Of a stretch of 64,000 bases of DNA, positions 1 through 64,000 are shown in pieces. The notes beneath the pieces were generated by a model that saw only the letters and a list, made by a program, of their open reading frames with translations, was not told where the DNA came from and searched no databases. The stretch covers positions 1,385,001 through 1,449,000 of the forward strand of contig NZ_JASERT010000001.1 in the NCBI RefSeq assembly GCF_030027245.1. The letters run 5' to 3'. Origin of the DNA: Asticcacaulis sp. EMRT-3 (GTDB lineage Bacteria > Pseudomonadota > Alphaproteobacteria > Caulobacterales > Caulobacteraceae). Positions within the stretch are counted from its first letter, which is position 1, and each line of letters begins with the position of its first letter. The position numbers and the translations under genes are program-made.

Positions 1-1095
1 GAAATCGAGACGGCGCGAACGCAGATCGCCGGTCAGGTCGGGGCGGCCATCCGTGGCGATTTTTACCTTCAGCGCGCCAGCCAGATCGCTGCCGCCGACA
101 CGACCATCAATGCCGCTGATCGTATAGGTGCGGTCATCGCGCTTTACCTGCGCGGCCAGGCTATAGGCGGGGGTATCGGGCAGGGTGAGGCCCGTGAGGT
201 AATAAAGATCGGCCAGATTACCGCCTTTCAGCGTCATGGCGGCGTCAATCTGGCCAAGATCGAACGGATGCAAAACGCGCCCGCGCGCCGTGATTTGCGT
301 CTCGCCCGCCCGGACGGCCATGTCGAACGGATAAGGCACGCTGGTGCGCACATTGAGCAGAGGCCCGCCTGTCGCCTGCATCTCAAACACCTTGCCATTG
401 AGGCTGCCCTTGCCGTTCAGGCCAAAAGCCTGCCCACCCGCATCGGCCTTTTCGCGGGCAAAAACAGTGCCGGAAAAGCGCAATTTGCGTGACAGGCTGT
501 TCATGCTGATATGGCCGTCATGGATGATGAAATTCTTGATCAGCGGCAGGTGCCGGGGCTGACCCTTATTGGCGCCGTTGCTGAAATCCCAGTTGGCGTG
601 ACCGGCGGCGTCCTGAAACAGGGTGACGACGGGCCGGTCGATCTGCAAACGCGGCAGGACGATGCGGCCGATGAACAAAGGCATCAGTTCGGCCCTGACG
701 GCGATTCCGCCGATGTCGGCCAGATCGGCCTTCGGCGCGTCCTTGACCAGGCCGGAAGGTTCGCCAATTTTCAGGCCCTGCAAACTGGCCTCAGGCGTGA
801 AGCTGAACAGATGGACGCGCAAGGGGCCATCGATGCGCACCGGGCGATGCAGACGGGCCGACACGATCGAGGAAAGGGCCGGACGGAACCAGTTCCAGTT
901 GGGCAGGGCCAGAAAGATGATGACGGCCAGCATGGCCACGATGACCGCCGCCGCCGTCCAGCGCACGGTGCGCGATGTGGCGTTCCAGCCGCGATGCAGC
1001 CGTTCGGCAGCCCGATGCGGCCACGGACGCATATGCGCATACAGGCTGCGCAGCCGTTCCGTCGACCACTGGCTGAAGGTGCGTGCGTTGAACAT
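1..1095 (-). CDS. AsmA family protein, C-terminal part cut by the window edge
   Basis: The reading frame starts at an ATG at 1095 and stays open for 365 codons to the window edge, so the C-terminus is missing. A cytoplasmic head of about 37 residues is followed by one membrane segment (about residues 38-58, rich in V, I, A and L). After it comes the typical AsmA N-terminal pattern: short beta-strand repeats, an 'HANWDF' stretch, and blocks of the form 'LTGDLRSRRLDF' near the cut. AsmA-like proteins are inner-membrane-anchored, periplasm-spanning proteins linked to outer-membrane lipid or protein homeostasis, and they are distant relatives of the TamB at the other end of this window. It is transcribed divergently from the fusion glycosyltransferase, with about 230 bases between them. 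The family call is sound; the exact role is unknown. Confidence 0.8.
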   Translation of the reverse strand, partial: MFNARTFSQWSTERLRSLYAHMRPWPHRAAERLHRGWNATSRTVRWTAAAVIVAMLAVIIFLALPNWNWFRPALSSIVSARLHRPVRIDGPLRVHLFSFTPEASLQGLKIGEPSGLVKDAPKADLADIGGIAVRAELMPLFIGRIVLPRLQIDRPVVTLFQDAAGHANWDFSNGANKGQPRHLPLIKNFIIHDGHISMNSLSRKLRFSGTVFAREKADAGGQAFGLNGKGSLNGKVFEMQATGGPLLNVRTSVPYPFDMAVRAGETQITARGRVLHPFDLGQIDAAMTLKGGNLADLYYLTGLTLPDTPAYSLAAQVKRDDRTYTISGIDGRVGGSDLAGALKVKIATDGRPDLTGDLRSRRLDF

Positions 1096-1328
1096 GGATT
1101 TTTCAGGCTCGTGCGCTTTGTTTTTACAAAGTCCGCATTATCGCTGCGTAGCTGTAAAAAGGCACCACCCGCCACGGCCTGCCTCATAAGGTCTTGATGT
1201 GGAGACTGGCGTGGCGACCGAAGGATTGCGGTTGTCAAAAAAAATCTGCTACGCGCCATTTAGCGTCTGGCATTTGCCACAATACGAGACGATAAGCGGA
1301 TTACAGATTCCCTGTCACATTGACTCTC

Positions 1329-4300
1329 ATGCTCAAACCGATTTTTTACGACCCCAGCGGGCGACGCAGGCGCACCTCCCTGATCGGCGTCCTGAGCCTG
1401 ATCGGACTGGCTATTGTGCTGTTCGTCGGCCTGATCCTGTCGATCCTGATCGTACCCGTGCCGCAGGGCCTTGACCTGCACATGGAATATCCGCAGGCCC
1501 ATGCGTCCAAAATCGTGCTCAACCACGCCAATCCGCGCCACCCGGCCCTGACGGCGCGCGGCGGCCATGCCAGTGTGACCCAGACCATCACCGCCTTTTA
1601 CACGCCGTGGGACGACGCCAGCAGCGTTTCGCTGGAAAAGCACATCAATAATATCGATATTGTCGTGCCGGTTCTGGCCTCGATCACCGGGCCTGATCAC
1701 AAATTCATCTATCAGGCCGACGATCATTTCAACTATCTGATGCAGAATGCGGCGCACCGGCCCGAAGAACTGATCATGGTGCAGAATGTCAGCAATGAGG
1801 CGTGGGACGGCCCCAATACCGCCAAATTGCTGGCCAGTCCGGCGGCCCGGCTGAAACTGATCAACCAGATCGGCGACATGCTGCGCAAGGAAAAGGCGCA
1901 GGGCGTGGTGTTCGACTTTGAAACCCTGCCTGACAACAGCCTGAACGCCTATCTGGTGTTTATCCGCGAGTCCCGCACGATCCTGGGCAAGCAGGGCTTC
2001 GCCGTCACCCTGACCGCGCCGGTCGATACCGATGTGTGGAATCTCAAGGCGTTTGCCAAGGCTTCGGATCGCCTGTTCCTGATGGTGTATGATCAGCATT
2101 CGATGGTCGATCCGCCGGGGCCCATCGCCGCCCAGAGCTGGTTCAACGAACGCCTCGCCTATGCGCTGAAAAGCGTGCCGCTCGACAAGGCCATTATCTG
2201 TATCGGCTCGTATGCTTACGACTGGACGAAAATGCCCGATGGTTCGATCAATGCGACACCGCGCACGGTCGAGGAATCGTGGCGCATCGCGCGTGAATCG
2301 CAGGCGCAGATCGAATTTGATCCGGTATCGGGCAACGCGCATTTTTCCTATGAAGAGAACGGTCTGACCCACGAGGTCTGGATGCTCGACGCTGTCAGCG
2401 CCTGGAACCAGCTCAAATCGATCGATGCCTCCAATGTCTGGGGCGTGGCCCTGTGGCGCATGGGCACCGAAGACCCGGCGGTGTGGCGGGCCCTGCGTGA
2501 TTTCCAGACCGGCAAAACGCCCGACCTGACCAAGCTGTCGCCCATCGGCGATGTCGATGTCGAGGGCAATGGCGAAATTGTCCATATCGACGCCACCCCC
2601 ACCAATGGCAGCCGCACGGTCGATTTCGACAAGCACGGAATCGCTCAGGACGAAACCTATCAGGTGCTGCCTACCCCCTATGTGGTGCGCCGCACCGGCT
2701 ATAGCCCCGGCAAGCTGGCCCTGACCTTCGACGACGGCCCCGATGCGCGCTGGACGCCGCAGATCCTGAAAATCCTCAAAGCCGAGCATGTGCCCGCCAC
2801 CTTCTTCGTCATCGGCGAAAAGGCGCTCGACCATCCGGCCCTGCTGCGTCAGATGGTGGCTGAAGGCCATACGATTGGCAATCACTCCTATACCCATCCC
2901 GACATGTCGAGAGTGCCGCCCGAATGGGTCAGGCTGGAGCTGAACTCGACGCAGCGCGTGGTCGAGGCCTATACGGGCCGTTCGATGCGGCTGTTGCGCA
3001 TTCCCTATTTCGGCGATGCCGAGCCGACCACGGAAAACGAACTGGGCCCCGCCCTCGCCGCGCAGAATCTCGGCTATACCAATGTGGGTCTGCACGTCGA
3101 TTCCGAGGACTGGCAAAGGCCGGGCGTTCAGACCATTATCCATAATGTCCTGCAAGGGGTCAAAGACGGCGAGGCCAGTCAGCAGACCGCAGCCTGCAAA
3201 TATGATTCGTCCGAATGCCGTTCGGGCGAGATCATCCTGATGCACGATTCCGGCGGTAACCGTGAACAGACGATCAAGGCCTTGCCCATCATCCTGAACA
3301 CGCTGAAGGCCGAGGGCTATACCTTCGTGCCGGTCGGCGATCTGGTGGGGCTGACCTATGATCAGACCATGCCGAAACTGTCGGGCAGCGAACTGTCCGA
3401 GGTGCGCTTCGATGTCGGCGTCTTCATGCTTCTCGACTGGGCGGGCGTGGCGCTGAAATGGATGTTCGTCATCGCCATCATCTTAGGGATCAGCCGCGCC
3501 CTGATCCTGTCGGCCCTGGCCATCTATGCCGAATATAGCGGCCATATGGATGCACCCGGTACCGGGGACGACAAAGCGCAGGCCGATGCCGTCGTCGCCT
3601 TTGTCGAGGCCAGCTTCGTCAGCGTGATCATTCCGGCCTTCAATGAGGCGCGCGTCATCGAGGCCTCGGTGCGGCGCGTGCTCGAAAGCCGTGGCGTGGC
3701 GCTGGAAGTGATCGTCGTCGATGATGGCTCAAAGGACGACACCTCGGCCATTGTGGCCGCCGCCTTTGCCGACGATGCGCGCGTCAGACTGATCACCCAG
3801 GCCAATGCCGGTAAGGCCACCGCCGTCAATAACGGCATTGCGGCCTCAAAAGGCAGCCTGATCATCGCGCTTGACGCCGATACGCAGTTCGAGCCGGAAA
3901 CCATCGCCCGGCTGGTGCGCTGGTTCATCCGCCCGGAAATCGGCGCGGTGGCCGGCAATGCCAAGGTGGGCAACCGTTTCAACTGGGTCACCAAGTGGCA
4001 GGCGGTCGAATATGTGACGGCGCAAAACCTCGAACGCAGCGCCCTGGCCACCTTTGGCGCCATGATGGTGGTGCCGGGTGCCGTAGGTGCCTGGCGGCGC
4101 GCGGCGCTCGATGCCGTGGGCGGCTATCCGCATAATACCCTGGCCGAGGATCAGGATCTGACCATCGCCGTGCAAAGACTGGGCTGGCAGGTCGCCTATG
4201 ATCAGGAGGCCGTGGCCTGGACCGAAGCGCCGGAAAGCTTCCGGGCGCTGATGAAACAGCGCTTCCGCTGGGCTTACGGCACGCTGCAATGCCTGTGGAA

Positions 4301-4730
4301 ACATAGCGGCTTGCTGCGTTCAGGCAAACCCAAGGGTCTGGCCTTTATCGGCATTCCGCAGGCCTGGGTGTTCCAGATCGGTTTTTCGGTGATCTCACCG
4401 CTGATCGATTTCGCCCTGATCGTCAGCGTTTTCGCCACCTGGGTGCAGGTCTATAATCACGGTTGGGCCCAGACCGACAGCGATATTGGCCGGATGCTGA
4501 TCTACTGGGTGGCCTTCCTGACGATTGATGCCCTGTGCGGTGCCATCGCCTTCTGGCTGGAACCACGCGAAAAATCCTATCCGGTCTTCTGGCTGCTGTC
4601 GCAACGCTTCGTCTATCGCCAGATCATGTATTATGTCGTGATCAAGGCCCTGCTGGCGGCGGCGCGCGGTATGGCGGTGGGCTGGGGCAAGCTGGAACGT
4701 TCGGGGCGCGGCAGCAAGCTCAAGCGGTAA
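1329..4730 (+). CDS. Three-domain envelope polysaccharide protein: GH18-like, polysaccharide deacetylase, GT2 glycosyltransferase
   Basis: One 1,133-residue chain. A membrane segment (about residues 20-45) is followed by a glycoside hydrolase 18-like domain (about 70-400) with 'VVFDFETLP' near 195. Next is a NodB-type polysaccharide deacetylase domain (about 460-680) with 'LTFDDGPD' near 466 and the metal-binding 'HSYTH' near 520. A second membrane segment (about 700-725) leads to a family 2 glycosyltransferase domain (about 760-1000) with 'VIIPAFNE', 'VDDGSKDDT', 'DADT', 'EDQDLT' and the processive-enzyme motif 'QRFRW', then more membrane segments. Such chains would polymerise, deacetylate and trim a beta-linked (probably GlcNAc-containing) polysaccharide; the substrate is inference. 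I chose the ATG at 1329; an in-frame TTG at 1320 is the alternative. I see no clear Shine-Dalgarno site. Confidence 0.85.
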   Translation: MLKPIFYDPSGRRRRTSLIGVLSLIGLAIVLFVGLILSILIVPVPQGLDLHMEYPQAHASKIVLNHANPRHPALTARGGHASVTQTITAFYTPWDDASSVSLEKHINNIDIVVPVLASITGPDHKFIYQADDHFNYLMQNAAHRPEELIMVQNVSNEAWDGPNTAKLLASPAARLKLINQIGDMLRKEKAQGVVFDFETLPDNSLNAYLVFIRESRTILGKQGFAVTLTAPVDTDVWNLKAFAKASDRLFLMVYDQHSMVDPPGPIAAQSWFNERLAYALKSVPLDKAIICIGSYAYDWTKMPDGSINATPRTVEESWRIARESQAQIEFDPVSGNAHFSYEENGLTHEVWMLDAVSAWNQLKSIDASNVWGVALWRMGTEDPAVWRALRDFQTGKTPDLTKLSPIGDVDVEGNGEIVHIDATPTNGSRTVDFDKHGIAQDETYQVLPTPYVVRRTGYSPGKLALTFDDGPDARWTPQILKILKAEHVPATFFVIGEKALDHPALLRQMVAEGHTIGNHSYTHPDMSRVPPEWVRLELNSTQRVVEAYTGRSMRLLRIPYFGDAEPTTENELGPALAAQNLGYTNVGLHVDSEDWQRPGVQTIIHNVLQGVKDGEASQQTAACKYDSSECRSGEIILMHDSGGNREQTIKALPIILNTLKAEGYTFVPVGDLVGLTYDQTMPKLSGSELSEVRFDVGVFMLLDWAGVALKWMFVIAIILGISRALILSALAIYAEYSGHMDAPGTGDDKAQADAVVAFVEASFVSVIIPAFNEARVIEASVRRVLESRGVALEVIVVDDGSKDDTSAIVAAAFADDARVRLITQANAGKATAVNNGIAASKGSLIIALDADTQFEPETIARLVRWFIRPEIGAVAGNAKVGNRFNWVTKWQAVEYVTAQNLERSALATFGAMMVVPGAVGAWRRAALDAVGGYPHNTLAEDQDLTIAVQRLGWQVAYDQEAVAWTEAPESFRALMKQRFRWAYGTLQCLWKHSGLLRSGKPKGLAFIGIPQAWVFQIGFSVISPLIDFALIVSVFATWVQVYNHGWAQTDSDIGRMLIYWVAFLTIDALCGAIAFWLEPREKSYPVFWLLSQRFVYRQIMYYVVIKALLAAARGMAVGWGKLERSGRGSKLKR

Positions 4731-4869
4731 ACAGCCGGGGCTGCTGCCGTTTTCTGACCCGGCAAGGCGCGATAAAAGCCCATGCCATTACATATTCCGT
4801 CATGGCATTTTTATTTCCGGACGTGCTTCCTATCTATGCGAAGCCGTCAACGCGAAATCAGGAGCCCCC

Positions 4870-5250
4870 ATGCCCGATAAGCCCGTCAGAATCCCCGGCC
4901 CGGATCATCCGATCACTATCCGCCCGGAGCCTTCGCGCATCGTCGTCACCGTGGCAGGCAAGGTGGTGGCCGACAGCCGCAACGCCTTAAGCCTGAAGGA
5001 AGCCAGCTATCCGGCGGTGGCCTATATACCGCGCGCCGATGTCGATATGTCGCTGCTCACGCCCACCGACCACACCACCTATTGCCCCTATAAGGGTGAT
5101 TGCCACTATTTCAGCATCCCGGCGGGCGGCGACAAGGCGCGCAACGCCGTCTGGAGCTACGAACAGCCCTATGAGGCTGTGGCCGAGATCGCCGGACATC
5201 TCGCCTTCTACCCCGATCGTGTCGATTCCATCGAGATCCTGCCCGCGTAA
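4870..5250 (+). CDS. DUF427 domain protein
   Basis: A 126-residue soluble protein with the DUF427 signature: N-terminal 'GPDHPITI', 'VVADSRNALSLKEASYPAVAYIP', then 'TYCPYKGDCHYF' and 'AVWSYEQPYEAV'. The family is a small beta-fold (nucleotidyltransferase-like annotations exist) with no firm function. The length matches single-domain members. The ATG follows 'aggagcccc', a good ribosome site. It stands alone between the fusion glycosyltransferase and a dispersed repeat copy at 5260. Confidence 0.85.
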   Translation: MPDKPVRIPGPDHPITIRPEPSRIVVTVAGKVVADSRNALSLKEASYPAVAYIPRADVDMSLLTPTDHTTYCPYKGDCHYFSIPAGGDKARNAVWSYEQPYEAVAEIAGHLAFYPDRVDSIEILPA

Positions 5251-5259
5251 TGTATTTTT

Positions 5260-5385
5260 AGCTCAGACGCCGCCACCCTGCTTTTTAAGAATGGGCTCCT
5301 CGCATAGGCTCGGGCGGCCATTTCGTTAACAAGCAAGTCGGCCTTGCCAAGATGCGAAAAAGAAAATTATCGCATCTTGTATAAC
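5260..5385 (+). repeat. Dispersed structured repeat, copy 1 of 5
   Basis: Starts with 'agctcagacgccgcc', followed by 'aatgggctcctcgcatag', 'gctcgggcggcc' and 'gtcggccttgcc', and ends in a hairpin with 10-bp arms (5348-5357 and 5370-5379, CAAGATGCGA and its complement). The same core recurs at 36235, 44281, 51232 and, reversed, at 55607. The terminal hairpin ends 61 bases before the ATG of the EgtB-EgtD gene and points toward it. It fills most of the 190-base gap between two genes. Its function is unknown. Confidence 0.75.
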
Positions 5386-5440
5386 CTTTTCGCCGCGTAC
5401 CGCGTATCTTTTCCTACCCAACCGCCGGGAAGGCCATCCC

Positions 5441-7567
5441 ATGAAACTCTGCCCGATGCGTAAGCCTGCGCCCGCCAGCCGCCGCGACCGCTATCAGGCC
5501 GTGCGTCAGCGCAGCCTCGACCTGATCGCGCCCCTGACGCCGGAAGATATGGTGGTGCAGTCCATGCCCGACGCCAGCCCGGTCAAATGGCACCTCGCCC
5601 ATACGAGCTGGTTTTTCGAGACGTTTTTGTTGAAGGCGCAGCCCGGCTATGCGCCCTTTGATCCCGACTACGCCTTCCTGTTCAACTCCTATTACGAAGC
5701 TCTGGGGCCGCGCCAGCCGCGCGCCGAACGCGGCCTGATGACGCGCCCGCCGCTCGATGAGGTGCTGGCCTATCGCCGCCATGTCGATCACCATATGCAG
5801 GCTCTGCTCGATACCGATGCCGACACCGAAGACCTGCTGGCGCTCGGCCTCGCCCACGAAGAACAGCATCAGGAACTGCTCTTGATGGACGTGCTGCACC
5901 TGTTGTCGCGCTCGGCGCTCAAACCGGCCTATGACGCAGACTGGCCCGCCGATGCGCCCGGCCGCAAGGGGCATTTCCAGCTTCGCCCCGGCGGTCTGGT
6001 CGAAATCGGCGCGGCGGAAGGCTTCGCGTTTGATAATGAAACCCCGCGCCACAAGGTCTGGCTGCCACCGTTTGAGATCAGCGACCGGCTGGTGCGCAAT
6101 GGCGAATGGCTGGCCTTTATCGAAGACGGCGGTTACCGCCGCCCCGAATTCTGGCTGTCCGATGGCTGGGCGCGGGCGCAAGCCGAGGGCTGGGACGCAC
6201 CGTTTTACTGGCAAAAGAGCGATGCCGGCTGGCAGGAAATGAGCCTGCGCGGCCTGCATCCGCTCGATCCCGAGGCCCCCGTCAGCCATGTCAGTTTTTA
6301 CGAGGCCGACGCCTTTGCGCGCTGGGCCGGGGCGCGCCTGCCCAGTGAGGCCGAATGGGAACTGGCGGCCACGGACGGCGCACTCGAACAGGTTGACGAC
6401 GTGGCCTGGCAATGGACGGCCAGCGCCTATCTGGCCTATCCGGGCTTTCAGGCCGATGCGGGTGCAGTCGGCGAATATAATGGCAAGTTCATGAGCGGCC
6501 AGATGAGTTTACGTGGCGGCAGCGCCTTCACGCCGCCGGGCCACAGCCGCCCGACCTATCGTAATTTCTTCGCGCCGGAAAAACGCTGGATGCGCTCTGG
6601 CCTGCGCCTCGCCCGCGATGTGACGCTCACAAACGCCGAAGGCGACGATGGCACGGCGGGTTTCGCCGCCGATGTGGTGGCGGGTCTGTCAGCGCGGCAA
6701 AAGAGCCTGTCGCCGAAATATTTCTACGACGCCACCGGCTCGGATCTGTTCGAGGCCATCTGCCGGACGCCCGAATATTACCCGACGCGCACTGAAACCG
6801 CCCTGCTGGCCGACATCGCGGCTGAATTGACCGCCGACCTGCCAGGGGATGCCATGCTGGTCGAATTCGGCAGCGGGGCCAGCGACAAGACGCAGATCCT
6901 GCTCGACGCCGCGCCGCATATCGGTGCCTATCTGCCGATCGACATCAGCGAGGACGCCCTGCGTCTGGCCACGGTGCGACTGTCGCAAGCCTATCCGCAC
7001 CTGTCGGTGACGCCGGTGGTCGGTGATTTCACGCAAAAGATGGAACTGCCGCGCTCCTTGCGGGATCGTCCGCTGGTCGGTTTCTTCCCCGGTTCGACCA
7101 TCGGCAATTTCGCCCCCGCCGAGGCCCGCGACCTGCTCAAATCCCTGCGCAGCCTGCTGGGGCCGCAGGCGCGGCTGATCCTCGGCGCCGATATGGTCAA
7201 GGACGAAGCGACTCTGGTGGCCGCCTATGACGACGCGCAAGGGGTGACCGAAGCTTTCAACAAGAACCTGCTGCGCCGTATCAACCGCGAACTGAACGGC
7301 ACGTTCGATCTGTCCGCCTTCGACCACCTCGCCGTCTGGAATTCTGCCCTTCAGCGCATGGAGATGCATCTGGTCAGCCGCTATGATCAGATCGTCAAGG
7401 CCGCCGGTCATACCTTCGCCTTCAAGGCGGGTGAGCGTCTGCACACCGAAAATTCGCATAAGTTCACGCCCGATTCGCTGGCCGCACTGGCGCGTGACGC
7501 AGGCTGGCGGGTGGCGCAATCCTGGCTCAGCACCGCCCCGCAATTCGGCGTATTCGTGCTTGCCTAG
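5441..7567 (+). CDS. Ergothioneine biosynthesis fusion protein EgtB-EgtD
   Basis: A 708-residue chain joining two ergothioneine enzymes. Residues 1-395 are EgtB, the iron-dependent sulfoxide synthase: a DinB_2 helical part with His51 and the 'HEEQHQE' metal motif (H139, H143), then an FGE-sulfatase domain ending near 'WMRSGLRLARD'. Residues about 415-708 are EgtD, the SAM-dependent histidine N-alpha-trimethyltransferase, with 'SPKYFYDATGSDLFEAI' and the SAM loop 'FGSGASDK' near 476. EgtD makes hercynine and EgtB adds sulfur from a thiol donor. The two are usually separate genes in bacteria; fungal Egt1 is fused in the opposite order. The start ATG is preceded by 'gggaagg'. No egtA, egtC or egtE gene is nearby. 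Confidence 0.92.
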   Translation: MKLCPMRKPAPASRRDRYQAVRQRSLDLIAPLTPEDMVVQSMPDASPVKWHLAHTSWFFETFLLKAQPGYAPFDPDYAFLFNSYYEALGPRQPRAERGLMTRPPLDEVLAYRRHVDHHMQALLDTDADTEDLLALGLAHEEQHQELLLMDVLHLLSRSALKPAYDADWPADAPGRKGHFQLRPGGLVEIGAAEGFAFDNETPRHKVWLPPFEISDRLVRNGEWLAFIEDGGYRRPEFWLSDGWARAQAEGWDAPFYWQKSDAGWQEMSLRGLHPLDPEAPVSHVSFYEADAFARWAGARLPSEAEWELAATDGALEQVDDVAWQWTASAYLAYPGFQADAGAVGEYNGKFMSGQMSLRGGSAFTPPGHSRPTYRNFFAPEKRWMRSGLRLARDVTLTNAEGDDGTAGFAADVVAGLSARQKSLSPKYFYDATGSDLFEAICRTPEYYPTRTETALLADIAAELTADLPGDAMLVEFGSGASDKTQILLDAAPHIGAYLPIDISEDALRLATVRLSQAYPHLSVTPVVGDFTQKMELPRSLRDRPLVGFFPGSTIGNFAPAEARDLLKSLRSLLGPQARLILGADMVKDEATLVAAYDDAQGVTEAFNKNLLRRINRELNGTFDLSAFDHLAVWNSALQRMEMHLVSRYDQIVKAAGHTFAFKAGERLHTENSHKFTPDSLAALARDAGWRVAQSWLSTAPQFGVFVLA

Positions 7568-7709
7568 CTCGGCATGGCCTGATTTTCAGGATGTCACGGA
7601 GAAAATGTCCTGCAGATTGGGACAATTCGTTTCATTCTTGTACAGTTTGTAAATTATTGAAATTAGGTACCTATCTAAAGGCTTGAGATAAATTTCATAT
7701 GGTGCAATT

Positions 7710-7715
7710 TATAAT
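7710..7715 (+). promoter_or_regulatory. Possible -10 box of the toxin-antitoxin operon
   Basis: A perfect TATAAT lies 35 bases before the toxin ATG, in a strikingly AT-rich stretch (7620-7750). The best -35-like sequence, TTGAGA at 7683-7688, is 21 bases away, which is too far, so this is only a candidate. Confidence 0.3.
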
Positions 7716-7750
7716 TGATTGACGTTTGACTCATAAGGTTGTTGATATAA

Positions 7751-8263
7751 ATGGCAACAATACCTATTTTGTGTGAACGAGGTGACCTCATCAAAATTGA
7801 TGCAGTGTTAGGCCTTAGCGTACAGGAACGACGGCTAATTTATGCAACACCACGTGCCTTTGGTCAGTTTGCGACTTCACTTCCAAATATTGAGGCGCAA
7901 TGGAAGCCAAAAGTCACGGCACCAGAACAGGTAGATGCTTTGATCGCCACATTCTGTAGCGGTGAGGAATTTGCTCATGACACAAATAGAGGCAATGGCG
8001 GGGATTTCAAAAGAATCAAAGGCCGGTCAAATGGTATTTGGGAGTTGAAGACGGATGACGTGAGGATTTTCGGCTGGTTTTATAAAAAAGACGTTTTCAT
8101 AGCGTCTGAGGTTGTTGACGCTAACATCTTGAAACAGATGGAAAATTATACGGCTTACGCTGAGCAAGCGGTTCGACAGCGTGACGCCTTGGAATTGAAT
8201 GAGCCAAAATTTATCGGGGGAGAGAGCGCTTATGACGTCGTTACCAATTACTTTGACTCCTAG
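7751..8263 (+). CDS. Probable RelE/HigB-like toxin
   Basis: A 170-residue protein. The central part 'IWELKTDDVRIFGWFYKKD', followed by 'ILKQMENYTAYAEQAVRQ', has the layout of Gp49/HigB/RelE-like mRNA interferases (beta-strands with an arginine, then a C-terminal helix). The N-terminal 60 residues are not recognisable to me and make it longer than usual (about 100-120 residues). Its stop lies 32 bases inside the following HTH gene, the toxin-first order of higBA loci. The gene is AT-rich with codon use unlike its neighbours, which suggests recent transfer. The family call rests on pattern plus context, not on a database match. Confidence 0.6.
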   Translation: MATIPILCERGDLIKIDAVLGLSVQERRLIYATPRAFGQFATSLPNIEAQWKPKVTAPEQVDALIATFCSGEEFAHDTNRGNGGDFKRIKGRSNGIWELKTDDVRIFGWFYKKDVFIASEVVDANILKQMENYTAYAEQAVRQRDALELNEPKFIGGESAYDVVTNYFDS

Positions 8264-8630
8264 TCGACGCGCAGCCGGTCGTTTGATTGGAAAGGTGCGC
8301 AGAGCATTACGGAAGGCTCTCGCGGAGGAGAGTGCTGCCAATGGTATGACTCAGGCTGAAATTGCGCGTACCCTAAATATCCATCGCTCCGTTGTGAATC
8401 GCGAATTCAATAGCTCACGTGACATGACGTTGGGTAGAGTGGCGGAACTCGCGGCGGCCCTGAATCGTGAAGTCGACTTTTCTTTTACCAGACAAGCGGT
8501 TGATCGAAAATCTAATAGCATCACTGTCTTTAGTTCCCCAACGACAGTATCGGGCCAAGCGGTCATCAGGCCTGAAACCTTGGAAGCTACATCTCCGCGC
8601 GTTAGATGGTCTGAAAGAACTGGAGCATAA
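8232..8630 (+). CDS. XRE-family helix-turn-helix protein, probable antitoxin
   Basis: 132 residues from the ATG at 8232, which overlaps the toxin gene by 32 bases. A clear HTH lies at about residues 33-70: 'MTQAEIARTLNIHRSVVNRE', then 'MTLGRVAELAAALNREVDFSF'. In higBA-type loci such proteins bind the toxin and repress the operon. The C-terminal tail after about residue 85 is not conserved to my eye. The downstream gene starts one base after this stop codon, so the three genes are probably cotranscribed. An earlier in-frame start at 8199 would overlap the toxin gene further and is less likely. Confidence 0.7.
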   Translation: MTSLPITLTPSRRAAGRLIGKVRRALRKALAEESAANGMTQAEIARTLNIHRSVVNREFNSSRDMTLGRVAELAAALNREVDFSFTRQAVDRKSNSITVFSSPTTVSGQAVIRPETLEATSPRVRWSERTGA

Positions 8631-8631
8631 T

Positions 8632-9063
8632 GTGTCATTTTCAGCGCTTGCCTTCTTTTGCGAAGACGTTCGTCCCGAGGCCAATGGTAGCGAGACTATC
8701 GTAGGTTTGATGCCCGATAATTTGATACCTCAAATTCAAACGCCACCGCCAGGACCTAACTTTGCACCCGTCATTCCAAAGCTCTGCATTTATCTACGCA
8801 TTGGCTTCACACAGGATTCGATACCGTCTTCAATAATTGTATCTATTGCCTCAAGTAATGGAACCGAGTTAGCGAAAAACGACTTGGGTAAAGATGTAAT
8901 TAATATGGCAAAGGCTGAATTTCAAAATTTTCCTCTCGTCAGCATTAAGAGTATAGTAACAATTGGAAATTTTCCTCTGTTTCCAGGCATTATGAAGGTG
9001 ACTGTTGAAGCCGATGGTAAAGAATACATTGCTGGCTTACTAAAAATTAACAACCCGGGGTAG
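8632..9063 (+). CDS. DUF6941-like protein, third gene of the toxin-antitoxin islet
   Basis: From a GTG at 8632 this gives 143 residues beginning 'VSFSALAFFCEDVRPE', then 'GSETIVGLMPDN', a layout I associate with DUF6941 proteins (an early C-x-D-V-R-x-E followed by a G-x-x-x-x-G-x-x-P-D stretch). The rest reads as beta-strands and ends 'KVTVEADGKEYIAGLLKI'. The frame is open upstream to 8467, but that part overlaps the HTH gene and I treat it as a shadow. The gene is AT-rich like its two neighbours. Its function is unknown. Being tightly coupled to a toxin-antitoxin pair makes it a possible accessory or passenger gene. Confidence 0.5.
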   Translation: MSFSALAFFCEDVRPEANGSETIVGLMPDNLIPQIQTPPPGPNFAPVIPKLCIYLRIGFTQDSIPSSIIVSIASSNGTELAKNDLGKDVINMAKAEFQNFPLVSIKSIVTIGNFPLFPGIMKVTVEADGKEYIAGLLKINNPG

Positions 9064-9177
9064 TTTATCTGCTGATTAATCATCATTATGACTACAATGG
9101 TGTCACTTAGTCAATACACTTCAATATTTATAAATGCTTCGCCGCGGTTAACGTTCATAAACAGATACTCAACGTAC

Positions 9178-9981
9178 TCAGCGCCGGTGCGCGGCCACGA
9201 AGCGCGCCACATAGTCATCCGCCGGATGGTTGAGAATATCGTCAGGCGCACCCACCTGCACCACCGCACCATCGCGCAGCATGGCGATGGTATCACCCAG
9301 CCTGACCGCCTCGGCCAGATCATGGGTGACGAACACGACCGTCTTTTTCAGCCGCCGCTGCAAGTCCTGCAACATATCCTGCATCTCGGCGCGGATCAAA
9401 GGATCAAGCGCGCTGAAGGCTTCGTCCATCAGCAGGATGCCGGTATCAACAGCCAGAGCCCGCCCCAGCCCGACGCGCTGGCGCATCCCGCCCGACAGCG
9501 CATCGGGGCGCGCATCCTGATAGCCGTCAAGGCCCAGCGTCGTGATCCACTGGCGCGCCTTGTCATGCGCTTCGGCTTTTGGCTCGCCGCGCGCGATCAG
9601 GCCAAAGGCGATATTGTCGCGCACGCTTAAATGCGGCAGCAGGCCGAAGCCCTGAAACACCATGCTGATCTTCTGGCGACGCAACTGGCGCAGAGCTTTC
9701 GCATCGAGCGCCAATATGTCTTCGCCGCCGATCTCAATCGCGCCTCGGCTCGGCTCCACCAGCCGGTTGAGGTGGCGCACCAGCGTCGATTTGCCCGAAC
9801 CCGACAGCCCCATCAGCACGAAAACCTGACCTGCGGGTATGTCGAGCGACACCTGATTCAAGGCTAGAGTCGCGCCCGTGGCAGCCAGAATTTCGGCCCG
9901 CCCCGCCCCCTGCCCGGCCATAGCCAGCGCCTCGGCTTCGCGTTTGCCAAACACCTTGCTCAGATCGCGGATCGTGATCAT
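9178..9981 (-). CDS. Glycine betaine/choline-type ABC transporter ATP-binding protein (ProV-like)
   Basis: 267 residues with all ABC ATPase motifs: Walker A 'GLSGSGKST', Q-loop 'MVFQGFGLLPH', signature 'LSGGMRQRVGL', Walker B 'ILLMDEAFSALDP' and H-loop 'VFVTHD'. The N-terminal extension before 'LNQVSLDIPAG' and the wording of the Q-loop and signature regions are typical of ProV/OpuAA. It lacks the C-terminal tandem CBS domains of ProV, so it is a short form. Its ATG overlaps the stop of the upstream binding-protein/permease gene by 4 bases, so the two are translationally coupled and form a complete importer. Confidence 0.88.
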   Translation of the reverse strand: MITIRDLSKVFGKREAEALAMAGQGAGRAEILAATGATLALNQVSLDIPAGQVFVLMGLSGSGKSTLVRHLNRLVEPSRGAIEIGGEDILALDAKALRQLRRQKISMVFQGFGLLPHLSVRDNIAFGLIARGEPKAEAHDKARQWITTLGLDGYQDARPDALSGGMRQRVGLGRALAVDTGILLMDEAFSALDPLIRAEMQDMLQDLQRRLKKTVVFVTHDLAEAVRLGDTIAMLRDGAVVQVGAPDDILNHPADDYVARFVAAHRR

Positions 9982-11867
9982 GCCGCTGCCTTTCGGCCGA
10001 AGCCCTGTGTGATGCGGTCGAGCACAAAGGCCAGAATGACAATGCCGATCCCGGCCTCCAGCCCCTGCCCGACATCGAGCGTCTGGATGCCGTTCAGCAC
10101 TTGCTCGCCCAGGCCCCGCGCCCCGATCATCGACGCCACCACCACCATCGACAGGGCCAGCATGATCATCTGGTTGACCCCGGCCATCATAGTCGGCGCG
10201 GCCAGAGGCAGCTCAACGCGCCACAGCATCTGCAACGGCGTCAGGCCGAACGCCTCGCCCGCCTCGCGCAGTTCGGGATCGACGCGCTCGATGCCCAGAG
10301 CTGTCAGCCGTACCATCGGCGGCAGGCAATAGATCAGGGTGGCCAGAATAGCGGGCACCTTGCCCAGCCCAAACAGCATCAGGGCCGGGATCAGATACAC
10401 GAAACCCGGCATGGTCTGCATGACATCCAGCACCGGCATGACGATCAGCCGCACGCTGCGCGATTTCGCCGTGATAATCCCCGCTGGCACGCCGAGGATA
10501 AAGGCGATACCGCTGGCAATCAGCATCAGGCTCAGGGTCTGGGTCATGGCGTCCCACAGGCCGAGCAGGCCGGTCACCAACATCAGCCCGCCCACCGTAA
10601 TGCACAGCCAGAGGCGGCGCGCCCCCAGCCAGGCCAGCGCCACGAAGCCCGCGATCAGCAGCCACCACGGCGTTGCTGCCAACAGCCGGTCAAGTGCCAC
10701 CACCCCGGCCAGCAACACCCCGGAAACCGCCCGAAACGCCCCGCCGTGCTGCGCCACCAGCGCCGCCAGAGCCCGGTTCACCGGCTGGCGGATCGAAATC
10801 GTCCAGCCTGCCGGGAAGTTGCTTTTGGCCGCCACGGGCGCGGCTTCCAGACTGGCCTCGATGCGCAAAGCTGCCGCCCGATCCACCCAGCCGCGCCACA
10901 GATCGGGCCGCGTTTTCAGAAAATCTACGGCCTGCGCCGCCGGATCGGCATGGCGATCAGCAATGGCCACCAGACTGGCGTTCAGCACATCAATCGGCAC
11001 ATTGGCCTTTTGCAGCACGGCTACCACCTGCGGCGCGCGGCCTGCGAAAGCCGCCGACACACCATAGGCAATATCGGCGGGCGGCGCTTCGCAGCCCCTT
11101 ATATGGCGGCCATTCTTGCTGATCAGATCCTGCCAGCAGGCCGCCGACCAGGCGGGCTCATGCAGGCGAAACAGCTTCAGCTTCCCGGCAATGGCGCTGG
11201 GCGACCAGTAATAAAACAAAAGCGGCTGTTTCTGCGCATAGGCCGACACGATGGCGGCATCCATAGCCGGGCCGGTGCCGGGACGAAAATCGACATAGGC
11301 GTGATCCAGCCCATAGGCGTGCAGCTTGGCCGTATTGACGCCCTCGCACGTCCAGCCCGACGGACAGTTGAGAAATCGCCCGCGCGACGGCTGTTCCGGG
11401 TCGGCGAACAGGCGCACATAGGCGGGCTCAGCCAACTGGCTGACATCGCGCAAGTCCCGCGCCGTGGCACCGGGGCCATGCACCATGTAATCGGGCACAT
11501 ACCAGCCTTCGCTGGCACCGCTGAACGGATGGCCAATAGCGCGCACCTTGCCCGCATCGGCGGCCTGCTTCCAGGTGTCGCTGCGGCTCACCCATTCTTC
11601 GGCGATGATCTGAATATCGTCATCGGCCAGCGCCTGTTCGAGCGTGACCGTATTGCCGGGCACGCTGTTCGTGCGGCAACCATAACCGCGCTCAAGGATT
11701 TGGCGCATCACGGCGGTCAGGAACTCACCGCTTTCCCAGTTCAGACCGGCAAAGCTGACCACGCCGCCGCACGCAGGCGCTGCCGGATCCGCCGCGCGGG
11801 CAGGCGCGACCATCAGCCAGGACAGCGCCAGACAGGTCAGCACAAGAGAAAGGTATCGGCGCGTCAT
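9978..11867 (-). CDS. Glycine betaine/choline-type ABC importer: substrate-binding protein fused to permease
   Basis: A 629-residue fusion. A signal peptide ('LVLTCLALSWLMVAPARA') is followed by an OpuAC-type substrate-binding domain (about residues 30-340; 'GLNWESGEFLTAVMRQILE', 'VDFRPGTGPAMDAAIVSAY', 'PLLFYYWSPSAI'). The C-terminal part (about 385-629) is an OpuAB/ProW permease with several membrane segments and the coupling-loop stretch 'EAGEAFGLTPLQMLWRVELP'. The binding protein is therefore tethered, as in OpuA, but at the N-terminus of the permease. The imported solute is a quaternary amine by family; betaine versus choline cannot be told. A long open frame on the opposite strand is a coding shadow. 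Confidence 0.88.
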   Translation of the reverse strand: MTRRYLSLVLTCLALSWLMVAPARAADPAAPACGGVVSFAGLNWESGEFLTAVMRQILERGYGCRTNSVPGNTVTLEQALADDDIQIIAEEWVSRSDTWKQAADAGKVRAIGHPFSGASEGWYVPDYMVHGPGATARDLRDVSQLAEPAYVRLFADPEQPSRGRFLNCPSGWTCEGVNTAKLHAYGLDHAYVDFRPGTGPAMDAAIVSAYAQKQPLLFYYWSPSAIAGKLKLFRLHEPAWSAACWQDLISKNGRHIRGCEAPPADIAYGVSAAFAGRAPQVVAVLQKANVPIDVLNASLVAIADRHADPAAQAVDFLKTRPDLWRGWVDRAAALRIEASLEAAPVAAKSNFPAGWTISIRQPVNRALAALVAQHGGAFRAVSGVLLAGVVALDRLLAATPWWLLIAGFVALAWLGARRLWLCITVGGLMLVTGLLGLWDAMTQTLSLMLIASGIAFILGVPAGIITAKSRSVRLIVMPVLDVMQTMPGFVYLIPALMLFGLGKVPAILATLIYCLPPMVRLTALGIERVDPELREAGEAFGLTPLQMLWRVELPLAAPTMMAGVNQMIMLALSMVVVASMIGARGLGEQVLNGIQTLDVGQGLEAGIGIVILAFVLDRITQGFGRKAAA

Positions 11868-11957
11868 GCAAACCTTTTTAGCCGTAACCGGCGCATTCGT
11901 ACAGCGCTGCCAGCGATAAGCATTGGCCAGCCGCCACTTTGGCCTTATGAAGGGCCC

Positions 11958-12890
11958 ATGCTGGAAACCCTCGGTCGCGTCATTATTTTTTTCGCCTTTA
12001 TCGGCTTAGGCGCTGTGTTGTCACGCGCAGGCAGGCTGGATCGCGCCGGTCTGGACGGCCTGACCGCCTATTTCTACTGGCTGGCCTTTCCGTGCTGGCT
12101 GATGGTCAGCTTCGCCCGCCTGCCCGCCATCAACGCCACCCACGCAATGGCCCTGATCGCCTATGCCTGCGCGCTTTTGCTGACGGCAGCGGCGGTTGTG
12201 GTGGCCGTGCGCCTCAGTGGCGGCCACATCGAAAAGGGACGCGACATTTCCATTGCGGCGGGCTTTTCCGGCTTCATCAACAATTCGGCTTTTCTCGGCA
12301 TTCCGGTTGTCACCAGCCTGTTCGGCGCGCGCGTCTCGGCCATAGCGCCTCTGGTGGTGGCCGCCGATTTCCTGATCCTGTTCACCATCGGCTGCGCCAG
12401 TCTGGCCAAGGCGTCAGGCCATACCTTCCGCGAAGCCCTGATCCGCACAGCCAAAAACCCGACCGTCATCGGCGCTTTGATCGGCGTTTTGCTGATGCTG
12501 TCTCGCCTGCACCTGCCCGAAGCCGTATCCGGCGCCCTCGACCTGCTCGGCCGCTCCGGCCCGCCGGTGGCGCTGGTGGCGCTGGGCGGGATGCTGGGTC
12601 TGATGCCCGCCCGCCAGTTGATCCGTCCCGACCGCGCCAGCACGTTTGCCATCATCGGCAAAATCCTGCTGGCCCCCGCTCTGGTGGCGCTGGTTCTGCA
12701 TTTTCTGCCGGTCGATCCCCTGACCTACAAGGTGTGCGTCTTCCTGGCCGCCACACCCACGGCGGTCAGTGTTTTCGTGCAGAGCCGCATGTACGGCCTG
12801 TGGTACGAAGGCGCGGCGCGCACCGTGGCGCAAAGCACGCTGATCAGCCTGTTCACCCTGTCGGGACTGGCCTTGCTGCTATCGGCCTGA
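11958..12890 (+). CDS. AEC family transporter (auxin efflux carrier-like permease)
   Basis: 310 residues, almost entirely membrane segments (about ten), starting 'MLETLGRVIIFFAFIGLGAVLSRAG', with the central 'FINNSAFLGIPVVTSLFG' typical of AEC proteins and a C-terminal 'VFLAATPTAVSVFVQSRMYG'. The family exports small organic acids or auxin-like compounds; the substrate here is unknown. The ATG at 11958 is chosen because 'atgaaggg' lies just upstream; the frame is open much further 5' but only as a shadow of the importer gene. Its stop codon is directly adjacent to the stop of the convergent SDR gene, with no room for a terminator. Confidence 0.85.
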   Translation: MLETLGRVIIFFAFIGLGAVLSRAGRLDRAGLDGLTAYFYWLAFPCWLMVSFARLPAINATHAMALIAYACALLLTAAAVVVAVRLSGGHIEKGRDISIAAGFSGFINNSAFLGIPVVTSLFGARVSAIAPLVVAADFLILFTIGCASLAKASGHTFREALIRTAKNPTVIGALIGVLLMLSRLHLPEAVSGALDLLGRSGPPVALVALGGMLGLMPARQLIRPDRASTFAIIGKILLAPALVALVLHFLPVDPLTYKVCVFLAATPTAVSVFVQSRMYGLWYEGAARTVAQSTLISLFTLSGLALLLSA

Positions 12891-13673
12891 TTATTTCGGC
12901 GAACCGGCAGAACCCGCCAGAATGCCGCCGTCAATATTGAATTCCGAACCGGTAATGAAGGTCGCCTCATCCGAGGCCAGCAGGGTGACGATGGCGGCCA
13001 CCTCATCGAGACGGCCAAAACGATGCAGCGGGCTGGCCGCCGCCACGGCTTTCGCATCCGCGCCGTCCTTCAGCATGGCTTCCCACATCGGCGTCAGTAT
13101 GGCCGCCGGATGCACTGAGTTGCAGCGGATATTGAGGCCCTGCTCGGCGCAGTACAGCGCCACGCTCTTGGTATGGTTGCGCACCGCCGCCTTCGAGGCC
13201 GCATAGGCCGCCTGATGCGGCACGCCCACCAGACCCGAGCGCGACGACATATTGATGATCGAACCGCCGCCCGTGGCGCGCATGACGCGGATCGCGTGCT
13301 TGCAGCCCAGAAAGACGCCGTCGAGATTGACGCGCATCACGCGCCGCCATTCATCAAGCGAGGTATGTTCCGGATCGTTCTGGCCGTCTCCGGCATGGCC
13401 GGTCACACCAGCATTATTGACCAGAACATCCAACCGGCCATGCGCCGCCACCACGGCATCCAGCCCCGCCGCCCATGACGTTTCCTCGGCCACGTCGAGT
13501 TCGAGAAAATGCGCCTCCGGCCCCAGTTCCTGCGCCAGTTTCAGGCCGGGAGGCCGGTGAATATCGGCGATAATGACGCGCGCCCGCTCATGGATGGCCG
13601 CGCGCGCAATCGCTTCGCCGATACCGCTGGCGCCGCCGGTGACCACAATGATCTTGCCGGCCAGCCTGTCCAT
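12891..13673 (-). CDS. Short-chain dehydrogenase/reductase (SDR)
   Basis: 260 residues of a classical SDR: nucleotide-binding 'VTGGASGIGEAIA', 'ADIH', 'LVNNAGVTG', catalytic Ser in 'IINMSSRSGLVG', YxxxK in 'YAASKAAV' and C-terminal 'FITGSEFNIDGGILAG'. These are NAD(P)-dependent alcohol or ketone oxidoreductases; the substrate is not predictable. Its ATG overlaps the stop of alaS by one base (TGATG), so it is cotranscribed with alaS, an unusual partner that gives no functional hint. Confidence 0.88.
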   Translation of the reverse strand: MDRLAGKIIVVTGGASGIGEAIARAAIHERARVIIADIHRPPGLKLAQELGPEAHFLELDVAEETSWAAGLDAVVAAHGRLDVLVNNAGVTGHAGDGQNDPEHTSLDEWRRVMRVNLDGVFLGCKHAIRVMRATGGGSIINMSSRSGLVGVPHQAAYAASKAAVRNHTKSVALYCAEQGLNIRCNSVHPAAILTPMWEAMLKDGADAKAVAAASPLHRFGRLDEVAAIVTLLASDEATFITGSEFNIDGGILAGSAGSPK

Positions 13674-16330
13674 CAGGCGGAAGCTGTGATCTGGGCCCTG
13701 ACCGCCGCCAGCCCGTCATCGGCCTTCGCATCGTCGGGCGCGCCGCCCTGGGCGAAATCGGGCTTGCCACCCGCGCCCTGCCCGCCCATAGCGATCACGG
13801 CGGCTTTCGCCAGTTCGGCGGCATTGAAGCGGCCCGTCAGGTCGGGCGTCACCGCCACGGTCACCGCCGCCTTGCCGTCCAGCCTGCCGATCAGGGCCAC
13901 AATGCCCGAACCGACCTGCTTTTTGAAATCTTCGGCCAGCGGACGCAGATCCTTGCCGCCCACCCCATCGAGAACGCGCGCCAGCAATTTGATTCCATTG
14001 ATGTCTTCGGGGCCCGCCGCCGCGCCACCGCCCCCCACAGCCAGAGCACGCTTGGCTTCGGACAATTCTTTTTCCAGCTTCTTGCGCTCGGCGATCAGGG
14101 CCTCGACCCTTGCCTCGACCTGACCTACCGGAACCTTGAACTGGTCGGCCAGATTGCGCGCCACGCCTGCCTGTTCGAGCAGGAATTGCCGCGCGGATTC
14201 GCCGGTCACAGCCTCGATACGGCGGATGCCTGCCGCCACGCCGCCTTCGGAGACGATCTTGAACAGGGCGATGTCGCCGGTGCGCGCTACGTGGGTGCCG
14301 CCACACAGTTCGACCGAAAAACTGCCGTCGCCGTCCAGCGCGCTACCCAGCGCCAGCACCCGCACCTCGTCGCCGTATTTTTCACCAAACAGCGCCACAG
14401 CACCCTCGGCAATGGCCTCGTCGGGCGTCATCATCTTGGTCGAGGCGGCGGCATTTTGCAGGATGACCGCATTGACCTCGGCCTCGATGCGCGTGATCTC
14501 TTCGTCGCTCAAAGGCGCGCCGTGGCTGAAATCGAAACGCATCCGGTCGGCATCGACCAGTTGGCCCTTCTGCGCCACATGCGGGCCCAAAACGTGTTTG
14601 AGCGCGGCGTGCAGCAGGTGCGCCGCCGAATGGTTAGAGCGCGTGGTGGCGCGTTTATGGGCATCGACGTGCAGTTCCACCTTGTCGCCCAGCTTCAGGC
14701 TGCCCTCGACAATCTCCATGCGGTGCACGATCAGCTCACCGGCATGACGATGGGTATCGCGTACGCGCGCCTTGCCATGCAGCAGTTCGGCCGTGCCGGT
14801 ATCGCCCGCCTGCCCGCCGCCTTCGGGGTAGAAGGGCGTCTTTTCAAACACAACCTCAACCGTATCGCCGGCATGGGCTTCTTCGACGCTTTCGCCGTCC
14901 AGCACCAGGGCCTGCACATGGCCCTGAGCATCCAAATGCTCGTAGCCGACAAATTCCGACGCGCCAACGGCGTCGCGGATGGCGAACCATTCGGCGGCCA
15001 CGGCCTTTTCACCGGAGCCCGTCCAATGTTCGCGGGCGCGATTGCGCTGTTCTTCCATCGCCACCTCAAAGGCCGCCGTATCGACGGTCAGGCCACGGGC
15101 GCGCACGGCGTCCTGCGTCAGATCGAGGGGAAAACCATAGGTGTCGTACAGCTTGAAGGCCGTTTCACCACTCATCACGTCGCCCGATTTCAGATCACGT
15201 GTCGCCTCATCGAGCAGGTTCATGCCGCGCCCCAGAGTGCGTCGGAACCGTTCTTCTTCCTGACGCAACGTATCGACGATGCTGGCCTCGGCGCGTTTCA
15301 GTTCGCCATAATGATCACCCATTTCAGCGACCAGCGCCGGCACCAGACGATGCAGCAACGGCGTTTCGGCGCCGAGCAGATAGGCGTGGCGCATGGCGCG
15401 GCGCATGATCCGGCGCAGCACATAGCCGCGCCCCTCATTCGACGGCGTGACGCCATCGGCGATCAGGAAGGAGGATGAGCGCAGATGATCGGCGATGACG
15501 CGGTGCGACGGCAGGGCCTCGCCCTCGGCCTTGACGCCGGTGGCGGCAACGGAGGCGGCAATCAGGTTGCGGAACAGGTCGATGTCGTAATTATTATGCA
15601 CGCCCTGCAAGACGGCAGCGACGCGCTCCAGTCCCATGCCGGTGTCAATCGATGGCTTGGGCAGGTTGAGGCGGGTGCCGTCCGGCTGCTGATCATATTG
15701 CATGAAGACCAGATTCCAGATTTCGACGAAACGGTCGCCGTCCTCTTCCGGTGTGCCCGGCGGGCCGCCCCAGATATGATCGCCGTGATCATAGAAGATT
15801 TCGGTGCACGGGCCGCACGGGCCGGTATCGCCCATCGACCAGAAATTATCGGAACCGGCGATGCGGGCGATGCGCGATTCGGGCAGACCGGCGATCTTTT
15901 TCCACAGATCGAACGCCTCATCATCATCGATATAGACGGTGGCCATCAGGCGGTTCTTGTCGATGCCGTAATCTTCGGTGATCAGTTTCCAGGCAAATTC
16001 AATCGCCTCAGCCTTGAAATAGTCGCCGAAGGAGAAATTGCCGAGCATCTCGAAAAAGGTGTGGTGGCGCGCTGTATAGCCGACATTATCGAGGTCATTA
16101 TGCTTGCCACCCGCCCGCACAACCTTCTGCGATGAGGTGGCGCGTTTATAGGGCCGCGTTTCAGCGCCGGTAAAGACGTTCTTGAACGGCACCATACCGG
16201 CATTGGTGAACATCAGGGTCGGGTCATTGTGCGGCACCAGCGACGACGAACTGACGACCTCGTGGCCCTGCTTCGCAAAATAATCGAGGAAGGCCTGGCG
16301 AATTTGATTGAGCGTAGGCGAAGTCGTCAT
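13673..16330 (-). CDS. alaS: Alanyl-tRNA synthetase
   Basis: 885 residues, full length for AlaRS. It charges tRNA-Ala in the cytosol. The N-terminal class II catalytic core ('[20 protein letters not shown]', '[15 protein letters not shown]') is followed by the editing domain with the zinc-binding '[11 protein letters not shown]' and 'ELCGGTHV', then a C-terminal coiled coil and DHHA1 domain ('[19 protein letters not shown]'). It lies downstream of recA in the same direction, separated by a strong terminator at 16461. Its last base is shared with the start of the SDR gene. Confidence 0.97.
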
Positions 16331-16460
16331 GAGCTAAACGGAAAACCGCTCCGGCTAAGGGAATATGAATATCGCCCGTATATAGAGGCGCTTATCCCCA
16401 AGCGCAAAGACCTTTCGGCATCTGCGGCATATTTCGTGGCGCGTTCTGCGCAGCAAAGCA

Positions 16461-16492
16461 TAAAAAAGACGCCCCTGTCAGGAGGCGTCTTT
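16461..16492 (-). terminator. Rho-independent terminator of recA
   Basis: On the minus strand a 9-bp perfect stem (AAAGACGCC / GGCGTCTTT, loop of about 9 bases) is followed by a run of T residues. It lies about 60 bases after the recA stop and before alaS, so recA is probably a single-gene unit and alaS has its own promoter in the roughly 130 bases that remain. Confidence 0.85.
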
Positions 16493-16549
16493 CCGATCAG
16501 GATGACGGGCTGGGATTGGGGATCGGTACCGCCGCCCCGACCGTAAGCC

Positions 16550-17632
16550 TTACAGCGACTCATCGCCTTCATTGGCGTCGGGTTCCGGCGTGCCGAGCAG
16601 TTCTTCCGACAGGACGTTCGATTTGTGGCGGATGCCCATTTCGATTTCCTTCGCCATTTCGGGATTGGCCTTCAGGAATTCGCGGGCATTATCACGTCCC
16701 TGACCGATGCGCGTCGAATTATAGGAGAACCACGAGCCGGATTTCTCGACAATACCGGCCTTGACGCCGAGATCGATGATTTCGCCGATCTTCGAGATAC
16801 CGTGACCGAACAGAATATCGAATTCCACTTCGCGGAAGGGCGGCGCGATCTTGTTCTTGACCACCTTGACCTTGACGCTGTTGCCGATGTTTTCATCTCG
16901 CACCTTGATCGCGCCGGTGCGGCGAATATCCAGGCGAACACTGGCGTAGAATTTCAGCGCATTGCCGCCGGTCGTCGTTTCGGGCGAACCATACATGACG
17001 CCGATCTTCATGCGGATCTGGTTGATGAAGATGACGATGCACTTCGACTTGGAGATCGAGCCGGTCAGCTTGCGCAAGGCCTGGCTCATCAGGCGCGCCT
17101 GCAAACCGGGCAGGCTGTCGCCCATATCGCCTTCGATTTCAGCGCGCGGCGTCAGCGCCGCCACCGAATCGATCACCACAATGTCCACCGCGCCCGAACG
17201 CACCAGCGTATCGGTGATTTCCAGCGCCTGCTCACCATTATCGGGCTGCGACACCAAAAGATCATCGAGATTGACCCCCAGCTTACCGGCATAGGTGGGG
17301 TCAAGCGCGTGTTCCGCATCCACAAAGGCCGCTGTGCCACCCGCCTTCTGGATTTCGGCCACCGTATGCAGGGCCAGGGTGGTTTTACCCGATGATTCCG
17401 GGCCATAAATTTCGATCACCCGCCCCTTGGGCAGGCCGCCAATGCCCAGCGCCATATCAAGGCCCAGCGAACCGGTCGATACCGATTCGATTTCCTGCAC
17501 CTTGCCATTGGCCCCCAGCTTCATCACCGAGCCCTTGCCAAAGGCCCGGTCGATCTGCGCCAGCGCTGCTTCGAGCGCCCGTTGTTTTTCTGCTTCGTTC
17601 TTAGCCACGAGTTTCAATACCGCCTGCGACAT
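16550..17632 (-). CDS. recA: Recombinase A
   Basis: 360 residues with Walker A 'GPESSGKTT', '[15 protein letters not shown]', '[17 protein letters not shown]', '[19 protein letters not shown]' and '[18 protein letters not shown]'. RecA forms filaments on single-stranded DNA, drives homologous recombination and triggers LexA cleavage. I use the ATG at 17632 ('[12 protein letters not shown]'), preceded by 'agaaggga' as a ribosome site; a TTG two codons upstream is possible. A LexA box lies about 95 bases upstream and a terminator downstream. Confidence 0.98.
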
Positions 17633-17726
17633 AACCAATCCCTTCTATGTCACGATTCCCCGCCCCGATGTGGGATTTCACGGATCATCTGTTCTCCTGA
17701 CAGAAAATGTACCCCATTTGTTCCAA

Positions 17727-17741
17727 GTTCGCAATATGTTC
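17727..17741. promoter_or_regulatory. LexA (SOS) box of recA
   Basis: GTTC-GCAATAT-GTTC matches exactly the alphaproteobacterial LexA consensus GTTC-N7-GTTC. It lies about 95 bases upstream of the recA start, and a further GTTC sits at 17720. The sequence match is direct; LexA control of recA in this group is established knowledge. Confidence 0.85.
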
Positions 17742-17764
17742 TAAAAAATAAATTTTGCGGAACC

Positions 17765-17850
17765 TGGTGCGGGCGGCCGGACTCGAACCGGCATGGGGTT
17801 GCCCCCGACAGATTTTAAGTCTGTAGCGTCTACCATTTCGCCACGCCCGC
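17765..17850 (-). tRNA. tRNA-Leu (anticodon UAA)
   Basis: The minus strand folds as a class II tRNA: acceptor stem GCGGGCG / CGCCCGC, D-arm 'TGGCGAAATGGTAGACGC', anticodon stem-loop ACAGA-CTTAAAA-TCTGT with anticodon TAA, a long variable arm, a T-arm with GGTTCGAGTCC, and an encoded CCA at 17767-17765. About 25 bases separate it from the recA SOS box, so transcription may run from the tRNA toward recA. Confidence 0.97.
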
Positions 17851-17942
17851 TTAAAAACCGTGCGGTCTTCGTTTTGCGCACGTCGAGACGGATTGCAAGC
17901 GAAAGCCGCCCGCAAGGCCGTTTTTCAGCATGGTGTGTGCGA

Positions 17943-18737
17943 TCAGACGCTGATGTCTTCAAGCAGAGCAGCGGGATTGCGCGCCTGCGCCTCGGCCACC
18001 ACCGGTTCGAGTGCCGTCAGCAGCTCCGTGCGGGCCTGATCGACCTGATCGGCGTCGAGGCCCCGAATCACAAGCTGGGTGCCGAATTCGCCATCGGTGG
18101 ACATACCGAAAGGATAGCTGCCCAGCGACAGTTCGGGATAGCGCCTGGCGGTTTCGCGCAGGGCGTCGGCCGCCCAGCTTTCGCCGATATAGATCAGCTT
18201 CAGCGTGCGCGAAACCGCCTGTCTGCCGGTGCGCAAACGCGGGGCGACGTCCTGCAGCATGGATTCCATGATCTTGGGCACGCCCGCCATGACGAAGACA
18301 TTGCCAAGCTGGAAGCCGGGGGCGGCCGATACCGGATTTTTGATCAGATCAGCGCCCTGCGGAATGCGCGCCATGCGGCGGCTGTTGGCGTTCAGTTCCC
18401 ATCCCATTTTCAGCGCCCGCGCCTGAAGAATGTCCAGCGCCTGCGGATGTTCGCTGATGGCGACGCCAAAAGCCTTCGCCATGCAGTCGGCGGTGATGTC
18501 GTCATGGGTGGGGCCGATGCCGCCGGTCGAAAAGACATAATCATAAGCCCCGCGCAGGGCATTGACCGCCGTGATGATCTGGGCCTCATCATCGTGGATC
18601 ATGCGCACCTCGGCCAGGTCGATGCCCAGCGCCCCTAAAAAGCGGGCAATGGTGTTGACATTGGTGTCGATGGTACGGCCCGACAGGATTTCATCGCCAA
18701 TGATCAGGATAGCGGCGGTGGGATTGTTTGGCGTCAT
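17943..18737 (-). CDS. CinA-like molybdopterin-binding (MoCF) domain protein
   Basis: 264 residues starting 'AAILIIGDEILSGRTIDTNVNTIARFLGALGIDLAEVRMIHDD', with 'VFSTGGIGPTHDDITADCMAKAFG', the N-terminal CinA/MoaB-like domain (residues 1-175). The C-terminal amidohydrolase domain of full CinA (about 400 residues) is absent; the last 80 residues are the short tail of single-domain family members. The biochemical role of this short form (nucleotide pyrophosphatase-like) is uncertain. It is encoded just downstream of the MprF-like gene in the same direction. Confidence 0.85.
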   Translation of the reverse strand: MTPNNPTAAILIIGDEILSGRTIDTNVNTIARFLGALGIDLAEVRMIHDDEAQIITAVNALRGAYDYVFSTGGIGPTHDDITADCMAKAFGVAISEHPQALDILQARALKMGWELNANSRRMARIPQGADLIKNPVSAAPGFQLGNVFVMAGVPKIMESMLQDVAPRLRTGRQAVSRTLKLIYIGESWAADALRETARRYPELSLGSYPFGMSTDGEFGTQLVIRGLDADQVDQARTELLTALEPVVAEAQARNPAALLEDISV

Positions 18738-18826
18738 GGATCGGTCAGGCTCCGCTTAAGGATCAGGCGTGGTGGGAGGCTTATACAGCCCTTACAGCCA
18801 ACACGCCAAGCCTTTAGCACGGCACA

Positions 18827-20482
18827 TCAGGCCGGTGCGTCATCGGGCGTGACGCGCATCGGCTTGGGCGTGCGTCCACCCAGCGCCACCACGGCCATCA
18901 GGGCCGGCACCAGCGCCGCCTCCTGCCCCGGCACGGCGAAATAGCGCGGTTCCCAGTCGGGTTTGAACTTTTCCTTGTAGGCGCGCAGGCCTTCGAAATT
19001 GTAGAATTCTCCGCCCAGTTCCCAGATGAGCGAGGCCAGTTTCGGCCAGGCGCTCGACAGCGGCTTGGCACGTAATCCGGCCAATGGTGCCAGACCCAGC
19101 GAAAAATAGCGATAGCCGTGTTCCCGGGTATAAAAGATCAGTTGCAGGAACAGATATTCCATCGTGCTGGGCGGCGCATCGGGCGCATAGCGCATCAGAT
19201 CGATCGACAACAGGGTGCGATCCTGCGTCGGCCACAGATTGGCGAAGGCGACGATCTCACCGCCGACACGCAGCACCGCCACTGGCGTCAGGCGCATATA
19301 ATCGTCCTGAAAACAGCCTAGCGAATAGCTCTTTTCCTTGGCGGACTTACCCTTGAGCCAGGCATCGGACACGGCCTTCAGCCGATCCAGTTGCGGGCCG
19401 ACATCTTCGGGCGCGATGACCTCAAACTCCGCCCCCAGCCCCTCAAAGCGCTTGATGGTCTGGCGGAAACCATAGCCCTTCTTGCCAGCCAGATCGAAGG
19501 CGGCGACATCGACCATCGCCTCTTCTCCGATCTTATAGGGGCGCAGGCCCAGATCGATCATCAGCGGCAGCAGATTGGGGCTGACCTGATAGAAGCTTAA
19601 GCGTGCATTGCTGAGTGAAGCCAACTCTTTAAGCTGCCAGCACAGGGCCTCGGCCTCGGCCTTGGGGCCGATCGGTTCGCCCATCACCACCCATTGCTGA
19701 CCCGACACGCCGTACATGATGAAGGCGGTCTGATCGTCGTTCCATAAGATGTGTTTGTCGCGCAACAGGGCCAGCCAGGCCTGTGGATTGGAAGCCCCCG
19801 CCACCACGGTTTTCAGGCGCTCGACATCTTCTTCCTGCGGTTCGGGTGGTAACTGGCGTGCAATGCCGAACAGCCTGTACAACAGGATCAGACCCGCCGT
19901 CACCGCCATCACCACCAGCCCGCGCAAAAACCGCGACGCCGAGGCGCGATATGAGAAATGCACCCACATCGAATGGGCGTAGGGCACATGCTGATAGGCG
20001 TAAAACCCGCTCCAGACGATCACGCCTAAGGTGGCGATACTCAGCCCCGCCCAGATCGGATTGATCGACAGGCTGAGCAGATTGGAGCGACGGTTGAAGG
20101 CGTCCTTACACGGGATCAGCAGAAGGGCGCAGATGGTCAGCAAGACGGCAGGCACCACGGCCAGTTCGCGCGTCAGCGACACCACCGCCGCCAGACAAAA
20201 CAAAAACATGGCCATGTACCAGGCCGTATCGATGCGTTCCCACAGACCGCGCGCCACAAACAGCATCAACACGCCGCTGGCCGTGCCGATGGCGTGCGAA
20301 AATTCGACGAGGCCCAGAGGCAGCCACCGGACGACATAGGGCATGAATTTCGGATCAATCGGCGTCAGCACCGACACGAGCAGCAGCCCTCCCGCCGCAA
20401 ACATCACCACCGCAAACAGTTGTGGAATCAGGCGGGTAGCGGAATCGAGCAAGATATGTTGGATAGTAAGATCGCGATTCAT
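18827..20482 (-). CDS. MprF-like protein with DUF2156 phosphatidylglycerol lysyltransferase domain
   Basis: About 551 residues. The first 220 hold roughly six membrane segments; the rest is a DUF2156/LPG synthetase C domain (about 235-530) with 'FIMYGVSGQQWVVMGEPIGP', 'YGFRQTIKRFEGLGAEFEV', 'WLKGKSAKEKSYSLGCF', 'VAFANLWPT', 'STMEYLFLQLIFY' and 'LSLGLAPLAGL'-type wording. The family transfers aminoacyl groups from tRNA to phosphatidylglycerol, changing membrane charge and resistance to cationic peptides. It is shorter than full MprF (about 840 residues), which has a 14-segment flippase. The ATG at 20482 is chosen; one at 20515 adds 11 polar residues and cannot be excluded. Confidence 0.85.
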   Translation of the reverse strand: MNRDLTIQHILLDSATRLIPQLFAVVMFAAGGLLLVSVLTPIDPKFMPYVVRWLPLGLVEFSHAIGTASGVLMLFVARGLWERIDTAWYMAMFLFCLAAVVSLTRELAVVPAVLLTICALLLIPCKDAFNRRSNLLSLSINPIWAGLSIATLGVIVWSGFYAYQHVPYAHSMWVHFSYRASASRFLRGLVVMAVTAGLILLYRLFGIARQLPPEPQEEDVERLKTVVAGASNPQAWLALLRDKHILWNDDQTAFIMYGVSGQQWVVMGEPIGPKAEAEALCWQLKELASLSNARLSFYQVSPNLLPLMIDLGLRPYKIGEEAMVDVAAFDLAGKKGYGFRQTIKRFEGLGAEFEVIAPEDVGPQLDRLKAVSDAWLKGKSAKEKSYSLGCFQDDYMRLTPVAVLRVGGEIVAFANLWPTQDRTLLSIDLMRYAPDAPPSTMEYLFLQLIFYTREHGYRYFSLGLAPLAGLRAKPLSSAWPKLASLIWELGGEFYNFEGLRAYKEKFKPDWEPRYFAVPGQEAALVPALMAVVALGGRTPKPMRVTPDDAPA

Positions 20483-20566
20483 GCGCGTTGTGATCCGGCC
20501 CTGCCCTGACCCCATGCGGTCAGCCGACTCACCTATACAGTGAATTCCGTCAAAAATCAGGTCTTA

Positions 20567-21349
20567 TCAACCGGCGCGCTCGCACCAGCTATCGCGCACC
20601 GACAGCGCCTGGCACAGAGCTTCGGCGTGCGCGCCATCGGCCACCGGCCCCACCTTCAGGCGCACCATCGCCTGACCGCTGGCCGTGGTGATGGGCTGAA
20701 AGCGCGCCTTGTAGCGCAATGCCACCGGATATTGGGTCTGCAAATGATCCCAGGCGGTGCGGGCCGCCTGCACGGACGAGAAAGAGCCGACCTGAATCAG
20801 GCGGTTTGATTCCGCAGACGCAGCCGGCGAGGGTGCGACGGGGGCCTTCGCGGCCAACATCGTGCGCCCGGATGTGCCTGACGGCATAACAGACTGAACA
20901 ACGGCCTGAGTAGCCGCCTGCGCGACCGCCTGAGTAGCCGTTTGGGCGGCAGCCTGCAAGATCGGCAGGTCAGGCAGATCGCGCGCCGCCTGCAAACGGG
21001 CGCGTGCAACCGTATCGGCGGGTAAAACCCGCAAGGGCCCGCCATCGTCCGGCGGCGGCATTTTGAGCGGATCGACCACGGCGAAGGTCACCTTATTGGG
21101 CTCAGCGGCCTGCGGCTTGAAAAGGCCACCTTGCCCCACCGTCATGGCCTTGGCGGTGCTCACCAGCAGGCGCACATCGTTCTTGGTTAGTCTTTTCTGC
21201 GCCGGCTGGCCGCTGTCATCGACCTGAACGGCCTTGAGATCGGCGAAGGTCTTGCGCAGATTGCTGTTGTCGCAGCCATTCAGGCCCAGCGCCAGACTTG
21301 CGGCGGCGCAGACAATCCCTACTTTACGAAGATGGGCAAGATCGGTCAT
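20567..21349 (-). CDS. SPOR-domain lipoprotein
   Basis: 260 residues. An N-terminal hydrophobic stretch ends in the lipobox 'LGLNGC'. A low-complexity linker (about residues 120-165) carries repeats of A-T-Q-A-V and A-Q-A. The C-terminal SPOR domain (about 183-258) has 'RLIQVGSFSSVQAARTAWDHL' and 'MVRLKVGPVADGAHAEALC'. SPOR domains bind peptidoglycan stripped of stem peptides, usually at the septum, so this is likely a membrane-anchored cell-envelope or division-site protein. It is transcribed divergently from panC. Confidence 0.85.
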   Translation of the reverse strand: MTDLAHLRKVGIVCAAASLALGLNGCDNSNLRKTFADLKAVQVDDSGQPAQKRLTKNDVRLLVSTAKAMTVGQGGLFKPQAAEPNKVTFAVVDPLKMPPPDDGGPLRVLPADTVARARLQAARDLPDLPILQAAAQTATQAVAQAATQAVVQSVMPSGTSGRTMLAAKAPVAPSPAASAESNRLIQVGSFSSVQAARTAWDHLQTQYPVALRYKARFQPITTASGQAMVRLKVGPVADGAHAEALCQALSVRDSWCERAG

Positions 21350-21400
21350 AAGCCCGACTATGCGCCCGGCGGTTTAAATGCCGGTTAGGGAGCATGGTTA

Positions 21401-22276
21401 ATGACCAAAAAAACGGAAACCTATATGCCGGATACTGCCGCCCTGCCCCGCATCGCCCACGCCCGCACGCTTAGCGATCTGCGCCGCCAGAGGGAAACCC
21501 TGACCGGTCGCGTGGCCTTTGTGCCGACGATGGGTGCCCTGCATGAGGGCCATCTCGATCTGGTGCGCCACGCCCGCAGCCTGGCTGATCGGGTGGTGGT
21601 GTCGATCTTCGTCAATCCACTGCAATTCGCCCCCCACGAAGACCTCGACCGCTATCCGCGCGATGAGGCGGGCGATCTGGCGCGGCTGGAAAGCGTCGGC
21701 TGCGATCTCGTCTATCTGCCGACGCCGGACGTTTTGTATCCGCAAGGCTTTGTCAGCCGGATCGACATGGCCGGGCCTGCGCTCGGCCTGGAAACGGATT
21801 TCCGCCCGCAATTCTTTTCCGGCGTAGCCACGGTCGTCTCCAAGCTGTTCCATCAGGTGCGCCCCGATGTCGCCGTCTTCGGTGAGAAGGACTATCAGCA
21901 GCTGGCCGTCATCCGCACGATGGTGCGCGATTTCGACATGGAGATCGAGGTTGTCGGCCTGCCCACGGTGCGCGAGCCCGACGGACTGGCCCTGTCGTCG
22001 CGCAACGCCTATCTCAGCCCACAGGAGCGCGCCACAGCGCCCAAACTGCATCAGGTTTTGCAAGAGGTGCGCAACGCCGTGCTGGCGGGCGAAGATGCGG
22101 ATGCCGCCATCGCGCGCGCCCATACAGCGCTGCAACAGGCCGGTTTCGGCCAGATCGACTATATCGCTCTGCGCGACGCTACAAGCCTTGGCGAGCCGCA
22201 ATCCGGCCAGACGCTGCGCCTGCTGGCCGCCCTGTGGCTGGGCAAGACCCGCCTGATCGATAATATCGCGGTTTAG
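21401..22276 (+). CDS. panC: Pantoate--beta-alanine ligase (pantothenate synthetase)
   Basis: 291 residues. It condenses pantoate and beta-alanine with ATP to make pantothenate for CoA. Motifs: 'FVPTMGALHEGHLDLV' (HIGH-like ATP site), 'SIFVNPLQF', 'DFRPQFFSGVATVVSKLF', 'VFGEKDYQQL' and 'LALSSRNAYLS' (KMSKS equivalent). The length fits the family. The first ATG gives 'MTKKTETYMPD'; the ATG at 21425 is an alternative. panB and panD are not in the window. A hairpin repeat follows the stop. Confidence 0.96.
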   Translation: MTKKTETYMPDTAALPRIAHARTLSDLRRQRETLTGRVAFVPTMGALHEGHLDLVRHARSLADRVVVSIFVNPLQFAPHEDLDRYPRDEAGDLARLESVGCDLVYLPTPDVLYPQGFVSRIDMAGPALGLETDFRPQFFSGVATVVSKLFHQVRPDVAVFGEKDYQQLAVIRTMVRDFDMEIEVVGLPTVREPDGLALSSRNAYLSPQERATAPKLHQVLQEVRNAVLAGEDADAAIARAHTALQQAGFGQIDYIALRDATSLGEPQSGQTLRLLAALWLGKTRLIDNIAV

Positions 22277-22344
22277 CCTTAGAGCAACGAGCGTTTAATT
22301 TGACTTACAAATTGAATGCGAGATGCGGAAAAAACGTAAAATGT

Positions 22345-22394
22345 AGAGCGGTTTGCATGCCTTTGACCGATTCAATCAGAATGCAAACCGCTCT
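22345..22394. repeat. Palindromic intergenic repeat / likely terminator after panC
   Basis: Perfect 14-bp inverted repeat AGAGCGGTTTGCAT (22345-22358) and its complement (22381-22394), separated by 22 bases. It ends at the stop of the convergent vapC-like gene (22393). The 'AGAGCGGTTT' arm recalls palindromic repeats scattered in Caulobacterales genomes (from memory). It could end transcription from both sides. Confidence 0.7.
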
Positions 22395-22809
22395 AACAGG
22401 CGACCGCCCCGACATGGCCTTCTCCGGCATAGTCGAGGATCAACTGGTCGCGCGTCACAATCGTCAGGCCCATTTCGCGTGCCGTCGCCACAATCACCTT
22501 GTCTGCCGGATCGCGTAATGTGTCCGATGGCAGGAAGGAGGCCGCGATCAATATATCGGGCGTCATCTCGGCCAGGCGGATCAGCGGCGCACCCAGCAAA
22601 CGGCGAAACCATTGCTGCGGGCTGATGGCGATCGACAGGCGGCGGCGCGAAACCAGCATACCGATTTCCCAAGCCGTATAGGGTGAAACATAGAGAGATT
22701 CCCCCCTGTCCGCCGCCGCATCGAGCGCCGAAACCGCCGCCTCGGACAGGGCGGCATCCTCGGCCAGCCAGATGGCGGCACACGTATCGAGCAGGAGCGG
22801 CCTGTTCAT
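22393..22809 (-). CDS. PIN-domain ribonuclease toxin (VapC family)
   Basis: 138 residues of a PIN domain: 'LLLDTCAAIWLAED' (first acidic residue), 'VSPYTAWEIGMLV' (conserved Glu), 'DPADKVIVATAREMGLTIVTRD' (remaining acidic residues). VapC toxins are Mg-dependent RNases held inactive by a cognate antitoxin. The start overlaps the upstream gene by 4 bases (ATGA), indicating a coupled pair. The upstream partner is not a classical VapB but a DUF7662-like protein. Confidence 0.88.
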   Translation of the reverse strand: MNRPLLLDTCAAIWLAEDAALSEAAVSALDAAADRGESLYVSPYTAWEIGMLVSRRRLSIAISPQQWFRRLLGAPLIRLAEMTPDILIAASFLPSDTLRDPADKVIVATAREMGLTIVTRDQLILDYAGEGHVGAVAC

Positions 22810-23219
22810 CCCTGTTCCGGCAGACTATCCGCCCATTCCGGATAGGCTGGCTGGGTCAGATCAAGATCGGACGGCAGGGTCATCAGGCCCTTCAGCGCAC
22901 CGAAAGCCGGATGGCGGCGCGGCTGGCTGCCACTGGTTTTCAGGGTTTCAGACTTCGGCATGGTTTTTTTCATCTTGCGAAAGGTCAGTCGGCCCGCCGC
23001 CATATCGACGGCTTCGGTTTCATAACCGGCCTCCAGCCAGGCGCGCGTCATGACATTATTGCTGGGATTATTGCTCCACCAGGCACGCTGGCGACGCGAA
23101 CTGGGCGGCAGTTCGAAACCGAGCACATTCTCGATTTCGGAAAAGCCCATCAGCACCTGCTCGTCATCGGTCTGTTTCAGATAGTCTTCGAGAGGATCAT
23201 ATTTGCTCATAGCAGCCAT
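22806..23219 (-). CDS. DUF7662-like protein, candidate antitoxin of the PIN toxin
   Basis: About 137 residues. The N-terminal 75 residues ('YDPLEDYLKQTDDEQVLMGF', 'IENVLGFELPPSSRRQRAWW', 'NVMTRAWLEAGYE') match what I remember as the DUF7662 domain, a small DNA-binding-like fold. The basic C-terminal half ('FRKMKKTMPKSETLKT' onward) would be the toxin-binding part if this is the antitoxin, which is inference from the 4-base overlap with vapC. I use the ATG at 23219, seven bases after 'gggggagg'; ATGs at 23225 and 23210 are alternatives. Confidence 0.65.
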   Translation of the reverse strand: MAAMSKYDPLEDYLKQTDDEQVLMGFSEIENVLGFELPPSSRRQRAWWSNNPSNNVMTRAWLEAGYETEAVDMAAGRLTFRKMKKTMPKSETLKTSGSQPRRHPAFGALKGLMTLPSDLDLTQPAYPEWADSLPEQG

Positions 23220-23293
23220 GCGCATGCCTCCCCCTGCTCAATAGATTTTCACCCTATCACAAAAATACACCCGCCTCAACAAAAAAACACACA

Positions 23294-23689
23294 CTACCAC
23301 ACACCCGCCTCTTTGAGGGCGCGCGTCATTTCGGGCGGCAGGTCGCTTTCGGCTTCGCTGAGGTCGCGCGGCGCATCGTCGGCCTTGAGATAGCGCCAGC
23401 CCTGAAAAGGCCGACGCGGCTGTGATTCGGTCGGAAAATGCCGTGTGCTCAGCCCGATCAGGCATTGCTGCGCCGCCTCGTCATAGTCAATCGACACGAT
23501 CTCGCGGCGGCACAGGATATGGCCCTTGATCACCCAGTAGAGCGATCCGCCATCGAGCAGTTCCTGCGCCTGTTTGGGCTGGTTGCGTGTATGGACATAG
23601 GAAATCTCGCCGCGCACCTTTTCCCAGGCCCGCAGATCATCGACGGAATCGGCACCGACACACAGTTTCACCAGATGAATTTCGCTCAC
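23294..23689 (-). CDS. DUF1489 family protein
   Basis: 131 residues from a GTG at 23689 ('SEIHLVKLCVGADSVDDL'). Conserved blocks 'YWVIKGHILCRREIVSIDYD', 'LIGLSTRHFPTESQPRRPFQ' and 'GWRYLKADDAPRDL' are typical of DUF1489, a soluble alphaproteobacterial family of unknown function. The frame is open further upstream (to 23806), but the extra part overlaps the divergent patatin gene's promoter and start and does not look conserved. Confidence 0.82.
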   Translation of the reverse strand: MSEIHLVKLCVGADSVDDLRAWEKVRGEISYVHTRNQPKQAQELLDGGSLYWVIKGHILCRREIVSIDYDEAAQQCLIGLSTRHFPTESQPRRPFQGWRYLKADDAPRDLSEAESDLPPEMTRALKEAGVW

Positions 23690-23772
23690 TTGACTTGACG
23701 CTCCTGACGCAGTGCGCCCTTTTCGCGGACGCCCCATTGGGTCTATATAGTGAGGATAAGAGGAATCGCATC

Positions 23773-25629
23773 GTGAGTCTTTCGATGGACACCAAGGAAA
23801 ATCCATCGCTGCAACAGGCGCTGGAAAACCTGTTCGGCACGGCGCTTGGCCAGAGCGCCAGCGTCATCTCGCTTCCCGGTGGCTCCAGGCTGTTCAGCGC
23901 CGGTGATGAGTCCGATCAGCTCTACCTGCTGCGCTCCGGCCGCTTGGGCGCTTTCCGCCACGACGAAGACCATGACGAGCTGTCGCTGATCGGCATTATC
24001 CGCCCCGGTGAGCCGGTTGGCGAAATGTCGCTGATCGCCGGCACCCACCACACCTCCACCGTCATGGCGCTGCGCGATTCCGACCTGCTGGCCATGCCGC
24101 GCAACGATTTTCTGCGCGCGCTCGATTCACGGCCCGAACTGCTGATCGCTCTGTCGCGCAAAATGATGGAAAGGGCGCGCCGCAACGCGCCCAATGTGAC
24201 GCCCAATGTCTTCGCCTTCTTCGCCCTGTGCGAAAAACCAATCCGCGGCCTGATCGATGATATTGCCGGTCATATCCGCGAGTTGGGCTACCGGGTGGCG
24301 GTGATCGACAAGGATTTCCACGGCACATCACCGGAAGTCTTCACCCAGGTCGAGGCCGAAAACGACTATGTGCTGCATATCGCCGAAAGCCACGAAAGCC
24401 ACTGGCGGCTGTTGAGCGCGCGCCAGGTTGATCATGTCTTTCTGATCGCCGACGCCGCCCTGCCACCCGACCCCAAGTCCGCCGCCTGGGAAAAATCCCT
24501 GCTGCACCGCGCGCCCGACCTGATCCTGCTCTATCCTGAGGGTTTTAAAAAAGCTTCGGTGCCCGGTCGCACCCGCGCCTGGCTCGACATCATCAAGCCG
24601 ACGCGCTGGTTCCACATCCAGACCGGCGACCACAATGATGCCGCCCGGCTGGCGCGAATCGTGTCGGGCCATTCGACCGGCCTCGTTTTTTCCGGCGGCG
24701 GGGCGCGCGCCTTCACCCAGATCGGCGCCATTCAGGCCCTGCGCGAAGCCCACATCCCTATCGATTTCGTTTGCGGATCGTCAATGGGGGCCATTCTGGC
24801 GGCAGGCGCGGCGCTGGGCTGGGACGATCACGAACTCGACTGGCGCATCCGCGATGCCTTCGTCACCTCGTCGCCGCTCGACGACATCACCTTCCCGTTC
24901 ATTTCGATGGTATCGGGCAAGAAGGTCGATCAGCGCCTTCTCAAGCACTTCGGCGACCAGATGATCGAGGACATGCCCCTGCCCTTTTTCTGCCTGTCGT
25001 CAAACCTGACATCGGGCGTGCTGAAGGTGCACAAGACCGGCCTGTTGCGCAATGCTCTGCGCGCTTCGATTTCCCTGCCGGGTGTCCTGCCGCCGGTCAT
25101 CGAAGACGGTCAGGTGCTGGTGGATGGCGCCGTGATGCGCTCCTTCCCGGCCACCATGATGCGCAATACCCACCTCGGCACGGTGATCGGCGTCGATGTG
25201 ACGCGGGCGCGTGGCCTCGATCCCAAGGCGCTGGTTGTGCCGAAAAAACTGTCCGCATGGTTTTCGCACGGCGACTGGCGGCGCGGCCCGCCTATCGTCT
25301 CGGTCATGATGCGTTCGGCCACCGTGATCACGGCCGCCGATCTGGCCCTGTCGCGCGCCGCCACCGATCTTCTGATCATTCCTGAACCCGATGGCGTCGA
25401 AATCCGCGACTGGAAGGCTTACGACAAGGCCGTCGAGTCAGGCTACCAGACCACTGTGGCCACTCTGGCCCAGCTCGATTCACCGATCACCACCCTGCGC
25501 AAACAGGGCAAGAGCATCCATCCCAATATTCCGGCCTTTACGCCTGACGACAGCTATAGCGACAGCGAAGAGAGCTATGTCGATTCGGCTTCCGAGCCGC
25601 CGCGCAAGCGCGATGGCAAGCCGGTTTAG
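23773..25629 (+). CDS. Cyclic-nucleotide-binding, patatin-like phospholipase (NTE-like)
   Basis: 618 residues. Residues 20-140 form a cNMP-binding domain ('SRLFSAGDESDQLYLLRSGR', 'GEPVGEMSLIAGTHHTSTV'). A middle region follows, and the patatin domain runs from about 300 to 520: oxyanion loop 'SGGGARAF' near 309, nucleophile in 'GSSMG' (Ser337), and Asp of the dyad in 'VDGAVMRSFPA' near 450. Such proteins hydrolyse lysophospholipids at the membrane. The GTG at 23773 is chosen because 'aagagga' lies 8-9 bases upstream; an ATG at 23785 is possible. The stop overlaps the convergent lysozyme-like gene by 4 bases. The C-terminus is acidic and low complexity. Confidence 0.88.
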   Translation: MSLSMDTKENPSLQQALENLFGTALGQSASVISLPGGSRLFSAGDESDQLYLLRSGRLGAFRHDEDHDELSLIGIIRPGEPVGEMSLIAGTHHTSTVMALRDSDLLAMPRNDFLRALDSRPELLIALSRKMMERARRNAPNVTPNVFAFFALCEKPIRGLIDDIAGHIRELGYRVAVIDKDFHGTSPEVFTQVEAENDYVLHIAESHESHWRLLSARQVDHVFLIADAALPPDPKSAAWEKSLLHRAPDLILLYPEGFKKASVPGRTRAWLDIIKPTRWFHIQTGDHNDAARLARIVSGHSTGLVFSGGGARAFTQIGAIQALREAHIPIDFVCGSSMGAILAAGAALGWDDHELDWRIRDAFVTSSPLDDITFPFISMVSGKKVDQRLLKHFGDQMIEDMPLPFFCLSSNLTSGVLKVHKTGLLRNALRASISLPGVLPPVIEDGQVLVDGAVMRSFPATMMRNTHLGTVIGVDVTRARGLDPKALVVPKKLSAWFSHGDWRRGPPIVSVMMRSATVITAADLALSRAATDLLIIPEPDGVEIRDWKAYDKAVESGYQTTVATLAQLDSPITTLRKQGKSIHPNIPAFTPDDSYSDSEESYVDSASEPPRKRDGKPV

Positions 25630-27746
25630 TCCTTGAGGCCGCCCAGCCGTTTCATGATCAGCCACAGCGACACCGACACGCACAGAATGCCGACCGCCGC
25701 CATCACCACCGACCAGGTCATATAGTCGGGCACGGCCCCATTGCGGATCACCACGGCGTCGCGCGACTTGTAATAGGCCCCCGCCGCCACGCCGAGACAG
25801 CCCAGGCCCAGACCGCTGATGAAAATCCACCAGAAGGTCGAAACGATCATCGTCCACCAGCTCGCATGTTCGGGCTCATCCGTATCCGGCATGGCGATGC
25901 GGCCGCCATCGAGTGTCCAGCCAGCGTCATCGCCGTAGGATTCGTCGAAAACGCCCAGACCCGACTGGAGATTCGACTGGAGGCCGACCGGCGGCACGGA
26001 CTGAGGTGCGCTTTCCGGCTGATGGTTTTGCGGCAACGGGCGGTCAAGCTGTTCACGCCAGTTCAGTTCCGGGCGCGGTTCGTCCTGCGTCGGCAGGGCG
26101 GCTTGCGGTGCTATCTGCTGACGGGCATAGGGATTGAGCGCGCTCATAGCCGATGCCTGCACCGTGCTGGCCGCGGTTACCGGCGCAAAGGTCTGAAGCG
26201 GCCTATCTTGCAGCGGTGTGTTCTGCGACTCACCCTCTTTTTCTTCCTGCGACAGATCCGGGGTCTGCGCGGATGCTGGCGGCAGATCTTCCGGTCGGGC
26301 GGCGATTTCAATCGGCGAAGAGTGCGTGCTGGAGGGTGCGATGACGCTATGCTGGACAAAGGTTTGCGAAGCGGGCGATGCGCTGAGGGGACGGCCGAGC
26401 GTTCCTCCGCCATAGGGCGAATAAAGTCGCATAAGGGCCGCCGCCGCTTCAGCCTTGCGCGCCTTTTCGGCGGCGTCTTCAGGCGCGGATTCAGGCGCGG
26501 GCATCGCAGCCTGAGCCGCTTCAGAGACTGAGATCTGCGCTTCCCGGTCACGCTGTTCGGCTTCGTGCTTTTCCTGGTCTATTCTGGCGGCTTCGGCCTT
26601 CTCGGCTTCGATTTTAGCCGCTGCCAGCTTTTCCGCCGCCAAGCGGGCCGCATCGGCCGCCGCTTCGCGTTCGCGGCGTTCATTTTCCAGACGCGCTAAT
26701 TCAAGTCTGGCCTGCTCAAGCCTGGCCTGCTCTGCTTTTTCAGCTTCGGCGGCGCGGAGAGCTTCCTGCTGCTGGTGTTCGATACGGGCGCGTTCTTCGG
26801 CCTCACGCATCTGACGCGCCTGCTCGGCAGCCCGCGCCTCGGCCAAAGCCTGAGCCTGACGCACAGCTTCCTGGCGTGCATGTTCCTGACGCTCCGCCTC
26901 TTCACGCCGGGCCTGTTCATCCTTTTGACGTTGCAGAACTGTCTGAAGATCAGCGCTTGCCTCCGCCTCGTCCTGCGGTTTCACTTCACGGATCACATTC
27001 GGCGTCACGCCTTCTGGCAAAGTGGTGGCAGGCAAGACCGGGCCAGGCAAGACCGGGCCAGGCACGACCGGGGCAGGCTCAACCTGCGCCACAGGACTGG
27101 CAGCCACAGGACTGGCAGCCACAGGCGCATAGGCGCTGAGATCGATGACCTGGCGCGCAGTCGCGGCCTGAGATGCCGGTTTTCCGACAGGCCCCAGGCC
27201 TTCCTCAGGCGCAGACATGTCCGCCTGCATCCTATCTGTATCCGCCACGTCCTCCACCGGCCGCAGGGTCATGACGGACGCATGATCGATGGTTTCCGGC
27301 GTCAGAAACAGGCTCTTTTCGGCGGCGCGGCGGCGAATCAGTGGCGCCAGCACATAGGTCTGGCCATTGAATTCCGCCGAGCGCCACGCATCCATAGCCT
27401 GCGCCGCTTCGTTCAGCCTGCCTTCGTTGATTCGCTTGAGAACCGTCGAGGCCGTGAAATTTTCCGCGCCGATATTGAAGCAAAACGACACAAGCGCGTC
27501 GAACTGGTTCTGGTTGAGCGGCGTCAGCACCAGATTATTGATGGTATCGACAATGGGCAAAAGATCGAAGCGCAACAGGGCGTCGGCGTCTTCCTGCGTC
27601 ACCTTGGCGCCTTCGCGGGCCGAGAAGGTGTGGCCATAGCCCAGAGTCCAGCGGCCATCGGGCAGACGGGTCGCCGTCTGGCGCAGCCCCTCAAAACTCT
27701 TGATGAGCTCGACCCCCGCACGGGAGACCTTAAGACGCGCTCTCAT
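25626..27746 (-). CDS. GH24 lysozyme-like protein with long coiled-coil linker and C-terminal membrane anchor
   Basis: 706 residues. The N-terminus (about 1-150) is a phage-type lysozyme domain: 'ELIKSFEGLRQTA' with the catalytic Glu, 'GRWTLGYGHT', 'LTPLNQNQFDALVSFCFNIG' and 'RRAAEKSLF'. A linker follows with five-residue Pro/Val/Gly repeats, then about 150 residues rich in A, E, R and Q (coiled coil), then a disordered stretch. Two membrane segments close the chain ('IVSTFWWIFISGLGLGCLGV' and 'WSVVMAAVGILCVSVSLWLI'). No signal peptide is visible, so the lysozyme domain is either cytoplasmic or exported by the C-terminal helices. It is not in a prophage context. A host role in peptidoglycan remodelling is inference. 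Confidence 0.82.
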   Translation of the reverse strand: MRARLKVSRAGVELIKSFEGLRQTATRLPDGRWTLGYGHTFSAREGAKVTQEDADALLRFDLLPIVDTINNLVLTPLNQNQFDALVSFCFNIGAENFTASTVLKRINEGRLNEAAQAMDAWRSAEFNGQTYVLAPLIRRRAAEKSLFLTPETIDHASVMTLRPVEDVADTDRMQADMSAPEEGLGPVGKPASQAATARQVIDLSAYAPVAASPVAASPVAQVEPAPVVPGPVLPGPVLPATTLPEGVTPNVIREVKPQDEAEASADLQTVLQRQKDEQARREEAERQEHARQEAVRQAQALAEARAAEQARQMREAEERARIEHQQQEALRAAEAEKAEQARLEQARLELARLENERREREAAADAARLAAEKLAAAKIEAEKAEAARIDQEKHEAEQRDREAQISVSEAAQAAMPAPESAPEDAAEKARKAEAAAALMRLYSPYGGGTLGRPLSASPASQTFVQHSVIAPSSTHSSPIEIAARPEDLPPASAQTPDLSQEEKEGESQNTPLQDRPLQTFAPVTAASTVQASAMSALNPYARQQIAPQAALPTQDEPRPELNWREQLDRPLPQNHQPESAPQSVPPVGLQSNLQSGLGVFDESYGDDAGWTLDGGRIAMPDTDEPEHASWWTMIVSTFWWIFISGLGLGCLGVAAGAYYKSRDAVVIRNGAVPDYMTWSVVMAAVGILCVSVSLWLIMKRLGGLKD
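27031..27120. repeat. Short 15-bp tandem repeats inside the lysozyme-like gene
   Basis: Three units of a 15-base repeat (GGCAAGACCGGGCCA twice at 27031-27060, then a variant to 27075) encode P-G-P-V-L-type pentapeptides, and two units of ACAGGACTGGCAGCC (27091-27120) encode P-V-A-A-S. The period is a multiple of three, so copy number can vary without a frameshift and would change linker length. Confidence 0.8.
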
Positions 27747-27862
27747 CCCTGATTCCTGACCCCAAGCCTACCCAAAACGGACGAGACGCGCCCGCCTGAC
27801 CCAAAACGGAACGCTTTGGGCCTAACATGAGTGCGACAAGCAAACCACAGACCGTTTCGGAT

Positions 27863-29317
27863 TTACAAGAGGATAATCACGGCCAGACCGAGGAAACTGA
27901 AGAAACCCACACAGTCGGTCACGGTCGTCACGAAGACGGTGGCCGACGCCGCCGGATCATAGCCCATCCGGTCAAGGCCGAGTGGAATGAGGATGCCCGC
28001 CACGGCAGCGGCGAACAGATTGATGATCATGGCCATGCCGATAACCAGCGCCATCTTCCAGTCATGGAACCACAGCATGGTGACCAGCCCCATCACGACG
28101 GCGAAGGCCAGACCGTTCAGCACACCGGCGGCGATTTCGCGCCACACCGTGCGCAACAGATTGGCGGCGTTCAGTTCGCGCGTCGCCAGGGCCCGCACGG
28201 CCACGGTCAGGGTCTGGGTGCCGGCATTGCCGCCCATCGAGGCGCAGATCGGATTGAGCACGGCCAGCGCCACCAGCTTGGCGATGGCGTCCTGAAACAG
28301 GCCGATGACGCTGGAGGCCAGCACCGCCGTGAACAGATTGATCAGCAGCCACCAGAAGCGCGATTTCACCACGCCGAAGATCGAGGCGTCGCGCCCCGAA
28401 TCGGACGACACCCCGGCCAGGGCCAGCATGTCTTCCTGGCTTTCTTCCTGAATGATATTGACGATGTCATCGACCGTAATCTGGCCCACCAGCCGCCCGG
28501 AGGAATCGACGACCGGTGCCGAGATCAGGTGATATTTCTCGAAAATATAGGCCACTTCCTCCTGATCCTGATCGACGCGGATCTCGGTGATCGGCTCCAT
28601 CAGGGCGCTTAGGGCCACATCGCGCCGTGAACGCATCAGCACCGATACCGGCAGGGCACCAATCGGCTTGTGGCTGGGGTCGATGACATAGATGTCGAAG
28701 AACAGTTCGGGCAGGTCGTCGCCGTTTTCGCGCAGGCGGTCGATGGTCTGGCCGACGTGCCAGAAGCTGGGCGCGGCCACCACTTCGCGCTGCATCAGAC
28801 GGCCGGCGGTTTCTTCCTCATAGGCCAGCGAGGTGACGATGGCGGCGCGCTCGGCTTCCGGCATGGCGGCCAGAACGGCCTTTTGCTGATCGGCCTCAAG
28901 GTCTTCGAAAACGGCGGCCGCGTCATCGGAATCGAGTTCCTGCAACACCTCGGCCAGATCCTGCGGATGCAGGGTGCCGATCACCTCTTCGCGGATGTCG
29001 TCATCGAGTTCGGGCAGGATGTCGGCCAGGGCGTCGGAGGGAATCCACGGAATCACCTCTTCGCGGTAATCCTGCGACAGAAAGCCCAGCAAATCGGCGA
29101 TGTCGGCGGGATGCAGGGCGCCCAGCAGTTCGCGCAGGCGCAGGCCATCGCCACGATCAGCGGCGTCAATCACCAGTGAAATATAGCGCGGATTGAGGGC
29201 GTAATCGTCCTTGAGCGCGAAATCCTCAATGGCTTCGGGCGTGTTGAGCGCCGAACCGTCTTCGCGTTGGTTTGTCAGCAGGTCGTCGGTGGGAGGGGTT
29301 TCGGTTTTCTGGCTCAT
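27863..29317 (-). CDS. mgtE: Magnesium transporter MgtE
   Basis: 484 residues: an N-terminal superhelical MgtE_N domain with repeated 'LHPADIADLL' and 'LHPQDLAEVLQ' units (about 50-160), a CBS pair (about 165-290; 'LMQREVVAAP', 'ISAPVVDSSGRLVGQITVDDI') and five C-terminal membrane segments with 'NPICASMGGNAGTQTLTVAV', the selectivity region. It is a Mg-gated, channel-like Mg importer in the inner membrane. The length matches the family. I see no M-box-like leader upstream; a tRNA gene lies 58 bases before the start. Confidence 0.95.
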   Translation of the reverse strand: MSQKTETPPTDDLLTNQREDGSALNTPEAIEDFALKDDYALNPRYISLVIDAADRGDGLRLRELLGALHPADIADLLGFLSQDYREEVIPWIPSDALADILPELDDDIREEVIGTLHPQDLAEVLQELDSDDAAAVFEDLEADQQKAVLAAMPEAERAAIVTSLAYEEETAGRLMQREVVAAPSFWHVGQTIDRLRENGDDLPELFFDIYVIDPSHKPIGALPVSVLMRSRRDVALSALMEPITEIRVDQDQEEVAYIFEKYHLISAPVVDSSGRLVGQITVDDIVNIIQEESQEDMLALAGVSSDSGRDASIFGVVKSRFWWLLINLFTAVLASSVIGLFQDAIAKLVALAVLNPICASMGGNAGTQTLTVAVRALATRELNAANLLRTVWREIAAGVLNGLAFAVVMGLVTMLWFHDWKMALVIGMAMIINLFAAAVAGILIPLGLDRMGYDPAASATVFVTTVTDCVGFFSFLGLAVIILL

Positions 29318-29374
29318 CGCTCAGTGTCCCTCCCTTGCGGCGCAATTCATGCCGCATCGTCAATATTCACCGGA

Positions 29375-29459
29375 TGGTGCGGTCGAGAAGACTCGAACTT
29401 CCACGGGTTGCCCCACAGCGACCTCAACGCTGCGCGTCTACCAATTCCGCCACGACCGC
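29375..29459 (-). tRNA. tRNA-Leu (anticodon GAG)
   Basis: Class II tRNA on the minus strand: acceptor GCGGTCG / CGACCGC, D-arm 'TGGCGGAATTGGTAGACGC', anticodon stem-loop GCAGC-GTTGAGG-TCGCTG region with anticodon GAG, long variable arm, T-arm with AGTTCGAGTCT and encoded CCA (29377-29375). It lies directly upstream of mgtE in the same direction. Confidence 0.96.
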
Positions 29460-29564
29460 ACGTCATCCGGAGGAGCGGGCAGATAGCAACACTTTGCGCC
29501 TTTGGGAAGCCTTTTATCGTAAATTGTTCAGTTTTTAACAGCACAGACGCCGTATCAGCGAAAA

Positions 29565-29816
29565 TCAGGAGCCGATCGCCATGAAATCATAAACATCGGC
29601 CGGGCGCGTCACCACGATCGAAATCTTTTCCTCGAAAATCTGGATTTCGCCGCGCGCAACGGGGTGATTATTGGCGAGAATCCAGACCTCGTCGTGCTCA
29701 TGGGCATCGAGCGGAATCACGGCGCCACGTCCCATGCGCAGAAGCTGCTGCATGGGCAGGACCGAACGGCCCAGCAATACGGAAATCTCTACGGGAACAG
29801 ACCCGACCTGCGACAT
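29565..29816 (-). CDS. FliM/FliN-type SpoA domain protein (orphan flagellar switch-like)
   Basis: 83 residues consisting of one SpoA domain: 'VGSVPVEISVLLGRSVLPMQ', 'LLRMGRGAVIPLDAHEHDEV', 'ILANNHPVARGEIQIFEEK'. This is the C-ring switch module of FliN. It is shorter than most FliN proteins and lacks an N-terminal extension. No other flagellar gene is in the window, so either it is the cell's FliN in a displaced location or an extra paralogue. It is divergent from lipB. Confidence 0.8.
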   Translation of the reverse strand: MSQVGSVPVEISVLLGRSVLPMQQLLRMGRGAVIPLDAHEHDEVWILANNHPVARGEIQIFEEKISIVVTRPADVYDFMAIGS

Positions 29817-29891
29817 TGATCACGCGCTTTCGTTTTTTACGCCCACAAATCCTTCGGACGCCCTATATTACGGCCACGCCCTTAAGACTTT

Positions 29892-30698
29892 ATGATAAAT
29901 GCCGTCAGCATGGTTTCCGACCCGTTAAATTTTACCGATTTTCACCGTCATGATGGGGAATTGCCCGAATGGCGCATCGAAAAAGGCTATGTGCCCTATC
30001 CCGAAGCCGTCGCCTTCATGGAGGCGCGCGCTGCCGCCATATCCGCCGGTGAGGCGCGTGAACGGATCTGGCTGGTCGAGCATCCGCCGCTTTACACGGC
30101 GGGCGTTTCGGCCAAACCCGAAGACCTGATCGCGCCCGATCGCTTTGACGTGTTCGCCAGCGGGCGCGGCGGTCAATATACCTATCACGGCCCCGGTCAG
30201 CGCGTGGTCTATGTGATGCTCGATCTCAACCGGCGGCAAAAGGATGTGCGCGGCTTCGTGCAGGCGCTGGAGCGCTGGATCATCGCTACGCTGTGGTGCT
30301 TCAATGTCGAGGGCCATATCCGCGAAGGCCGCGTCGGCGTCTGGGTGGTGCGGCGCGATAAGGGGTACGCGCCCCCTCCGAATGCACCTATTGCATTCGG
30401 CAAGACCGACGGGTCGCCCGAGCCTTTGCAAGGCGCCCGCGCGGTGCCTGAGCGCGCCTATAAAGAGGATAAGATCGCCGCGATAGGCATCAAGCTGCGC
30501 CGCTGGGTCAGTTTCCACGGCATCAGCCTGAATGTCGAACCCGACCTCAGCCATTTCGACGGTATCGTGCCGTGCGGCATCACCGAACACGGCGTCACCA
30601 GCCTGCTCGATCTCGGCCTGCCGGTGACGATGGACGAGGTCGATTACGCCCTGCGCTCCAACTTCGAGGCCATCTTCGGGTCGGTTGAGGTGGTATGA
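29892..30698 (+). CDS. lipB: Lipoyl(octanoyl) transferase with an inserted segment
   Basis: 268 residues. It moves octanoate from acyl carrier protein to lipoate-dependent enzymes. Family motifs: '[16 protein letters not shown]', '[20 protein letters not shown]', catalytic Lys in '[19 protein letters not shown]' and catalytic Cys in '[14 protein letters not shown]'. Between '[10 protein letters not shown]' and '[10 protein letters not shown]' there is an insert of about 30 residues (about 157-190), rich in P, G and A, encoded by palindromic DNA (see 30378-30400). Most LipB proteins have only a few residues there. The reading frame stays intact, so the protein may still work. Confidence 0.92.
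30378..30400. repeat. Palindrome inside the lipB insertion
   Basis: Arms CCGAATGCA (30378-30386) and TGCATTCGG (30392-30400) with a 5-base loop form a perfect hairpin within the extra segment of lipB, which suggests a palindromic repeat inserted in frame. Confidence 0.7.
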
Positions 30699-30707
30699 AG
30701 AGTCTTT

Positions 30708-30843
30708 CACCACGGAAAACACAGAAAGCACAGACTCAGCGCTTTTTAGGCAGTTTGCCAGTCGCTGAAACGCGCCAAGGGCGCAATCTTCAGCATCACC
30801 TGAAAAACTTCTAATATCCGTGCTTTCCGTGTTTTCCGTGGTG
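30708..30843. repeat. Long inverted repeat after lipB
   Basis: 24-base arms (30708-30731 and 30820-30843), beginning CACCACGGAAAACAC and pairing with one mismatch, enclose about 88 bases. Sequences like 'CACCACGGAAAACACAGAAAG' recur in intergenic regions of many bacterial genomes (from memory). It occupies the first part of the gap after lipB and may act as a terminator. Confidence 0.75.
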
Positions 30844-30849
30844 GAATCA

Positions 30850-31121
30850 CGGCTCGCGCGCCAGCGACCGGTACAAGGTCGGCCCATAGCGGTTGTCGCC
30901 GCGCTCGGCTTGCCTTAGTTTGGCTCTCGCGCCAAAAGCGACCGGTAAAGCGTCGGCCCGTAGCGGTTGTCGCCGCGCTCGGCTTGCCTTAGTTTGGCTC
31001 GCGCGCCAACGACCGGTAAAGCGTCGGCCCGTAGCGGTTGTCGCCGCGCTCGGCTTGCCTTAGTTTGGCTCGCGCGCCAACGACCGGTAAAGCGTCGGCC
31101 CGTAGCGGTTGTCGCCGCGCT
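30850..31121 (-). repeat. 71-bp tandem repeat at the 3' end of a DUF805 gene
   Basis: Four copies of a unit containing GCGGTTGTCGCCGCGCT begin at 30889, 30963, 31034 and 31105: spacings of 74, 71 and 71 bases. The last two units are identical. Each unit carries the DUF805 C-terminal codons (G-D-N-R-Y-G-P-T-L-Y-R-S-L-A-R-E-P). The farthest copy ends in its own TGA (30847-30849). Because 71 is not divisible by three, the gene now stops early, at the TAA at 31060. With the inverted repeat before it, this fills the 361-base gap 30699-31059. Confidence 0.85.
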
Positions 31122-31473
31122 CGCCGGGCATAACGCACAAGTCGATCAGAGCCCAGACCAGAACCAGCACGGCCAGAAAATCGAAGAAGCCGTGCGGTGC
31201 CGGCCACACCATCACGAAGGCCGCCAGAATCACCGCCGCCCACCAGCCCGAACGCCCCCGGTCATGCAGGCGCTTCGACAAAACGCACGCTCCGCTGAAC
31301 AAAAGCACCGGATAGACGATCCAGCCGGTCATATATTGCAACGGCCCGGTCACCAGTGATTCGTACATGGCCAGGATCAGCAGCAAAACACCGGCGGCAA
31401 TGGTGGAAGGCGCCTGGCCTGCCCGCCCGGACGACGAAAAAAACAGTTCGGTCCAATCGGTTCTGGGGGTCAT
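31060..31473 (-). CDS. DUF805 family membrane protein with tandemly duplicated 3' end
   Basis: 137 residues from the ATG at 31473 ('MTPRTDWTELFFSSSGRAGQ'), which has 'gaggagcgg' upstream. DUF805 signs: N-terminal 'SSGRAGQ', four hydrophobic segments, 'LSKRLHDRGRSGWWA' and the C-terminal 'GERGDNRYGP'. Function unknown; small inner-membrane protein. The stop at 31060 lies within a 71-bp tandem repeat, so the present C-terminus ('LAREPN') differs from that encoded by the farthest copy ('LAREP') by one residue. The repeat expansion is therefore nearly neutral for the protein. Confidence 0.82.
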   Translation of the reverse strand: MTPRTDWTELFFSSSGRAGQAPSTIAAGVLLLILAMYESLVTGPLQYMTGWIVYPVLLFSGACVLSKRLHDRGRSGWWAAVILAAFVMVWPAPHGFFDFLAVLVLVWALIDLCVMPGERGDNRYGPTLYRSLAREPN

Positions 31474-31579
31474 GCCTGATCCGCTCCTCGAAAATACTCC
31501 GGTCACGGGGCTTATAGCATAAGCGCAGACGAGAAAAGCAGGTTTTGCCTGAAAGATGCCCGAACCCGCTACAGCGAAC

Positions 31580-33343
31580 CTATTGCGTCAGGCGGATCTT
31601 CTTGATCGACTTCATGATGCCGCCGAGTGCACCATTGATCTGGTTGGAACTCGACAGATTATAATAATAGCCGGTTTGCGACGCGCATTGGCTCAGCATG
31701 TCCGAATTGCCGTCTTCGAGACGCACGGTGAAGATGGTGATGCCCAGCGCCTTGGCATTTTTGCAGGCCAGCGCCGTGCGGGCGTCGATCTGGCTGGCAT
31801 TGGTCGTCCAGCGGTTTTGCGTATTCTCGCCATCGGTCAAAAGGATCATATATTTGTTGATCGTCGGATCGGTGAAGGCCGCGCCGGTGGTGAAGGGCGC
31901 GGTCGGCGACAAGACCTCCATGCCCCACTGGACGCCGATGGTGATATTGGTGTTGCCCGCCGGCTGCATCTTGTCGGCATAGGCGCTGGCCCCTGCAATG
32001 TCGGTGGTCAGATCCATGATCGGCAGCAGAGACGGCGTGGCGCACTTGGCCGCCGGATACAGGGTGGCCGAATTACTACTGACCGGCGCATCGGCCTGGG
32101 TATCGTAGGGCTGGGTGCGGTCGATCACGCAGCCCGACCAGTTACCGGTGCTGACGCCCATCAGATTGTCGGTCGATTCGATGGTGTTATTGTCCATATA
32201 GACCACCGACGAGCCGCTGTTATAGCCGCCGCCGGAAGGGGTGGTGGACGCCACCGTGGCCGTGAACTGCTTCCATCCGTAATAATAGGCATTCGGCGGA
32301 TAGATATAGCCGTTTGAGGTGTAATTATCGCCATTGGAATAAGAACTGACCTTGCTCAGGCTGCCGTCGCTGGCCACCGAATAGGTCGTCACCTCGTAAT
32401 GGCGGTAGATATAGTTTCTGGTCGTCTGGTTACGATAGCCGGTCTGATAGGTCGTGTTCGATGTCTGGTACGAAGACGACAGAACCGCATAATAGGTCGT
32501 GCGGTTATAGCCATAGCCCGATGTGTAGGTCGTCGTGTAATTGACCATATGATTCAAACAGTTTGCATCGCCGTTGCACATGTCGCTGTAATTGGCCACC
32601 AGGGCCGTACACGAAGCCGAGGCCTGACCGTTGCAGGTAAAGACCGGCGTGACCGCGCCGAAATCTGTGGCGTAATTGACCATGCTCGATACATTGCTGA
32701 GTGCGACCTGGGTATCGAACGGCACAATCGCCACGCGGGTCTTGCCGCTGTTCTGGCCGCTGGAATCAAGCAGGGTGGCGAGCACAGACTTCACACTCGA
32801 CCGCAGTTCCGTCATCTTGTTGTCCTGCGCCATCGAGCCGGTATTATCGAGCACGAAGGCGATTTCGGCAGCATTCATCGTCACCCCGGCGTGCGACACC
32901 ACATTGACGCTCAGGGTTTTCATGCCGATCAGATCCAGCATCACGGTCGGCACCTGCGCCGTGGCGCTGTAATTCATGGTCTGCACATTGCCGTTCGTGC
33001 TGATCGCCAGGCTGCCGCTGGCCTGATCGAGGCCGGGGGCCACAACACTGTTGCACATCGTATTCAGACTGCCCTTACCCGTGCTGTCGGCGATATTGCC
33101 GCAAAAGGCGGTGAGGGCGGCGGCCTGCTGCGTGGCCAGAGTACCGGTCGTATCGAGCGCCGCCGCGATGGCCGCACTATCGGCCGCATCCTGAAGATGG
33201 GCGCGCGCATTGAGCGCTGAGGCCAGATCGATGCTGCCGCCGACGGCAGTAGCCACCGGCAGGATGGAAAGCGCAACGATTATCGTCACATTGCCGCCTG
33301 CATTCAGGCGGAAGCGACGAAAAAACTGGCTCAGGCTGGTCAT
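31580..33343 (-). CDS. TadG-like pilus assembly protein with von Willebrand factor A domain
   Basis: 587 residues. The N-terminus 'RLNAGGNVTIIVALSILPVA', then 'GSIDLASALNARAHLQDAAD', is the TadE/TadG class membrane helix. A VWA domain starts near residue 160 with the metal-site motif 'DNTGSM' and resumes near 500 ('ILLTDGENTQN', 'FTVRLEDGN'). Between them sits a roughly 150-residue insert very rich in Tyr, Thr, Ser and Asn (about residues 265-400). The Flp/Tad pilus or a related surface-adhesion role is expected from the family. No other tad gene is in the window, so this is a stand-alone copy. Confidence 0.85.
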   Translation of the reverse strand: MTSLSQFFRRFRLNAGGNVTIIVALSILPVATAVGGSIDLASALNARAHLQDAADSAAIAAALDTTGTLATQQAAALTAFCGNIADSTGKGSLNTMCNSVVAPGLDQASGSLAISTNGNVQTMNYSATAQVPTVMLDLIGMKTLSVNVVSHAGVTMNAAEIAFVLDNTGSMAQDNKMTELRSSVKSVLATLLDSSGQNSGKTRVAIVPFDTQVALSNVSSMVNYATDFGAVTPVFTCNGQASASCTALVANYSDMCNGDANCLNHMVNYTTTYTSGYGYNRTTYYAVLSSSYQTSNTTYQTGYRNQTTRNYIYRHYEVTTYSVASDGSLSKVSSYSNGDNYTSNGYIYPPNAYYYGWKQFTATVASTTPSGGGYNSGSSVVYMDNNTIESTDNLMGVSTGNWSGCVIDRTQPYDTQADAPVSSNSATLYPAAKCATPSLLPIMDLTTDIAGASAYADKMQPAGNTNITIGVQWGMEVLSPTAPFTTGAAFTDPTINKYMILLTDGENTQNRWTTNASQIDARTALACKNAKALGITIFTVRLEDGNSDMLSQCASQTGYYYNLSSSNQINGALGGIMKSIKKIRLTQ

Positions 33344-33468
33344 GAAGGATCTCGCGCGCGCGTATCGATCAATACGCCCACGCAGAATAGACTTCAGCTT
33401 TTTAAGAAGTGTGAAGTTTAGTGGTAAACAAGGCGACGGCTTTTGTTAAGCTTGTTATTGATTAAGCC

Positions 33469-34287
33469 TTAATCCGCTTTAAGCGTGTCGAGATCGAGGG
33501 CTGCGCATTGCGCCTTGAAATCATCCGGCAGGGGCGCGCCCAGCGTCATATCATGGCCGTGCGCCGGATGGGGAAAGGTCAGGCTTCTGGCGTGCAGCAT
33601 CAGGCGCGGCACAGGCGTCCCGCTTAAAGACAGCGCCCCGCCATAGCGCACGTCGCCGGCAATCGCTGCGCCCATATGGGCCAGATGGACGCGAATCTGG
33701 TGCATCCGTCCGGTGACCGGCTGGCAGCGCACCAGAGCGGCCTCGTCATTGCGGCTCAAAACCTCGAAACGGGTGGCGGCGCTCTGGGCATCGGGGTGAT
33801 CGGCCTCACAGACGCGCGACCACGCCTCACGGCCCACCTCTTCGCGACGCAAGGGGGCATCGATCACGCCGGACTCAGGCAGGTTGTGAGGGTTGGAAAC
33901 GATGGCCAGATAGGTCTTGGCGAAGGCGCGGCGCATCATCGCCTTGCCGAGATAGGAGGTGGCGGGCTGGGTGCGCGCCACCAGAAGAATGCCCGACGTA
34001 TCGCGGTCGAGCCGGTGGATCAGCATGGGCTTACGCCCGCTCGATTTGACGAAGGCCCACATCATATCATCGAGATTATGGCTGTCCGGCCCGCGCCCGC
34101 CCTGCGACGACAAACCCGAAGGTTTGTTGAATCCCATGATCAGCTCGTCTTCATAGACGACCATCGACTTGACCCACGCCACGTCCTCAGGCGTCAGCCG
34201 CGCCGCTGGACGGGCGGGCCTCTGCTGTTTCGGGCGCGGGCCGCGCTCGGTCAGGGCCTTGACGTGTTGGGGGGAATGCTTGGACAT
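33469..34287 (-). CDS. RluA-family pseudouridine synthase
   Basis: 272 residues. Catalytic motif 'LIHRLDRDTSGILLVART' (Asp in HRLDRDTSG), 'KTYLAIVSNPHNLPESGVID', 'PVTGRMHQIRVHLAHMG' and 'GDVRYGG'. It isomerises uridine to pseudouridine in rRNA or tRNA. The basic N-terminal tail ('RGPRPKQQRPARPAARLTP') replaces an S4 domain, which is absent, so it belongs to the S4-less group; the target site is unknown. Confidence 0.9.
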   Translation of the reverse strand: MSKHSPQHVKALTERGPRPKQQRPARPAARLTPEDVAWVKSMVVYEDELIMGFNKPSGLSSQGGRGPDSHNLDDMMWAFVKSSGRKPMLIHRLDRDTSGILLVARTQPATSYLGKAMMRRAFAKTYLAIVSNPHNLPESGVIDAPLRREEVGREAWSRVCEADHPDAQSAATRFEVLSRNDEAALVRCQPVTGRMHQIRVHLAHMGAAIAGDVRYGGALSLSGTPVPRLMLHARSLTFPHPAHGHDMTLGAPLPDDFKAQCAALDLDTLKAD

Positions 34288-34318
34288 GGACGGGCTTTAG
34301 CGCGCCATCACCGCAAGG

Positions 34319-34787
34319 TCAAAAGACATTCGCAATGTGATCGGGATCGTCTTTTTGAGACGGCAGTACCATCAAGACCAGAAAGGTAATGAAGCCAGGC
34401 AGACTGGTATTCAGTAACAACCACCATGCACTACGGTTCGTGTCATGCAGTCTGCGGACCGATACGCCAAAAATCGGTACTAAGCAAATGAGCCATATGA
34501 TCAGCACAATAAGACCTTGATCGATCCGCCTTGCTAGACCTAGGAATAGATTGATAGCGACAATAAAAAACCAGAATTCAGAGCGTCTTGCACGGCCCGA
34601 GAAAACGACACATTTACGAAACCCTTCTGTAAAGGCTTCCCACAATTCTACTCTTGGCCCCGTCGCTTGTTGTCCGAAGCGATTAGGTCCTTTTGGATAA
34701 ACAAGAACTGCAATGAATACCGCGGGAATACCACCTAACAGCAGAAAAAAACCAACTCAACAAATGCCCAATCGAAAACGTATCCAT
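34319..34787 (-). pseudogene. DUF805 family membrane protein, frameshifted in a T7 run
   Basis: The C-terminal frame (34319-34645) encodes 'FSGRARRSEFWFFIVAINLF' and 'VSVRRLHDTNRSAWWLLLN', clear DUF805 signs, but it has no proper start. An ATG at 34787, right after 'ggggaggga', opens 'MDTFSIGHLLSWFF' and then runs into a stop. Removing one T from the seven-T run (A7 at 34745-34751 on the plus strand) joins both parts into one continuous protein ('LSWFFLLLGGIPAVFIAVLV', then 'YPKGPNRFGQQATG'), about 155 residues. So this is a real frameshift, slippage-based phase variation, or a sequencing error. It is more AT-rich than its neighbours. Confidence 0.75.
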
Positions 34788-34804
34788 TCCCTCCCCTGAT
34801 CGCG

Positions 34805-36151
34805 CTATTCCCCGCGCGCCTGCTGCTTTTTGTGGCGCAGATCGGCCCAATAGTCCAGCCTTTGCCTGACCTTGCCTTCGTGGCCGCTGCCCGCCGGATC
34901 GTAGATGACCGGGCGCTTCATGCCGTCGGGGAAGTAGTTCTGGCCGGAAAAGCCATCCGGGTCGTCGGGGTCATAAATATAGCCCGCGCCATAACCGATC
35001 TCTTTCATCAGCTTTGTCGGCGCATTGAGGATGACGGCCGGCGGATCGAGGTGGCCGGTGTCCTTGGCCAGCGCCGTCGCCTTTTTAAACGCTGTATAGA
35101 CGGCGTTCGATTTGGGTGCCGACGCCATATGGACCACGGCCTGGGCCAGGGCCAGTTCACCTTCGGGCGAGCCCAGAACCTCATAGGTATCGCGCGCCGC
35201 GTTGCACATCATCAGCGACATCGGATCAGCATTGCCAATGTCCTCGCTGGCCATGCGGATCAGGCGGCGCGCGATGAACAGCGGATCATCGCCGCCATTC
35301 AGCATCCGCGCCAGCCAGTAAAGCGCCGCATCCGGATCGGAGCCGCGCACCGACTTATGCAGGGCCGAAATCAGATTATAGTGCCCCTCGCCCGACTTGT
35401 CGTGATTGGGGCGGCGCTTCTGCAACTGCGCCAGCAGCTCATCCGACGACAGCGGCTCGGTAAAGCCCATATGGTCGAGCGATTCGATCAGGCTCAAAAT
35501 ATAGCGCCCGTCGCCATCGCTGAGCGCTTTCAGCGTTTCATAGGCTTCATCTGTCAGGGGCAGTTTGTGGCCGATATGCTCTTCGGCGCGGGCGATGATC
35601 TCATCCAGCGCCGCCGCATCGAGCCGCTTCAGCACAAACACCTGACAGCGCGACAACAGAGCGCCGTTCAGCTCGAACGATGGATTTTCGGTCGTGGCCC
35701 CGATCAGGGTCACCACACCGGCCTCAACATAGGGCAGGAATCCATCCTGCTGGGCGCGGTTGAAGCGGTGGATTTCATCGACGAACAGAACCGTGCGCTG
35801 GCCCATCTTATGGCGGGTTTGCGCCTGCTCGAAGGCCTTTTTCAGATCGGCGACGCCGGAAAAGACCGCCGAAATCTGCTGGAACTCATAGCCCGCCGCC
35901 TCAGCCAGCAAACGCGCAATCGTCGTCTTGCCGACGCCCGGCGGGCCCCACAGAATCAGCGAGGGCAGAAAGCCGCGTTCGATCAGGCGCGAAATCGCCC
36001 CGCCTTCGCCGAGCAAATGCACCTGACCGACCACCTCGCCCACGCTGCGCGGACGCAGACGGTCGGCCAGCGGTTTGGCGGCATCATCGACCTGAAGGGT
36101 CTGGGTCTGGGTCTGGGTGGGTTCGGCATGGCCGAAAAGATCAGCGGACAT
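34805..36151 (-). CDS. rarA: Replication-associated recombination protein A (RarA/MgsA), AAA ATPase
   Basis: 448 residues: 'PLADRLRPRSVGEVVGQVHL', Walker A 'GPPGVGKTT', 'QISAVFSGVADLKKAFEQA', Walker B 'VLFVDEIHRFNRAQQDGFLP', sensor 'GATTENPSFELN', and the C-terminal MgsA tetramerisation region 'ALYWLARMLNGGDDPLFIAR', 'SEDIGNADP', 'YDPDDPDGFSGQNYFPDG'. RarA acts at stalled replication forks and binds SSB. A T-Q-T-Q-T-Q-T run near residue 12 comes from a six-base repeat at about 36098-36120. Confidence 0.95.
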   Translation of the reverse strand: MSADLFGHAEPTQTQTQTLQVDDAAKPLADRLRPRSVGEVVGQVHLLGEGGAISRLIERGFLPSLILWGPPGVGKTTIARLLAEAAGYEFQQISAVFSGVADLKKAFEQAQTRHKMGQRTVLFVDEIHRFNRAQQDGFLPYVEAGVVTLIGATTENPSFELNGALLSRCQVFVLKRLDAAALDEIIARAEEHIGHKLPLTDEAYETLKALSDGDGRYILSLIESLDHMGFTEPLSSDELLAQLQKRRPNHDKSGEGHYNLISALHKSVRGSDPDAALYWLARMLNGGDDPLFIARRLIRMASEDIGNADPMSLMMCNAARDTYEVLGSPEGELALAQAVVHMASAPKSNAVYTAFKKATALAKDTGHLDPPAVILNAPTKLMKEIGYGAGYIYDPDDPDGFSGQNYFPDGMKRPVIYDPAGSGHEGKVRQRLDYWADLRHKKQQARGE

Positions 36152-36234
36152 AAGAACACATATAGAACATTACAAAGACGATGCAAGCACCCTGTCGTAT
36201 TCTGGTATAGGCCTATCTATATAGGCATTTCTTT

Positions 36235-36323
36235 AGCTCAAACGCCGCATGGCTTCCTCGCATAAGCTCGGGCGGCCAGTTGGCCTTGCCAAGCGCTCAT
36301 GAGAGAAGATCATAAGCGCTTGG
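36235..36323 (+). repeat. Dispersed structured repeat, copy 2 of 5
   Basis: A short form: 'agctcaaacgccgcatgg', 'ttcctcgcataagctcgg', 'gcggccagttggccttgcc', then a terminal hairpin with arms at 36289-36302 (CCAAGCGCTCATGA) and 36310-36323, 13 of 14 pairs. It lies between the divergent rarA and ABC-2 genes. The hairpin ends 21 bases before the ABC ATPase ATG and so lies in its likely leader. Confidence 0.75.
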
Positions 36324-36344
36324 AATCACCGCACAGGACGACAT

Positions 36345-37270
<926 letters not shown>

Positions 37271-37274
<4 letters not shown>

Positions 37275-38059
37275 GTTCGCAAAATCAGGCCATGACCTTC
37301 AATTATAACGCCGTGCGCGCCATCTATATGTTCGAACTGGGCCGCACCTGGCGCACCCTGTTCCAGAGCATCGCCGCGCCGGTGCTTTCGACCTCGCTCT
37401 ATTTCATCGTCTTCGGCTCAGCCATCGGCGGGCGCATGACCACGGTGGACGGCGTCTCCTACGGCGCCTTTATCGTGCCGGGCCTGACCTTGCTCAGCAT
37501 CCTGACCGAGAGCGTGTCCAATGCCTCGTTCGGCATCTATCTGCCGCGCTTTACCGGCACGATCTATGAGCTGTTATCCGCGCCGGTTTCGGTGATCGAG
37601 GCCCTGCTCGGCTATGTCGGGGCGGCAGCCACCAAGTCGGTGATTTTGGGCATTATCATCCTTCTGACGGCGCGTCTGTTCGTCGATTACCAGATCGTCC
37701 ATCCGGTCGTGATGGTGGCCTTCCTGCTGCTGATCAGCCTCACCTTTTCGCTGTTTGGCTTTATTCTCGGCGTCTGGGCCGATGGATTTGAGAAGTTGCA
37801 GGTGGTGCCGCTGCTGATCATCACGCCCCTGACCTTTTTGGGCGGCACCTTCTATTCGCTGCATATGCTGCCGCCGCTCTGGCAGAAGATCACCCTGTTC
37901 AATCCGATCGTCTATCTGGTCAATGGCTTCCGCTGGGCCTTTTACGGCAAGGCCGACGTCAATGTACTGATCAGCCTGGGCATGACGCTCGGCTTCATGG
38001 CGATCTGCGTGGCCATCATCGCCTGGATCTTCAAGACCGGCTATCGCCTGCGTACCTGA
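37271..38059 (+). CDS. ABC-2 type exporter, permease
   Basis: 262 residues, six membrane segments, with the ABC-2 permease pattern: '[20 protein letters not shown]', '[20 protein letters not shown]', '[20 protein letters not shown]' and '[20 protein letters not shown]', then '[17 protein letters not shown]'. It resembles YadH. It is coupled to the ATPase gene and followed by a strong terminator. Confidence 0.9.
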
Positions 38060-38077
38060 CCGGGGCCCACAAAAGTA

Positions 38078-38117
38078 CCGGGCCGAAACCATGACCAGTG
38101 GCTTCGGCCCGGATTTT
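38078..38117 (+). terminator. Rho-independent terminator after the ABC-2 exporter genes
   Basis: Arms CCGGGCCGAA (38078-38087) and TTCGGCCCGG (38103-38112), 10 perfect pairs that extend further inward (CC/GG), followed by ATTTT. It lies 19 bases after the permease stop. The rest of the gap to 38336 holds only a small palindrome (ACAACTA-A-TAGTTGT, 38204-38218) in an AT-rich stretch that may be promoter region for the next gene. Confidence 0.8.
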
Positions 38118-38336
38118 GCGCACCGGACAAGGGGAGACAAACCGGCGCGTCCCGCGTAAGCGCTCCGGTGTCAGGGGATAACCGGGGCGACAGGATCACC
38201 ATAACAACTAATAGTTGTATTTAGGTTAATGCATACCTTGGGAAGATTTTCTCATCCATGCACAACGGACTCGCGCATCAGCCTATAGGCAGGGCGCTGC
38301 GAATAGGGCATAAGGGCAAAAAACGACGGAGACCCC

Positions 38337-39911
38337 ATGCCAGCCGCACCCGGAGCCCCAAATACGCAACCCGCGCAAAACGTGCGCACCTTCTTAGACC
38401 GGCTGTGGAATGCTGATGACAAGATGCTGCGCTGGCTGCTCGGCCTGCTGATCGTGGTGCTGGCCTGTTTCAACTTCCTGCGCGATCTCAATAATCCCAA
38501 CCACGCCTTCTGGGACGAAAGCTATTACCTGACCTCGATGCAGCGCTATGTCGAGGGCACGGCGCAGTATGCTTCGCACCCGCCGCTGGCCTTCATGTTC
38601 ATGGACGCCAGCCTGAAACTGTCGGGCGCCAATCACCAGCTCAACCTGCATCCCCTGGCTGAGGTGAAAAAGATCGACACCCGCGTCGTGCCTGCGGGCT
38701 ATGATTTCACCTTCATCCGCCTGCCCGCCGCCCTGTTTGCGGTGGTGGGCGCGCTTCTGTTTTACCTGATCATCCTGCGTCTGGCCAATGAGCCGTTCGA
38801 GGCGTTCGTCTTCTCGCTGCTGTTCGTGTTTGAGAACGCCTATATCGTCCATTTCCGCGCCGCCCAGCTCGATTCCTACCAGATGACCTTCACATTGGGT
38901 TCGGTGCTGGTGTGGCTGTACACCTTCGGGCGCGAACCGAAACGGCCCTTGCTGACCTATCTCGGTTTCGGCGTCTTGTGCGGCCTCAGCTTCATGTGCA
39001 AGGTCAATTCAGTGGTCATGCTGTTTTTGGGCGCCCTGAGTCTGCTGCGCGCCCTGTGGATGGAACAGACGCGCGCCAATTTTCTGCGCCAGTTCGCGCG
39101 CGGCTGGGTGGTGCTGGGCGGCTTTTTCGCCGTGGTGGTGCTGATCTTCAGCCTGCATGTGGTTTTCAATCCCAATGCCCCCGATCCGAATACCGAGGCG
39201 GGCAAACGCGATCTGCACTATATGGATCAGGTTTATCAGGACTATCTGCACCACAAGCGCGGCTTGTCGCCCACCGTCATCTGGCACGCCACGACGGGTT
39301 ATTATGCCTATATGAAGCATGACTTCACCGGCGAGGTGAAGACCGAACCGAACGGCTCGCAGCCAATCCTGTGGCCTTTCATGGCCAAGGTGATCAATTA
39401 TCGCTGGGATTTCGACGGCAAGCGCACCGCCTATACGCAAATGGTCGGCAATCCGGTCAATTGGGGACTGGGGCTGATCGGCATCATCGGCGCGGCCATA
39501 CTGGTGGCGCGCCGCCGTTTCCGCAATGAGAGCCCTGAGGATCGCCGCGATCTCGACCTGCTCGAACCGCTGCTGGCCATGTACGCCGTCTTTATGGGGG
39601 TACATATCTATCTTGGCCTGCAACGTGTCATGTATATCTACCACTATTTCATCGGCCTGGGCTTGAGCTTCATGATGGTGCCGCTGGTCTTCCGGCTGGT
39701 GGCGCGGCGCTTTAGCTTCATTGACAGACACCGCTTTACCATCCTGTGCGCCATCAGCCTGCTGATCGCCGGCAGCTATCTGTTCTATGCGCCGCTCACC
39801 TATCACCAGCCCATGACGCGGCAAGCCTGCGAGGCGCGCAATTTCCCGGTGCGGCTGGTGGTCTGTCAGCCGGTGAAGACGCCGCACGCCCTGCCCAAGC
39901 CCGCCTCATGA
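38337..39911 (+). CDS. PMT-family glycosyltransferase (dolichyl-phosphate-mannose--protein mannosyltransferase-like)
   Basis: 524 residues with many membrane segments. The first periplasmic loop carries the acidic motif in 'NPNHAFWDESYYLTSMQRYV', and 'YASHPPLAFMFMDASLKLSG' follows, as in PMT/GT39 enzymes. Later: 'FTFIRLPAALFAVVGALLFY', 'FENAYIVHFRAAQLDSYQM', 'LSFMCKVNSVV' and 'YHYFIGLGLSFMMVPLVFRL'. These enzymes transfer sugars from polyprenyl phosphate to proteins or other acceptors on the periplasmic side; the acceptor is unknown. The next gene follows at once. Confidence 0.88.
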   Translation: MPAAPGAPNTQPAQNVRTFLDRLWNADDKMLRWLLGLLIVVLACFNFLRDLNNPNHAFWDESYYLTSMQRYVEGTAQYASHPPLAFMFMDASLKLSGANHQLNLHPLAEVKKIDTRVVPAGYDFTFIRLPAALFAVVGALLFYLIILRLANEPFEAFVFSLLFVFENAYIVHFRAAQLDSYQMTFTLGSVLVWLYTFGREPKRPLLTYLGFGVLCGLSFMCKVNSVVMLFLGALSLLRALWMEQTRANFLRQFARGWVVLGGFFAVVVLIFSLHVVFNPNAPDPNTEAGKRDLHYMDQVYQDYLHHKRGLSPTVIWHATTGYYAYMKHDFTGEVKTEPNGSQPILWPFMAKVINYRWDFDGKRTAYTQMVGNPVNWGLGLIGIIGAAILVARRRFRNESPEDRRDLDLLEPLLAMYAVFMGVHIYLGLQRVMYIYHYFIGLGLSFMMVPLVFRLVARRFSFIDRHRFTILCAISLLIAGSYLFYAPLTYHQPMTRQACEARNFPVRLVVCQPVKTPHALPKPAS

Positions 39912-39930
39912 CGTGAAAGGCTTTGACATC

Positions 39931-40785
39931 ATGATCGACGCCACGACCTATCTCGGCCTTGCCCGACGCGGCAAAAACGCCTGGTGGCGCTATCTGCTGG
40001 CCTGGCCGCTGGCGATCGTCATGGCCATGCTGATCGTGCCCGCCGTGCTGCTGCCGCTGATCATGACGCATGTCATTACGGCCGGTTTCGTCACCGAGAT
40101 GCAGTCGCCCAGCCATCCGGTCAGCTTCTATCTCGGCTATGCGGCCTTGAGCTTCGGGGCGTTTCTGGCGGGCTTCATCCTCGCCATTTACATCATGCAC
40201 CGCAAGCGCTTTGCCGATATTCGCGGCGTCTGGCGCTGGCGCGATTTTCTGAGCGGTGCCGGGCTCTGGCTGGCCCTGCTGATCCTGTTTGGCCTGATCG
40301 ATTACGCCCTGCGCCCGCACGGCTTCCACCTGACCTGGCGCAGCCTGACCCCCGCCGTGGTGCTGGTGGCCGTGGCCGGACTGGCCGTGCAGACCTTTAC
40401 CGAGGAATTCGTCTTTCGCGGCTATCTGACCCAGAGCCTGCTCCTGCTCAGCCAAAGGCCGCTGGTGGCGGCCCTGTTAAGCGGACTGGCCTTCGGCGCG
40501 CTGCACATCCCTAACGGCATTCCGCAGGCCGTGTTTGCCACGGTGTTCGGCAGCGTCATGTCGCTGGTGGCCATCCGCACCGGCGGGCTGGCCATGAGCT
40601 ATGGCTTTCACCTCGTCAACAACCTGTTCGGCTCGCTGGTTGTCGTGTCGATGCAGGATGTGTTCAGCGGCACCCCGGCCCTGATCACGCAGAACACGCC
40701 CGATCTGATGGGGTGGGATGTCATCACCGGCTGCGTGGCGGTCAGCGCCGCCGCGTGGTTTTTGCTCAGGCAAAAAAAGGTTTAA
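39931..40785 (+). CDS. CPBP family intramembrane metalloprotease
   Basis: 284 residues, mostly hydrophobic. The CPBP/CAAX protease motif EExxxR is seen in 'FTEEFVFRGYLTQSLLLL'; the second motif is 'GLAFGALHIPNG' (F-x-x-x-H) and the third 'AMSYGFHLVNNLFG' (H-x-x-x-N). The ATG at 39931 is chosen for 'gaaagg' 10 bases upstream; a GTG at 39913 also opens the frame. It lies 19 bases after the PMT gene, so probably in one operon. The substrate is unknown. Confidence 0.88.
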   Translation: MIDATTYLGLARRGKNAWWRYLLAWPLAIVMAMLIVPAVLLPLIMTHVITAGFVTEMQSPSHPVSFYLGYAALSFGAFLAGFILAIYIMHRKRFADIRGVWRWRDFLSGAGLWLALLILFGLIDYALRPHGFHLTWRSLTPAVVLVAVAGLAVQTFTEEFVFRGYLTQSLLLLSQRPLVAALLSGLAFGALHIPNGIPQAVFATVFGSVMSLVAIRTGGLAMSYGFHLVNNLFGSLVVVSMQDVFSGTPALITQNTPDLMGWDVITGCVAVSAAAWFLLRQKKV

Positions 40786-40787
40786 AT

Positions 40788-41015
40788 TCAGGCTTCGGCA
40801 AAAACGACGGTTACGCCCTTTTTGCGGAAATAGGACTGCATCAGCTTGCGGCCCTGACGATTATTCTGCGCCAGACGGGCCGGCTCGACCACGGCGGTCT
40901 TGACGCCCTCGGTGGCCATAGCCGCCTTCAGGGTCGTGATGCGGGCGTCCAGTTCGGCATTATCATTGGCCAGGGACTCATAAATCTGTTCGAGGGCTTC
41001 GGCTACGGTCGTCAA
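40788..41015 (-). CDS. Small hypothetical protein (75 residues)
   Basis: Begins 'MTTVAEALEQIYESLANDNA' and ends 'KGVTVVFAEA'. It is mainly helical, acidic at the N-terminus and basic in the second half ('NNRQGRKLMQSYFRKKGV'). I do not recognise a family. It stops two bases after the convergent CPBP gene. The clean codon use and GC content like its neighbours suggest a real gene. The ribosome site is 'aggagact' before the ATG. Confidence 0.6.
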   Translation of the reverse strand: MTTVAEALEQIYESLANDNAELDARITTLKAAMATEGVKTAVVEPARLAQNNRQGRKLMQSYFRKKGVTVVFAEA

Positions 41016-41220
41016 GGCGGCAAGTCTCCTGAAATTACCCGCCGCACTAACAGGATTTACCGCCGCCGGTCAATATGGCGGCTGCGCCTTCCCCTGCTGT
41101 TACGTACATAATCCCCTTGGAAAAAAGACGTTTAGCGGCAAATTGGCGCTTTGAGGGATCGGGATTTGCCTATAGGCTCCGTTGTAAAAAGTCACGAACC
41201 TTAAGGGAGCTGCGAAGCGC

Positions 41221-43029
41221 ATGAGTCTGTTTGCCAATATCAAGCGTGACGCCACCTTCCTCAAGCGCCTGCTGCGTATCCTGCGCCACATCAAGAGCGT
41301 TTCGCCCGACTCGCCCGATCTGGTCTGCGACGATTACGAGAAGGTGGCCGACCGCTACCCCACCCGTCCGGCCATCCGTTTCGAGGGCAAGAGCCTCACC
41401 TATCAACAGCTCGATACCCTGGCCAACCGCTATGCCCACTGGGGCCGTCAGCGCGGGCTGAAAGCGGGCGATACGGTGGCCCTGTTCATGCCCAACCGGC
41501 TCGACTATATCGCCATCTGGCTGGGCCTCAACAAGATCGGCGTCATCACCGCCCTGATCAACAATTCCCTGACCGGTTCGGGCCTCGCCCACTGCATCAA
41601 TATCTCGGTGGCCAGCCTGACTCTGGTGGACATGACCACCAAGGCGGCCTTTGACGAGATCGAGAGCCAGGTCGAGCGGTTCCAGGCCCTGTGGGTGCTC
41701 GATCTGCCGCGCGAGATGGAAAGCGAGAACTGCCGCAGCCTCGATGCTGCCTTGAAGGGCGTCTCGACCGTGCGCCCCGACCGCACACCGCGCGCCGCCC
41801 TCAATGCCGGAACCATCGCGCTGTATATCTATACGTCGGGCACCACCGGCCTGCCCAAGGCGGCCAAGATTTCCAACGCCCGCGCCCAGCTTTACATGAA
41901 AGCCTTTGCGGGCCTGACGCGCATGAAGCCCGACGACAAGCTCTATTGCGTCCTGCCGCTCTACCACGCCACGGGCGGGCTGTGCGCCGCAGGGGCTGCG
42001 CTTTTGAACGGTGCCGAACTGGTGCTGAAGCGTCGCTTTTCGGCCAGCCAGTTCTGGAGCGATGTGCGCAAAGAGGGCATTACCCACCTCGTCTATATTG
42101 GCGAACTGTGCCGTTATCTGGTCAATTCGCCGCCCGCTCCCAATCCCGATGACGAAACGAAGCATAAGGTGCGCATGGCGTTTGGCAACGGGATGCGCCC
42201 CGAAGTGTGGGATCATTTCAAGAAGCGCTTCAAAATCCCGGCCATTGTCGAATTTTACGGCTCGACCGAAGGCAATGTGTCGCTGTTCAATCTCGACGGC
42301 CAGCCGGGTGCGGTGGGGCGCGTGCCGAAACTGCTGCGCAACAAGTTCAATGTCCGGCTCGTGCGTTTTGACGTGGAAAGCGAAATGCCGATCCGCCAGC
42401 TCAACGGTCTGTGTCAGGAATGCCGCCCCGGTGAGATCGGCGAGGCGCTGGGCCTGATCGGGGCCGATGCGCGCCACGCCTATTCCGGCTATGCCGACAA
42501 GGCGGCGACGCAGAAGAAGATCCTGACCGATGTGTTCAAAAAGGGTGATATGTGGTTCCGCACCGGCGATCTGATGCGCCAGGACAAGAACGGCTACCTC
42601 TATTTCGTGGACCGCATCGGCGACACCTTCCGCTGGAAGGGCGAGAATGTCTCAACCTCGGAAGTGGCCGAATACTGCGCCTCGGCCCCCGGCGTCGAGG
42701 AAGCCATCGTCTATGGTATTCCGGTGCCGAATCACGATGGCAAGGCGGGCATGGTGGCCCTGATCACGCGCGAAGGTTTCGACCTCAACACCTTCAAAAA
42801 CCACATCGATTCCTACCTGCCTGTCTATGCGCGACCGCGCTTCGTACGCCTTTTGACCGAGGTGGAAACGACCGGCACCTTCAAATACAAGAAGATGGAT
42901 CTGGTGCGCGAGGGTTATGATCCTTTGCGCATCAAAGACCCCCTGTTCATCTGCGCCGACAGGGACGTGTACGAGCCCATGACCGCCGAACAGGCCAATG
43001 CGATTGAAACCGGCCAGCTTCGGCTGTAA
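41221..43029 (+). CDS. Long/very-long-chain acyl-CoA synthetase (FATP-like)
   Basis: 602 residues, AMP-forming. AMP-binding motif 'YIYTSGTTGLPKAAKISNAR', 'VEFYGSTEGNVSLFN', 'WFRTGDLMRQDKNGYLYFVD' and 'DTFRWKGENVSTSEVA', with C-terminal 'FKYKKMDLVREGYDP'. The wording, including 'LPLYHATGGLCAAGAALLNG', is that of the FATP/VLACS group. It activates fatty acids with ATP and CoA. The ATG follows 'taagggagctgc'. The 205 bases before it hold no gene that I can see. Confidence 0.93.
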   Translation: MSLFANIKRDATFLKRLLRILRHIKSVSPDSPDLVCDDYEKVADRYPTRPAIRFEGKSLTYQQLDTLANRYAHWGRQRGLKAGDTVALFMPNRLDYIAIWLGLNKIGVITALINNSLTGSGLAHCINISVASLTLVDMTTKAAFDEIESQVERFQALWVLDLPREMESENCRSLDAALKGVSTVRPDRTPRAALNAGTIALYIYTSGTTGLPKAAKISNARAQLYMKAFAGLTRMKPDDKLYCVLPLYHATGGLCAAGAALLNGAELVLKRRFSASQFWSDVRKEGITHLVYIGELCRYLVNSPPAPNPDDETKHKVRMAFGNGMRPEVWDHFKKRFKIPAIVEFYGSTEGNVSLFNLDGQPGAVGRVPKLLRNKFNVRLVRFDVESEMPIRQLNGLCQECRPGEIGEALGLIGADARHAYSGYADKAATQKKILTDVFKKGDMWFRTGDLMRQDKNGYLYFVDRIGDTFRWKGENVSTSEVAEYCASAPGVEEAIVYGIPVPNHDGKAGMVALITREGFDLNTFKNHIDSYLPVYARPRFVRLLTEVETTGTFKYKKMDLVREGYDPLRIKDPLFICADRDVYEPMTAEQANAIETGQLRL

Positions 43030-43038
43030 AACAGGATT

Positions 43039-44235
43039 ATGAGAGCCCCCGCCCCCCTGAACCGTTTCACCCTCGATTTCCTCAAGACCGAAGCCGGTTC
43101 CGGCACCATTCTCGCCCTGTGCGCCGTGATCGCGCTCGTCTGGGCCAATTCGCCGTGGGCCGAATATTATTTCAGCTTCATCCACTACCATATCGACATC
43201 AATGTCGGGGCGTGGCGCTTCAATGAAAGCGTGCTGGAATGGACGAAGGAGGGGCTGATGGCCATCTTCTTCTTCGTCGTCGGCCTGGAGATCAAGTACG
43301 AAATCGTGCGCGGCGCCCTGTCCAGTCCGCGCAAACTGGCCCTGCCGGTGATTGCCGCCATCGGCGGGATGGCCGTGCCTGCCCTTATCTATCTGGGCCT
43401 TAATATCGTCGATGGCGGCGATCTGCGCGGCTGGTCGGTGCCGACCGCCACCGACATCGCCTTTGCCCTGGCCGTGCTGGCGATGGCGGGCAAGAGTTTG
43501 CCATCGTCCCTGCGCGTCTTTTTGCTGACGCTCGCCATTGTCGATGATCTCGGCGCGGTCATCATTATCGGCGTGTTTTACAACGCCCAGTTCAACCTGT
43601 TGTTCGTCGCCATCGTGCTGGCCCTGCTGGCGGGCATGGCCTCGCTCAAATACCTGTTTCCGCGCACGCGCATCGGCTTTTCGATGATCTATATGGTGTT
43701 TTTCGTCGCCATCTGGGCCATGAGTCTGGAGGCGGGCTTAAGCCCTTCGCTGACCGCCGTGGCCGCCGCCTTCTGCGTCAGTATCGATCCGTGCCATCCG
43801 GGCGAAGAAGGTATGGTCAAATGGATCGCCAGCGAACTGCACCCTTATGTCGCCTGGCTGATCCTGCCCTTCTTCGCCTTTACCGCTTCCGGTTTTTCGC
43901 TTGAGGGCATGGGGCTGGCCAATCTGATCGACCCGCGCTTTCTCGGCGTCATGCTGGGGCTGTTCGTCGGCAAACAGGTGGGAGTGTTCGCTGCCAGCCA
44001 ACTGGCCATCAGCTCTGGTCTGGCCCGCCTGCCCGACGGGGCCACTGCGGGACAGGTCTATGCCGTATGCCTGTTGTGCGGCATCGGCTTCACCATGAGC
44101 CTGTTCATGGCGGCCCTGGCCTTTCGTGGTGCCGAAGAGGGCTTGGTGGCGGTCAAGGCAGGCGTCATTGTCGGCTCGCTGCTGTCGGCAGCCGGCGGGG
44201 CTGGGCTTTTAACATGGCTCAGCCGTAAAGTTTAA
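43039..44235 (+). CDS. nhaA: Na+/H+ antiporter NhaA
   Basis: 398 residues, about twelve membrane segments. Family motifs: 'FLKTEAGSGTILALCAVIAL', 'GLMAIFFFVVGLEIKYEIV', 'VPTATDIAFALAVLAMAG', and the transport aspartates in 'TLAIVDDLGAVIIIGVFY'. Also 'LCGIGFTMSLFMAALAF'. It exchanges Na+ for H+ across the inner membrane. It starts 9 bases after the acyl-CoA synthetase stop. The last codons and the stop lie inside a perfect 54-bp palindrome. Confidence 0.96.
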   Translation: MRAPAPLNRFTLDFLKTEAGSGTILALCAVIALVWANSPWAEYYFSFIHYHIDINVGAWRFNESVLEWTKEGLMAIFFFVVGLEIKYEIVRGALSSPRKLALPVIAAIGGMAVPALIYLGLNIVDGGDLRGWSVPTATDIAFALAVLAMAGKSLPSSLRVFLLTLAIVDDLGAVIIIGVFYNAQFNLLFVAIVLALLAGMASLKYLFPRTRIGFSMIYMVFFVAIWAMSLEAGLSPSLTAVAAAFCVSIDPCHPGEEGMVKWIASELHPYVAWLILPFFAFTASGFSLEGMGLANLIDPRFLGVMLGLFVGKQVGVFAASQLAISSGLARLPDGATAGQVYAVCLLCGIGFTMSLFMAALAFRGAEEGLVAVKAGVIVGSLLSAAGGAGLLTWLSRKV

Positions 44236-44279
44236 CACTAACCTGCACCTAATTAGGTGCAGGTTAGTGTTAAACTTTA
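44226..44279. terminator. Perfect 54-bp palindrome at the nhaA stop, likely terminator
   Basis: Two 27-base arms meet without a loop at AATT (centre 44252/44253); every base pairs. It includes the last codons and TAA of nhaA and is followed by ATTTT. It runs directly into dispersed repeat copy 3, and a related but imperfect inverted repeat precedes copy 4 at 51173. Confidence 0.8.
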
Positions 44280-44280
44280 T

Positions 44281-44372
44281 TTTGCAGCTCAAACGCCGCA
44301 TGGCTCGCCGCATAAGCGGCGGCGCGCAGTCGCGCTTGCCAAGCTGCGATGAGTCAAAGCATCGCTGCTTGG
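44281..44372 (+). repeat. Dispersed structured repeat, copy 3 of 5
   Basis: 'tttgcagctcaaacgccgc', 'ctcgccgcataagcggcgg', 'cagtcgcgcttgcc', then a terminal hairpin with arms 44339-44351 (CCAAGCTGCGATG) and 44360-44372, 12 of 13 pairs, loop AGTCAAAG. Here the core itself has changed (gctcgg to gcggcg) yet still forms a GCCGC/GCGGC stem. The hairpin ends 35 bases before the selO start. Confidence 0.75.
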
Positions 44373-44407
44373 TGTACTGGCTTGACATAAGCGGCTGCCG
44401 CGCCGAC

Positions 44408-45886
44408 ATGCGCATCATGCCCTATCGTCCCGCCCCCCGCCTCAGCCAAAGCGCGCTTGCCCTGCATGATCAGGTGAGCGCCGCCGATTTCCCGCAAACC
44501 GTGCTGCGCTATCGCAACGCTCAAGCCGCGGCCAGCGTCGGGCTTGGTGATATGAGCGATGCCGACTGGATCCGTCATTTCGGCCGCTTCGCCCCCCTGC
44601 CCGATAACCAGCCCATGCCTCTGGCCCTGCGTTATCACGGCCATCAGTTCCGCCACTATAATCCCGACCTCGGCGATGGGCGCGGCTTTCTGTTCGCGCA
44701 ACTGCTCGACAACCATGACCGCCTGCTCGATCTCGGCACCAAGGGATCGGGCACCACGCCGTGGTCGCGCGGTGGCGATGGCCGCCTGACGCTGAAAGGC
44801 GGAGTGCGTGAGGTTCTGGCCACCGCCATGCTCGAAGCGCTGGGCGTCAATACATCGAAATCGTTTTCACTGATCGAGACGGGCGAGGCCCTGATGCGCG
44901 GCGATGAACCCTCGCCCACCCGCTCATCGGTGCTGGTGCGCCTCAGCCACAGCCACATCCGTTTCGGTACGTTTGAACGGCTGGCCTTTCTCAATGATGC
45001 CGATACGATGCGCGATCTGGCGGACTTTGTGCGCGAGAACTACGTCTCCCGCCCCGTTTACGGGGAGGGAGAACCGCGAAGCGGTGGAAGGGGCAACGCA
45101 AACGAAATCTTAGCGGAAGCGCCCGACACCGCCGCCCTGTTCGATGCGGTGGTGACGCGAACGGCGGCGCTGGCGGCAGGCTGGATGGCGGCGGGCTTCG
45201 TGCATGGCGTGCTCAATACCGACAATATGAACATTACCGGCGAAAGCTTCGATTACGGCCCCTACCGCTTCCTGCCCTATGCCGATCTGGGCTTTACCGC
45301 CGCCTATTTCGACGAGGGCGGCCTCTATGCCTATGGCCGCCAGCCCGATGCGGTTCTGTGGAACCTGGCCCAGCTTGGCCGTTCGCTCACCCTGATCTGC
45401 GAACAGGCCCCGCTGGTGGCCAGCCTCAACGCCTTTGCCGACCGCTATCAGGACGCGCTGCAACGGGCCCTGTGCGCGCGCTTTAATCTGCGGCCTGTTG
45501 ACGACGCGCCGCCTCTGGCCGAAGCCTTTTTTGCCTTTGCCGGAACCTTGCGCTTCGATGGCAGTTTCGAGGGGTTGTTTTATGACTGGTTCGGCGGCGT
45601 GATCAGCGAACCGCGCGCCATGCAGGGGCCGCGCGGCCCGCATTATCAGGGTGCGGCCTTTGATGCTTTTCGCGCCGCCCTCGCCGCCTATGCGCCTGCT
45701 GCTCCTGACAAGCTCGATCATCCACGTTTTGCCAAGGCCGATCCCGAAACCCTGCTGATCGCTGAGATCGAAGCCATCTGGGCGCAGATTGCCAAGGCCG
45801 ATGACTGGTCGGCATTCAACGCCAAGCTTGCGGCGATCAGCGACTATGGTCAGGCGCTGCAAGCGGTATCTGTCTTCCGGGCATAA
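44408..45886 (+). CDS. selO: Protein adenylyltransferase SelO (YdiU family) with an in-frame repeat insertion
   Basis: 492 residues. SelO is a pseudokinase-fold enzyme that transfers AMP to proteins. Motifs: 'LALRYHGHQFRHYNPDLGDG', 'LGTKGSGTTPWSRGGDGRLT', 'KGGVREVLATAMLEALGV', and 'FVHGVLNTDNMNITGESFDY' with 'GPYRFLPY'. Residues about 213-235 ('SRPVYGEGEPRSGGRGNANE') have no counterpart in SelO proteins I know and are encoded by a palindromic repeat (45043-45098). The start is chosen at 44408 ('MRIMPYRPAPRLSQSAL'); a frame upstream lies in the dispersed repeat. The C-terminal 'SelO' Cys motif is not evident. Confidence 0.92.
   Translation: MRIMPYRPAPRLSQSALALHDQVSAADFPQTVLRYRNAQAAASVGLGDMSDADWIRHFGRFAPLPDNQPMPLALRYHGHQFRHYNPDLGDGRGFLFAQLLDNHDRLLDLGTKGSGTTPWSRGGDGRLTLKGGVREVLATAMLEALGVNTSKSFSLIETGEALMRGDEPSPTRSSVLVRLSHSHIRFGTFERLAFLNDADTMRDLADFVRENYVSRPVYGEGEPRSGGRGNANEILAEAPDTAALFDAVVTRTAALAAGWMAAGFVHGVLNTDNMNITGESFDYGPYRFLPYADLGFTAAYFDEGGLYAYGRQPDAVLWNLAQLGRSLTLICEQAPLVASLNAFADRYQDALQRALCARFNLRPVDDAPPLAEAFFAFAGTLRFDGSFEGLFYDWFGGVISEPRAMQGPRGPHYQGAAFDAFRAALAAYAPAAPDKLDHPRFAKADPETLLIAEIEAIWAQIAKADDWSAFNAKLAAISDYGQALQAVSVFRA
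45043..45098. repeat. Palindromic repeat inserted in the selO coding sequence
   Basis: Contains two small hairpins, CCCCG-TTTA-CGGGG (45052-45065) and ACCGC-GAA-GCGGT (45073-45085), in the layout 'cggggagggagaaccgcgaa', then 'gcggtggaaggggc', known to me from intergenic repeats of Caulobacterales. It keeps the frame open. Confidence 0.65.
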
Positions 45887-45912
45887 GACGCGGCCATGCT
45901 TATATCAAAGTA

Positions 45913-46049
45913 AGAAACCCCACCACCACTTCGCTACGCTCGGAGGTATAGACCACGTCCCTCTTATACCCTCCCTGAACCCGTCAGGGTTTGGGGAGGG
46001 GGACCGCACGAAGGCGCCTAAGCGCCTGAGATGTGGTGGTGGGGTTTCT
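45913..46049. repeat. Large palindromic intergenic repeat after selO
   Basis: Outer arms AGAAACCCCACCACCAC (45913-45929) and its exact complement (46033-46049) enclose an inner stem-loop around 'ccctccctgaaccc' and 'gggtttggggaggg' (about 45967-46000). It fills the gap between selO and the IS66 element. Confidence 0.8.
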
Positions 46050-46081
46050 GACTTTGAGATAATCCGTAAGCGGTGTTTCGC

Positions 46082-47620
46082 TCACACCTTGACGGCGTAG
46101 TTGCAAGGGAGAAGGTGGTCGATCTGGCTTTGCTTATGTCCGCCCGCGATGGCCCTTAGGGTGTTGGTCAGGTAGGCATGGGGATCGATGCCGTTCAGTT
46201 TGCACGTTTCGATCAGTGACGCGATGATGGCCCAGTTTTGAGCGCCGGCGTCATGGCCTGCAAAGAGAGCGTTTTTCCGGTTCAGGGCGATAGGCCGGAT
46301 CGTGCGTTCAACAGTGTTGTTGTCCAGCTCGACGCAGCCGTCGTCGAGGAACTGGCAGAGGCCGCCCCAGTATTTGGCGATGTAATTCAATGCCTCGCCA
46401 AGCGGCGATTTGGCGGCGACACGGCTGCGGTGATTGTTGAGCCATGCCTCTATATCGGCCACTACGGGGCCAGATCGTAATTGTCGTGCAGCCAGACGCA
46501 CCGCCGGATCGCTACCGCGGATGTCCGCTTCGATCTTGTAGAGATCGGCGATGCGCCTGAGGCCCTCTTCGGCGATTGGCGCCGGACCGGCGCGGGTAAT
46601 CTCAAACAGCTTACGACGGGCATGCGCCCAGCAATAGGCCAGCCGGATTGCCGGGCCGATACGGTCGGGTGCGATCAGGCGATTGTAACCAGCATAGCCG
46701 TCGACCTGCAGAATGCCGGTGAAGCCCTGCAAGATATGTTCGGCATACTGCCCGCCACGCCCGGGCGCGTAGGTGAAGGCGACACCAGGCGGCGCCGCAC
46801 CGTTCCACGGTCGGTCATCGCGGGCCAGGGCCCAGAAGTATCCGGTTTTTGTTTTACGTGCGCCGGGATCAAGTACCGGGGCGCGGGTTTCATCCATAAA
46901 GAGCTTGGTGGATTGCTTCAGATTGGCGATCAGGGCGCCCCACACCGGGCGCAACTCGAACGCGGCCCGGCCAACCCAGTCAGCCAGCGTAGACCGGTCA
47001 AGGTCAACGCCTTGGCGGCTATAAATCTGGGCCTGCCGATACAGGGGCAGATGGTCGGCATACTTACTGACCAGCACATGAGCCACAGTCGCCTCAGTCG
47101 GCAGGCCACCGGGAACGAGGCGCGCCGGAGCAGAGGCTTGAGTTATGCCATCCGTGCAGGCCCGGCAGGCATATTTGGGGCGGCGGGTGACGATGACGCG
47201 GAACTGCGCCGGGATCACGTCCAGCCGCTCGCACCTGTCTTCACCAATGCAATGTAAGCCGTTGCCGCAGGCACAGAGCAGACTGTCAGGCTCAATAACC
47301 TCTTCGATGCGGGGCAGATGGCCGGGTAAGGCCCCGCGATTGCCAGCGCGAGACTTTGCAGCCCGTTTACCACAAGGCGCATCGGCCTCTTCCTCAGCAT
47401 GGATCGCGGCGATAGCGGTTTCAAGGTCTTCCAGGGCCAGTTCAAACTGACCCGGCTCGGCCTTCTCGGATTTGCGCCCGAAGGCGGCCTGCCTGAAGGC
47501 GGCGACCAGCTTCTCCAATCGCTCGATCCGGTCATCCTTGCGCAGATTGCGGGCCTCAGAAGCCACCAGCATGGCTTTGAGAACCGCTATATCATCAGGC
47601 AAATTGGCGGGGTTGAGCAT
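46082..47620 (-). CDS. tnpC: IS66 transposase TnpC
   Basis: 512 residues. N-terminal leucine-rich helix ('RIERLEKLVAAFRQAAFGRK'), zinc-finger-like part ('LLCACGNGLHCIGEDRCERL', 'RRPKYACRAC'), DDE catalytic core ('KLFMDETRAPVLDPG', 'GYFWALARDD', 'LQVDGYAGYNRL', 'AYCWAHARRKLFE', 'ELDNNTVERTIRPIALNRKN' with the Glu) and the IS66 C-terminal 'GIDPHAYLTNTLRAIAGGH'. It carries out transposition with the help of TnpA and TnpB. It starts 68 bases after the tnpB stop. Confidence 0.95.
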   Translation of the reverse strand: MLNPANLPDDIAVLKAMLVASEARNLRKDDRIERLEKLVAAFRQAAFGRKSEKAEPGQFELALEDLETAIAAIHAEEEADAPCGKRAAKSRAGNRGALPGHLPRIEEVIEPDSLLCACGNGLHCIGEDRCERLDVIPAQFRVIVTRRPKYACRACTDGITQASAPARLVPGGLPTEATVAHVLVSKYADHLPLYRQAQIYSRQGVDLDRSTLADWVGRAAFELRPVWGALIANLKQSTKLFMDETRAPVLDPGARKTKTGYFWALARDDRPWNGAAPPGVAFTYAPGRGGQYAEHILQGFTGILQVDGYAGYNRLIAPDRIGPAIRLAYCWAHARRKLFEITRAGPAPIAEEGLRRIADLYKIEADIRGSDPAVRLAARQLRSGPVVADIEAWLNNHRSRVAAKSPLGEALNYIAKYWGGLCQFLDDGCVELDNNTVERTIRPIALNRKNALFAGHDAGAQNWAIIASLIETCKLNGIDPHAYLTNTLRAIAGGHKQSQIDHLLPCNYAVKV

Positions 47621-47688
47621 GACGGCAATCTAACAAAATCCGCTTTTACCTTCCTGCCTAAAATGCCCCCCGAGTCATCTTGTCGCAG

Positions 47689-48042
47689 CTATTCCACCGC
47701 CTCCGGTGCACGCGCCTCCAGGGCCCGGACTCGGCGCCAGTCCAGCCCCGAGAACAACGCCTCAAACTGAGCATGGCTAAGGCTCATAAGTCCGTCCTTG
47801 ATCGCCGGCCAGGTGAACACATGCGCCTCCAGCCGTTTATAGGCCATCACCAGTCCGGTGCCGTCCCAATAGAGCAACTTCAGGCGGTCCGCCTTGCGCG
47901 ACCGGAAGACGAAGACCGTGCCGGTGAAGGGGTCTTTGTGCAATTGGTTCTTCACCAGTGCGGCAAGACCATCATGCCCTTTACGGAAGTCGATTGGCTT
48001 GGTCGCCACCATGATCCGTACCCGGTTTGACGGGAAGATCAT
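47689..48042 (-). CDS. tnpB: IS66 accessory protein TnpB
   Basis: 117 residues from the ATG at 48042: 'MIFPSNRVRIMVATKPIDFR', 'KGHDGLAALVKNQLHKDPFT', 'GTVFVFRSRKADRLKLLYWD' and 'LEAHVFTWP', the IS66 Orf2 signature. Its start overlaps the tnpA stop by 4 bases. An in-frame upstream start would extend into tnpA. The role is required for transposition but biochemically unclear. Confidence 0.95.
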   Translation of the reverse strand: MIFPSNRVRIMVATKPIDFRKGHDGLAALVKNQLHKDPFTGTVFVFRSRKADRLKLLYWDGTGLVMAYKRLEAHVFTWPAIKDGLMSLSHAQFEALFSGLDWRRVRALEARAPEAVE

Positions 48043-48431
48043 ACCGACGCCATCATGGCACACGCAACTGCCGCAATACGATCTGCTGAAGCGTCGTCTT
48101 CAAGACGGATCGTCACATTCCCGACCACGATCTCAGGCCTGATAGCCGGATGCGTAGCCGCGACCGGGGCCGGTTCGCTGACCACCAGAGCGCTAAATTC
48201 AACGTCGTCCTCAGGCGCCGGCAAGATCAACTTGCCCCTCCGCGCCAAGGTGCGCCATGAAGACAGGTGGTTCGCCTTTACCCCGGCACGGCGCGCCACT
48301 TCATTGACGCTTACCCCAGGCCGCAAGGTCTCTGCAACAAGCCGCGCCTTGACCTCATCCGGCCATCGGCGCGAACGCCGGGTCCCACTGCGGACCGCCC
48401 TTCCAGTGAGAATCTCCGGTGTAGTCTCCAT
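48039..48431 (-). CDS. tnpA: IS66 accessory protein TnpA (helix-turn-helix)
   Basis: 130 residues. HTH of the IS66 Orf1 type: 'RRWPDEVKARLVAETLRPGV', then 'SVNEVARRAGVKANHLSSWR'. It is the first gene of the element; its start lies 85 bases from the right end. The C-terminal part ends 'RIAAVACAMMASV'. Confidence 0.92.
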   Translation of the reverse strand: METTPEILTGRAVRSGTRRSRRWPDEVKARLVAETLRPGVSVNEVARRAGVKANHLSSWRTLARRGKLILPAPEDDVEFSALVVSEPAPVAATHPAIRPEIVVGNVTIRLEDDASADRIAAVACAMMASV

Positions 48432-48540
48432 GGAGAAAGTCCCTCTCGTTCAACTCTGAACAAGCCATGCGCAGATCAATGCCGAAAAGGGAACGTGGGG
48501 GCAGAACACCGCTTACGATAATCCCCCCAGAATCAGGTGT

Positions 48541-49473
48541 TTATTGGCTGCCTTGCGAGCTTGACGACTCCGCCGTACCGCTCAGACCCAGCGTATCGAA
48601 GACCAGGCGCGTAATATCGGCGATGGTCTGGTCGCGGCCCGCATCGTCGAGATTGCCGCCCGAAGTATAGATGGCGAGAAACACCGGTTCGGCTTGCCCC
48701 TCAGGCCAGATGACGGCCACATCATTGGCCGCGCCATTGGCGCCCGTGCCGGTCTTGTCGGCCACCAGCGCCCCGGCGGGCACACCGGCGCGGATGCGTT
48801 TGTCGCCGGTTTGACAATGCACCATCCAGTCCTTCAGTTGCGCCACACTGTCCGGTTTCAACGCCGTGCCGGTAAAGACGGTACGCAAAAGCCCGGCCAT
48901 GGCGGCGGGCGTGGTGGTGTCGCGGTCATCGCCCGGCAGATTGGTATTGAGGGTGGGTTCAAAGCGGTCAAAGCGCGTCACATCATCACCCAGCCCGCGC
49001 ACAAAGGCCGTCAGGCCCGCAGGCCCGCCCACCAGCCCCAGCAACAGGTTGGCGGCAGTATTATCGCTGACGCCAATCGCCGCCGCACAGAGTTCCGCCA
49101 CCGTCATATGGCCGGTTTTGACGTGCTGGCGCGTGACCGGCGCATAGTCGAGCAGGTCTTTTTCGCCATAACGGATGATTTTCGACAGGCTCAAATGGCC
49201 CTGATCGCACATGTGCAGGATGGCGGCGGCCAACACCCATTTGAAGGTCGAGCAATGGGCGAAACGCCGATCGGCATCGAGATCAAGACGGCCCTTTTTG
49301 TCGCTGCCGCGCAAAGCCGCCACCCCGATGCGTCCGCCATGTCGCCTCTCGATTTTCACCATGTGGCGCGCGAAACTGATCGCCTGTGTCACCTTCGACG
49401 AACAGGCCGCCAAACCACCGAAAAGGCCGAGCCCGATCGTGCCCGCCAGTAGCCCACGTCGTGAAAGCGTCAT
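48541..49473 (-). CDS. Class A beta-lactamase, lipoprotein/Tat-type export signal
   Basis: 310 residues. All class A elements are present: STFK with nucleophile Ser75, 'SDN' (136-138), Glu172 in 'RFEPTLN' (Ambler 166), and 'KTG' (240-242). A Cys precedes the nucleophile (Ambler 69), but the residue equal to Ambler 238 is Gly, so the disulfide of KPC/SME carbapenemases cannot form. The signal region has twin arginines ('SRRGLLAG') and a lipobox-like 'GGLAAC'. No LysR-type regulator is adjacent. The IS66 element ends 17 bases beyond the 3' side (TSD to 48524), not in the promoter. A chromosomal, intrinsic enzyme is likely. Confidence 0.92.
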   Translation of the reverse strand: MTLSRRGLLAGTIGLGLFGGLAACSSKVTQAISFARHMVKIERRHGGRIGVAALRGSDKKGRLDLDADRRFAHCSTFKWVLAAAILHMCDQGHLSLSKIIRYGEKDLLDYAPVTRQHVKTGHMTVAELCAAAIGVSDNTAANLLLGLVGGPAGLTAFVRGLGDDVTRFDRFEPTLNTNLPGDDRDTTTPAAMAGLLRTVFTGTALKPDSVAQLKDWMVHCQTGDKRIRAGVPAGALVADKTGTGANGAANDVAVIWPEGQAEPVFLAIYTSGGNLDDAGRDQTIADITRLVFDTLGLSGTAESSSSQGSQ

Positions 49474-49498
49474 ACCGCCCCTCTGTTACTCAAAAAAA

Positions 49499-49948
49499 TT
49501 ATGCCGCCATCTGACGCGCCAGCAGGCCGCGCAACGACTCCATCGCCTGTTTCGTCTGCTGCGGCAACTTCGCGCGGATCATCGGCGTCAGCAGGCGCGC
49601 CATGAAGGATTGCGGCATGATCTCGATACGATGGGTGAGGCGCGTGCCATTGCCCGAAGGTTCGAGCTGAAAATCGACAATCACCTGCATCATCTTGTCG
49701 AAATACCGGCAGGTCATGCGGTAAGGCGCATCGTGGGTCAGGATGACGCCATCCATCAGCCGGTGCTTGCCGCCCTCGACATAGGCATAGCGCAGCTTAT
49801 CGCCCGCCGCATTGGGGCCGTGGCCCTGCTTGGCCAGACCTTCGCAGCGCGTCAACCAGTCGGGCACACGGCTGAAATCATCGAGCAGGGCAAAGACCTG
49901 CGCGGGCGCTTGCGGCAGGTCGATATGGGTTTCGCAAACCAGGGTCAT
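49499..49948 (-). CDS. SRPBCC (START-like) family protein
   Basis: 149 residues from the ATG at 49948, which has 'ggagg' nine bases upstream. 'CETHIDLPQAPAQVFALLDD', 'FSRVPDWLTRCEGL', 'GTRLTHRIEIMPQSFMARLL' and the C-terminal long helix 'MESLRGLLARQM' are typical of the polyketide cyclase/dehydrase-like hydrophobic-ligand fold. The ligand is unknown. It lies upstream of the beta-lactamase gene in the same direction with a 25-base gap, so the two may be cotranscribed. Confidence 0.85.
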   Translation of the reverse strand: MTLVCETHIDLPQAPAQVFALLDDFSRVPDWLTRCEGLAKQGHGPNAAGDKLRYAYVEGGKHRLMDGVILTHDAPYRMTCRYFDKMMQVIVDFQLEPSGNGTRLTHRIEIMPQSFMARLLTPMIRAKLPQQTKQAMESLRGLLARQMAA

Positions 49949-50069
49949 GGCACGTGGCCTCCACATCCCAAAAGGTAAATTGACAATCCCCTCGGGATCA
50001 AGCCTAAGATTGCGCCGATCACGGACAAATGTTCAATAAGGTTTTGCAGGTTTAGGGCTGGACGGGTGC

Positions 50070-50759
50070 ATGAGTAATAACGGGCGCGGCTTTCTCGATC
50101 TGGTCGTGGTGCGCTATTTCCGCCAGAAACCGCAATTGCTGATCGCCGTGGTGCTGGGCGTCATCGCGTTTCTGGCCTGCCAGACCTTCACCCCGCTGAA
50201 AACGGCCACCACCAGCCTGATCGGCTGGAATGTCATGGCCATCCTCTATCTCGGCATGGGGATGCACAACATGTTTACCGCCGAACGTGAACGCCTGACG
50301 CAAAACGCCCATCTTTATGATGATGGCGAAGGCGTGATCCTCATCCTGACCATTATCGCCTCCGCCCTGAGCTTCGTGGCCATCGTCTTCGAACTGGCCA
50401 CCTCAAAGGACGCCACCGGGGCCTTGGGCGCCCTGCATATCGGCCTGTCGGTTCTGACCCTGCTCACCTCATGGGCCTTTATCCATACCGCCTTCGCTTT
50501 CCATTACGCCCACGGCTATTATTCGGCCCTGTCGCGCAATCCGAAGACACCCTGCCTGATCTTTCCCGGCAAGGACGCGCCCCACTATACGGATTTCCTC
50601 TATTTCGCCTTCATCATCGGCACATCGGGCCAGACCGCCGATGTCGATTTCGCTTCGACCCAGATGCGGCGCACCGGCCTTGTCCATTGCGTGATCGCCT
50701 ATCTGTTCAACGCCACGGTGCTGGCACTGACCATCAATATCGCCGCCTCGCTGATCTGA
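50070..50759 (+). CDS. DUF1345 family membrane protein
   Basis: 229 residues with about five membrane segments and the DUF1345 pattern: 'IGWNVMAILYLGMGMHNM', 'EGVILILTIIASALSFVAIV', 'TSWAFIHTAFAFHYAHGYYS', 'DFLYFAFIIGTSGQTADVDF' and 'LVHCVIAYLFNATVLALTIN'. It is a predicted inner-membrane protein of unknown function with a resemblance to ion-channel pore helices in 'IGTSGQ', which is only an impression. Confidence 0.87.
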   Translation: MSNNGRGFLDLVVVRYFRQKPQLLIAVVLGVIAFLACQTFTPLKTATTSLIGWNVMAILYLGMGMHNMFTAERERLTQNAHLYDDGEGVILILTIIASALSFVAIVFELATSKDATGALGALHIGLSVLTLLTSWAFIHTAFAFHYAHGYYSALSRNPKTPCLIFPGKDAPHYTDFLYFAFIIGTSGQTADVDFASTQMRRTGLVHCVIAYLFNATVLALTINIAASLI

Positions 50760-50826
50760 ATATGTAACCTTATGGCTGTCCGCGCCGTATCAGACGACAT
50801 CTATACCGGCAGAAGGCGGGTTTCCG

Positions 50827-51045
50827 ATGACGATCAGCACGAATTATCCTCAGCCCGTTCAGGTCAACGGCTTTACCTGCAAGACCTGCACGGATGTCGA
50901 TTACGCCAAAAAGCATATCGATCCGGCCCATCCCAAATCCGGCCCTTACGGCGTCAATGCCGCCAGTGATCCGACGCAAAAGGCCAGTGCCGTAACCACT
51001 GCCGCCCTCACCGCGCCGGGCGTGACGGTCAGTGTCTATGCCTGA
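50827..51045 (+). CDS. Small hypothetical protein (72 residues)
   Basis: Starts 'MTISTNYPQPVQVNGFTCKT'. It contains a C-x-x-C pair ('CKTC') and 'DVDYAKKHIDPAHPKSGPYG', with no signal peptide or membrane segment. I do not recognise a family. The C-x-x-C followed by a His-containing stretch could bind a metal, which is speculation. It follows the DUF1345 gene by 67 bases, with 'ggcgggtttccg' before the ATG. Codon use is like its neighbours. Confidence 0.55.
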   Translation: MTISTNYPQPVQVNGFTCKTCTDVDYAKKHIDPAHPKSGPYGVNAASDPTQKASAVTTAALTAPGVTVSVYA

Positions 51046-51394
51046 GCCCGCTTCTCTTTGACTTTAACTTTTCACCTCTCCCCACATGTGGGGAGAGGAC
51101 GGGAGTTGAGCCACGCGAAAACGACCGGGTGAGGGGCATTCTGTAGGGTAGGAAGAGCCCCCTCATCCGGCCTTATACCAACTTGCGCAGCCCAGAACCT
51201 ATTTGGGTGCAAGTTGGTATAAGCATTATTTGCAGCTCAAACGCCGCCATTTCTTTTAAGAAGAATGGGCTCCTCGCATAAGCTCGGACGGCCAGTCGGC
51301 CTTGCCAATTTGGGATGAGTCAAAGTCATCGCAGATTGGTATTAGCTGCACTCCGACCACCCTCTCCCCGCTGTGCAGGGAGAAGGGAAGCGCT
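51046..51394. other. Gene-free stretch filled with palindromic repeats
   Basis: No coding sequence is convincing here. The stretch contains a 24-bp perfect palindrome at 51075-51098 (arms CCTCTCCCCACA and complement), a 14-bp inverted repeat TTATACCAACTTGC (51173-51186 with 51209-51222), dispersed repeat copy 4, and a second 'ctctcccc' element at about 51362-51390. It separates the 72-residue gene from the convergent esterase gene. Confidence 0.75.
51232..51345 (+). repeat. Dispersed structured repeat, copy 4 of 5
   Basis: 'gcagctcaaacgccgcc', 'aatgggctcctcgcataag', 'ctcggacggccagtcggc', 'cttgcc', then a terminal hairpin with arms 51305-51318 and 51326-51339 (one G-T wobble, one mismatch in 14). 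Upstream lies an inverted repeat (51173-51222). The sequence after the hairpin, TTGGTATTA, is the near complement of the start TTATACCAA, so the unit 51173-51345 is bounded by imperfect inverted ends. This is the only copy without a gene start just downstream. Confidence 0.75.
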
Positions 51395-53284
51395 TTAAAA
51401 TGCCTTGCTGATCGACAAAAGGGCGGTCTGATTTTTTTGCTTCTTCGAGCCATAGGTGCCGCGATATTGCGCCGACACATCAAAGCCGCCGAGCTTCGTG
51501 GTCAGGCCAATACCCGCCAGCACGCCGGGGCTTTCGACATTGCCCATCGCGGTGGCAAAGGGCTGGGCGGTATTGTTGAGCAACTGGCCGCGCAGATCGC
51601 CTTCATCGCCGCTTAAGGTGCCTTCGTAACCGATGACACCATTCAGGGCCACGCTCTCAGTGAGCTGGCCTTTGGCGCGCAGTTCGACCGCGCCATTGGT
51701 GGCCGACACCTTGCGATCATCAAAGCCGACCGCCGCGATGGTGCCGAACTCATCAAAGCCCTGCATGGTGGCGGTGACGTAAGACAAACGCGCCAGAGGC
51801 GTGACGGTCCAGCGCCCGACCTGATGGTCGATCCCGGCCTGCAACGAAGCGGAATAGGCGCTGGTGCCGATATGGCCGCGCGAATTGCGGTAGGGGCCAA
51901 ACAGGGTGGCGCGTTCGTAATCGGCATAGCTGCCCGCACCTGCGCCGACAGCGGCGGTGACGAAGACGGGGCCGGAATGCCAGTCATAGGCGGCATCCAC
52001 ACTGATGTCGGTGGCCTTGGCACGCACCATGAAGGCTTCGGTATCGCCGGTGACCGCCGTAACGCCAAATCCGAGGCTGGATGTGTCGCTGAGCGCAACC
52101 ATCATGCCGCCGCGCAGGCCCGACTGGTTGAAATCATAGGCGCGGGCGCTGCTATCGACGACATCGCCGCCGATCATGCTTTGCACGCCCACGGTGCGGT
52201 TGCGCGTGCCCTGCGTGCCGACGATCTGCACGAAATAGCCGCCGGCGCGCGCATCATGCAGCAGACCCGCCATCTCAGCCGCCGTGGCGCGGCGGCTTTC
52301 ATAGCTCTCATCGGCGAACATGGCCACGCCTTCGGTCAGGGTGGGTGTGTAGAGATATTGCGCCGTCAGATTGGCGATCAGCCTATGGCCCGCCGCTGTC
52401 GGGTGAACGCCGTCCCAGAACAGATAGTTGTTCTGCGTTGCCATCGAACCGGTGACGCAGGTCGAAACCATGATGCAGGCATGGCTAACATCCGTAAAAC
52501 CATAGGCTTGCGGGTTGGCCGCAATAGCATTGAGCGCCGAAAAGACATCGACCTCGATGATATTGCTACCTGTGGCCTGCGCTGCCACCTGACCTAAGCC
52601 CACATGCAGGGCGGCGTTGAAGGTTTCGCCCGTATAGCCGGTCAGGGCCGAGGTATTGGCGTCGGTATTGAATTGCGGCACGGCGCCGAGATTGGGCAGG
52701 TTGATCACCAGAAGGGTTTTCGCCCCCGCCCCGGCCAGCATTCCGGCCTCGGTGACCACTGTGCCCGCTGCCGTGGTGGCCGCCGTCGTCATGGTGGCCT
52801 GAGCCGTGGCCGGATTGGCCGCCGCGCCCGGCAGGGCCTGGAACAGATCATTAGCCCCGGCCCACAGGCTGGTGACATCATTCGCGCCAAACTTTCCGCC
52901 CTCGGCGACAAAGGTCTGGATCTGCGTGTAAACGCTGGGGATGGGGCCGTTGCTGTTGGCGGCATTATCGGCGCGCGCCCCGCCCCAGGCGAAGTTGATA
53001 CTGCCCGAATTGACCCCGGCGGGCGGGGTGAAATAGCTCAGCATGTCGCCGGACAGGTATTCGGCGAAGGTGCGGTCATTGGTGTAGCGGTGATTATAGG
53101 GGGCAGGCGGATTGCCGGTTGCCAGATACAGATTGCCATTATCGGTCAGGCTGTCGCCGAAGCTGACCAGCCGGTCATAGGCCTGCGCATGGGCAGCCCC
53201 GGCGGCCAGGCCTAAGGCCAGCAGAGAGACGGCGGACGCCACGACGGCATGATTCAGAAAGGCTTGGGGGAAAGCTTTTTTCAT
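51395..53284 (-). CDS. Autotransporter esterase (SGNH/GDSL passenger, beta-barrel C-terminus)
   Basis: 629 residues. A signal peptide ends near 'GAAHAQA'. The GDSL passenger (about 36-330) has block I 'RLVSFGDSLTDNGN' (Ser nucleophile), block II/III 'INFAWGGARADN' and 'LWAGANDLFQ', and block V 'FWDGVHPTAAGH' (Asp and His). The C-terminal 270 residues are an autotransporter beta-barrel ending 'NQTALLSISKAF' with a terminal Phe. EstA-like enzymes stay on the cell surface and hydrolyse esters or lipids. A 16-bp palindrome lies 48 bases upstream of the start. Confidence 0.93.
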   Translation of the reverse strand: MKKAFPQAFLNHAVVASAVSLLALGLAAGAAHAQAYDRLVSFGDSLTDNGNLYLATGNPPAPYNHRYTNDRTFAEYLSGDMLSYFTPPAGVNSGSINFAWGGARADNAANSNGPIPSVYTQIQTFVAEGGKFGANDVTSLWAGANDLFQALPGAAANPATAQATMTTAATTAAGTVVTEAGMLAGAGAKTLLVINLPNLGAVPQFNTDANTSALTGYTGETFNAALHVGLGQVAAQATGSNIIEVDVFSALNAIAANPQAYGFTDVSHACIMVSTCVTGSMATQNNYLFWDGVHPTAAGHRLIANLTAQYLYTPTLTEGVAMFADESYESRRATAAEMAGLLHDARAGGYFVQIVGTQGTRNRTVGVQSMIGGDVVDSSARAYDFNQSGLRGGMMVALSDTSSLGFGVTAVTGDTEAFMVRAKATDISVDAAYDWHSGPVFVTAAVGAGAGSYADYERATLFGPYRNSRGHIGTSAYSASLQAGIDHQVGRWTVTPLARLSYVTATMQGFDEFGTIAAVGFDDRKVSATNGAVELRAKGQLTESVALNGVIGYEGTLSGDEGDLRGQLLNNTAQPFATAMGNVESPGVLAGIGLTTKLGGFDVSAQYRGTYGSKKQKNQTALLSISKAF

Positions 53285-53331
53285 AACGACCCTGCAAATA
53301 TGATTATCGAACGCCCGCCGGTAGGTTGACG

Positions 53332-53347
53332 TTTCCGTTAACGGAAA
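53332..53347. promoter_or_regulatory. Perfect 16-bp palindrome upstream of the esterase gene
   Basis: TTTCCGTTAACGGAAA is a perfect dyad located 48 bases before the esterase ATG, in the promoter position. It looks like an operator for a dimeric regulator. No regulator is encoded next to it that would identify the binder. Confidence 0.45.
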
Positions 53348-53451
53348 GCATCCACCTTTTCACCGCGTTTGACAATATTTCCGCAAGGGAAGGTTGTGTA
53401 GGATTTTGCACGCCTGTCACATTTGCGCCGCAGCCACATGATGCAGGCAGG

Positions 53452-53913
53452 TCAGGAGGCTTCGGGCGCGGGCAGGATGGCCAGCATAAAGAAGAACTGC
53501 TCGATGCTGGCGGCCACTTCGCGGAATTTTTGCAGGTCGATCGGCTTCACCACATAGGCATTGGCATGGTGTTCATAGGCGCGGTTGATGTCGGCCTCAG
53601 CCGATGACGATGACAGAACCACCACCGGAATGCTTTTGAGCGCCGCATCGGCCTTGATGGCGCGCAACACATCCTCGCCGCTCATGCGCGGCAGGTTGAG
53701 GTCGAGCAGGATGATGTCGGGCGTTTTCTGGTCGGCATATGCGCCCTCACGGCGCAGCATGGCCAGCGCCTTTTCGCCGGTATCGGCGATGCTCAGATTG
53801 TTTTTGATTCGTGCATCGCGGAAGGCGCGGGCCGCCAGCAGGGCGTCGCCGCGATTATCTTCCACCAGCATGATTTCCGCCGCACGGCCTTCGCGTATAA
53901 GCAGATGATCCAT
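53452..53913 (-). CDS. Response regulator, receiver domain only (Rcp1-like)
   Basis: 153 residues forming a single receiver domain: acidic pair in 'IMLVEDNRGDA', phospho-acceptor Asp in 'DIILLDLNLPRMSGEDVLRA', 'IPVVVLSSSSAEADINRAYE' and the Lys in 'YVVKPID'. There is no output domain. The wording (NRGDALLAARAF) is that of the Rcp1 group found with phytochromes and cyanobacterial ethylene receptors. Its ATG shares a base with the stop of the kinase gene (TAATG), so it is the cognate partner. Confidence 0.93.
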   Translation of the reverse strand: MDHLLIREGRAAEIMLVEDNRGDALLAARAFRDARIKNNLSIADTGEKALAMLRREGAYADQKTPDIILLDLNLPRMSGEDVLRAIKADAALKSIPVVVLSSSSAEADINRAYEHHANAYVVKPIDLQKFREVAASIEQFFFMLAILPAPEAS

Positions 53914-55466
53914 TAAGCCTCCTGTTCCGGGTTTTCCGGTTCCGATAAGTCTGGTGACGGTTCCACTGCCGGCGGGCGCAGCGTTTTCGCAATCGAGATA
54001 TTGAAGCGGCTGCCCTCACCGGCCTTTGATTCGACCCAGATGCGCCCGCCGTGATTTTCGACGATACGCTTGCAGACGGCCAGTCCCAGACCGCTGCCCT
54101 TGATGCTTTCCCAGTTGTGCAGGCGGCGGAAAGGCTCGAACACCTGCTCGATAAAGGCCTCGTCGATACCCAGCCCATTGTCGCTGACCGAAAACTGCCA
54201 GAAGGCCCCGCCCTCGGCGGCGGCGATATGGATCACCGGCGTCTGGCCTTCGGGCTGGTATTTAATGGCATTGGCGATCAGGTTCTGGAACAGGCGCATG
54301 ATCTGCACGGCGCTGCCATAGAGCTTCGGCAAGGGGTCGCTGGTGATTTCGGCGCCCGAATCGATAATGAGCTGGCGCAGGTTTTCGAGCACATGATTGA
54401 TCTCGACCTGCATATCGACCTCGCCCAGGCTCAGGCCCTCGCGGCCCATGCGGGCATATTCGAGCAGATCCTGCACCATGTCGCGCATCCGCCAGGCCGA
54501 ATCGCCGATGATCTTCAGATATTCGCGCCCATCCTCATCCAGCCGGTCGGCATAGTCATGCGCCACGATCTGGCTGAAATTGAGCATCATGCGCAGCGGT
54601 TCCTGCATGTCGTGCGAGGCCACATAGGCGAAACGCTCAAGCTCGGTATTGGAATCGATCAGGCGCTTGAGCAGGCGTTCGCGCGCCGCCTCGGCCTGTT
54701 TGGCGCGGGAAATATCGCGCAATATGCCGATATAGTGGCGCTGACCGCCGAGCTCGAATTCCGACACCGACAGGTCGAGCGGAAAGGTATGGCCGTCCTT
54801 GCGCCGCCCGGTCATTTCGCGGCTGAAGGCGCCAGCTCCCAGATAATCGCGGATAAAGCCATCGTGCTTTTTCTGATCGGGCTCAGGGATGAGGATCGAG
54901 ATATTACGCGCCGTCACCTCGTCCGCCGCATAGCCGAACATGCGGATGCAGGCGGCGTTGAAGCTCTCGATCGTGCCGCGTTCGTCGATGGTGATGATGC
55001 CGTCGGTCACATTGTCCATCACCGCCGTCAGCGCCACCTGCCCCTGTTCCTGGCTCTGCTGGTACAGATCGGCCAGACGCGCATTGGCTTCGGCGAGCTG
55101 GCGCGGACTGGGCAGGCGCATGGCCAGCGGAATGCGCCGGATCAGCACAATCAGGGTGGCGATCGAGGTGATGGCGGTCAGCGCCTTGATGACACCCTCA
55201 ATATAGTAGTTTGGGTGCCATAATACCCATATATTGAGCAGGTGAGTCAGGCCGCACAGCAGGATGAAGGCACCGAACAGCACGAAAACCGCCTGAAAAG
55301 GCAGGTCTTTGCGCTTGCTCAATATATACAGCAAAACCAATGGAATGCTGAAATAGGCGATGACAATGCCGAGATCCGACAGGACATGCAGCCACAAAAC
55401 GCCGGGTTGCCACAGGAAGCAATAGCCATGCGGCATGAAGTTGCCGCCGCTGTCATGCGGGTTCAT
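53913..55466 (-). CDS. Sensor histidine kinase with ethylene-receptor-like membrane domain and PAS domain
   Basis: 517 residues. Three N-terminal membrane helices (about 25-108) match the ethylene-binding domain of plant ETR1: Asp31, Tyr38, Pro42, Phe67, Ile68, Cys71 and His75 correspond to ETR1 D25, Y32, P36, F61, I62, C65 and H69 with a constant offset of six. Then comes a PAS domain (about 140-260; 'VTDGIITIDERGTIESFNAA') and a HisKA/HATPase pair with His in 'FAYVASHDMQEPL', N box 'NLIANAIKY' and G boxes 'DNGLGI' and 'GSGLGL'. The ATG at 55466 follows 'aggagg'. The sensing ligand may be ethylene via Cu(I), by homology only. A dispersed repeat hairpin sits 18 bases upstream. Confidence 0.92.
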   Translation of the reverse strand: MNPHDSGGNFMPHGYCFLWQPGVLWLHVLSDLGIVIAYFSIPLVLLYILSKRKDLPFQAVFVLFGAFILLCGLTHLLNIWVLWHPNYYIEGVIKALTAITSIATLIVLIRRIPLAMRLPSPRQLAEANARLADLYQQSQEQGQVALTAVMDNVTDGIITIDERGTIESFNAACIRMFGYAADEVTARNISILIPEPDQKKHDGFIRDYLGAGAFSREMTGRRKDGHTFPLDLSVSEFELGGQRHYIGILRDISRAKQAEAARERLLKRLIDSNTELERFAYVASHDMQEPLRMMLNFSQIVAHDYADRLDEDGREYLKIIGDSAWRMRDMVQDLLEYARMGREGLSLGEVDMQVEINHVLENLRQLIIDSGAEITSDPLPKLYGSAVQIMRLFQNLIANAIKYQPEGQTPVIHIAAAEGGAFWQFSVSDNGLGIDEAFIEQVFEPFRRLHNWESIKGSGLGLAVCKRIVENHGGRIWVESKAGEGSRFNISIAKTLRPPAVEPSPDLSEPENPEQEA

Positions 55467-55484
55467 CAAGGCCTCCTGTTGTTA

Positions 55485-55607
55485 CCATGTGCGATGACAT
55501 TAATTCATCGCACATGGCAAGGCCGACACTCCGTTTTAAGAATGGCCGCCCAAGCCTATGTGCGAGGAGCCCATTGTTCTTAAAAAGAATGGCGGCGTCT
55601 GAGCTGC
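55485..55607 (-). repeat. Dispersed structured repeat, copy 5 of 5 (reverse orientation)
   Basis: Read on the minus strand: 'gcagctcagacgccgcc', 'aatgggctcctcgcacata', 'ggcttgggcggccattc', 'gtcggccttg', then a terminal hairpin with perfect 13-bp arms (55505-55517 and 55485-55497, CCATGTGCGATGA and complement). It lies between the divergent kinase and response-regulator genes and ends 18 bases before the kinase start, pointing toward it. Confidence 0.75.
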
Positions 55608-55754
55608 AAAAAGCCCTATCTTCACCGATTTGCCGCACCTCGCAAGCCCGCAACCGGGGCTTGCGCGCAGTTTGTGGACAAGATGGCGAAAGACCCTTGC
55701 CCCCCGGCGCGAAATGGTTGACAAATTTCACTGACGATCATCGCAGGCAGACGC

Positions 55755-56225
55755 ATGACCAGACTGAACGAACGCGGGCGCAGCGCCCAGGTGCTGCTGG
55801 TGGAGGATAATCGCGGTGACGCCGTCCTGACGCGCCGCGCTTTTCGGCGGGCGCGCATCGCCAACGACATCACCGTGGCCGAAACCGGCGAAAAGGGCCT
55901 GAGCATCCTGCGCCGCGAAGGCGAATTCGGCGAATCCCCGCGTCCCGACATCATTCTGCTCGATCTCAACCTGCCGCACATGCATGGCCGCGACTTTCTC
56001 TCCACCGTCAAGGACGATCCGGCTTTACGCCGCATTCCGGTGATTGTGCTGTCCTCGTCCGCCGCCGATAACGACATCAATGCCTGCTATAGCCGCCATG
56101 CCAATGGCTATATCACCAAGCCGATCAGCAGCGACACCTATGATAATGTGGTGTCGCGCCTTGAAGCCTACTGGTTCGAGCTGATGCAGATGCCGCCCGA
56201 CGAGCCGATTCCGGCTTTTTCCTGA
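55755..56225 (+). CDS. Second response regulator, receiver domain only
   Basis: 156 residues, close in sequence to the regulator at 53452: 'VLLVEDNRGDAVLTRRAFRR', 'DIILLDLNLPHMHGRDFLST', 'IPVIVLSSSAADNDINACYS', 'GYITKPI'. It is transcribed away from the kinase gene. The two regulators look like duplicates that may both take phosphate from the ethylene-receptor-like kinase, or this one may answer another kinase. No output domain is present. Confidence 0.92.
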   Translation: MTRLNERGRSAQVLLVEDNRGDAVLTRRAFRRARIANDITVAETGEKGLSILRREGEFGESPRPDIILLDLNLPHMHGRDFLSTVKDDPALRRIPVIVLSSSAADNDINACYSRHANGYITKPISSDTYDNVVSRLEAYWFELMQMPPDEPIPAFS

Positions 56226-56238
56226 GCGGTTCTTCTGC

Positions 56239-56880
56239 CTAAATTGCCTTACGAAAAGTCAGATTGATGCGGCGCGCGCCGGTCACAGCGTGCTGTCCGG
56301 CTTTCAGCGCTGCCACGCCGTGATAGGCCCGGCGATAAGCCCCACCCCACACCGCCACATCGCCGTGACGAAGTTCGACGCGCCGCACAGGATCCTGACG
56401 GCGCATACCGCCCCACAGGAACATCACCGGCAAACCGAGCGACAGCGAAACAATCGGCGCGCTGTCATCAGGTTCATCCCGATCCTGATGCAGGCCCATG
56501 CGCGCCCCCGGTTCATAGAGATTGATGAGGCAGGAATCGGGCGCAAACGCAAAACCGGCCTGCGCGGCGGCGCTGATCGCCAGTTCTTGCAACACTTTGG
56601 GCATAACGGGCCATGCCAGGCCGCTTTGTGGATCATGACGCTGATAGCGATAGCCGCGCCGGTCGCTGACCCAGCCCCATGCGCCGCAACTGGTCATGGC
56701 CGCCGACATGGCCTGTCCGCCCGGCGTCGTCATGCGGCGAAACGGCGCGGCAGCGGCAATGGCCGCCACCGCCGCCAGTACAGCCTTGTCCTGCGGCACG
56801 GCGAAACCGCGCAGGATATGCAAACCTTCAGGCGCGGGCTCAGCTTCAGGCTCCGGCAGATCGAACAGTTCGGCCTGCAT
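56239..56880 (-). CDS. alkB: DNA/RNA alkylation repair dioxygenase AlkB
   Basis: 213 residues of a 2-oxoglutarate/Fe(II) dioxygenase. Iron ligands: H-x-D in 'GARMGLHQDRDEPD' and the later His in 'RRAYHGV'; 2OG-binding Arg in 'GARRINLTFRKA'. 'GFAVPQDKAVLAAVAAIAAA' and 'CGAWGWVSDRRGYRYQRHDP' match AlkB. It removes methyl groups from 1-methyladenine and 3-methylcytosine. Its ATG overlaps the stop of ada by one base, the classic ada-alkB arrangement. Confidence 0.94.
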   Translation of the reverse strand: MQAELFDLPEPEAEPAPEGLHILRGFAVPQDKAVLAAVAAIAAAAPFRRMTTPGGQAMSAAMTSCGAWGWVSDRRGYRYQRHDPQSGLAWPVMPKVLQELAISAAAQAGFAFAPDSCLINLYEPGARMGLHQDRDEPDDSAPIVSLSLGLPVMFLWGGMRRQDPVRRVELRHGDVAVWGGAYRRAYHGVAALKAGQHAVTGARRINLTFRKAI

Positions 56881-57929
56881 CAGTCCGCTCGTTCCTGATC
56901 CAGCAAAGCCCGCTTACGCGCCACGCCCCAGCGATAGCCCGACAGCGCGCCATCGCTGCGCACCACCCGGTGACAGGGTATGGCCACGGCCAGGGTGTTG
57001 GCGGCACAGGCCCCGGCCACGGCGCGCACGGCGGCGGGCGCACCGATGCGCGCCGCCACCTCGGCATAGCTGGCCGTCTGGCCCGGCGGAATGGCGCGCA
57101 AGGCCTGCCAGACACGCTGCTGGAAGGCCGTGCCGCGAATATCGAGCGGCAGGTTCAGACCTACGCCCGGCATCTCAATCAGCCCCACCACCTGCGCCAG
57201 CTTCGCCGCAAAGACCGGATCATCGCCCATAAGCTGCGCTGCCGGAAAGCGATCCTGAAGGTCGCGCACCAGCACTTCGGGATCATCGCCCAGCGCGATG
57301 GCGCACAAGCCCTGTTCGCTTTCGGCCACCAGAATCGCACCCAGTCGGCACTGGCCGACGGCGAACCGGATGGCTTCGCCCGCCCCGCCCTTTTTATAGC
57401 GCCCCGGCCTCATGCCCAGCACGGCGGGCGCGGCTTCGTAAAAGCGCCCGCCCGAACCGTAACCGGCGTCGTAAAGCGCTTTAGTGACGCTGCCTTCGCC
57501 CTGCAAGCCGTCACGGACGCGCTGTTCGCGCAAAGCCCGGCCATAGGCGCGCGGCGTACACCCGGTAAGCTGGCGAAACAGACGATGGAAATGAAAGCGG
57601 CTGAGGCCCGCCTCTTGCGCCAGCGCATCGAGATCTGGCATCTGTTCCGCCGTTTCGATATGGCGGCAGGCCTGCGCCACCACAGCCGCCTGCCGGTCAT
57701 CTTCGCGGGGACGGCAGCGCAGACAGGCGCGCAAACCCGCCGCTTCCGCCGCCGCGCAAGTATCGAAAAAAGCAACATTTTCCAGCCTTGGCCGCCGCGC
57801 AGGGCAGGCCGGGCGACAATAGATGCCGGTGGTGGTCACGCCATAGAAAAACCCGGCCTCGCGCACACGGGCGCAGACGGCCTGCCAGCGCGGATCGGTT
57901 TCGGGAATGAGCGAGGCGGCATGGGTCAT
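56880..57929 (-). CDS. ada: Bifunctional Ada: methyl-phosphotriester sensor, AraC-type activator and O6-methylguanine methyltransferase
   Basis: 349 residues from the ATG at 57929 ('MTHAASLIPETDPRWQAVCA'). Domains: Ada zinc domain (about 10-80) with methyl-accepting Cys in 'GIYCRPACPARRP' and 'CLRCRP'; AraC HTH (about 85-180; 'AGLSRFHFHRLFRQLTGCTP'); O6-alkylguanine transferase with active 'AIPCHRVVRSDG' near the end. Self-methylation turns Ada into an activator of ada-alkB. An open extension to 57968 lacks a good ribosome site. Confidence 0.95.
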   Translation of the reverse strand: MTHAASLIPETDPRWQAVCARVREAGFFYGVTTTGIYCRPACPARRPRLENVAFFDTCAAAEAAGLRACLRCRPREDDRQAAVVAQACRHIETAEQMPDLDALAQEAGLSRFHFHRLFRQLTGCTPRAYGRALREQRVRDGLQGEGSVTKALYDAGYGSGGRFYEAAPAVLGMRPGRYKKGGAGEAIRFAVGQCRLGAILVAESEQGLCAIALGDDPEVLVRDLQDRFPAAQLMGDDPVFAAKLAQVVGLIEMPGVGLNLPLDIRGTAFQQRVWQALRAIPPGQTASYAEVAARIGAPAAVRAVAGACAANTLAVAIPCHRVVRSDGALSGYRWGVARKRALLDQERAD

Positions 57930-58067
57930 GGTGTGATCTTTCGAATATAGGTTCATCCAAACCTTCACGCCACACTAAGTTACGTCTTCCTCACCCGCAC
58001 TCCGCCGCTTGCGCTCAAATTCCCAATCCCGCCGCCTACGGCTTTTCACCGTTTCCATATCGATTTT

Positions 58068-60251
58068 TTGCGCACATTTAATTCAGGCAAGGCTATAGAC
58101 AGACTGACAGCCCTTTATGCTTTTTCTCCGAGGCACATTTCCATCTCGAATCCGCCCGCCTGTTTCGCGCCGCTTGCCGCCTCCGTTTTTCCGGTGCTGA
58201 CGGCCCTGTGCCTTGCCCTGTGCGCCCCGCCCGCCGCCGCGCAGGATCATCCGTCGCCGGTCACCCAAGCCCATCCGCCCATTATCAGCGACTCCGATTT
58301 CGACTCTGCCCTACCGTCTCTCGACCAGACCACAGCGCCGCCCCCCGGCACACCCGGCGAACTGCCGCCCACTGTAACAAAGCCTGCCGCAACGCCCGAA
58401 ACGCCCGCCACCAGCCTGCCGCCCGTCACGGCCAGCGACGACAGCGAACTCGACGCGCCCCTGCCGCCACTGGCCGGTTATGATGTCAGCCCCCTGCCCG
58501 CCGCCTCAGCCCCGGTGGTGGTGGCGCAGATCAGCTACACCACCGATGTGACCGGGTTGAAAGACGCCGGCGTGGCCAGCCAGTTCAAGGATCTGAGCGC
58601 GCTGGAGACGGGCAAGGGCAAGGCGGCCAATATCGCTATGGTGCGGGCGCGCGCCAGCGAGGATGAGGCCCTGATCTTACGCCTGCTCAATTCGCGCGGC
58701 TATTTCGACGCTACCGTCACCACCACGCTCAAACCCGCTCCCGATCCGAACCGCCCGGTCCGAGCGAAACTGGTGGCCGTGCCGGGGCCGCTTTACCATT
58801 TCGGCCTTGTCGCCATCGACGCCAACCCGACCGAACCGCCCGACCTGATCCGCAATGCCCTGCCTCTGGCTCAGGGTGATGCGATCGTGGCCGATACGGT
58901 GCTGGCTGCCGAGGCCAATGTCAGCGTGGTCATGCAGCAGACCGGTTATCCGTTCGTCAAGGTGGGCGCGCGTGACATCGCCCTCGACCCGACAAAGGAT
59001 ACCGGTGATTACAGTTTGCATGTCGATACGGGCCAGCGCTCGCGCTTCGGCGGCTTCCGCACCGATGGCAAGCCCGCCTTCAGCGCCGCCCATGTCGGCG
59101 AACTGACGCGCTTCTCGCGCGGCGAGCTGTACGACAACCGCAAGGTCAATGACCTGCGCGACGCTCTGGTGGCCACCGGCCTGTTCCGCAGCGTGTCGGT
59201 CGAGCCGGTCGCCACCGACCAAAAGGCGCCCGACGGCAGCGATTATGTCGATCTGCTCGTCCATCAGCAGGCCGGGCCCGTCCATACACTGGCTGCCGAG
59301 ATCGGCTATTCGACCGGCGAAGGCTTAACCGCCACCGGAAGCTGGCAAAACCGCAACAAGTTCCCGCCCGAAGGCGCGCTGATCCTGACCGGCGCCCTCG
59401 GCACGCAACAGCAGAGCCTGACCACCACCTTCCGCCGCTCCAATGCCAAAAAGCGCGACCGCACCTTCCAGCTCAGCGCCACGGCCAGCCACAATATCTA
59501 TGACAGCTACGAAGCCTATACGACCGGCATTTCCGGCACGGTGTCGCGCAGCTCGACACCTTTGTGGCAGAAGGTCTGGACGTGGTCCTACGGTTTCGAT
59601 GTCGAGGCCAGCCGCGAATCGAACAATCTCAGCCACAACGCCACCACCCTCTGGCAGGATTATTACTACACGGACTTTCCGGTGCGCATCGGCTATGACC
59701 GCTCCAACGACCTGCTCAACCCCACCACCGGTTACCGCCTGGCCAGTCAGACGACGCCGCAGGTTTCGCTATCCAATGGCGGCTCCAATGTCAGCGAAAT
59801 TCTCGACGCCAGTTCTTATTATCCGGTCGGGCAAAAACTGGTCCTGGCGGTGCGCGGTCGCATCGGCACGCTGCTCGGCGGCAGTCTGGCCGACATCGCC
59901 CCGTCGCGCAGGCTCTATGCCGGTGGCGGCGGCAGCGTGCGCGGCTTCGCCTATCAGAGCCTGGGCCCGAAAGACGCCAGCGGCAATCCGACCGGCGGCC
60001 TAAGCGTGGTCGAGGCCAGTATCGAGGCGCGCTACCGCATCGGCGACATCGGCATCGTGCCTTTCATCGATGCAGGTCAGGCCTATGCCTCGGCCACGCC
60101 CAACTTCTCGAACCTGCGTGTCGGCGTCGGCATCGGCGCGCGTCTCTATACCAATTTCGGCCCCATCCGCATCGACATCGCCACCCCGCTCGACCGCCAG
60201 AAAACCGAACCCCTGCTGGCGCTCTATGTCGGCATCGGCCAGAGCTTCTAG
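58068..60251 (+). CDS. tamA: Outer-membrane assembly protein TamA (BamA/Omp85 family)
   Basis: Up to 727 residues. A signal-like hydrophobic stretch ('PVLTALCLALCAPPAAAQDH') and a Pro/Thr-rich linker are followed by POTRA domains (about 150-390; 'KGKAANIAMVRARASEDEAL', 'LLNSRGYFDATVTTTLKPAP') and an Omp85 beta-barrel (about 420-727) with 'DIAPSRRLYAGGGGSVRGFA' and 'YQSLGPKD', ending in Phe ('VGIGQSF'). TamA works with TamB to insert some outer-membrane proteins. The frame has no ATG before the signal stretch; the TTG at 58068 is the only convenient start, so the N-terminus is uncertain. Confidence 0.9.
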   Translation: MRTFNSGKAIDRLTALYAFSPRHISISNPPACFAPLAASVFPVLTALCLALCAPPAAAQDHPSPVTQAHPPIISDSDFDSALPSLDQTTAPPPGTPGELPPTVTKPAATPETPATSLPPVTASDDSELDAPLPPLAGYDVSPLPAASAPVVVAQISYTTDVTGLKDAGVASQFKDLSALETGKGKAANIAMVRARASEDEALILRLLNSRGYFDATVTTTLKPAPDPNRPVRAKLVAVPGPLYHFGLVAIDANPTEPPDLIRNALPLAQGDAIVADTVLAAEANVSVVMQQTGYPFVKVGARDIALDPTKDTGDYSLHVDTGQRSRFGGFRTDGKPAFSAAHVGELTRFSRGELYDNRKVNDLRDALVATGLFRSVSVEPVATDQKAPDGSDYVDLLVHQQAGPVHTLAAEIGYSTGEGLTATGSWQNRNKFPPEGALILTGALGTQQQSLTTTFRRSNAKKRDRTFQLSATASHNIYDSYEAYTTGISGTVSRSSTPLWQKVWTWSYGFDVEASRESNNLSHNATTLWQDYYYTDFPVRIGYDRSNDLLNPTTGYRLASQTTPQVSLSNGGSNVSEILDASSYYPVGQKLVLAVRGRIGTLLGGSLADIAPSRRLYAGGGGSVRGFAYQSLGPKDASGNPTGGLSVVEASIEARYRIGDIGIVPFIDAGQAYASATPNFSNLRVGVGIGARLYTNFGPIRIDIATPLDRQKTEPLLALYVGIGQSF

Positions 60252-60261
60252 GGGGAACGTC

Positions 60262-63200
60262 ATGGCAGGCCGCAAAAAACCACCGAAAGCGCCTTTGAAC
60301 CTGTCGGACGACCGGCCGGAAGACACCGTGCCCGCGCCGCATACCGAAACGCCCATCGAGCAGGCGAAGGAGGTCGCTGAAAAAGTGGCGCGCAAAGCCG
60401 GTTTTTCCTTGAGCGACATAAGCTGGGGCGTGATCGCGCGCCGCGTCGGCCTCACCATCGCCGCCATACTGGTTCTGCTCGGTGTGTTTCTGGCCGCGCT
60501 CAATACCCCGCCGGGTCGCCGCCTGCTGGTGCAACTGGCCACCGGCATCAAGCTCAATTCCGGCCTGCAATTCCAGATCGACCGCATCGACGGCTCTTTG
60601 TACGGCAAGATGACCCTGCACGGGCTGAAGGTGCTCGATACCAAGGGCGTCTTCATCGAAGCGCCGGTGGTGAATCTCGACTGGCGACCGTTCGGCTATC
60701 TCGACAAGCATGTCGATATTCGTGATCTGGACGCGCCGCGCATTGAGGTTTTGCGTCAGCCCGTGCTCAATCCTGAACCAGCGCAACCGGCTGGCCCGCT
60801 GCTGCCTGATCTGCGCATCGACATCAACCGTTTGCAGGTGGCCGATCTCGCCATCGATGCACCGGTCACCGGTCAGGCCTATCATTTACGCATCGGCGGG
60901 GCCACCCATATAGTGCACGGCGAGGCACGGCTTTTGCTGGAAGCCTTGAGCGACAAGGGCGACCGGCTCGATCTGCGCCTTGAGGCCGTGCCCGACGCCG
61001 ACAGGCTCGACATCGACGCCCATGCCCGCGCCCCAAAAGATGGCGTGGTCGATGGCCTGCTGCACCTCCGCAAGCCGCTCTCGCTCGACCTGTCCGGCAA
61101 GGGAAGCTGGAAGCAATGGCAGGGCCATCTCACCACCGATTTCGGCACCGACACCCTGGCTGATCTTGGTGTAACGGCCCAGAGCGGCGTGTTCCATATC
61201 AAGGGCAGCACCCATCCCGACCGCATCTTAAGCGGTGAATCGGCGGCCCTGCTGGAGCCGCAGGTGACGGTGGATATGATCGCCAAAATGCAGGATCGCA
61301 CCTTCGATCTCAACGGCCAGCTTGCCTCGCAGGCCATGAAGGTGACGGCGCTGGGCGTCGTCGATCTGGCGCATAATCATTTCAAAAAACTCGAAGTCCA
61401 TGCCCGCCTGCTGCGCCCAGATGCGCTCGGCAAGGATGTCAACGCCTCCGACCTGCACGCCGATCTGCTGTTCGATGGCGCCTTTGCTACGCCGAAAATC
61501 CAATATGACATCACCGCCAAACGCTTTGGCCTCGGCGGCATCGCCTTAAGTGGCCTCGATGCCCAAGGTCAGAGCCATGCCGAGAGCCACGCCGACGGCA
61601 CGGCCCTGATCATCCCGTTGAAGGCGCGCCTCGACAGCCTGACCGGCATCAATGCGCAGGTCGATCCTCTGCTGATGCACCTGAAACTCGACGGCCAACT
61701 GACCTTTAACGGCGCAACGCTGACCAGCGACACCCTGCACATCCGCTCCGACCGCGTGAAGGCCACGGGCACGATCATGGCCGATCTCGCCGCCGGTAAA
61801 TATACGGCGAATGCACAAGCCAGCCTCAACAATTACACGGTGGAAAATCTCGCCAAGCTGAATGCCTCAAGCCATGTCAAGCTGGCCTACACCCATGCCG
61901 GACTGGCCGTGAACGGTACGCTCACCGCCCAAACGACGAAGATCCTCAATGACGGGCTGGCCAGGGCACTGGGCGGCAATGCCAAGATCAGCAGCGGCTA
62001 TGCCTATGCGCCCAATGGCGTGCTGGCGATCAGGGGCCTTGATCTGAAAGCCCCCAAACTGTCGCTGCAAGGCAATGGCACACTGGCCACGGCGGGCCGG
62101 AATAATGGCGCGATCCTCTTCAAGGCGACGGCGCAATCAGCCGATTATGGCCCCGCCGATCTGGCGCTGTCCGGCACGATCGACCATCCCAGCGGCCTAC
62201 TCCATGCCGCCCATCCGGGGCTGGGCATAGGCCTTGCCAATGTGACGGCGAATTTCGACGCTACGCCCGACGGTTTTGCGGTCAAGGGTGATGGCGGCAG
62301 CAACTATGGCCCCTTCACCGCCGACACCCTGATCCATACCGGCAGCCCGCTCACCATCGATATCCACCACGCCGATTTTGCCGGTGTCGGCATGACCGGA
62401 ACCCTGACCCAGAACGCCGCCGGGCCCTTTGAGGGTATGCTGGCCCTGTCCGGCGCGGGCCTCAACGGCACAGCGAAGCTGGCCGCCATAAATACGGCTC
62501 AGGGGGCCACCCTCCACGCCATCGGCAATCAGTTTGATGTGCCGGGCAATGTGCCGATCCATATTGGCCGTGCCATCATCGACGCCACCCTTCTCATGCA
62601 GGATCAGGCGAAGATCGATGCCGATGTGCAGATGGCCGATGTTCACTATCAGAATATGGTGCTGTCCACGGGCCGCGCCAAAGTGGCGCTGATCGGTCAG
62701 ACCGGTACGATCAGGGCCGTGGCCAATGGCGCGTCCAGCGGCAAGAACGGCGTGCCGCTCAATATTGCCGTCAGTGCCGACCTGTCGCCCGGACTCTACC
62801 GCGTGGCGGCGCAGGGCATGGCCAATGGCATAGGCTTCCATACCGATGCGCCCGCCCGCATCACCCAATCGGGCGCAGACTGGGTGCTGGCCCCGACCAC
62901 GATCAAGATGGACGCGGGCAGGCTCGACATTGCCGGACGCTTCGGCGCGCAGAAGACGGCGCAGTTGCGGCTGCACGATCTCGATCTGTCGGTGGCCAAT
63001 CTGTTCGCCGGTGATCTCGGCGTCAATGGCGTGGCCAATGGCGCCGTCGATTTCACACAAAGCGGCGATGGCCTGCCTTCCATGCACGCCCGCCTGACCG
63101 TCAAAGATTTCTCGCGCTCCTCGGCGGCGGTGGCCTCGGCCCCCGTCGATCTCGATCTCGATGCCCGCCTCGATCCCGATGGCCAGACGCAGGACAATTA

Positions 63201-64000
63201 CGCCCACGCTCTGGTGCGCCTGAATGGCGCGGTGATCGGCCGCGTCAGGCTCAACCTCACCCCCGGCGCGGGCCAGGACTGGACACAGCGGCTCCAGAAC
63301 GGCAATCTGTCCGGCGGCGTGCGTTATAATGGCCCGGCGGGCGTACCGTTTTCGCTGGCCGGTCTGCCACGTCAGCAACTGGCGGGCGCGGTGGCCGTAG
63401 CCGCCGATGTGTCGGGCCAGGTGGCCAGCCCGCAGCTTAACGGCGTGATCAAGGCCAATAACCTGACCTATGACAATGAACAGCTCGGCACCCGCATCAC
63501 CCATATCGCGCTCGATGGCCGCTTTACCAGCGACCGGCTGCAACTGGACAGCTTTTCCGGTCAGGCGGGCGACGGTACTGTCAAGGCGTCGGGCTGGCTC
63601 AGCCTGGCCGCCGATCAGCATTTCCCGATGGCCCTGCACGCTGACCTCGTCAATGCGCGGCTGGCGCGCTCCGACGCCATCAATTCGGTGGTGTCGGGCA
63701 CGCTCGATGTCGTCAATAACCCGACCGACGGTCCGCTGATCAAGGGCGATCTGCGCCTGCCGCAATTCAAATATCAGGTCGTCAAGCAAGGCGCCGCCGA
63801 GATCAATGTGCTGGATGGCGTGCATCGCAAGGGCGAAAGCCTGACCCCGCCAGCCGATAGCGGCGGCGCGCCCAGCAAATGGAAGCTCAATGTGCGCATC
63901 CGCGCCGACAATAAGGTGTTCGTGTCGGGCATGGGACTCGATTCGGAATGGTCGGCTGATTTGCGCGTCGGCGGCACCAGCGATGACCCTCAGGTCGTCG
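60262..64000 (+). CDS. tamB: Translocation and assembly module TamB, C-terminus beyond the window
   Basis: Starts at an ATG preceded by 'gggggaacg', 10 bases after the tamA stop, and stays open to the window edge (about 1,246 codons). A cytoplasmic head with 'RKKPPKAPLNLSDDRPED' is followed by one membrane helix (about residues 63-85), then 'NTPPGRRLLVQLATGIKLNS', 'QFQIDRIDGSLYGKMTLHGL' and 'IEAPVVNLDWRPFGYLDKHV', the TamB N-terminus. Long beta-helical repeats continue. The DUF490 C-terminal domain lies partly beyond the end. It spans the periplasm as a lipid conduit or assembly factor with TamA. Confidence 0.93.
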   Translation, partial: MAGRKKPPKAPLNLSDDRPEDTVPAPHTETPIEQAKEVAEKVARKAGFSLSDISWGVIARRVGLTIAAILVLLGVFLAALNTPPGRRLLVQLATGIKLNSGLQFQIDRIDGSLYGKMTLHGLKVLDTKGVFIEAPVVNLDWRPFGYLDKHVDIRDLDAPRIEVLRQPVLNPEPAQPAGPLLPDLRIDINRLQVADLAIDAPVTGQAYHLRIGGATHIVHGEARLLLEALSDKGDRLDLRLEAVPDADRLDIDAHARAPKDGVVDGLLHLRKPLSLDLSGKGSWKQWQGHLTTDFGTDTLADLGVTAQSGVFHIKGSTHPDRILSGESAALLEPQVTVDMIAKMQDRTFDLNGQLASQAMKVTALGVVDLAHNHFKKLEVHARLLRPDALGKDVNASDLHADLLFDGAFATPKIQYDITAKRFGLGGIALSGLDAQGQSHAESHADGTALIIPLKARLDSLTGINAQVDPLLMHLKLDGQLTFNGATLTSDTLHIRSDRVKATGTIMADLAAGKYTANAQASLNNYTVENLAKLNASSHVKLAYTHAGLAVNGTLTAQTTKILNDGLARALGGNAKISSGYAYAPNGVLAIRGLDLKAPKLSLQGNGTLATAGRNNGAILFKATAQSADYGPADLALSGTIDHPSGLLHAAHPGLGIGLANVTANFDATPDGFAVKGDGGSNYGPFTADTLIHTGSPLTIDIHHADFAGVGMTGTLTQNAAGPFEGMLALSGAGLNGTAKLAAINTAQGATLHAIGNQFDVPGNVPIHIGRAIIDATLLMQDQAKIDADVQMADVHYQNMVLSTGRAKVALIGQTGTIRAVANGASSGKNGVPLNIAVSADLSPGLYRVAAQGMANGIGFHTDAPARITQSGADWVLAPTTIKMDAGRLDIAGRFGAQKTAQLRLHDLDLSVANLFAGDLGVNGVANGAVDFTQSGDGLPSMHARLTVKDFSRSSAAVASAPVDLDLDARLDPDGQTQDNYAHALVRLNGAVIGRVRLNLTPGAGQDWTQRLQNGNLSGGVRYNGPAGVPFSLAGLPRQQLAGAVAVAADVSGQVASPQLNGVIKANNLTYDNEQLGTRITHIALDGRFTSDRLQLDSFSGQAGDGTVKASGWLSLAADQHFPMALHADLVNARLARSDAINSVVSGTLDVVNNPTDGPLIKGDLRLPQFKYQVVKQGAAEINVLDGVHRKGESLTPPADSGGAPSKWKLNVRIRADNKVFVSGMGLDSEWSADLRVGGTSDDPQVV

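Follow-up and report, generated by a model that had tools for sequence, protein, structure and literature searches.

Small palindromic mobile elements of Asticcacaulis with hairpins conserved by shape

The RIME/ABC elements of rhizobia are intergenic mosaics of palindromic modules. The Caulobacter CcrM-associated intergenic repeats (CIRs) are reportedly due to Chen and Shapiro (2003). In the parts of PMC2229807 and PMC10969869 that describe them, CIRs are about 110 bp long and mostly intergenic, and they comprise two hairpin arms and a linker, with a GANTC in the loop of one arm and TA ends. The bacterial MITEs ERIC, Correia/NEMIS, and RUP are tabulated in the relevant part of PMC2229807. The sections of PMC3733652 on REPs give these repeats a fixed tetranucleotide tag and a 5- to 13-bp stem of family-specific sequence, and they present CGTC REPs as common in alphaproteobacteria and lacking a transposase dedicated to them. 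The window analyzed here, the whole 64-kb stretch of DNA from the genome of Asticcacaulis sp. EMRT-3, contains six copies of a dispersed element that is a MITE or palindromic intergenic repeat with its palindromes conserved by shape.

Copies in the window and spread of the family

The earlier note had placed five copies in the window, and all of them were confirmed: the AGCTCARACGCCGC 14-mer has five perfect matches there, which are these five copies, and 10 matches at up to two mismatches, compared with 2.0 expected (sd 1.55). The number of copies nevertheless rises to six. The added one, copy 6, is a short form at 30372 to 30460 on the minus strand; it scores 33.3 bits with the covariance model described below, and its right hairpin, CCGAATGCAATAGGTGCATTCGG, is paired at 8 of 8 positions. 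Gene calls were made with a crude codon-usage caller trained on 31 window ORFs, and by these calls copy 6 lies within an ORF at 29892 to 30698, antisense to it.

The copy that the note had put at 51232 to 51345 (copy 4) is real but longer, being a full-length element on the plus strand at 51176 to 51341 with TACCAA...TTGGTA termini, a left hairpin, a T-rich spacer, the core, and a right hairpin. It is flanked by a TTA target duplication at 51173 to 51175 and 51342 to 51344 on the same strand. Its left hairpin (51176 to 51219) has 12 of 14 outer pairs of the Watson-Crick type, as has its right hairpin (51305 to 51339; 12 of 14 pairs), which carries GAGTC, a GANTC site, in the loop region at 51317 to 51321. 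Three further copies are on the plus strand. Copy 1 (5254 to 5385) is without the left hairpin of the full form and has longer loops in hairpins 1 and 3; its right hairpin (5347 to 5380) has Watson-Crick pairs at 10 of 11 positions. Copy 2 (36229 to 36329) has divergent genes on either side and a right hairpin at 36289 to 36323 (13 of 14), and copy 3 (44280 to 44378) has its right hairpin at 44339 to 44372 (12 of 13), with GAGTC at 44351 to 44355. To the left of copy 3 stands another palindrome of 52 bp (44227 to 44278, plus strand), paired at 23 of 23 outer positions and followed by the T-rich spacer. The upstream gene ends, with a stop at 44235, inside the left arm of this palindrome, which gives the impression of a gene end copied in inverted form. 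Copy 5, on the minus strand at 55479 to 55611, lies immediately upstream of a gene on the same strand, and its right hairpin (55485 to 55517) is paired at 13 of 13 positions.

The earlier note had also expected more copies across the genome and in relatives, and these are abundant. Covariance model R1, built from 17 copies of the Asticcacaulis sp. EMRT-3 genome (hereafter the own genome; 3.32 Mb in 4 contigs), gave 69 matches there at an E value of ≤0.01, or 61 sites once 8 rows overlapping a better match on the opposite strand were removed. At the same threshold, 24 of 25 Asticcacaulis genomes have matches, from 2 to at least 99 each, G012 being the sole one without any. Elsewhere in the same family, 21 genera represented by 37 genomes gave no match at an E value of 0.001. 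Matches reappear in other families of Caulobacterales, in 5 of 16 genomes and, in a larger and shallower search, in 25 of 297 further genomes, where only 13 candidates per genome were scored and negatives are weak. These relatives keep the order of modules unchanged, and some have TACCAA ends. At four such loci (L419, L432, L433, and L435), the related element stands immediately behind tRNA genes. A pattern scan of named genomes agrees with this picture in that, among the matches listed, those continuing into the element are from Asticcacaulis contigs, with few chance exceptions. The scattered distribution is suggestive of losses or of horizontal transfer. A search of plasmid and phage records with one full copy gave no match. 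With Rfam, the window yielded two tRNAs and nothing else at the gathering score, and the five loci gave a single match to a miRNA family at an E value of ≤1, far below the gathering score. No description of this repeat family was found in the literature searched, which left most subscription papers outside.

Two forms and their mobility

The full form is about 135 to 170 bp long and has a hairpin at both ends, TACCAA/TTGGTA termini, and a 3-bp TNA target duplication, while the short form consists of the core and the right hairpin, without the TACCAA/TTGGTA ends. The left part of an element is the left hairpin (in the full form), another palindrome, or a stop codon, and a T-rich spacer follows. 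Next come, in order, GCTCA-R-NCGCC, hairpin 1, hairpin 2, hairpin 3, CTTGCC, and the right hairpin. Hairpin 2 reads CCTCGC-NNNN-GCTCGG, with two conserved mismatches, or takes fully paired forms such as CGCCGC/GCGGCG and CGCGCA/TGCGCG; the four pairs of hairpin 3 are GGGC/GCCC in 88, GCGC/GCGC in 42, and GGCC/GGCC in 33 of 189 copies. The right hairpin has an opening CC and a closing GG, both inside the stem, in every copy counted, and its arms of 5 to 15 bp are almost free in sequence. GANTC occurs in the right loop of 27 of 28 copies in G010, 8 of 8 in G015, and 16 of 46 in the own genome, and in 1 of 44 copies each in G019 and G021, which are short forms. In the window as a whole, GANTC is found 127 times, fewer than the roughly 227 predicted by base composition.

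The loops of hairpins 1, 2, and 3 can hold extra sequence with the stems kept, and such inserts have been gained or lost between orthologues (L328/L340, L332/L337, L463/L523, and L488/L507). Around 1500 to 1640 of L273 lies a fragment of the left half of an element with its hairpin-1 insert in short tandem repetition (CTTAATCAAAGAAGACTGG). Inside one copy of the own genome (L030, 1500 to 1700, minus strand) lies another palindromic repeat, AGAGCAAGATGACTTTAGATAGACTCGTCATCTCGCTCT-like, with GANTC midway; similar sequence stands beside copies in G010 (flanks of L251 and L256), and this palindrome may represent a second GANTC-bearing repeat family.

Target duplication was assessed on 122 copies (57 from the own genome and 65 from relatives), 45 of which could be parsed at both ends. 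The flanks of the full form read TNA-TACC...GGTA-TNA, and the N is identical on the left and right in 39 of the 45 (37 by a cruder parse of both ends), whereas shuffles gave a mean of 14.2 and a maximum of 27 in 20,000. CT precedes the N in 34 of 45 copies; A follows it in 44, and AG in 22. The agreement of N on the two sides constitutes a 3-bp target duplication, and the full form has therefore transposed. No target duplication was found for the short form. With its terminal inverted repeats, target duplication, small size, and lack of a transposase gene of its own, the full form is a nonautonomous transposon (MITE), and both the existence and the mobility of the family are well supported. 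We also considered a preexisting hairpin as the target of insertion and rejected it: orthologous element-free sites are without the hairpin as well as the core (L193/L277, L306/L350, and L344/L379), and the hairpin is therefore part of the element. At L390/L332, the element-free site retains the first bases of the core, which resembles a deletion.

Young full-form copies inherit their arms by copying. Of the 28 copies in G010, 15 have arms that start AATCCAC, 4 AACCCAC, and 3 AGCCCGC, and in G015 all 8 copies start AACGGCGA. The palindrome is therefore not rebuilt at each move of the full form. Scanning 2.2 Mb of DNA for an autonomous element with the same ends and room for a gene gave one candidate, with weak ends, in the window, and solo left hairpins, considered as ends of an autonomous element, proved to be only fragments at the seven loci examined. 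The class of the transposase is something we infer: a TNA duplication is presumably the mark of IS5-family transposases of the IS1031 group, none of which is tied to the element ends here.

Pairing of the hairpin arms and its turnover

The earlier note had observed that the arms differ between copies yet pair within each, and this covariation is real. In 17 copies of the own genome with a cleanly parsed right end, 91.5% of cells are paired, compared with 81.4% in shuffles; double changes are seen in 14 of 27 pairs, compared with 5.9; and the covariation score is 0.278, compared with 0.103. None of 500 shuffles, which keep the relatedness of the copies, reaches any of these three measures, a count that is not to be read as a probability. 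When partners were slid by 1 to 3 columns, only 26 to 43% were paired. Covariation extends to the inner hairpin 3 and, at one or two pairs, to hairpin 2.

Within a genome, nearly every copy has arms of its own: among copies with at least 8 pairs, the first eight arm positions are distinct in 43 of 43 copies in G022, 37 of 38 in G017, 37 of 38 in G019, and 38 of 38 in G021. Arms also change at fixed sites. Between G019 and G021 (mean flank identity, 89.1%; 50 copies each compared), the arms of 21 orthologous pairs are identical in 9, differ by one to three double changes in 5, and differ by single changes only in 3; the hairpin is missing from one member in 2, and at least four double changes were scored in 2. 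The double changes of L367/L403 are an artefact of a one-base register shift, and without this pair there are 13 double and 5 single changes in 149 pairs. At L381/L399, 6 of 12 pairs differ, with pairing kept throughout and the flanks conserved. Between G022 and G017 (mean flank identity, 95.3%; 55 and 57 copies), 32 pairs were kept, L500/L454 being left out as not orthologous; arms are identical in 20 and show only one-sided change in 6. Here 25 single changes stand against 9 double changes in 254 pairs, or 19 against 5 in 244 when L447/L511, whose double changes come from a wrong anchor and are not real, is set aside. The remaining double changes are in copies wholly replaced or decayed, and mismatched copies are common in G017. 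The changes between these two genomes being mostly one-sided, matching is therefore slow, or absent in that lineage; either a single change precedes its match by some time, or matching has ceased in the lineage of G017.

We favor, with a probability of roughly 0.57, the reading that these are small nonautonomous palindromic mobile elements with hairpins rematched as DNA, most likely by template switching. A full-length MITE, moved in trans by a transposase, would insert at CTNAG-like sites and duplicate TNA; older copies, mostly without the left hairpin, would persist in spacers, often behind stops, and drift. A change in one arm would later be matched in the other, and the hairpin would stay palindromic DNA whatever its sequence. 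Matching would come about by template switching between the arms in replication, after insertion, with exchange between copies possibly contributing. For this family, template switching is a proposed matching process; in general, it is known to create and mend hairpin stems, as the pertinent passages of PMC8794818 report. The earlier note had proposed an element that regenerates its palindrome. Rematching fits better, at least in G019 and G021, and that part of the proposal survives, but young full copies inherit their arms.

Exchange among dispersed copies does take place, which raises the question of whether the arms differ through ectopic gene conversion of modules instead of template switching. 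Orthologues can differ by a swap of core variants (hairpins 2 and 3), for instance in L320/L352 and L372/L351; the whole element is exchanged in L466/L518; identical loop inserts recur across genomes; and the arms of L381 are also present at L367 of the same genome. Against such an origin of the arms, copies of one genome almost never share right-hairpin arms, which leaves most of these arms without a visible donor, and we regard this origin as unlikely, if the best placed of the alternatives.

RNA structure is customarily proved by compensatory change, and selection of the hairpins as RNA, in the form of a cis-acting leader, a terminator, or an mRNA 3'-end structure, has to be weighed. A Watson-Crick pair becomes G-U or A-C equally readily by a single transition, and of the two an RNA stem tolerates only G-U. 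In 236 distinct right hairpins from 24 genomes, 1,754 of 1,851 inner pairs are Watson-Crick, 13 are G-U, 30 are A-C, and 54 are other; two other, partly overlapping counts gave 8 G-U and 18 A-C of 1,320 pairs and 4 and 16 of 1,060. A-C thus exceeds G-U (30 versus 13; P = 0.014), an asymmetry without explanation. Dividing the hairpins by the strand expected to be transcribed leaves the result unchanged, with 7 G-U and 12 A-C where this is the plus strand only and 3 and 9 where it is the minus strand only. The right hairpins show no excess of G-U, regardless of the expected strand, and the palindrome is therefore maintained in DNA. Stems of tRNAs in the same DNA have 34 G-U in 600 drawn pairs, although this is a weak control in that the program may draw allowed pairs only. 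Covariation at the DNA level is well supported, and the pairing is kept at that level. Compensatory change is thus abundant but without G-U preference, and covariation alone would mislead an RNA-gene finder on this family.

The position of copies relative to genes speaks partly for RNA. Of 53 nonoverlapping copies in the own genome, 39 are on the same strand as the next gene and 14 on the opposite one, and G021 shows a similar bias (32 versus 15; P = 0.019); there is none in G019 (25 versus 23; P = 0.89), and among the 28 copies of G010 the trend is reversed (10 versus 18), so that a consistent orientation toward genes was rejected. Short forms adjoin stops: in four genomes, the core starts -6 to +8 nt from an upstream stop in 54 of 117, and in 41 of 90 the right end lies no more than 8 nt from a facing gene's stop, the own genome having 4 of 22 upstream and 4 of 8 facing. 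Right ends of full forms are near a facing stop in 2 of 7 copies of the own genome and in 4 of 26 of G010, G015, and G007; on the left, 0 of 36 are near a stop, an unfair comparison in that the left hairpin separates the core from the stop. A role at 3' ends is an alternative reading of the stop-adjacent short forms, and any host role would be a matter of interpretation. One may also guess that, TAA and TGA being instances of TNA, insertion at a stop would spare the gene, although no duplication is seen in short forms. No T-run was seen after the right hairpin. The selection for structure raised by the earlier note is accordingly not supported as far as RNA is concerned, since G-U pairs are not favored, and we rate it a shade below gene conversion.

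The palindrome might alternatively be selected as a DNA hairpin or cruciform, used in transposition or as a binding site, in which case no special mutational process would be at work. The Watson-Crick-only pairing and the retained pairing of the inner hairpins 2 and 3 agree with this, and purifying selection against mismatched DNA palindromes would give the same appearance as rematching. It sits poorly, however, with L381/L399, where half of a 12-pair stem changed without a mismatch, which is hard to attain via separate point mutations, and with the many mismatched copies in G017; we hold it to be slightly less credible again than selection as RNA. It is more doubtful still that the element writes palindromes, the short form laying down both arms anew as an inverted copy at insertion or later. 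Signs of such an activity are the pattern of one palindrome per locus, seen in four genomes, and the arms changed wholesale at L381/L399. In that case the machinery would recognize hairpin shape alone, irrespective of sequence, in the way integron integrases treat attC sites. That a RAYT (Y1) transposase moves these elements as REP doublets we consider highly improbable: one intact Y1 PF01797 gene is present in the own genome (G000 C1:630521-630847, L150), with the element not beside it, and the highest copy counts are in two of the four PF01797-bearing genomes, but PF01797 occurs in just these 4 of 25 Asticcacaulis genomes, G019, G021, G022, and G017 have 54 to 62 matches without one, 8 of 9 PF01797 loci have no core in the flank (one has), and a RAYT is not known to produce a TNA duplication.

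Returning to mobile elements with hairpins rematched as DNA, this family is a natural system for measuring the speed and process by which palindrome arms are rematched: each genome holds dozens of copies, species can be paired at several degrees of divergence, and some loci have the element while others are without it. For annotation, it can be entered as a mobile palindromic repeat found in Asticcacaulis and, in related form, in other families of Caulobacterales.

Comparison with described repeats

Judged by description and not by sequence, the element is like RIME/ABC of rhizobia in being an intergenic mosaic of palindromic modules. As regards REPs, neither the CGTC tag nor an association with RAYT was found. 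A CGTC REP (CGTC tag, 8- to 9-bp stem, 4- to 5-nt loop, and CCA tail) was rejected by eye: there is no constant CGTC foot, and the arms are 5 to 15 bp long and of free sequence. On the features that the sections of PMC3733652 provide, the GTAG/CGTC REPs are similar in being palindromic intergenic repeats, whereas the element has no such tag and has its CC...GG flanks within the stem.

With the MITEs ERIC, Correia/NEMIS, and RUP, as they appear in the table of PMC2229807, the element shares small size, a noncoding nature, terminal inverted repeats, target duplication, and intergenic location. It is unlike them in having a hairpin at both ends, a multihairpin core, a duplication of TNA instead of TA, and hypervariable arms with pairing kept.

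The earlier note regarded the family as new, and it is absent from Rfam, but it is not wholly unlike known kinds, the full form being a MITE with an architecture like that of CIRs. Several differences from CIRs are evident. The elements here measure 135 to 170 bp, compared with about 110 bp; they have a target duplication and a terminal repeat, neither of which is recorded for CIRs in the passages of PMC2229807 that deal with them; their short forms are mostly without GANTC; and R1 has no match in the 21 other genera of the family that were covered, by 37 genomes that may or may not include Caulobacter vibrioides. The likeness lies in the full form, which shares with CIRs, as portrayed in those passages, the two arms and linker, the GANTC in one loop, the TA ends, and the intergenic site. 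Compared by description and not by sequence, the full form thus appears CIR-like in its architecture.
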